Of a DNA stretch of 42,792 bases, positions 1 to 42,792 are shown piece after piece. Every line of letters begins with the position of its first letter. The stretch's first letter is position 1. This DNA comes from Hydrogenimonas thermophila. Lineage in GTDB: Bacteria > Campylobacterota > Campylobacteria > Campylobacterales > Hydrogenimonadaceae. The stretch lies in NCBI RefSeq assembly GCF_900115615.1, contig NZ_FOXB01000018.1, positions 1 to 42,792 on the forward strand, written 5' to 3'. The notes under the pieces were generated by a model. The model worked only from the letters and a program-made list of their open reading frames with translations, made no database searches and had not been told where the DNA came from. Both the position numbers and the translations under genes were made by a program.

Positions 1-76
<76 letters not shown>

Positions 77-103
77 GAATTGTTCGTCCTTGTCGACTAA
101 CTT

Positions 104-121
104 GACTTTTTCAAAAAAGTC
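104..121 (-). other. stem-loop in rrn leader
   Basis: A perfect 7-bp inverted repeat (gactttt / aaaagtc) with a 4-nt loop lies between boxA and the 16S 5' end. It may be part of the pre-16S processing stem or a leader hairpin; the partner strand 3' of 16S is outside the window, so this is inference. Confidence 0.4.
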
Positions 122-162
122 ACAAAAATTACTCGCTCAAAGGTTTTACTTATCTCTTACTT

Positions 163-176
163 GGTTGTCAAAGATC
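163..176 (-). promoter_or_regulatory. boxA-like rRNA antitermination site
   Basis: On the minus strand the leader reads GATCTTTGACAACC, close to the bacterial rrn boxA element bound by NusB/NusE. It lies about 85 nt downstream of the rrn promoter and about 90 nt before mature 16S, the usual place. Confidence 0.6.
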
Positions 177-259
177 TCGTCTGTCTTACTTCTCTTAAGA
201 CTCACTTACGATGTTTATCTCTTCCCTTCACTTAAGGGCTCCATCGTTTGTGGACGGGA

Positions 260-288
260 ATTATAGCAGACTCTTCTCTCCGTGTCAA
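260..288 (-). promoter_or_regulatory. rrn promoter, perfect sigma70 consensus
   Basis: The minus strand reads TTGACA (283-288), a 17-nt spacer, then TATAAT (260-265): both hexamers are exact consensus at the optimal spacing. Immediately upstream (289-330) are A/T tracts resembling an UP element. Position and orientation fit transcription of the rRNA operon starting near base 253. Confidence 0.92.
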
Positions 289-486
289 GAGGTTTTTGAA
301 ATTTTTTGCAAAAAATTTTGATTTTTTTACTTTTTGATTTTACTACCTATATAATTGAGTTCAGAATGTAGTTTTTTCATTGTTTTAAAAGTTTATAGTT
401 GAATTGGCGCTTTCAAAAGCTTCTAAAATGACGAATTATAAAATGTAAGAAGGATAAAAAGTTAAATTGACGGAATATTTTGAAGG
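289..486. other. AT-rich intergenic region, no gene
   Basis: About 200 bp of A/T-rich sequence between the rrn promoter and the end of fabH. I see no open frame with a ribosome binding site and no tRNA. The part nearest the promoter may act as an UP element. Confidence 0.6.
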
Positions 487-521
487 ATATTTCTTCACAA
501 ACATTTTTTGTGAAGAAATAT
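487..521 (-). terminator. 15-bp hairpin after fabH
   Basis: A perfect 15-bp inverted repeat (487-501 / 507-521) with a 5-nt loop lies 19 bp past the fabH stop. It has no strong U-tract on the minus strand, so it could be a terminator or a 3'-end stabilising hairpin. It separates the fatty-acid operon from the rrn promoter. Confidence 0.55.
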
Positions 522-539
522 AAATTTAGAAGTTATTGT

Positions 540-1541
540 TTATTTGACTGATTTACCGGCAAAAGGGAGCAAAGCACTTCCCCAAGTCAAACCACCACCA
601 AATGCATCAAGCAGCATTGTATCACCATACTGTAGCCTTCCGCTTTCCCATATATCATTCATTGCCATAGGTATTGATGCAGATGATGTATTTCCATATT
701 TTTCTACGGTAAGAACAATCTGATCAGAAGAGAGTTTAAGTGCATCTCCTACTGCTTTAATGATTCTATAGTTTGCCTGATGAGGAATAAAATGTTTTAT
801 ATCATCTGATGAGATATTATTATCATTGAGAATATTAACAACATCACTTGTAAGTGTACGAACAGCTATTTTGAAAGTTTCATTTCCTTTCATTTTCATT
901 GTGCAAAGTTTCTCTTCGATAACCTGTTCAGAGCAAACATTTTTAACGCCACATCCAGGTGTCATTAATAAATCACCATAGTTTCCATCTGAAGAGACAT
1001 GTATGTCTGTTATTGCTTCTGATTTTTTTCTTGTAGCACTAATTACTGCTGCACCGGCGCCATCTCCAAAAAGAACACATGTTGTGCGATCACTATAATC
1101 AACTATTGCACTTAATTTTTCAGCTCCGACTATCAGAACATTTTTTTTCATTCCAGATTCAATAAAAGCTTTGGCTATAGCAAGTGCATAGATGAAACCT
1201 GTACAAGCAGCAGAAATATCAAATGCTGTTACATTTGTTCTACCCAGCTTTGATGCTATAACGCAAGCAGTAGAAGGCATGCAGAGGTAATCTGGAGAAA
1301 TAGTTGCACATATAATCATGTCTATATCATTAATCTTTAAGCCAGCTCTGTGAATTGCCACTTTTGCTGCTTCTACACCCATATCACTGGTAAGTTCATC
1401 TTTAGCTGCAATATGACGTTCTTTTATTCCAGTACGTTTTGTGATCCACTCATCAGTGGTATCAACCATAGCTTCAAAATCCTGATTAGTCAAGACCTTC
1501 TTTGGGACATATGCACCAATTGATTTTAATGCAGCATACAT
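540..1541 (-). CDS. fabH: 3-oxoacyl-ACP synthase III
   Basis: Beta-ketoacyl-ACP synthase III starts type II fatty acid synthesis by condensing acetyl-CoA with malonyl-ACP in the cytoplasm. The 333-residue product has the family length. The catalytic triad is visible: Cys113 in AACTGF, His254 in PHQANYR and Asn284 in YGNTSSAS. The thiolase-fold glycine loop FGDGAGAA is near residue 160. It follows plsX by 14 bp and is the last gene of the ndk-DUF177-rpmF-plsX-fabH unit, the common bacterial pairing of acyl-phosphate and acyl-ACP initiation. The gene ends before a strong hairpin and the rrn promoter. The identification is secure from motifs and context. Confidence 0.97.
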
Positions 1542-1555
1542 AACTTATTTACCTT

Positions 1556-2548
1556 TTAATCGTTCAATGCCTCAAGACGTGCACGTATTGCTTCATTTAC
1601 ATCTGATTCTACAAATCTAATTGCTTGAAACATTGCGTTTTTAATAGCTTTAGGATTACTTTTACCATGACTAATGATAGTACACGCTTTTACACCTAAT
1701 AGCGGTGCACCACCATACTCTGCATAGTCTGTCTGTTTTTTTAGTTTTCTAAAGACACGCTTCATTAGTAATGCACCGGCAATCGCTACTGGAGAGTGTT
1801 TAATCTCAGATTTAAGATATTGGCTTATTGTATCAGCTACACCTTCACTTGTTTTAAGGAGTACATTTCCGACAAATCCGTCACATACAACAACATCAAC
1901 TGATCCATTAAAGATATCTCCACCTTCAACATTTCCTACAAAACTGTCAAGCTGACTTATAAGGTTATATGCTGCTTTAGTTACTTCATTGCCTTTTGTA
2001 GCCTCTTCTCCATTTGAAAGAAGACCAACTTTAGCTTTTGCACAACCAAGTACTTTATTGGCATATGCCTCACCCATAACAGCAAATTGAAAAAGGTTTT
2101 CAGCATCACAATCTATATTTGCACCAACATCAAGGACTATTGTCTGTTTTCCCTTTTGGGAAGTTGGCATAAAAGTTGCTATTGCAGGACGGGAGATACC
2201 TTTAATACGACCAATACGCAGTGTAGCTAAACTCATTGTTGCACCACTGTGTCCAGCAGAAACCACAGCATCAGCTTTACCTTGGCGAACCAAGTCTACT
2301 GCAACATATATAGATGAGTCTCTTCGCTTTAATGCATCAGTTGCATGTTCATCCATTGCAATTACATCTGTACAATGGACTATCTCAACCTTATTTCTAT
2401 ATTTTTTAGGGATGAGAGGTGCTATTTTGGATTCGTCACCTACTAATATTGGAAGAAATTTTTTCTGTTTAAGGGCAAAAATAGCCCCTTCTACAATTGG
2501 ATAGTGACCAAAGTCACCACCCATTGCATCAATAGCTATGCGGACCAT
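1556..2548 (-). CDS. plsX: phosphate acyltransferase PlsX
   Basis: PlsX converts acyl-ACP to acyl-phosphate for glycerol-phosphate acylation in phospholipid synthesis, acting peripherally at the membrane. The 330-residue protein opens with the diagnostic [11 protein letters not shown] and has the conserved DVGANIDC segment mid-protein and the GGAPLLGV motif near residue 280. Its start codon lies right after the rpmF stop (2549-2551), and fabH follows, so rpmF-plsX-fabH is a tightly packed conserved operon. Confidence 0.97.
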
Positions 2549-2701
2549 TTAGGCTTTATATTCACCTGTGAACTTGTTCATACGATGTGGCATTCTCCAA
2601 GTGCCATCTTGATCTTTTACAGGTCTAGCAAGAGTCAATTTGTAATGAGTTCTGCGTTTTGCTGCTCTTGTTTTACTGTTACGTCTCTTTGGTACTGCCA
2701 T
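2549..2701 (-). CDS. rpmF: 50S ribosomal protein L32
   Basis: This 50-residue protein begins [17 protein letters not shown], the diagnostic N-terminus of bacterial L32, and includes the segment [16 protein letters not shown]. It lacks the two CxxC zinc pairs of some L32 proteins, so it is the zinc-independent form. The stop (2549-2551) abuts the plsX start. The start at 2701 follows AAGGAG. Its place between the DUF177 gene and plsX is the widely conserved yceD-rpmF-plsX arrangement. Confidence 0.96.
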
Positions 2702-2719
2702 AATATTTCTCCTTAATGT

Positions 2720-3091
2720 TTAATACTCTATTTCAAATTCATCTATATCTTTACACTTTTCACATAGATGATATTCACTTTGAATTGAAGCTATTTCACT
2801 TTTACATATCATATCAAAGTCAACAATTCCGTCTAAGCATTCTATCACATCAAGGCAATCTGTCACCTTAAGTGGCTGATCGATTACCTCAATATGAAAA
2901 GGCTCCTCTATATCTTCAAAGAATTGCTCTCCACATCTATCACATGAAAGAGAAATATTTCCTTGAATTTTACCTTCTATTTCTGCCTTATGCTTTCCAC
3001 TGCGCCAAAAATATCCACTACAACTTATTTCATCAACTTTTATGTCAAATCGATTTTCTGTTTCACGGATTTTACGCAGTAAAATTTGCAT
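2720..3091 (-). CDS. DUF177 / YceD-family protein
   Basis: A 123-residue cytoplasmic protein of the YceD (DUF177) family, which is encoded directly before rpmF in many bacteria and is linked to 23S rRNA or large-subunit maturation; that role is family knowledge. The sequence shows a CDRCGE pair near residue 50 and a CEKC pair near the C-terminus, together a likely four-Cys zinc site, and the acidic C-terminal tail typical of the family. It lies 8 bp downstream of ndk and 18 bp upstream of rpmF, in one operon. The biochemical function is not established. Confidence 0.85.
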   Translation of the reverse strand: MQILLRKIRETENRFDIKVDEISCSGYFWRSGKHKAEIEGKIQGNISLSCDRCGEQFFEDIEEPFHIEVIDQPLKVTDCLDVIECLDGIVDFDMICKSEIASIQSEYHLCEKCKDIDEFEIEY

Positions 3092-3099
3092 CGTATAAC

Positions 3100-3513
3100 T
3101 TAAACAATCTCTCTTTTTGCAAAGAAAAATGCAATTTCTATTTTTGCATTCTCTAAACTGTCACTTCCATGAACAGCATTTGCATCAATGCTTTCTGCAA
3201 AATCTGCACGAATAGTTCCAGGAGCTGCCTCTTTAGGGTTAGTAGCACCCATTAGTTCACGGTTTTTAGCAACAGCATTTTCACCTTCAAGAACCATAAC
3301 AACTACAGGACCACTTGTCATGAATTCTACAAGCTCTCCAAAGAAAGGGCGCTCTTTATGAACTGCATAAAACTCTGCAGCATCTTGCTCGCTCAATTGA
3401 ACTTTCTTCATAGCAGCAATCCGAAGACCATTGCTCTCAAAACGATCAATGATTTTACCAATAACTCCCTTTTTTACAGCATCAGGTTTAATAATAGAAA
3501 GCGTTTGCTCCAT
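3100..3513 (-). CDS. ndk: nucleoside diphosphate kinase
   Basis: Transfers the gamma phosphate between nucleoside tri- and diphosphates through a phospho-histidine. The 137-residue length is typical. The N-terminal [10 protein letters not shown] and the active-site NAVHGSDS (His115) are both present, as is the [16 protein letters not shown] nucleotide-binding stretch. It is the first gene of the ndk-DUF177-rpmF-plsX-fabH unit, with GGAGAGA before the ATG and a -10 box about 35 bp upstream. Confidence 0.97.
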
Positions 3514-3546
3514 TAGAATCTCTCCAATATAATTAAAATGGGTGCA

Positions 3547-3552
3547 ATTATA
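3547..3552 (-). promoter_or_regulatory. -10 box for the ndk operon
   Basis: The minus strand reads TATAAT within CTGTATAATTG, 33 bp upstream of the ndk start. No clear -35 is visible, as is usual for Campylobacterota promoters, which rely on the -10 region. Confidence 0.55.
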
Positions 3553-3602
3553 CAGAAATGTTGTTTAAGATATTTTAAAAGAAGGAAGTAATTTGAAGTT
3601 AG

Positions 3603-3622
3603 AGAGGAGCATAAGCTCCTCT
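3603..3622. terminator. 8-bp GC-rich hairpin between ndk promoter and ferredoxin gene
   Basis: AGAGGAGC, loop ATAA, GCTCCTCT is a perfect 8-bp stem 20 bp past the ferredoxin stop. A run of T follows on the plus strand, not the minus strand, so for the minus-strand ferredoxin transcript it lacks a canonical U-tail. It probably still bounds the ferredoxin mRNA. Confidence 0.5.
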
Positions 3623-3641
3623 TTTTGTAATTTGAGTAAGA

Positions 3642-3926
3642 TTACTCTACAACAGGTTGATGCTCTGATCGAGCTTCTGCTGAGATATCATCACGGCATG
3701 TTGTGCCGTCAACACATGCATCCCATACGATACATCCTTCTGTTGGACAAGCAGTTGCACATGCAGGCTCATCATGATATCCTACACACTCAACACATTT
3801 ATCAGGATATACGTAGTAAATCTCTTCTCCTGTTGGATTATCCTCGTCATCTACGATTGCTTCTACTGGACACTCATCGATGCAAGCACCACAGTTAATA
3901 CAAGTATCAGTTATCAATACAGCCAT
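3642..3926 (-). CDS. fdxA: 2[4Fe-4S] ferredoxin
   Basis: A small cytoplasmic electron carrier of 94 residues. The first cluster motif is CINCGACIDECP (residues 9-20). The second is CVECVGYHDEPACATACP, with an insertion between its second and third cysteines, the pattern of Allochromatium-type 2[4Fe-4S] ferredoxins. Acidic residues dominate the rest, as expected for a ferredoxin. In Campylobacterota such a ferredoxin, next to ndk, is thought to serve pyruvate and 2-oxoglutarate oxidoreductases; that link is inference here. It has its own extended -10 promoter. The symbol follows Campylobacter usage. Confidence 0.9.
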   Translation of the reverse strand: MAVLITDTCINCGACIDECPVEAIVDDEDNPTGEEIYYVYPDKCVECVGYHDEPACATACPTEGCIVWDACVDGTTCRDDISAEARSEHQPVVE

Positions 3927-3958
3927 TTCAAACTCCTTTTTAAAATTTAATCATCCGT

Positions 3959-3967
3959 ACTATATCA
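3959..3967 (-). promoter_or_regulatory. extended -10 promoter of ferredoxin gene
   Basis: The minus strand reads TGATATAGT (TGn followed by TATAGT), ending 33 bp before the ferredoxin ATG. The short leader contains AAGGAG. Confidence 0.55.
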
Positions 3968-3999
3968 CAACATTTTTAAAAAATATTTAAATAGTATGC

Positions 4000-5157
4000 T
4001 TACAATCCAAGAGAGCTTCGAATTGCTTCAACTTTATCCGTTTTTTCCCACGTAAACTCAGGAAGTTCTCGTCCAAAGTGTCCATATGCTGCAGTTTTAC
4101 GATAAATTGGTCTTAACAAATCCAATGTATCGATAATTCCTTTTGGAGTTAAGTCAAAAACTTCCATAATCATCTTTTCAATCTCTTCTTCTGGAACTTT
4201 ACCTGTTCCGTGCGTATCAACCATAATGGAAACTGGTTCAACAACTCCAATTGCATATGCTATTTGAATAGTTGCCTTGTCGCAAACACCAGCTGCAACA
4301 AGGTTTTTAGCTACATATCTAGCAGCATATGCTCCACTTCTATCAACTTTTGTCGGGTCTTTTCCACTGAATGCTCCACCACCATGAGGACAGCTTCCAC
4401 CATAAGTGTCAACAATAATTTTTCGACCTGTTAAACCGGCATCACCTTGTGGACCGCCAATTACAAATCTTCCAGTTGGATTGATGTGATAAATGATGTT
4501 ATCATCTATCAACTCTTCTGGAATAACTTTATATATAAGCTCTTCAATAATAGCATTTTTAAGTTTCTCTTGTGAAACATCAGGATCATGCTGCGTAGAA
4601 ACTACAATTGTTTTAACTTTATGAGGCTTTCCATCAATATACTCTACTGTCACCTGTGCTTTTCCATCTGGTCTTAAAAATGGAAGTGTTCCATCTTTTC
4701 TTGCTTTAGCTAAACCTTCTGTTAAGCGATGTGCCAGATAGATTGGCAAAGGCATCAATGTTGGTGTCTCTTTACATGCATAACCAAACATTAAACCTTG
4801 ATCACCAGCTCCGATATCGCCACTGCTTTGATCAACTCCTTGGTTAATGTCAGGTGATTGTTCTCCTATTCCATTTAATACACCTGCAGATCGATAGTCA
4901 AAACCATAAAGCGCATCAGTATATCCGATTTCACGCACAACTTCTCTGGCAATATCTTGCATTGGTGCATATGTTGTTGTTTTAAGCTCTCCTGCAATTA
5001 CACAAAAACCATTTGAAAGCAGAGTTTCACATGCAACTCGGGCATTTGGATCACGTTCTATTATGTAATCAAGAATTGCATCACTGATTTGATCAGCCAT
5101 TTTATCTGGATGACCCTCTGTTACTGATTCAGAAGTAAATAAAAATTTTTTTGGCAC
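4000..5157 (-). CDS. metK: S-adenosylmethionine synthetase
   Basis: Makes SAM from methionine and ATP. The 385-residue protein has the N-terminal [12 protein letters not shown] motif, [10 protein letters not shown] around residue 120 and the phosphate-binding [16 protein letters not shown] near residue 260. The start is GTG (5155-5157) with AAGGA eight bases upstream; the second residue is Pro, then Lys-Lys. It diverges from the peroxiredoxin gene across 153 bp that carries a promoter for each. Confidence 0.97.
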
Positions 5158-5203
5158 CTTTAAATCCTTTAACTACAGTTAAATCTGTTTTATTATCGAA
5201 TGG

Positions 5204-5209
5204 ATTATA
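5204..5209 (-). promoter_or_regulatory. -10 box of metK
   Basis: TATAAT on the minus strand, 47 bp upstream of the GTG start of metK. The -35 region is not recognisable. Confidence 0.5.
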
Positions 5210-5266
5210 TCGTAATATGTGTAAAATATTAATCTATTTTCATAATATAGCTTTGACACAATAGTG

Positions 5267-5275
5267 TGTTATAAT
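5267..5275 (+). promoter_or_regulatory. extended -10 promoter of the peroxiredoxin gene
   Basis: TGTTATAAT (TGn followed by TATAAT) ends 36 bp before the ATG, and AAGGAG sits 6 bp before the ATG. A TTGACA at 5253-5258 is only 11 bp from the -10, so it is unlikely to be the working -35. Confidence 0.6.
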
Positions 5276-5310
5276 TTTTAATGTAAAAAATATTAATTAA
5301 GGAGAGCTCA

Positions 5311-5907
5311 ATGCTTGTTACAAAAAAGGCACCTGATTTTACTGCTAGTGCAGTACTTGGTAATAATGAAATTGTAGAAAATTTCAATCTATATGAAAAC
5401 TTTGGTGAAAAGGGAACTGTTCTATTTTTCTATCCACTAGACTTCACATTTGTATGTCCTTCTGAGATTATTGCATTCGATCACAGACTTGATGAGTTCA
5501 CAAGCCGTGGAATCAATGTAATTGGATGTTCTGTAGATTCACACTTTACACATCTTGCTTGGAAAAACACTCCTGTAAGTGAAGGTGGTATTGGACAAGT
5601 ACGATATCCTTTGGTTGCAGACCTTACTAAGCAAATTGCTGCTGACTATGATGTTCTTCTTGATGGAGGAGTTGCATTACGAGGATCATTCCTAATCGAT
5701 ACAGATGGAACTATTCGACATGCAGTAATCAATGATCTTCCTCTTGGACGTAACATTGATGAAATGCTTCGAATGATTGATGCTATGCACTTTACAAATG
5801 AGTATGGTGAAGTATGTCCTGCAGGATGGAATAAAGGACAAGAAGGAATGAAAGCTGATCCAAAAGGTGTTGCTGAGTACTTAGCTAAGCACGCTGAAGA
5901 GCTGTAA
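5311..5907 (+). CDS. ahpC: 2-Cys peroxiredoxin (AhpC/TSA)
   Basis: Thiol peroxidase reducing H2O2 and organic peroxides in the cytoplasm. At 198 residues it matches the length I recall for the epsilonproteobacterial AhpC/TsaA enzymes. The peroxidatic Cys49 lies in FTFVCPSE and the resolving Cys169 in EVCPAGW, so it is a typical 2-Cys enzyme that forms intersubunit disulfides. A GGIG motif resembling the GGLG of sensitive 2-Cys enzymes is present, but no C-terminal YF. It stands alone on the plus strand between divergent metK and convergent dxs. No PerR box could be assigned with confidence. Confidence 0.95.
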   Translation: MLVTKKAPDFTASAVLGNNEIVENFNLYENFGEKGTVLFFYPLDFTFVCPSEIIAFDHRLDEFTSRGINVIGCSVDSHFTHLAWKNTPVSEGGIGQVRYPLVADLTKQIAADYDVLLDGGVALRGSFLIDTDGTIRHAVINDLPLGRNIDEMLRMIDAMHFTNEYGEVCPAGWNKGQEGMKADPKGVAEYLAKHAEEL

Positions 5908-5920
5908 GTTTAATATATAC

Positions 5921-5945
5921 TGATCGGTAGGATGACTGCCGATCA
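5921..5945. terminator. hairpin between convergent peroxiredoxin gene and dxs
   Basis: A 7-bp stem (TGATCGG / CCGATCA) in the 35-bp gap between convergent genes; its right arm includes the dxs stop codon. No strong T-tract follows on either strand, so it may be a weak bidirectional terminator. Confidence 0.4.
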
Positions 5946-7781
5946 TCCTCTAATAATAGAATAAATCTTCTCTTTAATCTGCTCCGGTAGAAGTCCAAGT
6001 GACTCTTCAACTTTTTTAGTATTTCCATGAGTAATAAATTTATCTTCATACTCAAATGAATAGATAGTTATATTATTAAGCTTATTAAACATAATTGCTT
6101 CAGATATTGCAGATGCTACACCTCCCATTTTTGCTCCATCACTAAATACAAACCATTTTTCAAATCTATTTGCTGCATCTGCCAATATCTCAATATCCAA
6201 TGGTTTAACAAACCTTAAATCCAATACAGCCGCTTCAATACCATTATCTTTGAGCATATCTGCAACAGCAACTGCACGCCCAACACCGTTTCCGTAACCA
6301 ATAAGAAGAATTTCACCATCTCTTTGCAGATACTCAGCCCTGCCTACTTCAAATGGAGTTGCCAGATACCTTCCATTTTCAAGAAGCATAGAACCTCTTG
6401 GATATCTAAATGCACAAGGCGTAGGAAACTCTGCTGCAAATTCGACTGCTAATTCAAGAGTTGCATTATCTCTAGGAGCAAAAATTGTCATATTTGGAAT
6501 TGCACGCAAATAGCTTATATCAAATGCTCCCTGATGTGTTTCACCATCTTCTCCTACAATTCCAGCTCGATCAATTGCAAAAGCAACCGGCAGATTCATT
6601 AAAGCAATATCATGAATAACTTGATCATACCCTCTTTGCAAAAAAGTAGAATAGATTGCTACAAATGGTTTAAACCCCTCTTTTGCCAATGAACCCATAG
6701 ATGTTACAGCATGCTGTTCAGCAATACCTACGTCCCAAAATCTTTCTGGAAACTTCTCCATCAGCTGCTTCATACCAGTACCACTTGGCATTGCCGCAGT
6801 TACACCTACAATTTTCTCATTTTTACAGGCAAGTTCGCAAAGCTTGTCGCTAAAAACTTGTGTTGCACTAACTTTACTACTCTTTTTTAAACTTTTACCA
6901 CTCTCTTTATCAAAAGGTCCTACACCATGCCAATGCTCATAATATCCTTCAGCAATTTTGTAACCTTTTCCTTTTGTAGTCTGAGCATGGACAATTACCG
7001 GTTTTTTCATCCTTTTTGCAGTTTGAAATGTTTCTATTAACTGTTGTATGTTATGGCCATCTACTGGTCCAATATACTCAAGACCCATCTCTTCAAAAAG
7101 GATTCCTGGAGTAATCATTCGAATACCCTCTTCCATCCTTTTTGCCATATACATTGCAGAGTCTGGCAAATGTTCAAGCATTTTTTCTGTACGTTCTTTA
7201 AAACGTTGATAAAAAGGGCTTGCCATTGCTTGTGACAAGATACGACTAATAGCACCAATAGGCTTGGCTATACTCATTTCATTATCATTAAGAATAATAA
7301 CAGCAGGATACTTTCTATCACCTAATTCATTAAGTGCTTCATAAACCATACCTGCACTCATTGCACCATCACCAATCATAACTACCGGTATGCGCTCATT
7401 CTCTTCTCTCCGCAGTTTTATGGCTTTAGCTGCACCTACAGCAAGTGATACAGATGTAGAGCTATGCCCTGCTACATAATAGTCATAAGGTGATTCACTT
7501 GGTTTGGTATATCCGCTAATTCCGCCAAATTGACGTAATGAGCTAAACTTTTCCCATCTATCAGTTAATAATTTATGAGCATAAGCTTGATGACTTACAT
7601 CGAATATAAATGGATCTTTTTCAACATCAAAAACATAATGCATAGCAACTATAAGATCTACAGCACCCAATGTACTACTTAAATGACCACCATGGCGACT
7701 AACTGTATCAAGTATACGCTCTCTAATATTCTTAGCACACTCTTCTAACTCTGATATATTCATATTTTTAACTGGTTTCAT
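5943..7781 (-). CDS. dxs: 1-deoxy-D-xylulose-5-phosphate synthase
   Basis: First enzyme of the MEP isoprenoid pathway, joining pyruvate and glyceraldehyde-3-phosphate with thiamine diphosphate. The 612-residue protein shows the ThDP-binding GDGAMSAGMVYEALN, the HGGHLSSTLGAVDL substrate region near the N-terminus, the transketolase pyrimidine-domain DVGIAEQHAVT and a C-terminal transketolase domain. It is the last gene downstream of hisC-fliF-fliG-fliH, an order I recall as conserved in Campylobacter. A 53-bp gap separates it from fliH, so it may also have its own transcription. Confidence 0.97.
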   Translation of the reverse strand: MKPVKNMNISELEECAKNIRERILDTVSRHGGHLSSTLGAVDLIVAMHYVFDVEKDPFIFDVSHQAYAHKLLTDRWEKFSSLRQFGGISGYTKPSESPYDYYVAGHSSTSVSLAVGAAKAIKLRREENERIPVVMIGDGAMSAGMVYEALNELGDRKYPAVIILNDNEMSIAKPIGAISRILSQAMASPFYQRFKERTEKMLEHLPDSAMYMAKRMEEGIRMITPGILFEEMGLEYIGPVDGHNIQQLIETFQTAKRMKKPVIVHAQTTKGKGYKIAEGYYEHWHGVGPFDKESGKSLKKSSKVSATQVFSDKLCELACKNEKIVGVTAAMPSGTGMKQLMEKFPERFWDVGIAEQHAVTSMGSLAKEGFKPFVAIYSTFLQRGYDQVIHDIALMNLPVAFAIDRAGIVGEDGETHQGAFDISYLRAIPNMTIFAPRDNATLELAVEFAAEFPTPCAFRYPRGSMLLENGRYLATPFEVGRAEYLQRDGEILLIGYGNGVGRAVAVADMLKDNGIEAAVLDLRFVKPLDIEILADAANRFEKWFVFSDGAKMGGVASAISEAIMFNKLNNITIYSFEYEDKFITHGNTKKVEESLGLLPEQIKEKIYSIIRG

Positions 7782-7834
7782 TAAAAAGTCCTTCTGCTAA
7801 AACTTATCTGACTATAAGGCAACGTATAAAATTT

Positions 7835-8638
7835 TTACTTTAATGTTCCAAAAACTGCCTCTTTAATTCTTTCAAATCTATGCATTATCTCTCCATCAAT
7901 ATTTCCAACATCACTTATAACAATTACACCACCAGGTCCAACTGCCGGATCAGAAGTTACTTCAATTTTTGGACCTTGTTCTAAAGACTCTTTAACATAT
8001 GTATAATCATTTGGATTAACTTTTAGAGTAACTTTTGAAGCATCTTTAACTTCTGTCAATAGCAATTTGGCTAAACGTAAAGCAACTTCTTTAGAGTTAT
8101 TGTCAATCTCTTTTACAACTACCTGTTTTGCTAAATCCAAAGCAGTCTCTATTAGCTCTTCTTCAATGGTATCAACTTTCTTCAAAAAGAGTTGTCTGCT
8201 TTCATCTAGTGAAGCAATTGTATGAGCTAATCTTTCACGAAGTTCATCTACTTCTGCCTTAAGTTTAGATTCACACTCCTCTTTACCAGCCAGCTTTCCC
8301 TCTTCATAAGCAGCTTCTCTAGTCTCTTTTAAACGAACCTCAAACTCCTCCTGCTGCTTTTCAAGTTGCATCTGCATCTTTACAAGATTAGTTGAAAGCT
8401 CATCAGCTTTTTTGAGCATCTGCTCTAGCATTTCATCTTTTGCAGATGAAGATTCAACAATAGCCTCCTGTTGCACTACAGGTGCTGGTAATTCATTTTC
8501 TACTTGTAAGATCTGTTCTTCTTCCTGATTTAACAGATTTGGGTCATCTTCCCCTTTAGTGTTGTCCGTTAATATTTTAAAATGGTACTTTTGAATGACA
8601 TGACCAGTAGTTCTGTCTGGAGGAATGACTGTTTCCAT
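7835..8638 (-). CDS. fliH: flagellar assembly protein FliH
   Basis: Regulator of the FliI export ATPase in the flagellar type III secretion apparatus. The 267-residue protein has a non-conserved acidic N-terminus, a Glu/Lys/Gln-rich coiled coil at about residues 65-165, and a C-terminal V/A-ATPase subunit E-like domain ending in GGVIVISDVGNIDGE. It follows fliG with one base between the fliH start and the fliG stop, and the assignment agrees with fliF and fliG next door. Sequence conservation of FliH is low, so context carries part of the call. Confidence 0.92.
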   Translation of the reverse strand: METVIPPDRTTGHVIQKYHFKILTDNTKGEDDPNLLNQEEEQILQVENELPAPVVQQEAIVESSSAKDEMLEQMLKKADELSTNLVKMQMQLEKQQEEFEVRLKETREAAYEEGKLAGKEECESKLKAEVDELRERLAHTIASLDESRQLFLKKVDTIEEELIETALDLAKQVVVKEIDNNSKEVALRLAKLLLTEVKDASKVTLKVNPNDYTYVKESLEQGPKIEVTSDPAVGPGGVIVISDVGNIDGEIMHRFERIKEAVFGTLK

Positions 8639-8639
8639 A

Positions 8640-9674
8640 TTATTCTATCATCTCCTCAGCTTCACCTATACTTACAACACCTTCTTCAGCAAGTTTTTGT
8701 ACTACTTCTACAATTTTACGTTGTGCACCTTCAACCTCTTTAACTTTTACAGCACCCATAAACTGCATCTCTTCTTCAAATGCTTCACGTGCACGCTGTG
8801 ACATATTTGATAAAAATCTCTCTTTAAGCTCTTCTGGAGCACTTTTTAATGCTAACATTAAGTCTTTTTTATCTACTACTTTAAGAATTTCACGTATAGC
8901 ATTATTATCAAGATTAGAGATATCTTCAAATGTAAACATCATCTCTTTAATTGAGTTTGCCAACTCTTCATCTATTTGCTCAATCTGAACAAGAGTAGAT
9001 TTAGCTGCTTTTTGTCCCAGTCTATTAAATATATCTGCAACTGCACGAGGCCCTCCTACCTCTACCTTATAGCTAGCAAGTGATTCTAGTTTACTTTCAA
9101 GTACGGTAGAAACACGTTTAATAATTTGAGGAGAAATATCTCCAAGGTTTGCCATTCTCATAGCAATTTCAGCTCTCATATCATCATCAAAATAGCTTAA
9201 AACTTCTGCAGCATCGGTGGGTTCCATGTGAGCTAAAATCAGAGCAATTGTTTGAGGATGCTCGTTAATAATAAAATCTGCAAGCTGCTGTGGCTTGATT
9301 TTAGAAAGGAATGTAAAGTTTTGACTACTCTGCATCGACTTAGTAAGTCGCTCAATAACCTTTTTTGCCTCTTCAGGTCCAAGAGCACGATATAAAATCT
9401 CTTTAGCATACTCCAAACCACCAGTATTTAAGTACTGATTTGACTGCATAATAGCGTAAAACTCTTCTAAAATTGAAGCAGCTATTGGTCTGTCAATAGA
9501 TTTTGCAGATGCAATATATTTTGAAATTTCAGTAATTGCATCTACATCAAGTTGAGAAAATATATTTGCTGTAATATCTTCTCCAAGCTGAATCAATAAA
9601 ATAGCAACCTTTTCTGCCATCGATAACTCATCTAACTGAGCTCTTTGTTGCGGAGTTAACTGTATACTGCTCAC
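8640..9674 (-). CDS. fliG: flagellar motor switch protein FliG
   Basis: FliG couples the rotor to the stator ion channels and sits on the MS ring. The 344-residue protein has the N-terminal FliF-binding domain, the central EHPQTIALILAHM motif typical of FliG, and a C-terminal torque domain. The torque helix reads SQRAREAFEEEM, with Glu residues where Escherichia coli has Asp288/Asp289. The start overlaps the fliF stop by 4 bp, indicating translational coupling of the MS-ring and switch subunits. Confidence 0.97.
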   Translation of the reverse strand: MSSIQLTPQQRAQLDELSMAEKVAILLIQLGEDITANIFSQLDVDAITEISKYIASAKSIDRPIAASILEEFYAIMQSNQYLNTGGLEYAKEILYRALGPEEAKKVIERLTKSMQSSQNFTFLSKIKPQQLADFIINEHPQTIALILAHMEPTDAAEVLSYFDDDMRAEIAMRMANLGDISPQIIKRVSTVLESKLESLASYKVEVGGPRAVADIFNRLGQKAAKSTLVQIEQIDEELANSIKEMMFTFEDISNLDNNAIREILKVVDKKDLMLALKSAPEELKERFLSNMSQRAREAFEEEMQFMGAVKVKEVEGAQRKIVEVVQKLAEEGVVSIGEAEEMIE

Positions 9675-11380
9675 TTTTTCCCTCCACTCATCTGATTTAC
9701 TGCATTATTTTCCATCTCAGTCTCATCACGAATCAAAGCCGATATAAGTGCAGCAACTTCTTCTGGTCTCTCCTCTGCTATCTCTATCATCTTTTCAAGT
9801 AAAACTTCATACTTAAGCTCATCCTCATTAAACTCATCTGTAAGACCAAGCTGCTCTTCCACTTTTTTACGCATTTGTGTAAATTTTTCTGTAAGAGATT
9901 CTTGTTCATCTTCATCAAGAGCCAATAAAGGCTCAGCCTCTGCTGATTCATCAACAGGAATTTCAAGCATTCTTTCACTAAATGGTACAATAACTTTCTT
10001 ATAAAATACAAATAGAACAATAACCAAAAATATAAATTTTAAAATTGGGGTAATTGGGTTCATATAGTCATAAAATGTATCTACTACACTTTTATACGGA
10101 CTCTTTTTAGATGCTTTCGCTGAACTCTCAAACTGAAAATTTGAAACACTTACCTGATCGCCCCGTCTTGCATCAAAACCAATAGTCTTTTTTACCAATG
10201 AACTTATTTGACTCAACTCATCACTACTTCTAGGCTGATATACAATTTTTCCATCTTCCCCTGGAACATATTTTCCATCAACAACAACTGCTGCACTGAC
10301 ACGTTTTATTGTTGCAAAAGGTCCTTTAACATTTGATACAGTTTTAGATATTTCATAGTTCGTAGTTGTTGAAGACTTTTCATATTTCTGCTTGAGCTTA
10401 CTATCTTCCAACCCTTGTACAGGACCAATATTGCTTACAGCACCAGGAACACCACCAGGAGATTGAGGAGAAACTCCCTCTTTTTTCTCCTCAAGACTTT
10501 GCTCACTTCGTACAACATTCTCAGGATCATAATGCTCTTGCACACTACTTCTTTGAGCAAAATCAAAATCTATTGTCACTTTTGCAACAACCCGATCTTT
10601 TCCTCCAATAAAAGGTGCTAATACACTGATTATTTTTTGTTCATATAGATTTTCATATCTGTTTTTATAAGCAATTTGTTGTGATACAAGCTCTTCATCT
10701 ATAGCATCTTCACCTGACTCTCCCAATGGCTCACCAAGTACATTCACCAACTTTACATGTTCAGTAGTTAAGTTTGGAATTGCTGCAGCTACTAAATTTT
10801 TAATACCTGCAATCTGCTTTCTGGTAAGTCTCATACCTTCTACTTCTTTGATCATAATAGATGCACTTGGTGGAGTATTTTTAGATACAAAAACACTCTC
10901 TTTTGGCATTGCAATATGTACCGTAGCACTCTCTACTGGAACTAATGCAGAAATAGTACGAGCAAGTTCTCCCTCAAGTGCACGTAAAAACTTAATCTTC
11001 TGATCAAAGTCCGTTGATCCAAACTCTTGTTTATCAAACAGTTCAAACCCTACATGACTCTCTTTTGGAATACCTTGAGATGCTACTGCAATACGTAATT
11101 TATAAACAACATCTTTTGGTACTTCAATAACACCATCACGGGGAATACGATAATCAATTTGCTGTTTTTCAAGCTCTTGAATAATTAATCCAGCATCCTT
11201 AGGTGAGAGATGATCAAAAAGAACAGCATAATTACTATTATCTCCGGTTCGGGTATATATAATTATAAAAACTATAAAACCAATTACAGCAAGAAGTGTA
11301 GTTGCAATTACAATTCTTTGTGCACGATTTAGTTTTTCATATAGGCGGATTAGCTGTTCAGCCACCTCTTTAAAATTCAT
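9671..11380 (-). CDS. fliF: flagellar MS-ring protein FliF
   Basis: Forms the inner-membrane MS ring at the base of the flagellum. The 569-residue protein has a transmembrane helix at about residues 24-44, YscJ/FliF ring-building domains over about 50-220, a periplasmic FliF C-terminal region and a second transmembrane helix near residue 450. The cytoplasmic tail binds FliG. Its ATG directly abuts the hisC stop, so flagellar transcription here depends at least partly on the amino-acid operon upstream. I found no clear sigma54 or sigma28 promoter in front of it. Confidence 0.97.
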   Translation of the reverse strand: MNFKEVAEQLIRLYEKLNRAQRIVIATTLLAVIGFIVFIIIYTRTGDNSNYAVLFDHLSPKDAGLIIQELEKQQIDYRIPRDGVIEVPKDVVYKLRIAVASQGIPKESHVGFELFDKQEFGSTDFDQKIKFLRALEGELARTISALVPVESATVHIAMPKESVFVSKNTPPSASIMIKEVEGMRLTRKQIAGIKNLVAAAIPNLTTEHVKLVNVLGEPLGESGEDAIDEELVSQQIAYKNRYENLYEQKIISVLAPFIGGKDRVVAKVTIDFDFAQRSSVQEHYDPENVVRSEQSLEEKKEGVSPQSPGGVPGAVSNIGPVQGLEDSKLKQKYEKSSTTTNYEISKTVSNVKGPFATIKRVSAAVVVDGKYVPGEDGKIVYQPRSSDELSQISSLVKKTIGFDARRGDQVSVSNFQFESSAKASKKSPYKSVVDTFYDYMNPITPILKFIFLVIVLFVFYKKVIVPFSERMLEIPVDESAEAEPLLALDEDEQESLTEKFTQMRKKVEEQLGLTDEFNEDELKYEVLLEKMIEIAEERPEEVAALISALIRDETEMENNAVNQMSGGKK

Positions 11381-12487
11381 CTACTTTCCTGTTTTTAGTA
11401 ATTCTTGCATTGCATTAAAAAATCTCTGGTTTTCATTCTCTTTACCTATTGTGATTCTAATGGCATTAAGACCATAACCTTTTAAGTTGCGCACTATTAT
11501 TCCTTGACGAAGAAGAGCATCTGCTATAAATGTTGAATCATTTATGCCATCTAAAATATATGTAATAAAATTAGTATAACTCTCAATTACTTTTATCCCA
11601 AATTTTTGTGCAAACTCAATATAAGAATTCATTTGCTCAAAACACTCTTTAATGCTCTCTTCAACAAACTCACTATCTTTTAAACTCTCTACAGCAGCAA
11701 TCAAAGAGAGTGTTGTAACATTAAATGGCGGTCTTAATTTATATAGAGATTTTATAATATGTTCAGAGGCAATGCCATAACCTACTCTCATACCACCTAA
11801 TCCATAAGCTTTAGAAAATGTACCAAGATAGATAGTATTTGAAAATTTGTTTATTAAATCTGCCGGATTAATAGCTTTGTTAGGATCTTTATATGAAGCA
11901 TACTCTTGGTATGCACCATCTACAACTACTAATGTATTTTCATCGATTTTTTCAATAAAATTTTCAATATCTTTCAAGTCCAAACAATCACCTGTAGGAT
12001 TGTTTGGAGCACAGATAAATATAATTTCAGGTTCATGTTCTTTGTAAAGTTTATACATTGCATCCAAATCGTGTGCAAGACCTGGAGCTTTTATGACAGA
12101 AGCACCACAGGCTGCTGCATAAATCTGATACATTGCAAATGTTACTTCACTTTGCAATATTTTTGCTCCGCCGTAGAGTTTTGCATGACATAAAAACTCA
12201 ATAATTTGATCACTTCCAGCTCCAATTATGATCTCTTTTTCACTAATTCCAAACCTCTGACAAAGTGCAGCTTTCAGCTCCATCATACTGTCATCGGGAT
12301 AGCGGTACATCAAAGAAGCAGCATCTGCAACAACTTTAGCAGCTTTTGGACTACAGCCTTTTGGGTTTTCATTAGAAGCAAGCTTTACAATATCTTTTGG
12401 GTCAATCCCAAATTCACGTACAACCAACTCAATAGGTTTACCCGGTTCATAAGTTTTAAGATGCTCTATTACAGGATTAAATTTCAT
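11381..12487 (-). CDS. hisC: histidinol-phosphate aminotransferase
   Basis: PLP-dependent fold-type I aminotransferase acting in histidine biosynthesis; in Campylobacterota it may also serve aromatic amino acid transamination, which the adjacent pheA suggests (inference). The 368-residue sequence shows LASNENPKG near residue 40, the PNNPTG motif near 161-166 and the Schiff-base Lys226 in TFSKAYGLGGMRVGYG. It lies 9 bp after pheA and abuts fliF. Confidence 0.95.
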   Translation of the reverse strand: MKFNPVIEHLKTYEPGKPIELVVREFGIDPKDIVKLASNENPKGCSPKAAKVVADAASLMYRYPDDSMMELKAALCQRFGISEKEIIIGAGSDQIIEFLCHAKLYGGAKILQSEVTFAMYQIYAAACGASVIKAPGLAHDLDAMYKLYKEHEPEIIFICAPNNPTGDCLDLKDIENFIEKIDENTLVVVDGAYQEYASYKDPNKAINPADLINKFSNTIYLGTFSKAYGLGGMRVGYGIASEHIIKSLYKLRPPFNVTTLSLIAAVESLKDSEFVEESIKECFEQMNSYIEFAQKFGIKVIESYTNFITYILDGINDSTFIADALLRQGIIVRNLKGYGLNAIRITIGKENENQRFFNAMQELLKTGK

Positions 12488-12496
12488 TTCTTACCT

Positions 12497-13558
12497 TTAT
12501 CCATTTTTTACATAACTACCCAAATACTTGATTTCACTCTCATGTTTTTTAAAAAGTTTTTGGATATTTGGATCATCTTTATGACCTTCAAAATCTATGT
12601 AAAACCAGTAGTCAAAACCTTCCTCTTCTGGTGCTGGACGGCTTTCAATCTTTTTTAAATTTACATTGGCATCATGGAAACTTTGTAAAAATTCATAAAG
12701 ACTTCCTGGTCTGTCAAAGAGTCTGGCAAGTATAGATGTTTTGTCATCACCACTTTGAAGGTTTTCAAAATCACTTAATATTATAAACCTGGTTTTATTT
12801 TTATGATTATCTTCGATATTTTCAAACATAACAGGAACTTGGTAGAGTTTAGCTGCAATATGTGAACATATAGCTGCACTTTCAGGATCCTGAGAAGCCA
12901 ATTTTGCCGCTTTTGATGTTGATTCAACAGGAATATACTCTATTGCATCAAGTTCGTGTTCCATTAAAAAATTTCGACACTGGTTAAATGCTATATCTTT
13001 AGAATATATACGTTTTATATTATGAAGCTTCTGTGCTTTTGTAACAAATGAGTGGTGAATTGGCATATATAGCTCAGCTACAATTTTCAAATCTGTCTTT
13101 GCCAACTCATCCAAAGTTTCACCAACAAAACCATTTGTATTATTTTCTATAGGAACAACAGCAAACTTTGCTCTTTTGGCATGAACTGCTTTAAAAACTG
13201 CCGATATAGAATGCAGAGGAATATACTCACTCATTGCACCAAAACGATTTTCAGCCGCTTGATGGGTAAAGCTACCTTCAGGTCCAAGATAGGCAACCTT
13301 TTGCGGTTGCTCAAAATTTCTTGCAACTGCAAAAATTTCTAAAAAAATTGCTTCAATAGCCGCTTCAGTCATTGGACCATTATTCTGTTCTGACAATCTT
13401 TTGATAATTGCCTTTTCACGTTCAGGTCTGTAAATTGCTCCACCTGTTTTATGTTTTAGTTCACCAACTTTTTGAACAATTTTTATACGTTCATTTAAAA
13501 GTTCAAGCAGTTTATCGTCAATTGAATCGATCTGCTTGCGTAATTCATCTAAGTTCAT
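12497..13558 (-). CDS. pheA: bifunctional chorismate mutase / prephenate dehydratase
   Basis: Converts chorismate to prephenate and then phenylpyruvate on the phenylalanine branch. Three domains are visible in 353 residues: an AroQ-type chorismate mutase (about 1-85, LDELRKQIDSIDDKLLELL), a prephenate dehydratase (about 90-265, AYLGPEGSFTHQAA, with NKTRF at its end) and a C-terminal ACT domain with the ESRP motif for phenylalanine feedback. Its start overlaps the end of the HAD gene by 14 bp. Confidence 0.96.
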   Translation of the reverse strand: MNLDELRKQIDSIDDKLLELLNERIKIVQKVGELKHKTGGAIYRPEREKAIIKRLSEQNNGPMTEAAIEAIFLEIFAVARNFEQPQKVAYLGPEGSFTHQAAENRFGAMSEYIPLHSISAVFKAVHAKRAKFAVVPIENNTNGFVGETLDELAKTDLKIVAELYMPIHHSFVTKAQKLHNIKRIYSKDIAFNQCRNFLMEHELDAIEYIPVESTSKAAKLASQDPESAAICSHIAAKLYQVPVMFENIEDNHKNKTRFIILSDFENLQSGDDKTSILARLFDRPGSLYEFLQSFHDANVNLKKIESRPAPEEEGFDYWFYIDFEGHKDDPNIQKLFKKHESEIKYLGSYVKNG

Positions 13559-14363
13559 GCCAATCTCCTGAGCCTATATTTAACACATCCCCTATTGTCT
13601 TTGCAACTATGTCTGCACTATTTTTTACAATAGATTTTACCTCTTCAATAGAAGAAATTTTGCCACTGAGAACAAGAGAGGTTTTCATACCAAGAGCTTT
13701 TGCACCGCTAAGATCTCCTTTCAAGTCATCACTTATCATTTCAACTGTTTCAAACGATATACTCTTGTCTTGAGTGCGAAGTTTTTCTAAAGCTTGAGTA
13801 TAAAAAGATACACTTGGTTTTCCTACAACTTGATACTCACAACCAGTTGCAAATGAGATCATCTTTAAAATAGCACCAACTCCCGGATACCTACGTCCAT
13901 TTTTAGCATAAATGGATGTTTCGTGCATACCGACAAGTTTTGCTCCACCAAGGATCAACTCAATCATTTGAGCATATTCATCATTTGTAAAATCTGCTTT
14001 TATAGAGACTAAAACAGCTTTAGGACTTTCAAAATCAAATCTATATCCACGCTCTTTAAGTAGCGTTAGAAATTCTGGAGTTCCATATGCCGCAACAGAT
14101 GTAGGCGGCAAAATTGTATCAAGAACCATAAGAGGATCCAAATACTGCGTATCGTCAAAAATATACCCCAGCTCGTGAAGGTATGTTTTGAACTTTTCAC
14201 TATCTTGTTTTGTATTATTTGTTACAAGAACAAAAGGAGTTTTTTGCTTTTGCAGCTTATAGATTGTTTCTATGCTGCCAGCAATTGGGCGTTTTTGTTT
14301 ATCATCAATCAATGTACCCTGTACATCAATCATATAGCCCTTAACTTCTCTTGCTACAGACAC
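13545..14363 (-). CDS. HAD-superfamily hydrolase (subfamily IIA)
   Basis: A 272-residue cytoplasmic phosphatase-like protein. HAD motif I is YMIDVQGTLID, in which the second Asp of the usual DxD is replaced by Gln; motif II is VTNNT; motif III/IV includes Lys near GKPS and EMISDDLKGDL. The cap type and the VTNNT motif suit the NagD/phosphoglycolate-phosphatase group. The missing DxD acid/base Asp could lower or change activity. The GTG start overlaps the lysA stop, and the 3' end overlaps pheA, so it is embedded in the operon. Substrate unknown. Confidence 0.88.
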   Translation of the reverse strand: MSVAREVKGYMIDVQGTLIDDKQKRPIAGSIETIYKLQKQKTPFVLVTNNTKQDSEKFKTYLHELGYIFDDTQYLDPLMVLDTILPPTSVAAYGTPEFLTLLKERGYRFDFESPKAVLVSIKADFTNDEYAQMIELILGGAKLVGMHETSIYAKNGRRYPGVGAILKMISFATGCEYQVVGKPSVSFYTQALEKLRTQDKSISFETVEMISDDLKGDLSGAKALGMKTSLVLSGKISSIEEVKSIVKNSADIVAKTIGDVLNIGSGDWHELR

Positions 14364-15559
14364 ATTTTCTCCAATTTAATCAAATCTTCGAATGTTTCAC
14401 GCACTCTTATAAGAGTGTCTTTACCATCTTTTAAAGCTACCTCTGCAGGTCGTGGACGAGTATTGTAATTACCCGACATAACAAATCCGTATGCACCGGC
14501 ACTATGTACTACAATTAAATCATTATGCTCTGTTTTAGGCAAAACTCTTTTTTTAGCCAAAAAGTCTCCACTCTCACATACTGGTCCTACTACATCAGCT
14601 TCACTACCGTCACTACTATCTTTTCCTACAACTTCGACTTTATGATATGCATTATAGAGGCTTGGTCTTAGAAGGTCGTTCATTGCGCCATCTACAATTA
14701 TAAAACGTTTCCCTTCATTAACCTTCTCATAAAGTACTTTTGTCAAGAAGTATCCACAATTTCCTACCATAAAACGCCCTGGTTCACAAATAATTGTTAC
14801 ATCAAGTCCATACAGTGTAGAAAATATAGCCTGTGCATAGTCATAAGGCTCTATAGTTGTTTCATTATCATAAACAATTCCAAGACCACCGCCTACATCA
14901 AAAAACTTAATATCTATTTTTATAGCTTTTAAACTTCGAACAAGGTCTGCTACAATCTGTGCACTCTCTTTTATAGGTTCTAATTCAGTTAACTGAGAAC
15001 CAATATGAAAGTGAATACCTATAGGATCCAGATAGTCTGAGTTGTTCGCTCTAATGTACATTCTCTTTGCCGTTTCCAAATCAACGCCAAACTTATTCTC
15101 ATGAAGTCCTGTAGAGATATATGGATGAGTTTTTGGATCTATATTTGGATTTACCCTAATACTGATGCGTGCCTGTTTGCCAAGTTTTTTTGAAATCTCT
15201 TCAACACGCTCCATCTCAGCTTCACTCTCCAAATTCAGCAGGAGAATATCACTCTTTAAAGCCTCTTCTATCTCATCATCCCGTTTGCCAACTCCACTGA
15301 AAATAATTTGATATTTTGGAATTCCAGCCATCAAAGCACGTCTAACTTCACCAATAGAGACACAATCTGCTCCAGAACCTAATGATGCAAGATGTGAAAT
15401 AAGAGAAAGATTTGAATTTGCTTTTACTGCATAACTTATCAATGATTTTCGTCCAGCAAACGCTTTTTTTAATTTCTCATACTGCTGTGTAATATGGTCA
15501 AAATCGTAAACATAAAGTGGTGTACCATATTTGTCTGCTAAAGTATTAAAATCGATCAA
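14354..15559 (-). CDS. lysA: diaminopimelate decarboxylase
   Basis: Last step of lysine biosynthesis, decarboxylating meso-diaminopimelate with PLP. The 401-residue fold-type III enzyme has the Schiff-base Lys46 in YAVKAN, the GSGADCVSIGE segment, the HIGSQ motif and the catalytic VGPVCESGD. It appears to head the lysA-HAD-pheA-hisC-fliFGH run, with a 105-bp gap upstream toward the Lpt-type permease gene. Confidence 0.97.
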   Translation of the reverse strand: MIDFNTLADKYGTPLYVYDFDHITQQYEKLKKAFAGRKSLISYAVKANSNLSLISHLASLGSGADCVSIGEVRRALMAGIPKYQIIFSGVGKRDDEIEEALKSDILLLNLESEAEMERVEEISKKLGKQARISIRVNPNIDPKTHPYISTGLHENKFGVDLETAKRMYIRANNSDYLDPIGIHFHIGSQLTELEPIKESAQIVADLVRSLKAIKIDIKFFDVGGGLGIVYDNETTIEPYDYAQAIFSTLYGLDVTIICEPGRFMVGNCGYFLTKVLYEKVNEGKRFIIVDGAMNDLLRPSLYNAYHKVEVVGKDSSDGSEADVVGPVCESGDFLAKKRVLPKTEHNDLIVVHSAGAYGFVMSGNYNTRPRPAEVALKDGKDTLIRVRETFEDLIKLEKMCL

Positions 15560-15664
15560 GACACTGCCCTTTAAAACTTAATTTTTTTATTTTAACAAAC
15601 AAACCTTTAAAAGATTGATGATGATCAATAAAATATTGAAGATTAATAGAGTTAAATAGCTTTT

Positions 15665-16726
15665 TTAAATAATATCTGTTCTCTTAACAAATGCCCAAAA
15701 AGCTAAAATTGTTAAAGCAGATACTACTGGTATTATTCCAAGTTCAGGATAGATAACACCACTTAAACTTATACGATAAAGCAGATATATTGTCCCCCAA
15801 ACCATTAGTGTCAAACCGCTAAGAGTAAAAGATGTCCAAAAAAGATTTGAACTGCGAGCATGCGGCGGAATAAAAAGAAAAAATAGAACAACCAGAAATG
15901 GTGCAAAAAATGGAGCAACTACCATATAGTACATAACTGAACGAATTTTTGATGTTTCAAGCGATTGAAGATTCATAACTGACCAGGCACCCCATGCATC
16001 TTGAATAGTAAAATAGTGTTTTCCCTCCATTACAGACGAGAGAACTTGTGGTTTAAATCCTTCTAATGTATAAATAACTGGCTCATATGACGTTGTAATT
16101 CCTTCTCCATTTAAAGCTTTTGGATTTGGTTTATTGACTATTTTTGCATTTTCAACTCTCCACCTTTTACCATCAAAAGTTGCTGTTTCTCCATAAATAA
16201 TTTGACTTAAATTTCCATTTTTCAACCGATAAATTCTAATTGTATTAGCCTTTTTTGTTAAAGGCAAAAGAGTTCCTATATATACAAAACTTTCATTATA
16301 CTTTACAAAAATATCTTTGGTTGAACTCTCTGATTTACGGTTTAACAGACTTTTTGCATCGCTTTCAGCATTTACAAATGGGGTAAAATGCATAAAAACA
16401 TAAAAAAGTGTCAAGACAAAAGCTGTAATAAAAAATGGCGCAAGTATTGCCTTTTTAGAGTAACCAAGAGCATAAAAACTTACTAATGCATTAGAGCGAA
16501 TAAGAGCCATTTTTGTAACAATCATTGCAAAGACCAGTGCAATTGGAAAAAGTAGATTCAGTGCATACATGCTCTTATAAAAAAGATAAAGTACTTTAAT
16601 ATTAAAACCATTTAGTTGAGGAGCATTTTGCATATAATCCAAGCCGGCAAAAAGAGAGGTAAGAGCTGTCGCAATAATTAAAAAATAGCGTAAATAAAGC
16701 CAGGATATATATCTAAACATTCGCAT
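15665..16726 (-). CDS. LptF/LptG-family permease
   Basis: Inner-membrane permease subunit of the YjgP/YjgQ family, which with LptB extracts lipopolysaccharide and feeds the Lpt bridge. The 353-residue protein has three N-terminal membrane segments (about 12-32, 50-72, 93-113), a large periplasmic domain (about 115-265) and three C-terminal helices ending near residue 348. Family length and topology match. I cannot decide between LptF and LptG from sequence alone. It sits between pth and lysA, an order I recall in Campylobacter. Confidence 0.88.
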   Translation of the reverse strand: MRMFRYISWLYLRYFLIIATALTSLFAGLDYMQNAPQLNGFNIKVLYLFYKSMYALNLLFPIALVFAMIVTKMALIRSNALVSFYALGYSKKAILAPFFITAFVLTLFYVFMHFTPFVNAESDAKSLLNRKSESSTKDIFVKYNESFVYIGTLLPLTKKANTIRIYRLKNGNLSQIIYGETATFDGKRWRVENAKIVNKPNPKALNGEGITTSYEPVIYTLEGFKPQVLSSVMEGKHYFTIQDAWGAWSVMNLQSLETSKIRSVMYYMVVAPFFAPFLVVLFFLFIPPHARSSNLFWTSFTLSGLTLMVWGTIYLLYRISLSGVIYPELGIIPVVSALTILAFWAFVKRTDII

Positions 16727-16760
16727 CTAAAATACCTTGTGCATCTAAATATATTGATGC

Positions 16761-17321
16761 TTAATTCTTAGCTCTGATTGTATACTTGGAAGAGACAATG
16801 CCCAATGGCTGTTTAGTTAATTCTAGCGTCGCATTAGCAGCACTTTCAATCCATTGTGATAGATTTTGCTGTTCCTCTTTGCTAAATGAACTTAAAACAT
16901 AATCAGCAACTTGTGATTTATATGCTGGTTTACCAATACCCATACGAACTCTCATATAATCTCTACCAATCATTTCATCTATTGACTTTAAACCATTATG
17001 ACCACCACTTCCACCGCCTTGCTTAAAGCGCAAAGCACCAAACGGTAAATCTAGGTCATCATGTATAACAATAATATTATCTAACTCTATCTTATAAAAC
17101 TGTTTTACAGCTTGTACAGATATACCTGAGCGGTTCATAAAGGTTGTAGGTTTTAAAAAAAGAAGATTTGCTGATTTAAAAAGTTCACCATGAAATGATG
17201 AAGAGGAAAGAGAACGGGCTTCTGTTTGATCGATCAAATGATCGACCGTCAGAAACCCTATATTGTGGCGTGTATATTCGTACTCTTTGCCAGGATTACC
17301 CAAGCCTACGATAAGCCACAT
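16761..17321 (-). CDS. pth: peptidyl-tRNA hydrolase
   Basis: Releases tRNA from peptidyl-tRNA that drops off the ribosome. The 186-residue protein carries the N-terminal GLGNPGKEYEYTRHNIGF with catalytic His20, the FLKPTTFMNRSG motif, and HDDLDLPFG with its conserved Asp. It starts 6 bp after the rplY stop; rplY-pth pairing is common in bacteria. Confidence 0.97.
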   Translation of the reverse strand: MWLIVGLGNPGKEYEYTRHNIGFLTVDHLIDQTEARSLSSSSFHGELFKSANLLFLKPTTFMNRSGISVQAVKQFYKIELDNIIVIHDDLDLPFGALRFKQGGGSGGHNGLKSIDEMIGRDYMRVRMGIGKPAYKSQVADYVLSSFSKEEQQNLSQWIESAANATLELTKQPLGIVSSKYTIRAKN

Positions 17322-17327
17322 TCTTAA

Positions 17328-17864
17328 TTACTTCGCTTTAATAACCCCAACTACAGGTACACGACCTGCAACCATGATTTTGTATTTATCAGATTCAGGG
17401 ATATCACGAACCAAGATTGCATCACCGACATCAAGATCAGCTACATCAAGAACAAAGCTTTGTGGAATATTTTCAATTGTCCCTTTAACTTTGATACGTC
17501 GTTTTGAAATTGCCAAAACACCCTTGTTTTTAAGACCTTTAGGAGTTCCAACAGTCTTAACAGGTACCATATAGTGTGTAACTACACCTGGCTGTGCAAC
17601 CATTAAATCTACGTGAAGAATTTGATCTGTTACTGGGTGAAGTTGATACTCTTGAATAACAACTTCCATCTCTTTATCACCCACTTTTACAGGGAATGCA
17701 AGTTTCTCTTTGTTTCGCACAGTACGGATAAATTCACCCATCTTGAATGCAGCATGAATGTTTTCAAGCCCTTTTCCATAGATGTTGGCGATTAGATAAC
17801 CATCTCGGCGAAGTTTTTTTGCATCGCTTTTGCCGATACTCTCTCTAACGATTCCTTCCAACAT
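17328..17864 (-). CDS. rplY: 50S ribosomal protein L25 (Ctc form)
   Basis: Binds 5S rRNA. At 178 residues it is the two-domain form: an N-terminal L25 domain (about 1-90, [17 protein letters not shown]) and a C-terminal beta domain (about 95-178, [14 protein letters not shown]). It leads rplY-pth. The 65-bp leader holds a TATAAT and, downstream of that, a terminator-like palindrome with a T7 run. Confidence 0.95.
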
Positions 17865-17877
17865 AGTGTTTCCTTAC

Positions 17878-17900
17878 AAAAAAATTAGTGCCTAGGCACT
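17878..17900 (-). terminator. palindrome plus T7 in the rplY leader
   Basis: AGTGCCTAGGCACT (17887-17900) is a perfect 14-nt palindrome, followed on the minus strand by TAA and seven T (17878-17884). It has the form of an intrinsic terminator 30 bp after the pilT stop and 14 bp before the rplY start. Because a -10 box lies just upstream, it could also act as an attenuator for rplY. Confidence 0.6.
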
Positions 17901-17911
17901 TTAAGAGGCGA

Positions 17912-17917
17912 ATTATA
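17912..17917 (-). promoter_or_regulatory. -10 box upstream of rplY
   Basis: TATAAT on the minus strand, 12 bp before the palindrome and 47 bp before the rplY ATG. Transcripts from it would begin at about 17905, almost at the hairpin. Confidence 0.5.
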
Positions 17918-17929
17918 TCTTTTTTATGT

Positions 17930-19114
17930 TTAATCTTCTTTTAATGCAAATATATCATCATCGTTTTCAAAATCAGACGTTTTATCTTCTGCTGTCTGCT
18001 TACTGTCAATTTCTCCACCAAGCCCTTCAATACGAAGTTTTAAATCATTTGGACTTGATGCATTTCCTAAAGCCTCTTCAAGTGAGATTCTTCCCTCTTT
18101 ATATAGATTTAAAAGAGCTGTATCAAAACTTTGTGTTCCATAAATTTGTGAACCTTCATCTAAAGCGTCTTTTATTTCAAGATCACGACCTTCTAAAATA
18201 AGTTGCTCTATAAAAGAGGTCTTAAAAAGAATTTCAAGAGCAGCTGCCCTTTTCCCATCTACAGTCTTGATCAAACGTTGAGAAAGTACACCCTCTAAAA
18301 CAGAAGCCAGTGTCATTCTAATGCGATTTTGCTCTTCAGAAGGAAAGACACTTACAATTCTGTTAATTGTCTCTTTTGCATCCAATGTGTGAAGAGTTGA
18401 AAAGACAAGGTGACCTGTTTCAGCAGCATGAAGTGCAGTATCTATTGTTTCAGTATCTCTCATCTCTCCAACCAAAATAATATCAGGGTCTTCACGAAGA
18501 GCAGAGCGCAAAGCATTGGCAAAGCTTAGTGTATCTTGACCAATACTACGCTGATTAATCAAGCAAGATCTATCTTTATGTACAAACTCAATCGGATCTT
18601 CAATTGTAATAATATGTTTTTTTTGATTTCTATTTATTTCATCAATAAGTGCAGCTAATGTTGTAGATTTACCTGAACCAGTCACACCTGTAACTAAAAC
18701 AAGACCGCGAGAGAGTGTTGTCAACTTATGCAAAGCTTTAGGTAGTTTAAGCTCATCTAAGGAGAGAATTTTTGCAGGTATTACCCTAAAAACAGCTGAA
18801 ACTCCCTCCATCTGAAAAAACATATTACCTCTAAAGTGGGTATCTTTATCAAACATAAAAAGAAAATCTATCTCTTTTTTCTCTACAAACTCATCAAAAC
18901 GTTCACCTAAAATCTCTTTTGCCATTGCAAGCGCTTCTTCTTTTGTAAGTTTCTCTTTGCTTACAGTGACAATATCTCCATTAATACGTGCACGAACTTG
19001 TGAATTTGCTTTTATATGCAGGTCACTTCCACCATGAGCAACCAATGCTTTCATATATTTACGTAGTTTTACTGTTGCATTTGTAGCTTGAGAGCCACCA
19101 CCCTCTATGGACAT
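17930..19114 (-). CDS. pilT: twitching-motility / retraction ATPase PilT
   Basis: Hexameric secretion-superfamily ATPase that depolymerises type IV pili. In 394 residues it shows an N-terminal PAS-like domain (GGSDLHIKANS), Walker A GVTGSGKST at 143-151, the Asp box ITIEDPIEFVH, Walker B IILVGEMRD and the His box with STLHT. An acidic C-terminal extension follows residue 360. No pilus structural genes are nearby. It could be PilT or the paralogue PilU; the C-terminal region does not settle this. Transaldolase lies 9 bp upstream. Confidence 0.88.
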   Translation of the reverse strand: MSIEGGGSQATNATVKLRKYMKALVAHGGSDLHIKANSQVRARINGDIVTVSKEKLTKEEALAMAKEILGERFDEFVEKKEIDFLFMFDKDTHFRGNMFFQMEGVSAVFRVIPAKILSLDELKLPKALHKLTTLSRGLVLVTGVTGSGKSTTLAALIDEINRNQKKHIITIEDPIEFVHKDRSCLINQRSIGQDTLSFANALRSALREDPDIILVGEMRDTETIDTALHAAETGHLVFSTLHTLDAKETINRIVSVFPSEEQNRIRMTLASVLEGVLSQRLIKTVDGKRAAALEILFKTSFIEQLILEGRDLEIKDALDEGSQIYGTQSFDTALLNLYKEGRISLEEALGNASSPNDLKLRIEGLGGEIDSKQTAEDKTSDFENDDDIFALKED

Positions 19115-19123
19115 TAAAATCTC

Positions 19124-20122
19124 CTACTCTAAATGGCTTAATAGCCCTGAAAATGCCTCTTCAAAAGCTTTCAATCCATCACTTAAAAGCTTTTCATAAA
19201 CAGCGTCCATATCAATTCCAGTAGATGCAACTTTTTCAAAAAACTCATCTATTTTATCAGCTTCTATTGGTAATTTAGGAGTATGATCAGGGCTCTTTAT
19301 AAAAGCCTCTATAGTTGTCAAAGGAGCAGTATTAACACTATGACTTGCCATCAAACCTTTTATATAATAATCAGCCGCATATATATCACCTTTTACCCCA
19401 GTACTGGCAAAGAGTGTACGAATAGCCTTTTCGCCTCTTTTTTCAACTAAATTATAAACTTTAGCTGCATTCATAATACCTACAAGACCAGGCTGGACAC
19501 CTTTTTCTTCAAGCTGCTTATCTAGCATACGATCAAAACGGCTTACAAAAACGCTTAAAACGCCTTGAACATCTTTGTTATTTCCGGTTTCACGCCAGAT
19601 TTTTAAACCTTCTGTCATAGCATCTAAACATTTAAGTGCCTGCTGTGGTGAAAAAATGAGAGTTGCATTTACATGGATTCCCTTACTCATTAACTCTTTC
19701 ATAGCAGCATATCCAGCTTCAGTTGCCGGGACTTTAATCATAACATTTTCCATTCCAATCTCTTGGTAAAGTCTAAGTCCCTCTTCTACTGTTCCGTCAG
19801 TATCATTACACAAAAATGGATCAACTTCAATGCTTACAAACCCATCTTTACCTGCATCATAGAGAGGTTTCAGAGCCTCGGCAGCCAACTTTATATCTGT
19901 TTTTGCCAATGCTTCATACTTTGCTTTAGCTGAATGGTTTTTAAGCTCATTTAACTGTGTAGTATAAGCAGTAGATGTTGCAATTGATGAAGCAAAAATA
20001 GCTGGATTACTTGTAGCACCGTTTATAACACCCTCTTCAATTAACCGTTTAAACTCTTTTTGTAAAAAATCTCTTTCAATAAAATCAAGCCAAAGTGAAA
20101 AACCTAACTGTTCATTTACCAT
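19124..20122 (-). CDS. tal: transaldolase
   Basis: Transfers dihydroxyacetone units in the non-oxidative pentose phosphate pathway. The 332-residue protein carries SLWLDFIERD at the N-terminus, GATSNPAIF, SIEVDP, and the Schiff-base Lys130 in VMIKVPATEAG. The length fits the epsilonproteobacterial/actinobacterial type of transaldolase. It is followed by pilT in the same direction. Confidence 0.94.
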   Translation of the reverse strand: MVNEQLGFSLWLDFIERDFLQKEFKRLIEEGVINGATSNPAIFASSIATSTAYTTQLNELKNHSAKAKYEALAKTDIKLAAEALKPLYDAGKDGFVSIEVDPFLCNDTDGTVEEGLRLYQEIGMENVMIKVPATEAGYAAMKELMSKGIHVNATLIFSPQQALKCLDAMTEGLKIWRETGNNKDVQGVLSVFVSRFDRMLDKQLEEKGVQPGLVGIMNAAKVYNLVEKRGEKAIRTLFASTGVKGDIYAADYYIKGLMASHSVNTAPLTTIEAFIKSPDHTPKLPIEADKIDEFFEKVASTGIDMDAVYEKLLSDGLKAFEEAFSGLLSHLE

Positions 20123-20132
20123 TTAATCCCCT

Positions 20133-20657
20133 TTATCTCCATATAAAACTAAAATCAAAATCTATTTTACACTCAATCTCAAAAGTGTATGTTTCATTAC
20201 TAAAATCACCTACTTTGATATAACGCCCATCATGTAGTTTGTAAACTTTAGCTTTTCTATTATCTGGATAGACCAAAATGTAATATTTTACTCCTTCACT
20301 TTCATAAAGAGAGAATTTCAAATGTTCATCTCTTTTTGCACTACTTTTTGAAACTACCTCAAAAATAATATCTGGTGCTTTATCTAGCCTATTTACAAAT
20401 GGATAACAGACAACAAAGCTATCTGGACGAACAACTGTATCTTCACCAAATTCAACTTCAGTCTCTATAAATGCTTGACATACTGGACAATCATCTAGTT
20501 GTTCATCCAATTGTCTAAAAATTTTTCCATTTATAAGCTGATGATGTGGCAAAGCAAATGGACTCATTGCATAAGGGGCACCATATATCAACTCCCAATC
20601 ACCTTCCCACTTAGCATAATCATCTTTTGTGTAATACTCCATATAATCAATTGCCAT
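20133..20657 (-). CDS. Uma2-family (DUF820) putative endonuclease
   Basis: A 174-residue protein of the Uma2/DUF820 family, restriction-endonuclease-like fold. The PD-(D/E)xK-like elements are visible: VVRPDSFVV with its Asp, then APDIIFEVVSKSSAKRD, giving D...ExxSK. An HHQLINGKIFRQL helix lies near residue 38. Such genes are multicopy in cyanobacteria and present in some Campylobacterota; cellular function is unknown. It sits between aat and transaldolase. A broken second gene of the same family lies at 40886-41040. Confidence 0.85.
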   Translation of the reverse strand: MAIDYMEYYTKDDYAKWEGDWELIYGAPYAMSPFALPHHQLINGKIFRQLDEQLDDCPVCQAFIETEVEFGEDTVVRPDSFVVCYPFVNRLDKAPDIIFEVVSKSSAKRDEHLKFSLYESEGVKYYILVYPDNRKAKVYKLHDGRYIKVGDFSNETYTFEIECKIDFDFSFIWR

Positions 20658-20684
20658 TTTGATTCCTTTATTAAATCAAGAACT

Positions 20685-21410
20685 TTACCACTCTAACTCT
20701 TTTAGCAAAGCCTCATGTTCTTGCCAATTTCCAGGCATACCAAGGTACTGCTGTGAAACTTCAAGCTCATCTAAAAATCTGTCACGCTCTACTCTTACAG
20801 CACCAAGTCTGATCAAATGTTCTGAAGGAATTTGACAATCGATAAAATAAAATGACCACTGCTTTGCAAGCTCTACCATATGGGCTAGTGCAATTTTGGA
20901 TGCATCAGGCTTCAAAGCAAACATAGATTCGCCAAAAAATGCTCTTCCTGTACTAATACCATATAGTCCACCTACTAATTTGTCATCTTCATCATAAACT
21001 TCTACAGAGTGAGCAAATCCACGTGCATGCAATAAAGAGTAAGCTTCAACTACTTCAGGTAAAATCCAAGTACCTTCTTGACCATGCCTAGGAACTTCTG
21101 CACAATGTTGCATTACTGCTTCAAAATTTCGATCTAATTTTACCGTAAAGCGTTTTTGTCTAAGTTTTTTTCGAAGGGATCGATGAATTTTAAAATCATT
21201 AGGGTATAAAAGAAGTCTTGGATCAGGTGACCACCAAAGAATTGGATCACCTTCATTATACCAAGGAAAAATTCCTCTTCGGTAAGCTACTAAAATACGA
21301 TCAGGATTAAGATCACCTCCGTAAGCCAGTAATCCTTCTTTCATAGCATAGCGGGGATTGGGGAAGATATAATCAAACCCCAATCTTGGAATTGCTGGTT
21401 CACTAGACAC
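20685..21410 (-). CDS. aat: leucyl/phenylalanyl-tRNA-protein transferase
   Basis: Adds Leu or Phe to N-terminal Lys/Arg of proteins, creating N-degrons for ClpS-ClpAP. The protein shows RRGIFPWY and WWSPDPR, VEAYSLLHARGFAHSVEV, and GGLYGISTGRAFFGESMF, all family signatures. The GTG at 21410 is preferred: AAGG lies 9 bases before it and it overlaps the clpA stop (GTGTCTAG). A TTG at 21416 is a possible alternative. Its coupling to clpA and clpS makes a complete N-end-rule module. Confidence 0.95.
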   Translation of the reverse strand: MSSEPAIPRLGFDYIFPNPRYAMKEGLLAYGGDLNPDRILVAYRRGIFPWYNEGDPILWWSPDPRLLLYPNDFKIHRSLRKKLRQKRFTVKLDRNFEAVMQHCAEVPRHGQEGTWILPEVVEAYSLLHARGFAHSVEVYDEDDKLVGGLYGISTGRAFFGESMFALKPDASKIALAHMVELAKQWSFYFIDCQIPSEHLIRLGAVRVERDRFLDELEVSQQYLGMPGNWQEHEALLKELEW

Positions 21411-23595
21411 TCTCAAGAACCTTAAATTCTAATTTTCCACCTTTAACACCAAACTTGACTTCGCCACCGTTTTTGAGTGCTCCAAAAAGAATCTCTTCAG
21501 TTAAAGGTGCTTTAATTTGCTCAGCTATTACCCTGCTAAGAGGTCTTGCTCCCATTGATTCATCATAACCTTCTTTAGCCAAATGCTCTTTAGCTGCTTC
21601 AGAAAGTTTAATAACAATTTTCTTATCAGCCATCTGTGCATTCAATTCATCTATAAACTTATCGACAATCTTTTTAACATGCTCTAACTTAAGATGATCA
21701 AAGCGTATCACAGCATCAAGACGATTTCTAAACTCAGGAGAAAAAGCTGACTTGATTGCAGAGTCGTGTTTTGACTCATTCTTGGCTCCAAAGCCCATTA
21801 CATTAGCTTCAGTCGCTCCAACATTCGATGTCATAATGATTATGACATTCTTAAAGTCAGCACGGTTACCTGTGTTGTCTGTAAGCATTGCATTATCCAT
21901 AACTTGCAAAAGAACTTGAATTAAATCAGGATGTGCTTTTTCAATCTCATCAAGTAACAGTACCGTATGAGGATGTTTACGGATCGCTTCAGTAAGTTGT
22001 CCACCCTGCTCATAACCGACATACCCAGGAGGAGCACCAATTAAGCGACTGACTGCATGTTTCTCCATATATTCACTCATATCAAAGCGCTCGAAATGAA
22101 CGCCAAGAGCTTCAGCCAACTCTATAGCAAGTGCTGTTTTTCCTACACCTGTAGGTCCTGCAAACAGAAATGATCCTACTGGTTTATTTGGCGCACCCAG
22201 TCCTGCTCTATTTCGTTTTATAGCAGCAGCCACCTCTTCAACAGCACGGTCTTGACCAATAACCTTGCTTTTTAGAATTGTCTCAAGATTTTGCAATGTA
22301 GCCAAGTCATCACTTGTAACACGTGCAGGAGGAAGATTCAACATTTTGCTTACAGCATCTTCTATATCTTTTTCACTGACATTGCGTCTTTTTCGTGCTT
22401 TAAGACGGAAAGATGCTCCAACCTCATCAATAATATCAATTGCTTTATCTGGTAAAAAACGCTCGTGCATATATTTTACAGAAAGATCAATCGCTGTCTT
22501 TAAAGCCTTTTCACTAAACCTGACACTGTGATGTGTCTCATACTTATGTTTTAAACCTTTAAGTATTTTCAATGTATCATCAAAGCTTGGTTCATTTACA
22601 TCAACCTTTGCAAAACGTCGGCTAAGAGCCCTATCCTTTTCAAAAAAGTTTCTGTACTCATCAAATGTCGTCGCACCAATACACTTTAAACTTCCATTAG
22701 CAAGTGCCGGCTTTAGCAAATTGGATGCATCCATACTGCCTCCATTTGTCGAACCTGCACCAACAAGATTGTGAATTTCATCTATAAAAAGAACAACATT
22801 TTCATGCTGTTCTAACTCATGTAAAACGCCTTTTAATCTCTTTTCAAAATCACCACGATACTTTGTACCGGCAATTAGTGAACCAATATCGAGTGAAAAG
22901 ACTTCCATATTTTTTAACATATCAGGCACATTGCCTTTTGAAATCTCTAAAGCAAGACCTTCGGCAATTGCTGTCTTTCCAACACCAGGCTCACCAACAA
23001 GTACAGGGTTATTCTTTTTACGCCGGCAAAGAATCTGCATTACCCTTTCTATCTCATTCTCTCTGCCTATAACCGGATCTATTTTTCCCTCTTTTGCACG
23101 CTCTACCAGATTTACTGTAAACTGGTCAAGATACTCATTCTCTTTACTTTTAGGTTTTGCTTTCTCTTTAGGACTATTTTCAGTAATAATCTCCAAAATA
23201 CTTAATCTGTTTATGCCTTGTGAATTCATCAATGCCACTGCAAATGAGTGTTCTTCATTAAAAATTGATACAATCAAATCGCCTACACTCGCCTCTTTTT
23301 TATCTGCACTCTGCGCATGACGAATCATCTGTTCAATTACACGAGATAGTGCAACCGTCTCAAATGGCTCTCTAACCACACCTTCAGGCAGTGGACGAAG
23401 AGATGATATAAGATGCTGATTAATTCTTGCTTTCATCTGCTCAACATCCGCTCCGGCAGATTTTAGAATCTCTGCTCCCTGCGGTGAAAGAAGTGCAGCA
23501 AGAAATATATGCTCTACTGTCAAATATTCATGACGATGCATTTTGGCATATTTTACTGCTTCTTTAAAAATATCGTTTAAATCTTTACTTATCAT
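21403..23595 (-). CDS. clpA: ATP-dependent Clp protease ATPase subunit ClpA
   Basis: AAA+ unfoldase that feeds substrates to ClpP. The 730-residue protein has a Clp N-domain (about 1-140), a first AAA module with Walker A GEPGVGKT (201-208) and Walker B VVLFIDEIH, no ClpB-like middle domain, and a second AAA module with Walker A GPTGVGKT (480-487). The ClpP-docking tripeptide region reads MGF within NVMGFGAKNE, against IGL in Escherichia coli. It lies 37 bp after clpS and overlaps aat. Confidence 0.96.
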   Translation of the reverse strand: MISKDLNDIFKEAVKYAKMHRHEYLTVEHIFLAALLSPQGAEILKSAGADVEQMKARINQHLISSLRPLPEGVVREPFETVALSRVIEQMIRHAQSADKKEASVGDLIVSIFNEEHSFAVALMNSQGINRLSILEIITENSPKEKAKPKSKENEYLDQFTVNLVERAKEGKIDPVIGRENEIERVMQILCRRKKNNPVLVGEPGVGKTAIAEGLALEISKGNVPDMLKNMEVFSLDIGSLIAGTKYRGDFEKRLKGVLHELEQHENVVLFIDEIHNLVGAGSTNGGSMDASNLLKPALANGSLKCIGATTFDEYRNFFEKDRALSRRFAKVDVNEPSFDDTLKILKGLKHKYETHHSVRFSEKALKTAIDLSVKYMHERFLPDKAIDIIDEVGASFRLKARKRRNVSEKDIEDAVSKMLNLPPARVTSDDLATLQNLETILKSKVIGQDRAVEEVAAAIKRNRAGLGAPNKPVGSFLFAGPTGVGKTALAIELAEALGVHFERFDMSEYMEKHAVSRLIGAPPGYVGYEQGGQLTEAIRKHPHTVLLLDEIEKAHPDLIQVLLQVMDNAMLTDNTGNRADFKNVIIIMTSNVGATEANVMGFGAKNESKHDSAIKSAFSPEFRNRLDAVIRFDHLKLEHVKKIVDKFIDELNAQMADKKIVIKLSEAAKEHLAKEGYDESMGARPLSRVIAEQIKAPLTEEILFGALKNGGEVKFGVKGGKLEFKVLESV

Positions 23596-23632
23596 AATTT
23601 TTTCCTTTTTAATAATCCTTTGAGCAAAACTT

Positions 23633-23932
23633 TTACTCTTTTTCCATTGTCACACGCAAAGGAAACTCATTGGCTCTGGCAAGTTTGATTGTCTGATGAA
23701 CTTTCATCTCTGCAATCTCGTATGTATATACTCCACAGACACCTTTGCCTTTTTCGTGAATATCAAGCATTATTGCCACAGCCTCTTCATAACTCTTATA
23801 AAATATATCACTTAAAACTTCAACAACAAAATCCATTGTAGTATAGTCATCATTCCACATTATCACTTTGTAAAGCTCCGGCTCTTCAAGGTCAACCTGA
23901 CTTTCGCTTTCAACCCACTCTTTGTGCGCCAA
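23633..23932 (-). CDS. clpS: ClpS adaptor
   Basis: Delivers N-degron substrates to ClpA. The 99-residue protein contains the N-degron pocket residues in VIMWNDDYTTMDFVVEVL and the C-terminal GVCGVYTYEIAEMKV, plus an unstructured N-terminus. It is first in clpS-clpA-aat and carries its own extended -10 promoter upstream. Confidence 0.95.
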   Translation of the reverse strand: MAHKEWVESESQVDLEEPELYKVIMWNDDYTTMDFVVEVLSDIFYKSYEEAVAIMLDIHEKGKGVCGVYTYEIAEMKVHQTIKLARANEFPLRVTMEKE

Positions 23933-23979
23933 TTTATTTCCTTTACATTTAATCTCTGACTCTATTTTATATTACTTTA

Positions 23980-23988
23980 AGTATACCA
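23980..23988 (-). promoter_or_regulatory. extended -10 promoter of clpS-clpA-aat
   Basis: The minus strand reads TGGTATACT (TGn followed by TATACT), 48 bp before the clpS start, in the gap after the PLP-enzyme gene. No heat-shock-type element was recognised. Confidence 0.5.
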
Positions 23989-24003
23989 CATTTTAAAATT
24001 TTT

Positions 24004-25248
24004 TCAACTTTGAGCACTTTTCCAAGCTAAGATCATATCTTTAGCCAACTCATCTGGACTCTCAAGACCTATAGATAGACGAACCAACCCATCGGTAATG
24101 CCAAGCCTTTTTTTATCATCTTCATTGAAATCTCTATATATGGTACTTGCCATATGCAAACCCAGTGTACGATTATCTCCAATATTAGCAGTTTGCGTAA
24201 TCAACTTAGACTCATTCAAAAAAGTAAATGCTTTCTCTTTAGTACCACAATCAATGGTTACAATAGGACCACAACCATCAGAAAAAATCTCTTTATATCG
24301 CAAATGATGCTCATGTGTTTCAAGACTTGGATGTCTTACATTAACACCTGCTTCATCCAAAAGCCTTACAAGTTTTTCAACACTCTCATTTACCCTTTTT
24401 GTGCGCAAAGGCAGAGTCTCTAACCCAAGCAGTGTTAAAAAAGAGGCAAATGCATTGGCACTCATACCAAAATCACGCATTGCACGCTTTTTTAAAACCA
24501 TCATTAAAGCACCTTTTCCTTTTTTCAAAATAGGGTGGACTGCTGAAAACTTGGAGTCTAACAGTTTTTCATCAGAATCTTTGATAGCCCTAAAGACAAC
24601 AGCCCCACCAAGTGCAGCCGAGTGACCAGAAATGATTTTAGTTGTAGAATAAACAACCAAATCTGCTCCCATTTTAAAAGGCTCTACAATCAATGGAGTA
24701 ACCGTGTTATCTATAACAAAAAGTGCATTATAGCAGTCACATAATCCTGCAATTTCACGAAGATTTGGCAGTTTCAAATTTGGGTTTCCTACACTTTCAC
24801 AAAGCACCATCTTTACACCACTTTGCAAAGCCTTTTCTATCCCATCATAATCATCTACATCACAAAAGATCCCTTCTATTCCAAAACGGGGAAGTGTATC
24901 ATTCATTAATGCATAAGTCCCGCCAAAAAAACCGCCTATGCAGAGTACCTTGTCACCACTTTGCAAAAATGCTGTCAAGACCATTGTAATAGCTGCCATT
25001 CCCGATGAAGTTACAACTGCACCTTGCCCGCCTTCCATTTTTGCAAGTACTGTTTCAAGTTTAGCTCCAGTAGGATTACCCATTCGTGCATATAGAGGTT
25101 TTGCAGCTTCTCCTGAAAAGATAGATTCTGCTTCTTCAGCCGATGCATATCCAAATGCAGCAGAAGGGGTAATTTGAGGTGCTATAGCACCCTTTTTTAA
25201 ACCTATAATTTGTGGCAATAATGTGTTAAAATATTCATATTTTTCCAT
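24004..25248 (-). CDS. Cys/Met-metabolism PLP enzyme (O-acetylhomoserine sulfhydrylase-like)
   Basis: A 414-residue fold-type I PLP enzyme of the cystathionine gamma-synthase family. PLP-binding features are SSGMAAI (81-87), the VIDNT segment near residue 180 and Schiff-base Lys204 in YSTTKIISGHSAALGG. The length and the KIISGHS form suit an O-acetyl- or O-succinyl-homoserine sulfhydrylase (MetY/MetZ), but cystathionine gamma-synthase (MetB) cannot be excluded. The likely role is sulfur assimilation into homocysteine. It is divergent from bioD across 53 bp. Confidence 0.88.
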   Translation of the reverse strand: MEKYEYFNTLLPQIIGLKKGAIAPQITPSAAFGYASAEEAESIFSGEAAKPLYARMGNPTGAKLETVLAKMEGGQGAVVTSSGMAAITMVLTAFLQSGDKVLCIGGFFGGTYALMNDTLPRFGIEGIFCDVDDYDGIEKALQSGVKMVLCESVGNPNLKLPNLREIAGLCDCYNALFVIDNTVTPLIVEPFKMGADLVVYSTTKIISGHSAALGGAVVFRAIKDSDEKLLDSKFSAVHPILKKGKGALMMVLKKRAMRDFGMSANAFASFLTLLGLETLPLRTKRVNESVEKLVRLLDEAGVNVRHPSLETHEHHLRYKEIFSDGCGPIVTIDCGTKEKAFTFLNESKLITQTANIGDNRTLGLHMASTIYRDFNEDDKKRLGITDGLVRLSIGLESPDELAKDMILAWKSAQS

Positions 25249-25301
25249 TTTAATCCCTAATTTTTTAAGTATTTAAAATAATTATATCGAAAGAAGAGTA
25301 G

Positions 25302-25961
25302 ATGACGATAAAAATTTTTGTTACTGCAACAAATACAAATATAGGTAAGACACACACTACCATTGCTCTTATGAAAGAGGCTGCAAAACAAGGTTTACGT
25401 CCTGCTGCATTTAAACCTATTGAAACTGGTGTTTTAAATGGAAAACCAGATGATGGTACAATCTTGCTTAAAACAATACAAGAGTTAAACCCTTTAGCCA
25501 ATGAACTTACAATTAATGATGTAGTACCCATACAGTTTGAACTACCAGCCGCACCATATGTCGCAAAAGGCAATAAAACAATCTCTTTTGACTTGATTAA
25601 AGAAAAGTTGAAAAAAATTGAAAAGGTATGTGATATCCTTTTTATAGAGGGTGCTGGAGGATTACTGGTTCCCATAGAAGATAATCTATTTATGATAGAC
25701 TTGCCTGCTATCTTTAAAGTAGATAGAACTCTTCTCATCAGCCCTAGTCGTCTTGGCTCTATTAACGATACACTTTTGAGTATGGAAGCTCTAACAAGAA
25801 GAAAAATAGACTTCGATCTAGCAATCAATCTTTATGAAGATTATGAAAGTTTTGAAGAGGTAACACTACCTTACTATAAAAAAGCGGGAGAAAGCTTCTA
25901 TCTGCTTCCCCGCGATTTAAGTAAGCTAATATCAACTTTTAGTAATTTACATTTACAGTAA
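25302..25961 (+). CDS. bioD: dethiobiotin synthetase
   Basis: ATP-dependent ring closure of diaminopelargonic acid in biotin synthesis. The 219-residue protein has the modified P-loop FVTATNTNIGKT (Walker A, residues 5-16), the substrate-binding KPIETG segment and EGAGGLLVPI. It lacks neighbouring bio genes. The 3' end overlaps the convergent glycine-zipper gene by 23 bp. Confidence 0.94.
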   Translation: MTIKIFVTATNTNIGKTHTTIALMKEAAKQGLRPAAFKPIETGVLNGKPDDGTILLKTIQELNPLANELTINDVVPIQFELPAAPYVAKGNKTISFDLIKEKLKKIEKVCDILFIEGAGGLLVPIEDNLFMIDLPAIFKVDRTLLISPSRLGSINDTLLSMEALTRRKIDFDLAINLYEDYESFEEVTLPYYKKAGESFYLLPRDLSKLISTFSNLHLQ

Positions 25962-26436
25962 TATCAATCCTTTTTAAAGGTTTGTTACTGAATTTAACGA
26001 TCTCTTGACCTTTATATCTTGCATAGTTTTTATAACCGATTAATCGGTTTTCTGTTTTCTCTATGTATCTTGTCTTGCAGCGTCTTTCAATTCTGTAAGA
26101 AGGATCACTGTTCCCATCACCTTCAGCAAGATTCTTTCCAACAATTGTTCCAAGAATAGCTCCACCTACAGTTGCAGCTGTTTTTCCACTTCCACCGCCA
26201 ACTTGATGTCCAAGAATACCACCAGCGGCACCACCGATAATAGCTCCCAATGTTCCATCACTACCACTAGACACTGGAACTTTCTCATCCCAGCACTCTT
26301 CAACTGGAGACCTTACGGTTACCATCCTGTAAACAGGTTCACTACGAGTAACTTCAACAGAATCATACATTGTTAAAGATTCAGCAAATAGTGTCGATAG
26401 AGCTAATGCACTTAAAAGGATCACTTTTTTCATCAC
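25939..26436 (-). CDS. glycine-zipper 2TM-domain envelope protein
   Basis: A 165-residue exported protein. A signal peptide (about 1-18, ending LFAES) precedes a region with two predicted membrane-inserting glycine-zipper segments at about 63-110, rich in GxxxG repeats (GAIIGGAAGGILGHQVGG, then AATVGGAILGTIVG). This is the Rick_17kDa/glycine-zipper 2TM family of outer-membrane-associated proteins. Two Cys residues (in EECWDE and RRCKTR) flank the zipper and may pair. The function is structural or unknown. It is convergent with bioD. Confidence 0.8.
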   Translation of the reverse strand: MMKKVILLSALALSTLFAESLTMYDSVEVTRSEPVYRMVTVRSPVEECWDEKVPVSSGSDGTLGAIIGGAAGGILGHQVGGGSGKTAATVGGAILGTIVGKNLAEGDGNSDPSYRIERRCKTRYIEKTENRLIGYKNYARYKGQEIVKFSNKPLKRIDITVNVNY

Positions 26437-26496
26437 TCAACTCCTCCTTTTTTTATTTTGTAATTTATATCACATAAGTGTGAATCATTTGTGGAG

Positions 26497-27327
26497 TTAA
26501 AAGTAGTAACCTACTCTTAATTCCACATAGTTGTCACTTGTTGAGTCTGTTAAACCCTTTGCATAACTGATTGTTGTAAACCAGTTGCTGTCTATACTGT
26601 AAAATCCATATAGTGAGATATTTTTTATCGTCTCAACATCACGATATATAGAATCTGATTGATAATAAGAGATACTTGCATTTAGTTTTGGTGTAAAATC
26701 ATAACCAACACCCAAATTAAATGCATCTGTATTTTGGTATCTTATTATCTCATTTTTTGTAATAACATCGTTATCACCTACCAACATATAGTTATAACCT
26801 GCAAAAAAGCTCCACTCTTCTACTTTATAGTTACAATTCAAATTAACAGTATAATCTGTTTTATTATTACTATAACCTGTATCATATGTTGGTAAAACCA
26901 GCCCAATACCTGCTCTAACTGTAAAGTCAGATGCAAGCTTCCACTTATAATTTGCAGAAACAGACGTATCATTCCAGCCTTTATCACTTCTTCTAGAGCC
27001 ATCACTTCTAAAATAGGAGCTTTGAAACTGCAGTGTAAAATTTCCACGATAATAATCTACTTGAGCAGTTGTAGTATATGTATCTGTCTTTTTATTACTG
27101 CGATAATTTAATTGACTATACGATACTCCAAAGATCATATCAAAGTATTGATCGACAATTACTGACTTGATAGAACAGCCATTTTCATCAACCAAATCTG
27201 TTATAGGTGTATTTGGGCATTTATCTATAGAATCATCTACACCATCAAAATCGATATCGCTAAAACCAAACAATACTACACTGCTTAAAATAGTTAAAAA
27301 AATAGTTTTAATTATAAAATTCATCAA
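26497..27327 (-). CDS. outer-membrane beta-barrel protein with calcium-binding repeat
   Basis: A 276-residue exported protein. A signal peptide (about 1-22) precedes one thrombospondin type-3-like repeat, DIDFDGVDDSIDKCPNTP, a calcium-binding pattern also seen in OmpA-family proteins. The rest (about 60-276) has alternating aromatic/polar strands and ends VELRVGYYF, a terminal-Phe beta-signal for BAM. It has no C-terminal OmpA peptidoglycan domain. It is downstream of the two-component system and the Met/His-tailed protein. Substrate and role are unknown. Confidence 0.75.
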   Translation of the reverse strand: MMNFIIKTIFLTILSSVVLFGFSDIDFDGVDDSIDKCPNTPITDLVDENGCSIKSVIVDQYFDMIFGVSYSQLNYRSNKKTDTYTTTAQVDYYRGNFTLQFQSSYFRSDGSRRSDKGWNDTSVSANYKWKLASDFTVRAGIGLVLPTYDTGYSNNKTDYTVNLNCNYKVEEWSFFAGYNYMLVGDNDVITKNEIIRYQNTDAFNLGVGYDFTPKLNASISYYQSDSIYRDVETIKNISLYGFYSIDSNWFTTISYAKGLTDSTSDNYVELRVGYYF

Positions 27328-27344
27328 ATCCCTTCTTGTGTTAT

Positions 27345-27731
27345 CTAACGATGCTGATGTCCCATTTGCATATTTCCACTACCCATAGGTTGTCGTGGCA
27401 TACGATGTACAGGGTTTGTAGTTTCTGTTTGTCTGTTTATAGTACTTGTATTATTTAAAGATGTATCAATAAGTTGATTTACTACATTTTCTCTATTTTT
27501 AACCTGCATCTTTCCAAGAAGTTTACGTAACGCTTCTACCCTTTCTTTTCTATTCATTGTAGCTAACTGCTCTTTAAATTTATTCATTAACTCCCTACGT
27601 TTTAATGGATCAGCATTCTTTATTTGCTCAATCTGAACATCAATAGAACTCTCTTCAGCTTTACTCTTTACAACAAATATTGCCACAGAGACAAGAAAAA
27701 GCATCGTTATAATTTTCCCGATACCCTTCAC
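27345..27731 (-). CDS. small periplasmic helical protein with Met/His-rich tail
   Basis: I do not recognise a named family. The 128 residues show an N-terminal signal or anchor helix (about 5-23), a highly charged helical body (about 28-95) with two similar segments (RRELMNKFKEQLATMNRKE and a related RVEALRKLLGKM stretch), and a tail rich in Met, His, Pro and Gly (from PVHRMPRQPM to MGHQHR). The layout resembles ZraP/CpxP/Spy periplasmic sensors or chaperones that bind metals and are controlled by adjacent two-component systems. The histidine kinase gene ends 49 bp upstream. Metal binding is inference. Confidence 0.6.
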   Translation of the reverse strand: MKGIGKIITMLFLVSVAIFVVKSKAEESSIDVQIEQIKNADPLKRRELMNKFKEQLATMNRKERVEALRKLLGKMQVKNRENVVNQLIDTSLNNTSTINRQTETTNPVHRMPRQPMGSGNMQMGHQHR

Positions 27732-27780
27732 ATGTATCCTCCTTCTTTAAATATTTATATATAATTAAGACGTAAAATTG

Positions 27781-28851
27781 TTAGCTAAACGTTACTTTGT
27801 CTAGAAAGAGTGTTACTGTAGTCCCCTCGTCCTTTTTACTTTTAAGCTCAATATCAATATTCATCTCATCACACAATTTTTTTACAATATGCAATCCGAT
27901 CCCAATACCTCGATCATTCTCTTTATAAAAACGCTCAAATACTTTATGTGGATATTCAATACCAATACCTGTATCTTCTATAATAAGCTTATCAAGATCT
28001 GGAATAAGTTTTACCGTTATACTTCCATCTTTTTTATTGTATTTGGCAGCGTTACTTAAAATATTATCAATAATGCGTATCATTGCATCTTTGTTTGCAA
28101 CTATCTTTAGCGGTGATATCTGCAAATCAAATTTTAAGTGGCTAAAAGCTCTTTCAATAAGTTGAACACGCTCTTTAAGCAGCTCATCTAAAGAGAAAAC
28201 CTCTTTTTGTAACTCATGTCCGCCAATGTAGCTTCTAAGATTATTTTGAAGGCGCAAAAGTGTCTCAACCGCTTGTTCTATCCTATCAATCTTTGTACTT
28301 TGTGGACAATCTTTTTTAAGCATCCTTACATTTAGTCTGACTATGGACAAAGGTGTATTAAAGTCGTGCAAAATATCTCTTATAAACTCTTCAGTAAGCT
28401 TTAAAGCCTCTCTTAAAGGGTGAAGCGCATAAAAAGAGAATAGTACAGAAAGGAGTATAAGCACAATAAAAATAGCAAAAAACTCAAAAAGAAGCTCTTT
28501 TTGAATCTTTGCCAAATCCTCTCTATACTTTTCACTCAAATAACTGATCTGCAAAACATACTGACTACTTCCAGGAATAGGGAAGTAGGCAAAAAGAGCT
28601 TTGTCATCTTTTTTTAAAACATAAAGTTCACTCTTTTTAGCATCGGCAAAATCTATTTCTAAATCTTTACATTTAAGATCGAAACTGCAAAGACGCATTT
28701 GAGAAAAGATTCTGTTATCGAGATTTATCTGCTCTCTTGTGTAGAGATTGTAAAAAAGAGTTGCCATCAACAGAGTTAATGAGCTTAAAAAGAGTAAAAA
28801 ACTCTTTAAAAAAGACTCCTTCTCAACACGCCTCAAGGACGTACCCCACAC
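27781..28851 (-). CDS. sensor histidine kinase
   Basis: A 356-residue membrane kinase with helices at about 15-34 and 122-141 flanking a roughly 85-residue periplasmic sensor region containing two Cys (LCSFDLKC). The dimerisation box is FIRDILHDFNTPLS with phospho-His162; the N box is DNILSNAAKYNK; G1 is EDTGIGI and G2 is GIGIGLHIVKKL. There is no recognisable HAMP domain. It overlaps the response-regulator gene by 29 bp, so they are co-translated. Downstream lies the Met/His-tailed periplasmic protein, a candidate output or accessory protein. Confidence 0.92.
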   Translation of the reverse strand: MWGTSLRRVEKESFLKSFLLFLSSLTLLMATLFYNLYTREQINLDNRIFSQMRLCSFDLKCKDLEIDFADAKKSELYVLKKDDKALFAYFPIPGSSQYVLQISYLSEKYREDLAKIQKELLFEFFAIFIVLILLSVLFSFYALHPLREALKLTEEFIRDILHDFNTPLSIVRLNVRMLKKDCPQSTKIDRIEQAVETLLRLQNNLRSYIGGHELQKEVFSLDELLKERVQLIERAFSHLKFDLQISPLKIVANKDAMIRIIDNILSNAAKYNKKDGSITVKLIPDLDKLIIEDTGIGIEYPHKVFERFYKENDRGIGIGLHIVKKLCDEMNIDIELKSKKDEGTTVTLFLDKVTFS

Positions 28852-29461
28852 CGCGGATATTTTTAAACTCCAGCCCCGTTTTCTCTTTTAGCTTGTTTAT
28901 TGCAACACGCAATGCTGTGGAGCTTGGATGCTCCAAACAATCCATTAAAACAGTTTTATCTATTACCTGCCCTATATTGTTTAAAAAATGGTTCAAAAGT
29001 GAGAGCTGAACTTCACCTAATGGAACAATATGACCATCTCTTTTCAAAGTTCCGCTTGCAGGGTCAAACTCAACATCTCCACATTTGATAACAGATGAAG
29101 CTTTAGAAAGTTTGGCATTTACACGAATCAACAACTCCTCTGGAAAAAAAGGCTTTTTAATGTAATCATCAGCCCCAAGTTCAAACCCTTTGGCAATAGT
29201 TTTAAGATCAACCAAAGCACTTATAAAGATAGTAGGAGTATCATCTTTAGCATTTCGCAAACTCTCTAACAAATCAAAACCATCAATTTCAGGAACATTA
29301 ATATCAAAAATATAGAGATCATACTTTTGTTCAAAAGTTTTATCGGCAGCTTCTGCACCATCAATGACCCAATCTACATCATAGCCATCTTCTCGCAGAA
29401 GCTCTTCCAATGTCTCACCAAGAGCACGGTCATCCTCTAAGAGGAGAATCTTTTGTTTCAA
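28823..29461 (-). CDS. OmpR/PhoB-family response regulator
   Basis: A 212-residue regulator. The receiver domain (1-120) has the acidic pair EDD near residue 10, phospho-acceptor Asp53 in FDINVPE and the conserved Lys in YIKKPF. The C-terminal winged helix (about 125-212) ends with LRVAINKLKEKTG and IRGVGYVLE, typical of OmpR/PhoB DNA-binding domains. It is the partner of the overlapping histidine kinase. The target genes are unknown; the downstream envelope genes are natural candidates. Confidence 0.94.
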   Translation of the reverse strand: MKQKILLLEDDRALGETLEELLREDGYDVDWVIDGAEAADKTFEQKYDLYIFDINVPEIDGFDLLESLRNAKDDTPTIFISALVDLKTIAKGFELGADDYIKKPFFPEELLIRVNAKLSKASSVIKCGDVEFDPASGTLKRDGHIVPLGEVQLSLLNHFLNNIGQVIDKTVLMDCLEHPSSTALRVAINKLKEKTGLEFKNIRGVGYVLEAC

Positions 29462-29469
29462 TATATCTC

Positions 29470-30651
29470 CTATTCAATGATATGGCTTACAAATTTGCTC
29501 ATATTATCTAAAATCTCTCCACCTCGTCTGAAACCAAGACCACACCCTTCATATGCAAAGAAAACACCTGCCTGATAGTTTCTGCCGTTTGAATCTTTTG
29601 GTAACTCAACAAACTCCTGATAAATAGTTGGCTGATCACCATAATCATCCTGAGCAGATGTTAAGAGATTTCCATTTGCATCCAAAATCTTTACACTGCC
29701 GCCTTCACGACCCAAAAACGGCTTTTGTACCTGTTTTTTGCCAATTGGTTCAAACGAAGTCTCTAAAAGCAGAGGATGATTTGGGTAAAGGTCCCACAAG
29801 ATTTTCATAATAGCTTTTGACTGAAACATTAATGTATATGCAGGATTGAGTATAATTGCCTTCTGATTCTCCATAATATTTGTTAAGATTCTTGCCAAAT
29901 CACTCTCTTCAATAGCGATCATCTCCCACGGAATAAGCTTAAACCAATACTCATACTGCTCATCTTTATAAAAGATGCCATCCTCATATGAAAACTCTAC
30001 CTCATCAACAAAGCTAAATGCCGTATGAAAACCTGCATCATCAGCCATCTTTTGAAGCAGTTTGGTTGTATTTTCATCTTCAATATTTCCACGAATAGCA
30101 CTGAAAAGAATTTTCCAACCTTCATAGTACTGCTCAAAATCAGCTAAATCACCATCTAGAACTATTAGACGATTAAAGTTATCTCGAATTGCTTCATATA
30201 CATTATTAAATTGTGCAGCTTCATCAAGCCCGTTTGCTTTTAGCATAGCCCACTGCACAATAGCCGTCTCAAAGAGTGCAGTCGGAGTATCAGCATTAAA
30301 CTCCAACAGTTTAATAGGAGCACCTCCTACTCCTCCAGCTAAGTCAAATCGCCCATAAATATGCCAGTGAACATCATTTTCCCAACTCTTTTTTACAGCA
30401 TCTACAAGGTTGAAAGGTATGCCTATTTCGTGAAACAGATTATTCTCTACTACATAATCCCCAGCTTCAACAAACATATCGTAAAGCTCATTAACTGCTT
30501 CATAATAGCTTTCAGCTTCTTCTTCACTGACAACTACAACTTCATCAGCAATATAAGGTGACTCATCTTTGTCTGTATGCCAATGAAAACCAATTGACTC
30601 AAGAAATTCTGGGGTAAGAGGGTCAAGCTTTTTAAGAGTTACACTGCTCAT
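29470..30651 (-). CDS. glutathionylspermidine synthase-like ATP-grasp protein
   Basis: A 393-residue protein of the GSP_synth family (YgiC/YjfC-like ATP-grasp ligases). Family signatures are YGRFDLAGG near residue 100, KLLEFNADTPTALFE, and a C-terminal KPFLGREGGSV nucleotide-binding segment. It lacks the amidase domain of true bifunctional glutathionylspermidine synthetase, so the substrate is uncertain. It overlaps the UPF0323 lipoprotein gene by 4 bp; I recall this pairing in Campylobacter jejuni. Confidence 0.88.
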   Translation of the reverse strand: MSSVTLKKLDPLTPEFLESIGFHWHTDKDESPYIADEVVVVSEEEAESYYEAVNELYDMFVEAGDYVVENNLFHEIGIPFNLVDAVKKSWENDVHWHIYGRFDLAGGVGGAPIKLLEFNADTPTALFETAIVQWAMLKANGLDEAAQFNNVYEAIRDNFNRLIVLDGDLADFEQYYEGWKILFSAIRGNIEDENTTKLLQKMADDAGFHTAFSFVDEVEFSYEDGIFYKDEQYEYWFKLIPWEMIAIEESDLARILTNIMENQKAIILNPAYTLMFQSKAIMKILWDLYPNHPLLLETSFEPIGKKQVQKPFLGREGGSVKILDANGNLLTSAQDDYGDQPTIYQEFVELPKDSNGRNYQAGVFFAYEGCGLGFRRGGEILDNMSKFVSHIIE

Positions 30652-31265
30652 CCGCCTATGCTCCCAAATGTAGATTTTGATCCTGTTTTGCTGCTTCCAA
30701 AAAATCCAGACCGTGTTGAGCGACTTTTTGTAGCAGTGCTACTCTGTTTTACTTTATTGAAACTGTTTACACTACGCTGATATGCTGTAGGAGACTTGTA
30801 ACTGCGCTGACGATTTTGCTGATAGTTTGGATTGTTAAAAAGTTTGTTTCCTATCCAGCTTCCGATGATAGCACCTGCAGCTGAAGCAAGCAGTGCTTCT
30901 CCAAGCCCCAATCCTCCACTGCTCATCTGAGGCTGTGTAAGTGCAGATTCACCGCTGTCTATGCGTTTAGCCTCTTCTGCCACTAAAGCATCAAGCTCCT
31001 CTTTAGTTAAAATCTTTTCAGTACCGTCAAGCTTACGCAATATAACACGAGTTGTATCGGCAGGATACTCCTCTGCTATCTTATATTTATTAGGAGCTAC
31101 CTCATCTATAACAACAAAAGCACCCTGTTTTTGACTTGCCTGTGTAAAAGCATCACTTTGTCCTTCTGATTGCTTTTGATCACACCCACTAAAAGCAATC
31201 ATTGCAATAGCACCAAACGAACCAACCATTGCATAAGTAGAAATCTTTTTAATATAGTGTTTCAA
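30648..31265 (-). CDS. UPF0323-family lipoprotein
   Basis: A 205-residue lipoprotein with signal peptide and lipobox FSGC (Cys28). A glycine-rich hydrophobic segment, LLASAAGAIIGSWIGNKLF, lies at about 118-136. The tail is basic and rich in Ser, Gly and Arg. The start is TTG at 31263-31265 with AGGGGAGAG six to seven bases upstream. In Campylobacter jejuni the equivalent gene has been linked to motility and virulence phenotypes; the molecular role is unknown. It is translationally coupled to the ATP-grasp gene. Confidence 0.82.
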   Translation of the reverse strand: MKHYIKKISTYAMVGSFGAIAMIAFSGCDQKQSEGQSDAFTQASQKQGAFVVIDEVAPNKYKIAEEYPADTTRVILRKLDGTEKILTKEELDALVAEEAKRIDSGESALTQPQMSSGGLGLGEALLASAAGAIIGSWIGNKLFNNPNYQQNRQRSYKSPTAYQRSVNSFNKVKQSSTATKSRSTRSGFFGSSKTGSKSTFGSIGG

Positions 31266-31478
31266 ATCTATCTCTCCCCTCTTTATTTATCAGTTAAATA
31301 TTCTATCAAATTACTCCAAATATAGTAATGAAAATGTTTTTGTATAATTAAATTGTTTATTTAAAATTATATCTTTCGTTTAAGAAAAGATTTGATATCA
31401 TAACCAAAGTTTAATTCATTAATCATATTTATTGACAATCTTTTTGTCAATAAAATGAAAAAATACCAAAAAATAGGT

Positions 31479-31525
31479 GTTCCGGTCAGTTTTACATATA
31501 AACCTTATGTAAAACTGACCGGAAC
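31479..31525 (+). other. perfect 20-bp inverted repeat in the porin leader
   Basis: Left arm 31479-31498 and right arm 31506-31525 are exact reverse complements, with a 7-nt loop (taaacct). The repeat ends 29 bp before the porin ATG and 17 bp before its AAGGGAG ribosome-binding site. No T-tract follows. In RNA this would be a very stable 5'-UTR hairpin; in DNA a possible operator. The remaining 31266-31478 upstream contains only AT-rich sequence and a stray TATAAT at 31343-31348. Confidence 0.85.
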
Positions 31526-31554
31526 GGTTAATCCAAACATACAAGGGAGTAAGT

Positions 31555-32811
31555 ATGAAAAAAATCAAAATGAGTCTTGTCGCGGCTATCGCAGCAGCTG
31601 CAGCTACAACTGGTGCTAATGCAGGTGCACTTGACAGTATTCTTAGCAATCCAAAACTTGATCTTGAGCTTCGCCCAAGATATGAGTATGTAGATGCAAG
31701 TACAGCAAATGATGCTAAAGCATTTACTATAAGAACAGCTCTTGGCGCTCAATTCGGACTATTCGGGGTAAATGGTTTAAATGCCCAAATTCAAGGTATG
31801 AGTGTTGATAACTTTGGTCTAGTTACTGATTATGATCCAGAAAATACTGCTTATCCAAAAGTTCTTGATGGAACACAAGCTCGTGTTACTCAAGCAAATA
31901 TATCTTATGCTAAAAATGGATTTGTTGGAATCCTTGGTCGTAAAATGGTTGTCCTTGACAATGCTCGCTTCATTGGTAATGTTGGCTGGAGACAAATGCC
32001 ACAAACTTATGATTTGGCAGCAGGAATCTATAACTATGATAAGCTAAGTGTGCTTGCAGCATATGTAACTCAAGTTAACCGTATTTTTAATACTGATGGT
32101 GATAGTCTAACTAGTAATAAATTATCTACAGGAACTGTTCTTTTGCATGCTACATATAAAGCTATGCCAGCATTAACACTTACTGCTTATGATTATATGA
32201 TTCAAAACTTTGCTGATCATATTGGTATTCGTGCAACAGGAAAAATTAATGCTGGTAGTGTAAAACTCGCTTATGAAGCAGAATATGCAAAACAAAATGA
32301 TCCTACTTTAGATGATAGTAATGAACCTTTAGTACCAGGTACTTTAACAATGTATACAAAACAAGATGCTGATTATTATAAATTAGGATTGAGTGCTACA
32401 ATGAGTGGTTTTACAGTAGGTGCCGCTTATGAAGTTTTAGGAGAAGCATCAGGAGATGGACAAAGAGAATTTTATACTCCTCTTGCAACACTACATGCTA
32501 TGAATGGTTGGGCTGATGTATTTGCTACTGGTACTAAAGACAATCTGTCAGGTTTAACAGATGCAAGTGTTAAACTAGCATATAATGCAGGTAAATTTGG
32601 TAAACTTGTAACTGTTTATCATAAATTTGAAAGTGATGCAGGAAGTACTGATTACGGTACAGAAATTGATGCTGCATATAACTTTAAAATTAACAAGAAC
32701 CTTGGCTTACTTCTTAAAGGTGCTTGGTTTGATGCAGATGCGAATGGTGGATATACTGATACTACAAAATACTGGGTACAACTCGACTACAAATTCAGCG
32801 CAAAACTCTAA
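31555..32811 (+). CDS. outer-membrane porin
   Basis: A 418-residue outer-membrane protein. The signal peptide is about 1-23 with cleavage after GANA. The mature protein begins GALDSILSNPKLDLELRPRYEYVDAS and consists of amphipathic strands with the TIRTALGAQFGLF element typical of Campylobacterota OprD/Opr-like porins; the C-terminus is YWVQLDYKFSAKL. AAGGGAG precedes the ATG. The gene is monocistronic, bounded by a leader hairpin and a strong terminator, which suggests high expression. Substrate specificity is unknown. Confidence 0.86.
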   Translation: MKKIKMSLVAAIAAAAATTGANAGALDSILSNPKLDLELRPRYEYVDASTANDAKAFTIRTALGAQFGLFGVNGLNAQIQGMSVDNFGLVTDYDPENTAYPKVLDGTQARVTQANISYAKNGFVGILGRKMVVLDNARFIGNVGWRQMPQTYDLAAGIYNYDKLSVLAAYVTQVNRIFNTDGDSLTSNKLSTGTVLLHATYKAMPALTLTAYDYMIQNFADHIGIRATGKINAGSVKLAYEAEYAKQNDPTLDDSNEPLVPGTLTMYTKQDADYYKLGLSATMSGFTVGAAYEVLGEASGDGQREFYTPLATLHAMNGWADVFATGTKDNLSGLTDASVKLAYNAGKFGKLVTVYHKFESDAGSTDYGTEIDAAYNFKINKNLGLLLKGAWFDADANGGYTDTTKYWVQLDYKFSAKL

Positions 32812-32823
32812 TCTATCTTTCCA

Positions 32824-32843
32824 AAACCGCCTTCGGGCGGTTT
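32824..32843 (+). terminator. porin terminator, UUCG tetraloop
   Basis: AAACCGCC, loop TTCG, GGCGGTTT is a perfect 8-bp stem followed by GTTT, 12 bp after the porin stop. It also works on the minus strand for the convergent hydrogenase operon. Confidence 0.85.
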
Positions 32844-32910
32844 GTTTCAGCAGTACGACGTCTCTTTTTTCCCACTCCTACTCCTTAGGCGCGTACTGTT
32901 GAAACAAGCC
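32839..32910. other. long imperfect inverted repeat overlapping the terminator
   Basis: 32839-32857 pairs with 32892-32910 over 19 positions with only two G-U wobbles. The 34-nt loop is C/U-rich on the plus strand (TTTTTTCCCACTCCTACTCC) and contains CTCCT, complementary to AGGAG ribosome-binding sites. The left arm uses the right half of the porin terminator, so the two folds exclude each other. It lies between the convergent porin and hydrogenase genes. Confidence 0.7.
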
Positions 32911-32920
32911 CTTTATACCT

Positions 32921-33466
32921 CTATGCAGTAGCGGCAGTAGGAGAGCCGTATTCGTAAATAATATCTTCTAGTTTTTTACCTGATCTTTTTTTAGTAGCTT
33001 CAATTCCTACACTCTCAAGTTCTTTTAGCACAGCTTCAATAAACCCATAAAATTTCTCTTTAATCTCATTTGTCATATCTATCTCAACACTCTCTATATC
33101 TTTAGGAACAATGCCTATGACATTTACCTCTGCCATAGATTCAAGCATTGAACAGATTTCAAGCATTTCAACAACTTCAACTTCATGTGCTGTCTGATGA
33201 TAGCTGCCAAGACCCATCAAGGCATCTGAAGGAAGGTTGTATACAGAACCTGCTTCATCTTTAATGGAGACAGTATCGAGTATTATGACTTTATCATAAC
33301 TTTGGTAGTATGTCATCAGTTTAAACCCAAGCGTTCCACCGTCGATGATATCGACGGTGGTTGAGAAGTCATAATTCTCTTTCAAATATTTTGCTGCATA
33401 AATTCCAACACCTTCATCTTTAAAAAGTATATTCCCTATGCCAATGACTATTGTCTTTTTCTTCAT
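32921..33466 (-). CDS. hydD: [NiFe]-hydrogenase maturation protease
   Basis: Endopeptidase that removes the C-terminal tail of the hydrogenase large subunit after Ni insertion. The 181-residue protein starts with the HybD/HycI-family GIGNILFKDEGVG (nickel-sensing Glu/Asp), has ILDTVS, and a conserved His in YHQTAHEVE. It is last in the operon, 10 bp after the large subunit. The symbol follows Wolinella/Campylobacter usage. Confidence 0.92.
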   Translation of the reverse strand: MKKKTIVIGIGNILFKDEGVGIYAAKYLKENYDFSTTVDIIDGGTLGFKLMTYYQSYDKVIILDTVSIKDEAGSVYNLPSDALMGLGSYHQTAHEVEVVEMLEICSMLESMAEVNVIGIVPKDIESVEIDMTNEIKEKFYGFIEAVLKELESVGIEATKKRSGKKLEDIIYEYGSPTAATA

Positions 33467-33476
33467 ACTTCTTCCT

Positions 33477-35207
33477 TTATATTGAGCAGCTTGTATTTAC
33501 TTTATATACTCCCAGCTCTTTTCCTTTTGTATCGACAATATGTACAGCACAAGCAATACAAGGGTCAAAACTATGAACAGTTCTAAGAATCTCAAGCGGC
33601 TGATCTGGATCTGAAACTTTTAAACCTATGAGACTCTCTTCATAAGCCCCTTTTCTCTCTTTGTAGTCACGCGGAGCTGCATTCCATGTAGATGGAACAA
33701 CTGCCTGATAGTTAGCAACTTTACCGTTTTGAATTCTAACCCAATGCCCCAATGCACCGCGAGGTGCCTCTTCTATGCCATACCCTCTGGCATTTTGGCT
33801 AACTCTATTAAAATCAAACGGTGTAGTTGTTTTAATATCTCCAGATGCTACATTTGCTGAAAGCTCATCGATCCAATCAACCATAACATCTGCCAATAAC
33901 TCTGTCTCTATTGCACGTGCTGCCGTACGTCCTACAGAAGAGAATAGTGCTTCAGTAGGCAAGCCAGAATTTGTAAGAAATTTCGTTACATAGTCACTAA
34001 TGAGAGCATCTCCTCTTGCCATTCCAACAGCCATTCGTGCAAGCGGTCCTACCTCAACACGAGTATCATCATAAAGTGGCGATTTGATCCAACTGTATTT
34101 GCCTGCCGTATCAAGATAAGCTATTCCATTCTCTTTGCGCCCAAAACCTGTATAGTTTGGTTCAGTCACTCCATCATACGGGTGAAGATTACTACTTCCA
34201 CTATACCAAGCGTGAGTAACATCTTCAGTCACTTTTGATGGATCAAAATCGATCGCACTTGAGAGATCACCATTCAACACCAACCCGCCAGGGAAAAGCA
34301 TCTCTCCATTGTACATAGGGTTATCATCTAGTCTAAATCCACCATAAACAAGAAAGTTTTTCAACCCTGCTCCAACTCCAGCACGAGCTTCATCAGCATA
34401 TGCCGAGCTTATCATATAAATATCAGGTAAATATGCCTGCTTAATGAACCTTCTAAACTCCAGATGCAAGTCTTTAAATAACGCTCTTCGTGCCGAACTT
34501 TTAATATCATCAACACAAGTAACACCACCTACAACAATGCTTTGAGGATGCGGATCTTTTCCTCCAAATATTGCTATCATTTTTGAGACATTACGCTGTA
34601 AATCAAGTGCTTGAAGATAGTGTGTAATGCCTATTAGGTTCTGTTCTGGAGTTAATTTATAGCTTTTATTTCCCCAGTATCCATTTCCGAAAATTCCCAG
34701 TCGTCCCTGATTTACAAATGTCCTTACACGCTCTTGAACATTGGCAAACTCAGTAGCTGAATCTGTCCAAGGTGTCTCTCCTAAAACAGATGCCCACTTT
34801 TTAGCCTCTGCTGCAGCTTTTTGAGGATCAGCATTTAAAGCAGATGTAATGTCAATCCAATCAAGTGAATGCAAATGATAAAAGTGAACAAGATGGTCAT
34901 GCAAAAATAGTGCACCCTGCATAAGGTTTCTGACAATACGTGCATTTTTTGGAATTGTAATTCCAAATGCATGCTCAACAGCCTCTATACTGCGCTGATA
35001 GTGAGTAACAGTACAAACCCCACAGATACGCATAGCTAAAAGACCGCAATCTCTAGGGTCACGCCCTTTAAGAATTGTCTCTATTCCTCGAAACATTGTA
35101 GATGAGCTGAAGGCATCAACAATTGTATTGTTATCGTCAATGACAGCTTCTATGCGAAGGTGTCCTTCTATTCTTGTTATTGGATCTATTACTATATGTT
35201 TAGCCAT
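33477..35207 (-). CDS. hydB: [NiFe]-hydrogenase large subunit
   Basis: Catalytic subunit with the Ni-Fe(CN)2CO site, exported to the periplasm with the small subunit. The 576-residue protein has the L1 motif RGIE...RICGVCTVTH (Cys62, Cys65) and the L2 motif DPCIACAVH (Cys550, Cys553, His556), giving all four metal ligands. Residues 557-576 form the tail expected to be cut after His556 by the protease encoded next. It overlaps the small-subunit stop by 1 bp. It fits group 1 uptake hydrogenases; finer grouping needs a tree. Confidence 0.97.
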   Translation of the reverse strand: MAKHIVIDPITRIEGHLRIEAVIDDNNTIVDAFSSSTMFRGIETILKGRDPRDCGLLAMRICGVCTVTHYQRSIEAVEHAFGITIPKNARIVRNLMQGALFLHDHLVHFYHLHSLDWIDITSALNADPQKAAAEAKKWASVLGETPWTDSATEFANVQERVRTFVNQGRLGIFGNGYWGNKSYKLTPEQNLIGITHYLQALDLQRNVSKMIAIFGGKDPHPQSIVVGGVTCVDDIKSSARRALFKDLHLEFRRFIKQAYLPDIYMISSAYADEARAGVGAGLKNFLVYGGFRLDDNPMYNGEMLFPGGLVLNGDLSSAIDFDPSKVTEDVTHAWYSGSSNLHPYDGVTEPNYTGFGRKENGIAYLDTAGKYSWIKSPLYDDTRVEVGPLARMAVGMARGDALISDYVTKFLTNSGLPTEALFSSVGRTAARAIETELLADVMVDWIDELSANVASGDIKTTTPFDFNRVSQNARGYGIEEAPRGALGHWVRIQNGKVANYQAVVPSTWNAAPRDYKERKGAYEESLIGLKVSDPDQPLEILRTVHSFDPCIACAVHIVDTKGKELGVYKVNTSCSI

Positions 35208-36445
35208 TACGCTTCCCCCTTATCAGCTCTCTTTTTTTCCAATGCCGTTGCAGCAGCATAAATACCGGCACCTATTTCAGTTGCAGCGACTACTCCAAAA
35301 CTTGATCTATCTATTTTTGTGTCAATACTGTTTGATGCAACTACTATAGTTGTATCATCTATAGGTCTCTCAAACGCATATTTGTCCCAAAAGTCAGGCT
35401 CTGAACATCCAATACATCCACGACCTGCACCTATTGGCCAGTTAACACCGTCGTTGTAGCGTACAATTCCACAGTTATTGAAAGTCATTGGTCCTTTACA
35501 ACCCATTTTATAGAGACAGAAGTTGTTTTTTGCTCCTGCATCTCCCCACTCTTCTACAAACTCACCTGCATCAAAGTGAACACGTCGCTCACAAGTGTCA
35601 TGTATGCGATATCCAAATGCAAACTTAGGTCGAAGAAGAGAGTCTAGTTCAGGAAGCTCTCCTGTTAGAACATAGTGTAAAATCACTCCAACCATATTTG
35701 CAGGGTTTGCAGGACATGCCGGAATATTGATAATAGGCTTGCCTGAGACAATATCCATTACCCCTTTTGCTCCGGTTGGATTTGGTGCTGCTGCAGGGAC
35801 TCCGCCAAATGTTGCACAGCTTCCGACAGCAACAACTGCCGCAGCATCAGCAGATAAGCGTTTCAAATGCTCTTCAAATGTCTCTCCACTAGCTCCAATC
35901 GTTCCATAATACCCGCCAATTGCCGTAGGAATTGAACCTTCAACAAACAGAAGATACCTTCCTTTAAATGTATTGATAGCATCTTGCATCTGTGCTTCAG
36001 CCTGATGTCCGGCTGCTGCCATTAAAGTTTCGTGAAACTCCAAACTGATAATCTCTAAAATAATCTCATCCACTTTTGGTTTTTCACTTCTAAGCAAAGC
36101 TTCGCTGTTTCCAGCACAATCTTGCAACTCTATCCAGATAACAGGTACACGGTTCATAACTTCAGCAGCTTCTGCTACCAAAGGTTCAAAAAAGCTAGGC
36201 AACATAAGCATTGCTGTTGTTGCGCTTACCCATTTCAAAAAATCGCGCCGATCACACCCCTCTGCAGACAAGACATCTTGCAGTTGAGCTTTATTACCGC
36301 CAAACGGCTCTATGTTTTTGAGATTTTCTATTCTTTGTTTACACTGTTCATAAAGTTTTTGGTAGTAAGTATCACCTTTATTTGTATCTACTCTTGAACT
36401 TTTTGCAGTAAAAAGTTTTTGAACAGCATCTTTTTTATCGATCAT
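35207..36445 (-). CDS. hydA: [NiFe]-hydrogenase small subunit, Tat-exported
   Basis: Electron-transfer subunit with three FeS clusters. The ATG at 36445 is chosen because GGGGAGG lies 7 bases upstream; the frame extends to a TTG at 36481 that would overlap the cytochrome gene. In 412 residues, a long polar N-region (1-65) precedes the Tat motif RRDFLKW (66-72) and cleavage near 93. Medial and distal ligands are all present (His282, Cys285, Cys310, Cys316, Cys325, Cys344, Cys347). At the proximal site Cys110, Cys210 and Cys244 are present, but the fourth position is Asn113 (CAGN instead of CxxC). A hydrophobic segment at about 383-401 may be a membrane tail. Confidence 0.95.
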   Translation of the reverse strand: MIDKKDAVQKLFTAKSSRVDTNKGDTYYQKLYEQCKQRIENLKNIEPFGGNKAQLQDVLSAEGCDRRDFLKWVSATTAMLMLPSFFEPLVAEAAEVMNRVPVIWIELQDCAGNSEALLRSEKPKVDEIILEIISLEFHETLMAAAGHQAEAQMQDAINTFKGRYLLFVEGSIPTAIGGYYGTIGASGETFEEHLKRLSADAAAVVAVGSCATFGGVPAAAPNPTGAKGVMDIVSGKPIINIPACPANPANMVGVILHYVLTGELPELDSLLRPKFAFGYRIHDTCERRVHFDAGEFVEEWGDAGAKNNFCLYKMGCKGPMTFNNCGIVRYNDGVNWPIGAGRGCIGCSEPDFWDKYAFERPIDDTTIVVASNSIDTKIDRSSFGVVAATEIGAGIYAAATALEKKRADKGEA

Positions 36446-36470
36446 AGTTTCATCCTCCCCAAATAATCTC

Positions 36471-37940
36471 TTAGTCATCAATACCTGGTTTTAGATCCCA
36501 TTTTGTATTTGTATGACAATCAAAACAGCTTACTTGTTCACCTGCTCTATAACTTACGATTCCAAAAGATAGAGATGACTGCGTTTTAGACATCTTAGTT
36601 CCTTGATAATCATATCCGTGGCAGAGCTTGCAATCTTTTGCTCCTCCATCTTCTGCAAATTTGTCATGATCGTCAATCCACTTTTTACCTCTTGAGTGCA
36701 TAATTTGGCTTCCAAATCTTGGAGTTATATTAAATCCTGGATGACAGGTTATGCAGCTTCTCATATTGACTTTGTAAGGGTCAACTATTTCTGTATGAAC
36801 TGCGTGAAGAGCATTTGTAAGAACAGGAATACCTTTAATACCACTACCTGAAACAGCATTTACTTTATGACAGTCTGTACATCGAACAGTAGTGTTTCTA
36901 GCAGATGCTTCTAAGCCTGCTGAATCATAATTAGTTAAATTTCCAATATTGTTTCTAACTGCATTTGGATGCTTTTGATCGTGCAATCTCAAGATATTGA
37001 TTTTAAAATCACTCTCTGCATCTGCAAGATTAGCCCAACCTTTTGATGGTCTTGCATTTTCAAAACTGTTTGAAGCATGACAAACTTTACAGTTTCTCTC
37101 ATCACTTTTATATAGAGTTATTGGATGTTCTAGAGTAGTACTGCCATCTGTTGCTGTAATTTTAAAGGCAGGGTAAATCTCCGTACTGTCTTTAAAAGTC
37201 ACAGGCAAACAATCTCCACTAAACTCTTTTCTCATTCCACCCATACTCATATGAGAAGAGTTGGATCTGTTAGACAACTGCTCAATAGATACGCTAAAGC
37301 TTGAATGATCAACCGGCTTTAAAGTTCCATGATCAAACACCCTGACTTTAACACTGTTCATCGGAGGATACAAAGAGAATACTCTCGCATTTGAACAGCT
37401 GCTTTGAGATACTCTTTTTACAGAGAGTATGAGATTTCTTAATGTATTTCTCTGAATGGAAATAGTCATATTGCCTGTATTTGTCTGTACAGTTGCACTA
37501 CTGGTATTTGTAGTTGTACTGGTGTTCACAGTTGTAACTGTATTTGTATTACTTGAGCTACTGCTGCTACTTGTATTGACAACAGGCTCACTACTTACAT
37601 TTGTTGCACTATTTACTGTATTGTTTGTATAAACAGTTTCATTAGAGCTAGAATAACTGCTGTTTACATTATTGGTTTCAACAAAGTTACTGTCCATATT
37701 TTCAGAAGAGTTTTTTTCTTCAGATTTTTTGTCTTCGGACTTTTTGTCTTTAGACTCTTCATCATCAGAATCATCCTCTTTATCTTTTGATTCATTATTT
37801 TCCAGATTTTCAGAATCAACATTTATTTTGTAAGATTCAAGGTTAGTGCTTGTTGTAGTATCACTCTTTGCACTACTCTCAGAACCACACCCACTTAGCA
37901 ATAACATGGCAATAAGACTAGTCAGGTAGATTAATCTCAT
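36471..37940 (-). CDS. pentaheme c-type cytochrome lipoprotein
   Basis: A 489-residue lipoprotein with lipobox LLSGC (Cys18). Residues 20-160 are low-complexity: an Asp/Glu/Lys/Ser block, then Ser/Asn/Thr/Val repeats, probably a flexible tether. A beta-type domain follows (about 160-275), then five CxxCH heme sites at Cys284, Cys354, Cys396, Cys437 and Cys472, with extra His residues available as distal ligands. The overall plan resembles membrane-anchored multiheme cytochromes such as OmcA/MtrC-type proteins, though smaller. It is first in the hydrogenase operon, 25 bp before the small subunit, and is the likely electron partner (inference). AAAGGAG precedes the ATG. Confidence 0.85.
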   Translation of the reverse strand: MRLIYLTSLIAMLLLSGCGSESSAKSDTTTSTNLESYKINVDSENLENNESKDKEDDSDDEESKDKKSEDKKSEEKNSSENMDSNFVETNNVNSSYSSSNETVYTNNTVNSATNVSSEPVVNTSSSSSSSNTNTVTTVNTSTTTNTSSATVQTNTGNMTISIQRNTLRNLILSVKRVSQSSCSNARVFSLYPPMNSVKVRVFDHGTLKPVDHSSFSVSIEQLSNRSNSSHMSMGGMRKEFSGDCLPVTFKDSTEIYPAFKITATDGSTTLEHPITLYKSDERNCKVCHASNSFENARPSKGWANLADAESDFKINILRLHDQKHPNAVRNNIGNLTNYDSAGLEASARNTTVRCTDCHKVNAVSGSGIKGIPVLTNALHAVHTEIVDPYKVNMRSCITCHPGFNITPRFGSQIMHSRGKKWIDDHDKFAEDGGAKDCKLCHGYDYQGTKMSKTQSSLSFGIVSYRAGEQVSCFDCHTNTKWDLKPGIDD

Positions 37941-38089
37941 GAATTACTCCTTTCAATACTTACCTGATTTTGAGCGGTGGGATGATAAAGGTAAAAAATG
38001 AATTTTTGATGAAAACTTATAATTTTTAGAGGTTACATTTATATAAAAACTAAAGTGAGTCTATACGAGTAAGAAGATTTGGTTTTGTG

Positions 38090-38098
38090 TGGTATAAT
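38090..38098 (+). promoter_or_regulatory. extended -10 promoter of structured RNA 1
   Basis: TGGTATAAT, preceded by TTTGGTTTTGTG. The 14-nt block TTTGGTTTTGTGTG (38078-38091) and the TATAAT recur exactly before RNA 2. The expected start lies 7-8 nt downstream, at the first base of stem P1. Confidence 0.65.
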
Positions 38099-38105
38099 TT
38101 TCGTA

Positions 38106-38194
38106 AAGAGGTGAGAGTGTGGAAATAATCCGTCGTGCCACCGGCGAGGGCTTTAAGTCGTCGATATGGAAGGGTGACGGTCTTCCCACCTCTT
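38106..38194 (+). ncRNA. structured small RNA, copy 1
   Basis: No known family recognised. The plus strand folds as: P1 38106-38113/38187-38194 (8 bp); P2 38119-38122/38138-38141 (4 bp); P4 38143-38147/38158-38162; P5 38168-38172/38182-38186. The P2 loop CCGTC (38130-38134) is complementary to GACGG (38176-38180) in the P5 loop, forming a kissing loop or pseudoknot. P5 abuts P1. The linker between P4 and P5 is GATAT. The same architecture with different bases recurs at 38418-38520. It is convergent with a decayed nuclease gene. It could instead be a DNA-level repeat, but the compensatory changes argue for RNA. Confidence 0.6.
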
Positions 38195-38335
38195 ATTTAA
38201 ACTTCCACTCTCCATAAAATAACTGAAAAAAGGGATTTTTTAAATCAGAAGCATTTATGTAGCCTGCTGTCTTGATAAGCGTTAATTCATCCCCTTTATA
38301 TTTAAACTTTGTATCTATAACTGTTTTATATCCAT
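38193..38335 (-). pseudogene. decayed PBECR-type nuclease gene (copy 1)
   Basis: The minus strand encodes IDTKFKYKGDELTLIKTAG and then YINASDLKNPFF, closely matching the C-terminus of the intact nuclease at 38495-38953, up to a TAA at 38193-38195. An ATG with the same first codons (MDIK) and similar upstream sequence as the intact gene is at 38333-38335, but it is out of frame with the conserved part, and about 300 bp of the middle is missing. This is a deletion remnant of a tandem duplicate. Confidence 0.8.
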
Positions 38336-38404
38336 AAATAGCTCTTTTTTAATTACAATTTTAACTAATTCATTTGTAAAAAATTGGAAAAGTTTGGTTT
38401 TGTG

Positions 38405-38413
38405 TGCTATAAT
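38405..38413 (+). promoter_or_regulatory. extended -10 promoter of structured RNA 2
   Basis: TGCTATAAT with the same upstream TTTGGTTTTGTGTG block (38393-38406) as RNA 1. A TTGGAA at 38384-38389 gives a possible -35 with an 18-bp spacer. The expected start is at the base of P1. Confidence 0.65.
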
Positions 38414-38417
38414 CGGT

Positions 38418-38520
38418 TATATGGAGATGTGAAAGGCGGAAAGGGTTTATCCCACCGGTATTGCCGCCGATGGTTGCGACCAGTATGAGAGGGATTACCG
38501 GCTCTCCACATCTCCATATA
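38418..38520 (+). ncRNA. structured small RNA, copy 2
   Basis: Folds as: P1 38418-38431/38507-38520 (14 bp, perfect); P2 38435-38439/38464-38468 (GGCGG/CCGCC); P3 38443-38445/38451-38453 inside the P2 loop; P4 38471-38474/38479-38482; P5 38487-38491/38502-38506. The P2-loop CCGGTA (38455-38460) is the exact complement of TACCGG (38496-38501) in the P5 loop. The linker GTAT precedes P5, and P5 abuts P1. Every element except P3 has a counterpart in copy 1 with different sequence. The 3' 26 nt are antisense to the last codons of the intact nuclease gene. Confidence 0.62.
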
Positions 38521-38953
38521 TTACTTCATAACTTTTTAAATTTGAATTTTCTATATAGCCTGCTGTTTTTATAAGCGTTATTGACTCTTTCTTTCTTTTA
38601 TATTTTGTATCTATTACAAGTTTGATAATTTTAGAGCAACTACTTTTATGCTTACAGTATAATAAATTTAATTTATCTTTTTCATTATCAAAAAAGACTG
38701 CACTTGGGTTTTTTAAAATATTAGGTATTCTTAAAATATCCTCTTCACTAAGCCCTGCTCCTCTTTGCTTTTTACTCTCTCTTGCAAGATGAGATAAACC
38801 TTTATGGTTTATATAAATCTCTTTGGTATGAATCGGCACGCCTTTTATATTTAAAAACTCAATCACCTTTTCATCTAATTCACCTACAATAACTTTATTT
38901 CTTGTAAGCTTCTTTCTTGCTTTTATCTCATCAAGCATAGATTTTATATCCAT
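38495..38953 (-). CDS. putative PBECR-type (barnase/EndoU/RelE-like) nuclease
   Basis: A 152-residue protein. Residues about 40-140 match the pattern of phage-associated barnase-EndoU-colicin-RelE-like nuclease domains: KEIYINHKGLSHLARESK, then an LRIPNILKNPSAVFFD segment, and a C-terminal IDTKYKR...ITLIKTAGYI strand pair. The N-terminus is Lys-rich. There is no signal peptide. No strong Shine-Dalgarno precedes the ATG, so expression may be low. It is divergent from pyrB and convergent with structured RNA 2, overlapping it by 26 nt. The family is assigned by eye; a toxin role is inference. Confidence 0.6.
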   Translation of the reverse strand: MDIKSMLDEIKARKKLTRNKVIVGELDEKVIEFLNIKGVPIHTKEIYINHKGLSHLARESKKQRGAGLSEEDILRIPNILKNPSAVFFDNEKDKLNLLYCKHKSSCSKIIKLVIDTKYKRKKESITLIKTAGYIENSNLKSYEVIYGDVESR

Positions 38954-39006
38954 AAATAGATCTTTTTTACTTACAATTTTACCTAACTTTTTGTTAACTT
39001 CTTTCC

Positions 39007-39015
39007 TGATATAAT
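39007..39015 (+). promoter_or_regulatory. extended -10 promoter of pyrB
   Basis: TGATATAAT lies 41 bp before the pyrB ATG. No -35 at proper spacing is visible. Confidence 0.55.
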
Positions 39016-39055
39016 GTCACCAGAAAATAGCGTACCGATTCAAAAAAGGAGAAAC

Positions 39056-39937
39056 ATGCGGCATCTCATTACCACTGACGACCTCTCTGTAGAAGAGATT
39101 AAAAATCTCTTTAACGATGCCGAGTCCTATTTAGATACACCACCGCCAAAACTTCTGCAAAACCGTCTAATAATCACACTTTTTTTTGAAAACTCAACCC
39201 GAACTCGCAGTAGTTTTGAAATTGCAGCAAAAAAACTTGGTGCAGATGTTGTTCACTTGGATGTAGCAAAAAGCTCTACAAAAAAGGGAGAGACTCTTTA
39301 CGACACTGCCGCCAACCTAAATGCTATGGGTCCGGATGCTATTATTGTTCGTCACGCTCAAAGCGGAACTCCATACCAAATTTCCCGTCATGTTGACTGT
39401 GCCATTTTCAATGCAGGTGACGGAGCTCATGCTCATCCAAGTCAGGCACTGCTTGATCTATTTACGATTCGCAGGCACTTTAAAGGAGAACTAGAAGGTA
39501 AACGCATAGCTATCGTAGGAGATATTAAAAACTCTCGTGTAGCTAATTCCAATATGCGTCTTTTGCCTCGTTTTGGATTGAAGATTACACTGGTTGCACC
39601 ACCACACTTTATGCCAAAAACAGATTTCCCTTCAACAACAAAGCTAAATGATGTGCTTGATGAAGTTGACATTATTATGAGTTTGAGAACCCAAACAGAA
39701 AGACACTCTCATCCAATTTATGCAAGTTTGAAAGATTATGCCAGCGATTACTGCATCACCAAAGAAAAAATAGGCAAACGGGATATCTTGCTTTTACATC
39801 CAGGACCTGTTCATAGAAACATAGATATTGATGATGAAATGCTTGCAGATCCTCGCTGTAAAGTTTTAGAGCAGGTTAAAAATGGCGTAGCTGTGCGTAT
39901 GGCAGCACTAAAAAAACTGATTCTTGCCAATGGATAA
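39056..39937 (+). CDS. pyrB: aspartate carbamoyltransferase catalytic subunit
   Basis: Second step of pyrimidine biosynthesis. The ATG at 39056 is chosen for its AAGGAG seven to eight bases upstream and the conserved start [11 protein letters not shown]; an in-frame ATG at 39014 would overlap the promoter. The 293-residue protein has the carbamoyl-phosphate loop STRTRSSFE, the KGE segment ([12 protein letters not shown]), [11 protein letters not shown] and the C-terminal HPGPVHRN. No pyrI regulatory gene is adjacent. The stop overlaps the pabB start. Confidence 0.97.
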
Positions 39938-40862
39938 ACTCTCCCGGCTGGCGACAGCTGGAATACCATTTTTGTTTGTTATCTCTTACGATAAACAGAC
40001 TGTCATCGCTGAATCGCTTGATAACCTGAAACAATTTAAAGTAGCACTACACAGCAAACCATCACGTACGTTCAAAAAAAAGCCTAAACTACAACGTAGT
40101 CCTATTGACTTTTTAGAGTATAAAAAAGCATTTGACCAAGTCATTGAAGAGATTAAAGCAGGCAATACATACCTTTTAAATCTTACATTCTCTACACCTA
40201 TTAAATGCAGTTTCAGCCTTGAAGAGATTTTTGAAATGGCTAATGCACCCTATAAGCTTCTTTGCAAAGAGAAATTTGTCTGTTTTTCACCAGAGCCTTT
40301 TATTAAAATTGAAAACAATGTCATCTCTACATACCCAATGAAAGGTACTATAGATGCAACAGTGCCTAATGCAAAAGAGAAAATTTTGGCAAATGAGAAG
40401 GAGATGGCAGAACATGTAATGGTTGTAGATCTGCTAAGAAATGATCTTGGTATAGTAGGAAAAAATGTACGTGTTAAAAAGTTTCGTTATATAGATAAAA
40501 TTGTTACTGCAGATAAAACCTTACTGCAAGTAAGCTCAAAAATAGAAGCAAAACTCTCAAATGATTGGCACAAACACCTTGGAGAAATTTTAGATGCAAT
40601 GCTTCCAGCAGGATCGATTACAGGAACACCAAAACAAAAAACCTGTGAAATTATAGAAAGAGTTGAAACCCATAAAAGAGGATTTTTTACAGGAGTATTT
40701 GGAGTTTACGATGGAAAAAATTTAGAGAGTGCCGTAATGATACGTTTTATTGAACAAGGATCTAACGGTCTTGTTTACAAAAGTGGCGGAGGTATAACAA
40801 TAGACAGTAACGCTAAAGCTGAATATCAAGAGATGCTTGACAAAGTCTATCTGCCTATCTAA
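39930..40862 (+). CDS. pabB: aminodeoxychorismate synthase component I (PabB-like)
   Basis: Chorismate-binding enzyme of folate synthesis (4-amino-4-deoxychorismate). The ATG at 39930 overlaps the pyrB stop (ATGGATAA); a TTG at 39924 is possible. About 310 residues, so it lacks most of the N-terminal domain of Escherichia coli PabB, as do the short forms common in Campylobacterota. Family motifs are [13 protein letters not shown], the AGSITGTPK catalytic stretch, [12 protein letters not shown] and the C-terminal [11 protein letters not shown]. It is translationally coupled to pyrB. No pabC or pabA follows; an IS cluster does. Confidence 0.9.
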
Positions 40863-40885
40863 CAAAATCGTAAGTGAGTATTATT

Positions 40886-41040
40886 TTAATCATACCAAAT
40901 TTTTGAAAAATCAAACTCTATTTTGCACTTTCCTATATCAAAGGTAAATGTCTCATCTGTAGCATCAAGAGCTTTTATGTAGCGTCCTTCGTGAAGTTTA
41001 AAGACTTTTGCCAAGTTTTAATCTGGATAGACTAAAATAA
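40886..41040 (-). pseudogene. Uma2/DUF820 gene remnant, cut by IS
   Basis: The minus strand reads ILVYPD, a TAA stop, then NLAKVFKLHEGRYIKALDA and TFDIGKCKIEFDFSKIWYD, ending at 40886-40888. It aligns throughout with the C-terminus of the intact Uma2 protein at 20133-20657 (LVYPDNRKAKVYKLHDGRYIK...). The upstream two-thirds of the gene is missing because an IS982-family end begins at 41041. It is doubly inactivated (truncation and internal stop). Confidence 0.88.
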
Positions 41041-41165
41041 CGTTAGTTCGGCTTAAGCCACCACCGCCAATAGATTCCTTTCCGATTCATCTAATCGAAT
41101 AGAAGGTTTTTTTGGCTGATAGGTATAAGCAATTAATGCACTAATCCAGTTAATCATAGCATTAA
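41041..41165 (-). mobile_element. IS982-family fragment (copy A), 3' end
   Basis: Nearly identical, as reverse complement, to the last ~125 bp of the IS982-family copy at 41460-42444, including the terminal inverted repeat and the transposase C-terminus (TYQPKKPSIRLDESERNL). The first 35 bp have several mismatches; the rest is almost exact. It ends abruptly at 41165, where an IS21-type end begins. Confidence 0.88.
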
Positions 41166-41420
41166 TGTCATCTGCAATGCTAAAATACACCACAAACGCA
41201 AAAGAAAAATGTACCACTTGTAAAAGATAGAGTAAAAAATATGATAGATTTCCTCCAAATATTTGGAGGAGCTATGGATGATTACATATGAGGAGTTTGT
41301 AATGATACATACGCTTCACAAACAAGGGTACAGTATAAGAGCGATTGCAAGAATGACAGGGTTAGATAGAAGGACAATTTCAAAAAGATTAAAAGAAAAA
41401 GAGTTAATGCCAAGAAAGAG
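41166..41420 (+). mobile_element. IS21-family left end with truncated istA
   Basis: It starts TGTCATCTGC, consistent with the TG terminus of IS21 elements. Two repeats of the type AAAAT-(n)-ACCAC (near 41183 and 41206), as in IS21 multiple terminal repeats, precede the istA start. The element stops inside istA, at roughly 41410-41440, where sequence belonging to an ISAs1-type relic begins. The right end and istB are not in the window. The right boundary is approximate. Confidence 0.65.
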
Positions 41421-41445
41421 AGTGGATAACCCATTCCAACCCTAA
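41278..41445 (+). pseudogene. istA: istA (IS21 transposase) N-terminal fragment
   Basis: The ATG at 41278 gives MITYEEFVMIHTLHKQGYS and then the helix-turn-helix AIARMTGLDRRTISKRLKEK, the N-terminal DNA-binding domain of IstA. After about 45 residues the frame runs into foreign sequence (VDNPFQP) and stops at 41445. The DDE domain is missing. The palindrome CCTCCAAATATTTGGAGG (41252-41269) covers its Shine-Dalgarno region. Confidence 0.8.
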
Positions 41446-41451
41446 TATTCA

Positions 41452-41459
41452 TTTAATAA
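41452..41459 (+). repeat. target-site duplication, left copy
   Basis: TTTAATAA immediately left of IS982-family copy B; identical to 42445-42452. Confidence 0.85.
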
Positions 41460-42444
41460 CGTGAGTTCGGGATAAGAAAAGAATAAAAATTGCTTGAGCC
41501 TTCCTCAGAAGAACACCAAATACCAAGAGGAAGGCAATATGATTTTAACAAAACTTTTTGTAGAAATCGATGATTTTTATAAATCATTTGAGCCAGAGTA
41601 TCATAAAAGCCTATTGAGTGAAGGTAAAGTAAAAAGAAGACGGTCAACAACCCTAAGTAAGAGTGAGATAATGACAATAGTGGTATTTTTCCATATGTCT
41701 AAATTTAGAACATTTAAGGACTATTATATTAGATATGTTCAAAAGAGTCTTAAATCAGCCTTTCCAGCTCTTGTTTCATATCAAAGGTTTGTAGAGTTAA
41801 TGCCAAGAGTAATGGTTCCACTTTTTGCATTTATGCAACAAAGACGATTGGGACCTATAACTGGTATCTCTTTTATAGATTCAACAACTATCAAAGTATG
41901 TCATATAAAAAGAGAAAAACAAAACAGAGTATTTGCAGGATTAGCAGCTAAAGGGCGTACAACAATGGGATGGTTTTATGGTTTCAAACTTCATCTAGTC
42001 ATAAATGAAAAAGGAGAAATACTCTCTTTCTTTTTTACTCCAGGCAATAGTAGTGATCAAGATGAAAAAGTAATTGATCATCTATGAAAAAATCTTTCTG
42101 GTAAGTTATTTGGTGATAAAGGATATATCTCTCAAAAGCTATTTGAAAAACTTTGGCAGCAAGGAATCCAACTGATTACAAAAATTAGAAAAAATATGAA
42201 AAATAAATTAATACCCTTAATAGATAAACTACTACTTCGTAAAAGAGCTTTGATTGAGTCAATTAACGACCAACTTAAAAATGTTGCTATGCTAGAGCAT
42301 ACAAGACATAGAAGTCCTATTAATGCTATGATTAACTGGATTAGTGCATTAATTGCTTATACCTATCAGCCAAAAAAACCTTCTATTCGATTAGATGAAT
42401 CGGAAAGGAATCTATTGACGGTGGCAGCTTAAGCCGAATTCACG
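41460..42444 (+). mobile_element. IS982-family insertion sequence (copy B), full length
   Basis: A 985-bp element with 17-bp imperfect terminal repeats (CGTGAGTTCGGGATAAG left; CGTGAATTCGGCTTAAG right, read inward; 14 of 17 match). It is flanked by the perfect 8-bp direct repeat TTTAATAA (41452-41459 and 42445-42452). It carries one transposase gene filling most of its length. The clean target duplication shows it is the most recent insertion in this cluster. Confidence 0.9.
41539..42432 (+). pseudogene. IS982-family transposase with in-frame TGA
   Basis: The ATG at 41539, after GAGGAAGG, opens a 297-codon frame interrupted by TGA at 42085-42087. Before it: SFIDSTTIKVCHIKREKQ (first catalytic Asp), RTTMGWFYGFKLHLVIN and FFTPGNSSDQDEKVIDHL. 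After it, in the same frame: KNLSGKLFGDKGYIS (second Asp), LITKIRKNMKN, the KRALIESINDQLKN Glu helix, and HTRHRSPINAM. All DDE elements are retained, so the stop is a single point lesion or a sequencing error. Confidence 0.88.
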
Positions 42445-42452
42445 TTTAATAA
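42445..42452 (+). repeat. target-site duplication, right copy
   Basis: TTTAATAA immediately right of IS982-family copy B; identical to 41452-41459. It lies within the 3' end of the ISAs1-type transposase gene. Confidence 0.85.
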
Positions 42453-42792
42453 GTCCATACTTGATTCTTGTCATACAAATAAGTGTTAAAGCTTCTGTAA
42501 GATCATATGTTGTTTCAACAATTTTTCTACCAATATTTTCAACTTTATTCAAATGTAAAATATTGATGACAAAGCTTCTAAGAATAGATAATGCAAAAGC
42601 ACCTTTATTGACTTTGCATTTATCTTCATTTAATGCAGTATCTTTGTAAAAGTGCATTGTTTCAACACTCCATTCACAAAGAATTTTTGTTAAAAAAGTT
42701 TTAGCATCATTATACTCATTTGATATATAGTAATGTGTTGTAGTCTCTTGATTATCAACGGTTTTATCAATACTACAGCTATACTTGATAGG
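42445..42792 (-). pseudogene. ISAs1-family transposase C-terminal part, split by IS982
   Basis: The minus strand, open to the window edge, encodes THYYISNEYNDAKTFL, then LCEWSVETMHFYKDTALNED and a GAFALSILRSFVINILHL segment. This matches the C-terminus of ISAs1/H-repeat transposases (HYYISSL..., HWxIEnxLHWxLDVxFxED, NLAxLRRxxLNLL). Joining across the IS982 target site restores the original ending RIKYGLIK followed by TGA supplied by 41449-41451. The 5' part lies outside the window. Confidence 0.7.

Follow-up and report, generated by a model that had tools for sequence, protein, structure and literature searches.

The two tandem structured RNAs of the window (the whole analysed stretch of 42,792 nt, contig NZ_FOXB01000018.1 of Hydrogenimonas thermophila) are probably antidote, or immunity, RNAs for a predicted endoribonuclease of the PBECR3 type, a domain usually found as the C-terminal toxin part of the MuF protein of Mu-like phages; from comparative sequence analysis the probability of this reading is put at about 0.78. 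The window holds two RNA and nuclease modules, in which one toxin is dead and both RNAs are intact. An immunity role is favored because the RNAs outlive their toxins, accumulate beside them, follow toxin lineage and vanish together with the catalytic histidine of the nuclease. The elements of the locus are the following.

38078–38098, plus strand: promoter block of RNA copy 1, with TATAAT at 38093–38098; direct repeat D3, 95% identical to 38393–38413.
38106–38194, plus strand: RNA copy 1 (type A1), identified by covariation and by model R3 (97.6 bits; a seed sequence of that model). Helices: P1 38106–38113/38187–38194, P2 38119–38122/38138–38141, P4 38142–38146/38159–38163, P5 38168–38172/38182–38186; kissing helix between the P2 and P5 loops, CCGTC 38130–38134 with GACGG 38176–38180.
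38195–38379, minus strand: remnant of a second PBECR3 nuclease gene, with 3′ and 5′ ends kept, the middle deleted, and out of frame.
38393–38413, plus strand: promoter block of RNA copy 2, with TATAAT at 38408–38413; direct repeat D3.
38424–38514, plus strand, with the closing stem reaching out to 38418–38520: RNA copy 2 (type A2), identified by covariation and by model R3 (66.7 bits; a seed sequence). Helices: P1 38418–38431/38507–38520, P2 38435–38439/38464–38468, P4 38471–38474/38479–38482, P5 38487–38491/38502–38506; kissing helix, CCGGTA 38455–38460 with TACCGG 38496–38501.
38495–38953, minus strand: PBECR3 nuclease of 152 aa (Pfam PF18812, E 5.6e-11, 42.8 bits, cut-off 30).

The original prediction had described two tandem RNAs of one layout, and both copies do segment in this way, each as one single fold of ∼90 nt with P1, P2, P4 and P5, with P5 abutting P1 directly and a kissing helix between the loops of P2 and P5. 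Copy 2 differs from copy 1 in an extra small hairpin (P3) within P2; the arms of its P1 are a perfect 14-bp inverted repeat, and its 3′ part overlaps the last few codons of the nuclease gene. The proposal that each RNA has its own promoter agrees with the TATAAT before each copy (in copy 1 the −10 box stands 7 nt upstream of the RNA core), with the identity of the two promoter blocks at 20 of 21 positions, and with a −10 box (at least five of six matches) found 3–14 nt ahead of 30 of the 35 homologous RNAs, against a background of ∼10 per cent at random positions. No terminator-like site was found within 37950–39050. Elsewhere in the window, ∼2.5 kb away from the RNA and nuclease locus, is a DDE transposase open reading frame (41494–42087, DDE_Tnp_1_3).

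It is the comparative evidence, rather than folding energy, that makes a strong case for RNA structure here. Single-sequence folding yields modest z-scores of minimum free energy on the plus strand (−1.8 and −3.5), and the minus strand also folds, for copy 2 better than the plus strand; folding of this kind leaves the strand unsettled, and the plus strand was chosen from the promoters, the T-loop letters of relatives and covariation. The homologues compared are L003, L015, L004 and L020, of type A1 like copy 1, and L019 and L005, of type A2 like copy 2. In five type A1 sequences pairing holds in 99.2 per cent of pair cells, and both sides have changed at 11 pairs (19 cells), a result matched by none of 500 shuffles. 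Across eight A1 and A2 sequences, P1, P2 and the pseudoknot are paired in 128 of 128 cells, and 10 pairs (29 cells) are altered on both sides (0 of 500 shuffles), although shuffles ignore relatedness; yet six of eight P1 pairs vary doubly inside A1 alone. Two of the five pseudoknot pairs covary in the combined set, and none of the slid registers of either alignment comes near the observed pairing or covariation. Compensatory changes in independent homologues thus bear out both the predicted covarying pseudoknot, with helices kept despite divergence, and the claim of selection on an RNA. The suggestion that the RNAs belong to no known family is in keeping with Rfam, which gave no match to either window RNA at the gathering threshold and chance matches only at E ≤ 10; neither were they recognized as tRNA, by an Rfam RF00005 score or an ARAGORN call. 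The structure, promoter and family parts of the original prediction therefore stood, with no refuting outcome encountered in the homologue and Rfam searches, but it was incomplete, giving no function and missing the nuclease reading frame, the deleted second nuclease and the tRNA-like relatives.

The nuclease gene is convergent with copy 2, and its 3′ end runs into that RNA. Its product belongs to PBECR3 by a PF18812 score above the gathering cut-off and by the conserved His55, which is present in at least 90 per cent of relatives and, together with Thr130, is a candidate catalytic residue. The AlphaFold2 model (pLDDT 91) had no significant PDB match in a Foldseek search, and the RNase assignment therefore rests on Pfam and PBECR membership and on conserved residues. 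This nuclease is a solo copy that has no MuF domain. The remnant of the second gene lies between both RNAs and borders copy 1. It contains the repeats D1 and D2 (38237–38321 and 38324–38379), which match the end and start of the intact nuclease gene with the middle missing; it has 56 per cent identity by tblastn over residues 110–148 and is nearest to two toxins that have A1 RNAs. The locus looks acquired because the nuclease is absent from sampled genus mates; a tblastn search with the window nuclease gave no match in plasmids and phages, scanning viral sequence with L008 also yielded nothing, and a profile of 11 sequences contained no stretch of sufficient conservation for scanning.

Elsewhere in the Campylobacterota, as in viral contigs, the nuclease domain either forms the C-terminal end of MuF or is a piece detached from it. 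MuF is a minor head protein of Mu-like phages (PHROG 220 is annotated 'minor head protein and DNA pilot'), and the architecture of a MuF polymorphic toxin, an N-terminal MuF with a C-terminal toxin domain, is present in the relatives L004, L006, L019 and L080. Fusions of PBECR to MuF have been predicted to be RNases (PMC5512222; PMC5576092). Every Campylobacterota locus examined in which the gene is intact carries a structured RNA behind a predicted promoter, on the opposite strand at the nuclease stop codon, and such a convergent RNA occurs at this place in phages from other phyla as well; some of these RNAs are of class A, like the window copies, and most are tRNA-like. In Pasteurella phage AFS-2018a and Pseudomonas phage B3 a tRNA-like RNA lies in the ∼125-nt gap from muF to the next head gene. 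In phages U11 and Mu_3F6 the histidine is lost, the gap after muF is absent and there is no RNA; U11 is 45 per cent identical to B3 in the PBECR3-type domain, and these two phages without the RNA make a close comparison with the two that bear it, B3 and the Pasteurella phage. The Mu domain had already been called inactive by Iyer et al. (PMC5512222). The downstream immunity protein of MuF systems was not found in PBECR3 systems, where the convergent RNA fills that slot. A dRNA-seq dataset exists for C. jejuni RM1221, which carries the Mu-like prophage CMLP1/CJIE1 (PMC3656092).

The association of RNA and histidine was assessed on MuF genes fetched through a DNA pattern for PPNGWGC, so that loci were not chosen by RNA. 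Among PBECR3-type MuF genes of the first 80 loci, the RNA was present in 12 of 12 with a catalytic-type histidine (which in a few genes is displaced or accompanied by a longer insert) and in none of the eight without it; covariance model R1, a stem descriptor or inspection by eye served to call the RNAs, which left the scoring only partly blind. In 40 held-out loci scored with R1 alone, the counts were five of five with the histidine and zero of three without. Overall, the RNA accompanies 17 of 17 domains with an intact catalytic histidine versus 0 of 11 in which the histidine is lost; Fisher p values (4.7e-8 for all, 6e-5 for R1 alone and 5e-4 without seed sequences) are guides only, as sampled phages share ancestry. 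Model R1, built from four RNAs, had 14 matches in 792 kb, namely the four seeds, eight more at the exact place at the end of muF, one real tRNA-Met and one chance match.

The tRNA-like RNAs have an acceptor stem of 7–10 bp, a D-arm with a GG loop and a T-arm of ∼5 bp with a TTCGANT or TGCAANT loop. Most relatives thus share acceptor, D and T arms and the TTCGANT loop with tRNA (RF00005), but the anticodon arm is replaced, in the clearest cases by a hairpin with a 3–4-nt loop, and no CCA tail was found on them. ARAGORN accepts two relatives as tRNA (L145 and L146) and the Rfam tRNA model one (L012); the window RNAs score nothing as RF00005 and have no ARAGORN call with a 7-nt anticodon loop. 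Class-A topology parallels that of tRNA, with P1 as acceptor, P2 as D-arm, P4 as anticodon arm and P5 as the T-arm that abuts P1, and with a Watson–Crick kissing helix in place of the contact between D-loop and T-loop. Model R1 aligns both window copies in the correct register, though it scores them low (5.7 and 4.2 bits), and across three gamma-proteobacterial-type phage loci model R3 matches best to the RNA of B3, precisely where it would be expected (14.1 bits). Because of the shared position and topology and these weak scores of R1 and R3, a common origin of the class-A and tRNA-like RNAs is likely.

The RNAs are also found apart from active toxins and in excess of them. Copy 1 of the window is intact beside a deleted toxin; in L019 a second RNA, of type A1, adjoins all that is left of a lost toxin, its final codons (FGDWKF-stop), and the order of active pair, dead tail and older RNA is common to the window and L019. 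Genome G041 has an A1 RNA with a compensated pseudoknot (L206:1501–1587, minus strand) and no credible PBECR3 gene. RNA arrays stand beside one toxin, with two RNAs in L058 and three in L165. In the toxin tree, toxins with A1 RNAs separate from toxins with A2 RNAs (support 0.95), such that RNA type tracks toxin lineage. A weak PBECR3 match in G041 was rejected because the protein sits among CRISPR-Csm-like genes, and a match in G052 (25.6 bits) inside a chemotaxis-receptor-like gene was put down to chance. The orphan A1 RNA of G041 (L206) adjoins AT-rich GTTAAAAGTTAAAAG repeats, and the array of L165 (3975–4285, minus strand) consists of three tandem tRNA-like RNAs next to a single MuF nuclease.

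The orphan copy, the tandem arrays and the RNA beside a dead toxin point to immunity; these features, taken with the match of RNA type to toxin lineage, the order shared with L019 and the loss of the RNA with the histidine, would not all be expected of an activator, an antisense RNA or a head RNA. The strict pairing with active nucleases would be equally expected if the RNA guided or activated the nuclease or served as its cofactor; such a role is nevertheless very improbable, given that RNAs persist at sites lacking the toxin or retaining only a deleted copy and that additional RNAs occur beside one toxin, which fits immunity instead. An antisense regulator in the manner of type I systems, which would lower toxin synthesis and for which the fold would be merely stabilizing, is very improbable: all of the RNAs run convergently to the gene, and copy 2 extends into its final codons, but that overlap covers just a few codons, conservation lies in a tRNA-like fold whose tertiary contact covaries, and the orphan RNAs and arrays face no gene.

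It might instead be supposed that a functional replacement tRNA refills a pool cut by a nuclease of the phage itself or of the host, in the way that phage tRNAs counter host anticodon nucleases (PMC10264068, PMC11555353), since most relatives are tRNA-like and ARAGORN accepts two of them. The short loops of the anticodon arm (3–4 nt in the clearest cases), the missing CCA tail, the overlong acceptor stems and the class-A RNAs that are not recognized as tRNA leave only a slim chance for this explanation, the anticodon arm and the 3′ end being the grounds for rejecting a working tRNA. The slimmest chance is given to a pRNA-like role in the structure of the phage head or in packaging; the RNA sits within the head gene cluster of Mu-like phages, but it is missing from Mu-like phages with a dead PBECR domain, and class-A RNAs occur without any head gene nearby in the window, L206 and L015.

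If the RNAs are antidotes, the predicted nuclease may cleave a tRNA-shaped substrate, and the RNA would resemble tRNA at the elbow while having a tight hairpin, or another fold, in place of the anticodon loop, thereby occupying the nuclease as an uncleavable substrate mimic. Substrate mimicry is suggested because the tRNA-shaped RNA adjoins a nuclease whose fold class also contains toxins that cut tRNA. The antidote would protect the lysogen or the phage-producing cell, and the virion could carry the nuclease into unprotected cells. The window locus would then be a chromosomal leftover, with an intact A2 nuclease and RNA pair and a displaced A1 pair of which the toxin is dead and the RNA intact. 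In the orphan arrays of CDI and Rhs systems, a displaced dead toxin tail and an intact immunity gene likewise stand behind the active pair; this is the displaced order of the window and L019, but immunity in CDI and Rhs is a protein.

The resemblance to type III toxin–antitoxin systems (ToxIN, CptIN, TenpIN) lies in the combination of an endoribonuclease with a structured, pseudoknotted RNA, here the proposed inhibitor, and in the matching of RNA and toxin types. However, the type III antitoxin is an RNA of short tandem repeats, upstream in one operon with a terminator between (PMC5086642), whereas here a single ∼90-nt unit is convergent at the toxin 3′ end and has its own −10 box. Type III toxins are of the ToxN, CptN or TenpN kind, and the toxin here is PBECR3 by Pfam with no significant match to a solved structure; moreover, most relatives of the window RNAs are tRNA mimics. 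In its logic the proposed system is closest to type III, and if direct binding of RNA and toxin were shown some would class it as a new branch of type III.

MuF polymorphic toxins have the same head protein with a variable C-terminal toxin, but the immunity described for them is protein-only (PMC5576092, PMC12226406) and, as demonstrated with Apk2 toxins, is encoded downstream (PMC12226406), in contrast to the opposite-strand RNA here. Phage tRNAs that evade anticodon nucleases are alike in that a phage-borne, tRNA-shaped RNA opposes a tRNA-cutting enzyme; they are functional and act against host nucleases, whereas the RNAs here have no normal anticodon loop or CCA and pair with the nuclease of the phage itself (PMC10264068, PMC11555353). 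tRNA-dependent lysogeny (mBio 2024, PMC10865867) was set aside as a precedent, since functional tRNAs there replace a disrupted host tRNA and do not confer toxin immunity. No RNA immunity for polymorphic toxins was found in the open-access literature searched, with subscription papers and preprints mostly outside this coverage.

Immunity to polymorphic toxins is generally taken to rest on proteins, and no target is known for MuF-PBECR domains. If every active nuclease does have a substrate-mimic RNA at its side, this would be a second kind of phage immunity; the tRNA shape of the RNA would hint at the target of the nuclease, and the structured RNAs within the gap after muF would be explained. 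Mimics are sometimes called by tRNA finders and may inflate phage tRNA counts. There is also fair reason to think that temperate phages guard virion-delivered RNase toxins with structured immunity RNAs, not proteins, as a broad and undescribed class, in which PBECR3 would be countered by tRNA mimics or class-A RNAs, and other MuF toxins (PBECR2 and more) by other convergent folds.

Further RNAs were seen in Mu-like contigs and at other MuF genes. PBECR2-type MuF genes (L102, L154, L109, L167, L195, L095) seemingly also have a convergent structured RNA, of another fold, on the opposite strand within the ∼110 nt after muF. It has hairpins, whose loops may pair (GCCATTC with GAATGGC in L102 and L154), and ends like a terminator. 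A MuF toxin type that is weakly PBECR3-like (L092, L127, L133, L159, L173, L184) has a recurrent convergent RNA with a core of CGTGACACGGTGATATTCTC...CGGCCGT. MuF loci that look to be of Bacteroidota phages (L160, L164, L174, L179, L110, L084) carry sequence resembling a structured RNA on the strand facing the 3′ terminus of muF, preceded by promoters of the TAnnTTTG type. sRNA-Xcc1 (Rfam RF02221) occurs in two Mu-like contigs (L146:6549–6637 and L161:4636–4723, both minus strand), ∼1.6–1.8 kb past muF, and C4 antisense RNA (RF01695) in one Mu-like phage contig (L120:2464–2549, plus strand).

Follow-up and report, generated by a model that had tools for sequence, protein, structure and literature searches.

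The structured RNA genes described here are probably dedicated RNA immunity genes (antitoxins) for the BECR nuclease at the C-terminus of the Mu-like MuF protein. Judged by sequence, each RNA has its own promoter, is directed toward the toxin gene, ends at or within the last codons of that gene, and forms a predicted tRNA-like cloverleaf with a contact between loops 1 and 3. The RNA also travels with the toxin domain, even where, as happened in the window, the domain has been cut out of the phage context. The window is the whole stretch analysed here, 42,792 nucleotides from the chromosome of Hydrogenimonas thermophila (Campylobacterota), whose assembly has 92 contigs. An earlier note on this DNA proposed an RNA-nuclease system; missing from it were the MuF-type phage-head toxin system, the tRNA likeness of the RNA, and the fact that the second unit is not intact.

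The window contains two promoter and RNA units, 315 bp apart, sited between a cytochrome/hydrogenase operon and pyrB (Table 1). The hydrogenase operon and IS cluster previously said to lie nearby are both present, the operon at 32921-36481 and the IS copies at about 41400-42400. An IS-type transposase frame with an in-frame TGA occupies 41494-42400, and partial copies of this element flank it on both sides (41040-41200 and 42330-42430). The 5' end of a 16S rRNA gene is located at the contig edge (1-75, minus strand).

Table 1. Features of the two RNA units and the nuclease genes in the window.
Feature	Position	Strand	Description
Promoter 1 of RNA1	38078..38098	+	Extended -10 TGTGGTATAAT; 21-nt copy common with promoter 2
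RNA1 (type 1)	38106..38194	+	Scores 113 bits with model R1 (RNA1 is in the R1 training set); covariation; fold common to 14 RNAs
RNA1 P1	38106-38113/38187-38194	+	
RNA1 hairpin 1	38130-38134 (kissing strand)	+	Kissing strand CCGTC
RNA1 hairpin 3	38176-38180 (kissing strand)	+	Kissing strand GACGG; abuts P1; hairpin 2 in between
PBECR3 gene remnant	38195..38345	-	Tail TVIDTKFKYKGDELTLIKTAGYINASDLKNPFFQLFYGEWKFK (stop codon following) joined to 5' stub; centre deleted
Promoter 2 of RNA2	38393..38413	+	TGTGCTATAAT
RNA2 (type 2)	38418..38520	+	14-bp P1; matched by type-1 model R1 at 5e-6
RNA2 hairpin 1	38455-38460 (kissing strand)	+	Kissing strand CCGGTA; small hairpin inserted
RNA2 hairpin 2		+	TGGT/ACCA
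RNA2 hairpin 3	38496-38501 (kissing strand)	+	Kissing strand TACCGG
Intact PBECR3 nuclease gene, 152 aa	38495..38953	-	Pfam PBECR3, 5.6e-11
Intact gene start region and upstream linker	38942..38997	-	86% copy at 38324-38379 (repeat D2)

The 21-nucleotide promoter sequence TTTGGTTTTGTGTGSTATAAT occurs at both 38078 and 38393, with a chance expectation of 0.01. A similar convergent -10 is found upstream of the RNAs of relatives. Both window RNAs are GC-rich and, as first described, structured, folding better than expected with z values of -2.66 (RNA1) and -3.71 (RNA2). A near copy of RNA2 adjoins a MuF-PBECR3 gene in a viral contig.

The unit of promoter, RNA, and convergent PBECR-like nuclease gene had been reported as present twice in tandem. 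The promoter and RNA are indeed doubled, and a nuclease gene matching Pfam PBECR3 converges on RNA2, but this gene is intact only once; the second is an internally deleted remnant. The remnant is identified by tblastn (1.7e-6), by the repeats D1 and D2, and by its translation, which contains a tail of approximately 43 codons, 56% identical over the matched part. The unit is considered duplicated because the start region and upstream linker of the intact gene recur in the 86% copy listed in Table 1. RNA2 overlaps the last 26 or so nucleotides of the intact nuclease gene, while RNA1 ends one base ahead of the stop codon of the remnant. The arrangement reads as an older toxin that has been gutted and its RNA kept, next to a newer intact pair.

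The intact window protein matches the PBECR3 profile (PF18812) at 42.8 bits, against a cut-off of 30. It is made up of the PBECR3 toxin domain plus a short piece of the MuF linker, and the N-terminal MuF part is absent. It is the C-terminal domain of a phage MuF protein, detached from the rest; the window toxin has no MuF delivery part and may be decaying. H55 and T130 are invariant in five close members, giving the active-site His in an N-terminal helix and the C-terminal Thr/Ser of the predicted active site. The AlphaFold model of the protein has a pLDDT of 86.6 and a pTM of 0.82. Foldseek returned no significant match to this model. With VIA-align, the top seven chains were all RelE/BrnT/HigB/colicin/CDI-type nucleases (Z of 5.3 to 3.9), and the first unrelated chain had a Z of 2.9. 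Entries 3ao9 (which we take to be colicin E5), 6cp9, and 7m5f are among the best structural matches, with Z of 3.9 to 4.4. Colicin E5/D and the CDI tRNases likewise have the BECR nuclease fold, and their immunities are proteins. The window protein is therefore a predicted BECR-fold ribonuclease, and the possibility first raised as a refutation, a fold unrelated to ribonucleases, is not what the model has. In the literature searched, PBECR appears only as a predicted RNase (PMC5512222).

The RNA is composed of a closing stem (P1) that encloses three hairpins, with complementary loops on hairpins 1 and 3. Hairpin 3 has 5 bp and, in most copies, is immediately adjacent to P1. The RNA had been called a compact pseudoknot; comparison and the helix check show no H-type pseudoknot and point to a four-arm RNA, closed by a stem, with three hairpins and kissing loops. 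The type-1 alignment was fitted to the nested structure only, with the kissing pairs left out of the fitting. Across the seven type-1 sequences 96.5% of pair cells are standard, and two kissing pairs have double changes. Double-changed pairs number 15, compared with 7.7 in shuffled alignments and 0-4 in slid controls. Hairpin 3 of L043 is paired in the R1 alignment save for one mismatch. The three type-2 sequences are too alike for covariation.

A helix check of 14 RNAs, which span Campylobacterota, Pseudomonas phage B3, Haemophilus phage SuMu, and a Mannheimia phage, found the elements in one common order in all of them and a fully complementary kissing helix in every RNA. At least seven distinct kissing sequences are represented, namely CCGTC/GACGG, CCGCT/GGCGG (one U-G pair), CCGTT/AACGG, CCGGTA/TACCGG, CTCCC/GGGAG, CGCCA/TGGCG, and CTCGA/TCGAG. 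The predicted topology is that of tRNA, with an acceptor, a D arm, a middle arm, a T arm stacked on the acceptor, and a D-T loop contact. The four-arm cloverleaf, the 3' strand of the T arm abutting the acceptor stem, and the contact between the loops of arms 1 and 3 are all present. Hairpin 2 is unlike an anticodon arm, and the tRNA likeness of the window RNAs is one of predicted topology only. Rfam left the window RNAs unmatched even at a permissive threshold, with no family above gathering. An HDV-like or twister ribozyme and an RNA-type anti-CRISPR were considered and rejected.

The convergent genes with abutting ends, and the overlap of about 26 nucleotides between RNA2 and its gene, would also suit a type I-like control, in which the RNA pairs with the 3' end of the toxin mRNA. 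This is very unlikely, since the overlap is 0-7 nucleotides in most units and the feature conserved, with compensatory changes, is the fold rather than any complementarity to the gene.

A protein search of 397 Campylobacteria genomes identified close PBECR3s (at least 53% identity) in three: G000, the window's own genome, G395 (62%), and G027 (54%). Others were more distant. In all three, the same RNA abuts and converges on the gene. R1, the covariance model built from type-1 RNAs, was run over the same 397 genomes and matched G000, G395, and G027 at E < 1e-20 and G112 at 1.9e-14. It also matches RNAs outside its training, namely RNA2 (Table 1) and the second RNA of contig L033 (5e-4). Among the borderline R1 matches across the class (G101, G104, G191, G336, and G386, E of 0.04-0.07), L038-L040 match each other, and on reading the kissing-loop core was seen in none. 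A second model, R2, in which the hairpin-1 pairs are offset by one column, was used as a search aid only; it still recovered types 1 and 2. The exact 19-mer core gave seven matches; four of them (L028-L031) lack the fold and number about as many as expected by chance.

Patterns of the RNA alone were run against 2.9 million viral contigs and returned L043 and L044, each with a convergent MuF-PBECR3. Both encode a MuF-type protein of 478-493 aa with a PBECR3-like C-terminus, and the coding region stops within the RNA or at its edge. Scanning these viral contigs with a protein profile gave L043 and L044 and nothing else. The RNA-only and protein-only scans are an independent two-way confirmation of the linkage. 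A protein scan of the genome contigs gave no match, and tblastn of the window protein against INPHARED gave none apart from one partial plasmid match. In G000, G395, and G027, the PBECR3 stop lies 0-2 nucleotides from the RNA end or the two overlap, by up to about 26 nucleotides.

Full-length MuF-PBECR3 relatives (478-494 aa) are found in head modules in L004, L043, and L044; L004 is a Mu-like prophage with a protein of 494 aa. L003 is a 1.1-kb phage fragment, containing a portal end, the RNA, and a MuF-PBECR3 end, between CRISPR repeats. The prophage, this fragment, and the excised domain of the window indicate that the pair originated in the head modules of phages and is able to persist elsewhere. 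Worth adding on L003 (31-1060 and 2190-2220) is that the toxin-RNA pair lies inside a CRISPR array with repeat ATTCCACCGAAACAACAGTTGTATTGAAAC and resembles a giant spacer; this may be an assembly error. In the window, L003, L004, L043, and L044, no small immunity ORF was found directly downstream of the toxin, and the RNA gene is there instead.

The RNA subtype tracks the toxin subtype in these sequences. The type-2 RNA pairs with the intact window toxin and the L044 toxin, which have in common an insertion of 2 residues and a deletion of 3 relative to L003, L004, and L043. The type-1 RNA pairs with the toxins of L003, L004, and L043 and with the window remnant. The remnant lacks the 3-residue deletion, which fits type 1 at the sole indel it covers. 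Pairing of RNA and nuclease, as first proposed, is thus strongly supported by the Campylobacterota genomes, the viral contigs, and the matching subtypes.

Several RNAs have no toxin beside them. The G112 RNA stands alone, and L044 has a spare type-1 RNA1 located 1.8 kb from its RNA2. L033 (2460-2750, minus strand) contains three different family RNAs arranged head to tail, on a contig with a phage-like primase fragment, and PBECR3 was not found in the L033 genome. The RNA is not independent of the nuclease in most genomes, the outcome that would have spoken against the first reading: only one of the four RNA-bearing genomes (G112), plus the L033 array, is without detectable PBECR3. Orphan immunities occur elsewhere, and the orphan RNAs were counted in favour of the immunity role for this reason. 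Between the spare RNA1 and RNA2 of L044 (10944-12601) are a C5-type DNA methyltransferase gene and a likely restriction gene.

Openly tRNA-like RNAs are present in a wider set of phages. In Campylobacter and Helicobacter phages with distant MuF-PBECR3-like genes, the DNA past the stop codons contains an RNA that has tRNA arms and a promoter in convergent orientation; R1 does not match these RNAs. The L012 example reads ...GGCTCAGCGGTAGAGC...GCAGGTTCGATTCCTGC-CTATCTATC. The T arm is TTCGA, and the D arm is AGYGGUA in several phages. A survey was made of 43 distinct MuF/PBECR 3' ends, with shuffles and 194 other ORF ends as controls. A convergent extended -10 was found at 27 of the 43 (0.64 in shuffles, 2 of 194 other ends). 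A T arm of 5 bp and a 7-nucleotide loop, TTCRA or TGCRA, was found at 19 (0.29 in shuffles, 3 of 194 other ends). All 19 of these RNAs have an acceptor-like stem of 9-12 bp that starts 5-9 nucleotides past the -10 box, and in all 19 the 3' strand of this stem is located 0-2 nucleotides beyond the T arm. Testing MuF genes simply for inverted repeats gave too much noise to be relied on by itself.

The T-arm form is present in Pasteurella phages Pmp9 and AFS-2018a and Campylobacter phage CAM-P21, and the kissing form in Pseudomonas phage B3, Haemophilus phage SuMu, and a Mannheimia phage. R1 gave no match to the B3, SuMu, or tRNA-like RNAs, so these were recognised by position and verified by the helix check. 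Placement of the kissing and T-arm RNAs in one family is based on equal position, orientation, and topology, without a significant sequence match.

The cloverleaf, the TTCGA T arm, and the AGYGGUA D arm of several phages could suggest a cleavage-resistant substitute tRNA that restores translation after the nuclease destroys host tRNA. This is extremely unlikely: the 7-nucleotide anticodon loop is absent, and the acceptor stem is usually 9-14 bp instead of the 7 bp of a callable tRNA. ARAGORN called no tRNA in 38 sources, nor in the window RNAs, and L012 scores 27.1 bits against the Rfam tRNA model, below the threshold of 29. A genuine phage tRNA was rejected on the same ARAGORN result, anticodon loop, and long acceptor stem.

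Other arrangements were seen among these MuF genes. L018 (1917-2080) has two successive tRNA-like RNAs behind one MuF gene, the outer with a TGCAA T-loop. A second MuF prophage, with a PBECR2 domain, is present in the genome of the window itself (L047:2538 onward; G000:C28); after it come a promoter in convergent orientation and an RNA that looks structured but differs in shape. Convergent GC-rich RNAs without a T arm accompany most of the PBECR2-type MuF genes inspected. Two tiny "hypothetical protein" ORFs, B3ORF34 of Pseudomonas phage B3 (L086:2428-2526) and one in Campylobacter phage CAM-P21 (L081:2454-2546), run antisense to the RNA gene and are unlikely to be real genes.

The presence of the RNA was compared with the catalytic His of the adjacent nuclease. 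The His is kept and the RNA present in 10 (the window, L003, L044, L005, CAM-P21, L064, L056, Pmp9, B3, and AFS-2018a). The His is lost and the RNA absent in five (Mu, MP29, JBD93, and the B3-like CF125a and JBD18). No case has the His without the RNA, and three (SuMu, the Mannheimia phage, and L065) have the RNA and lack the His at the aligned column, so the rule is imperfect. Fisher's test gives p of 0.0065 for this hand-picked set of related phages, with kinship ignored. TJ1, which has the His and a structured antisense region, was excluded. The MuF C-domain of phage Mu is described as inactive in PMC5512222; the F and G genes of Mu overlap, leaving no room for the RNA. In MP29 and JBD93 the active site has been deleted and the two genes abut. 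In CF125a, whose domain is 46% identical to that of B3, and in JBD18 the His is changed to Pro/Ser and the genes overlap. B3 keeps the His and has the RNA within a 124-nucleotide gap. A Chromohalobacter phage with a short MuF and no toxin domain has a gap of 4 nucleotides and no RNA.

These comparisons bear on two further explanations. In one, the RNA is a regulatory or structural element of the phage (a terminator, a packaging signal, or a head-tail boundary) that merely lies between the MuF and gpG genes, and it does occupy the same slot in all Mu-like phages examined. We regard this as quite unlikely, because the RNA is absent both with the inactivated toxins (Mu, MP29, JBD93, CF125a, and JBD18) and with the toxin-less Chromohalobacter MuF, has moved with the toxin domain into non-phage surroundings (the window and the L003 CRISPR array), and has its own promoter. 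In the other, the RNA is a cofactor or guide, packaged with MuF as an RNP and injected, which activates or targets the nuclease. Tight pairing and subtype co-evolution would suit any obligate RNA-protein complex, and the absence of the RNA from phages that lost the catalytic His agrees with this as well. A cofactor is nevertheless unlikely, given that the RNA has an early-type sigma70 promoter of its own, opposed to the late head operon, and that the lone RNAs (G112, L033, and L044 RNA1) are expected of an immunity gene and odd for a cofactor.

Under the favoured reading, RNA immunity, PBECR3 would cleave tRNA or a tRNA-like target. The RNA would mimic the tRNA elbow and acceptor, without a normal anticodon loop, and the nuclease would bind this decoy without productive cleavage and so be blocked. 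A lysogen that expresses the RNA constitutively would be safe from its own toxin and perhaps from the injected toxin of related phages. Cells and phages may stack RNAs of differing specificity.

The system can be compared with several that are described. MuF polymorphic toxins (Jamet 2017, PMC5576092; Bxa, PMC11699363) also have the toxin at the MuF C-terminus, in the head module, with an adjacent companion immunity gene and with orphan or multiple immunities. Their immunities are small proteins encoded on the same strand, whereas here the companion is a tRNA-like RNA, convergent and under a promoter of its own. The PBECR/MuF-C nucleases (Iyer 2017, PMC5512222) share PF18812, the BECR fold, the MuF fusion, and the His/Thr-Ser site, and the accessible part of that paper mentions no partner RNA or immunity. 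The type III systems ToxIN/CptIN/TenpIN (PMC5086642) likewise combine a ribonuclease toxin with a structured RNA that has a tertiary or pseudoknot contact. Here, however, there is no operon, shared promoter, upstream repeats, or intervening terminator, and an RNA of about 90 nucleotides with four arms is partnered with a MuF-PBECR toxin. Type III membership was rejected because the genes are convergent, the RNA has its own promoter, and it is single rather than tandemly repeated; the earlier note had drawn this distinction by the convergence and the single, non-repeated RNA. AbiF/RCd22 (PMC12373285) resembles the present pair in that a prophage toxic protein is neutralised by an adjacent single ncRNA. 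That system has an Abi_2/Cas13-like protein and other RNA motifs and was shown experimentally, whereas the present one is read from sequence alone and has PBECR3 as partner.

By its presumed logic the system is of the RNA-antitoxin kind, and it is a member of no described family. In the literature searched, mostly main texts outside subscription journals, neither RNA immunity for MuF nor tRNA-like antitoxins were found, and for MuF toxins only protein immunities were found (PMC5576092, PMC11699363). RNA immunity to a polymorphic toxin looks new. On balance we lean toward an unrecognised class of immunity, in which Mu-like phages of Campylobacterota and Gammaproteobacteria guard their lysogens against MuF-borne BECR nucleases with fast-evolving tRNA-mimic RNAs in place of immunity proteins, and in which small RNA arrays, gathered by cells or phages, serve as portable immunity against the injected nucleases of rival phages. 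If so, immunity to polymorphic toxins would not always be a protein, and natural tRNA-decoy inhibitors of BECR nucleases would exist. Whole phage lineages, among them those of the long-studied B3 and SuMu, would hold an RNA gene that has gone unnoticed in the gap following gene F, and the missing RNA of Mu, with its inactive domain, would be accounted for. The MuF C-terminal nuclease domain would be given a use, and the role of MuF nucleases on injection would become directly testable in laboratory lysogens.
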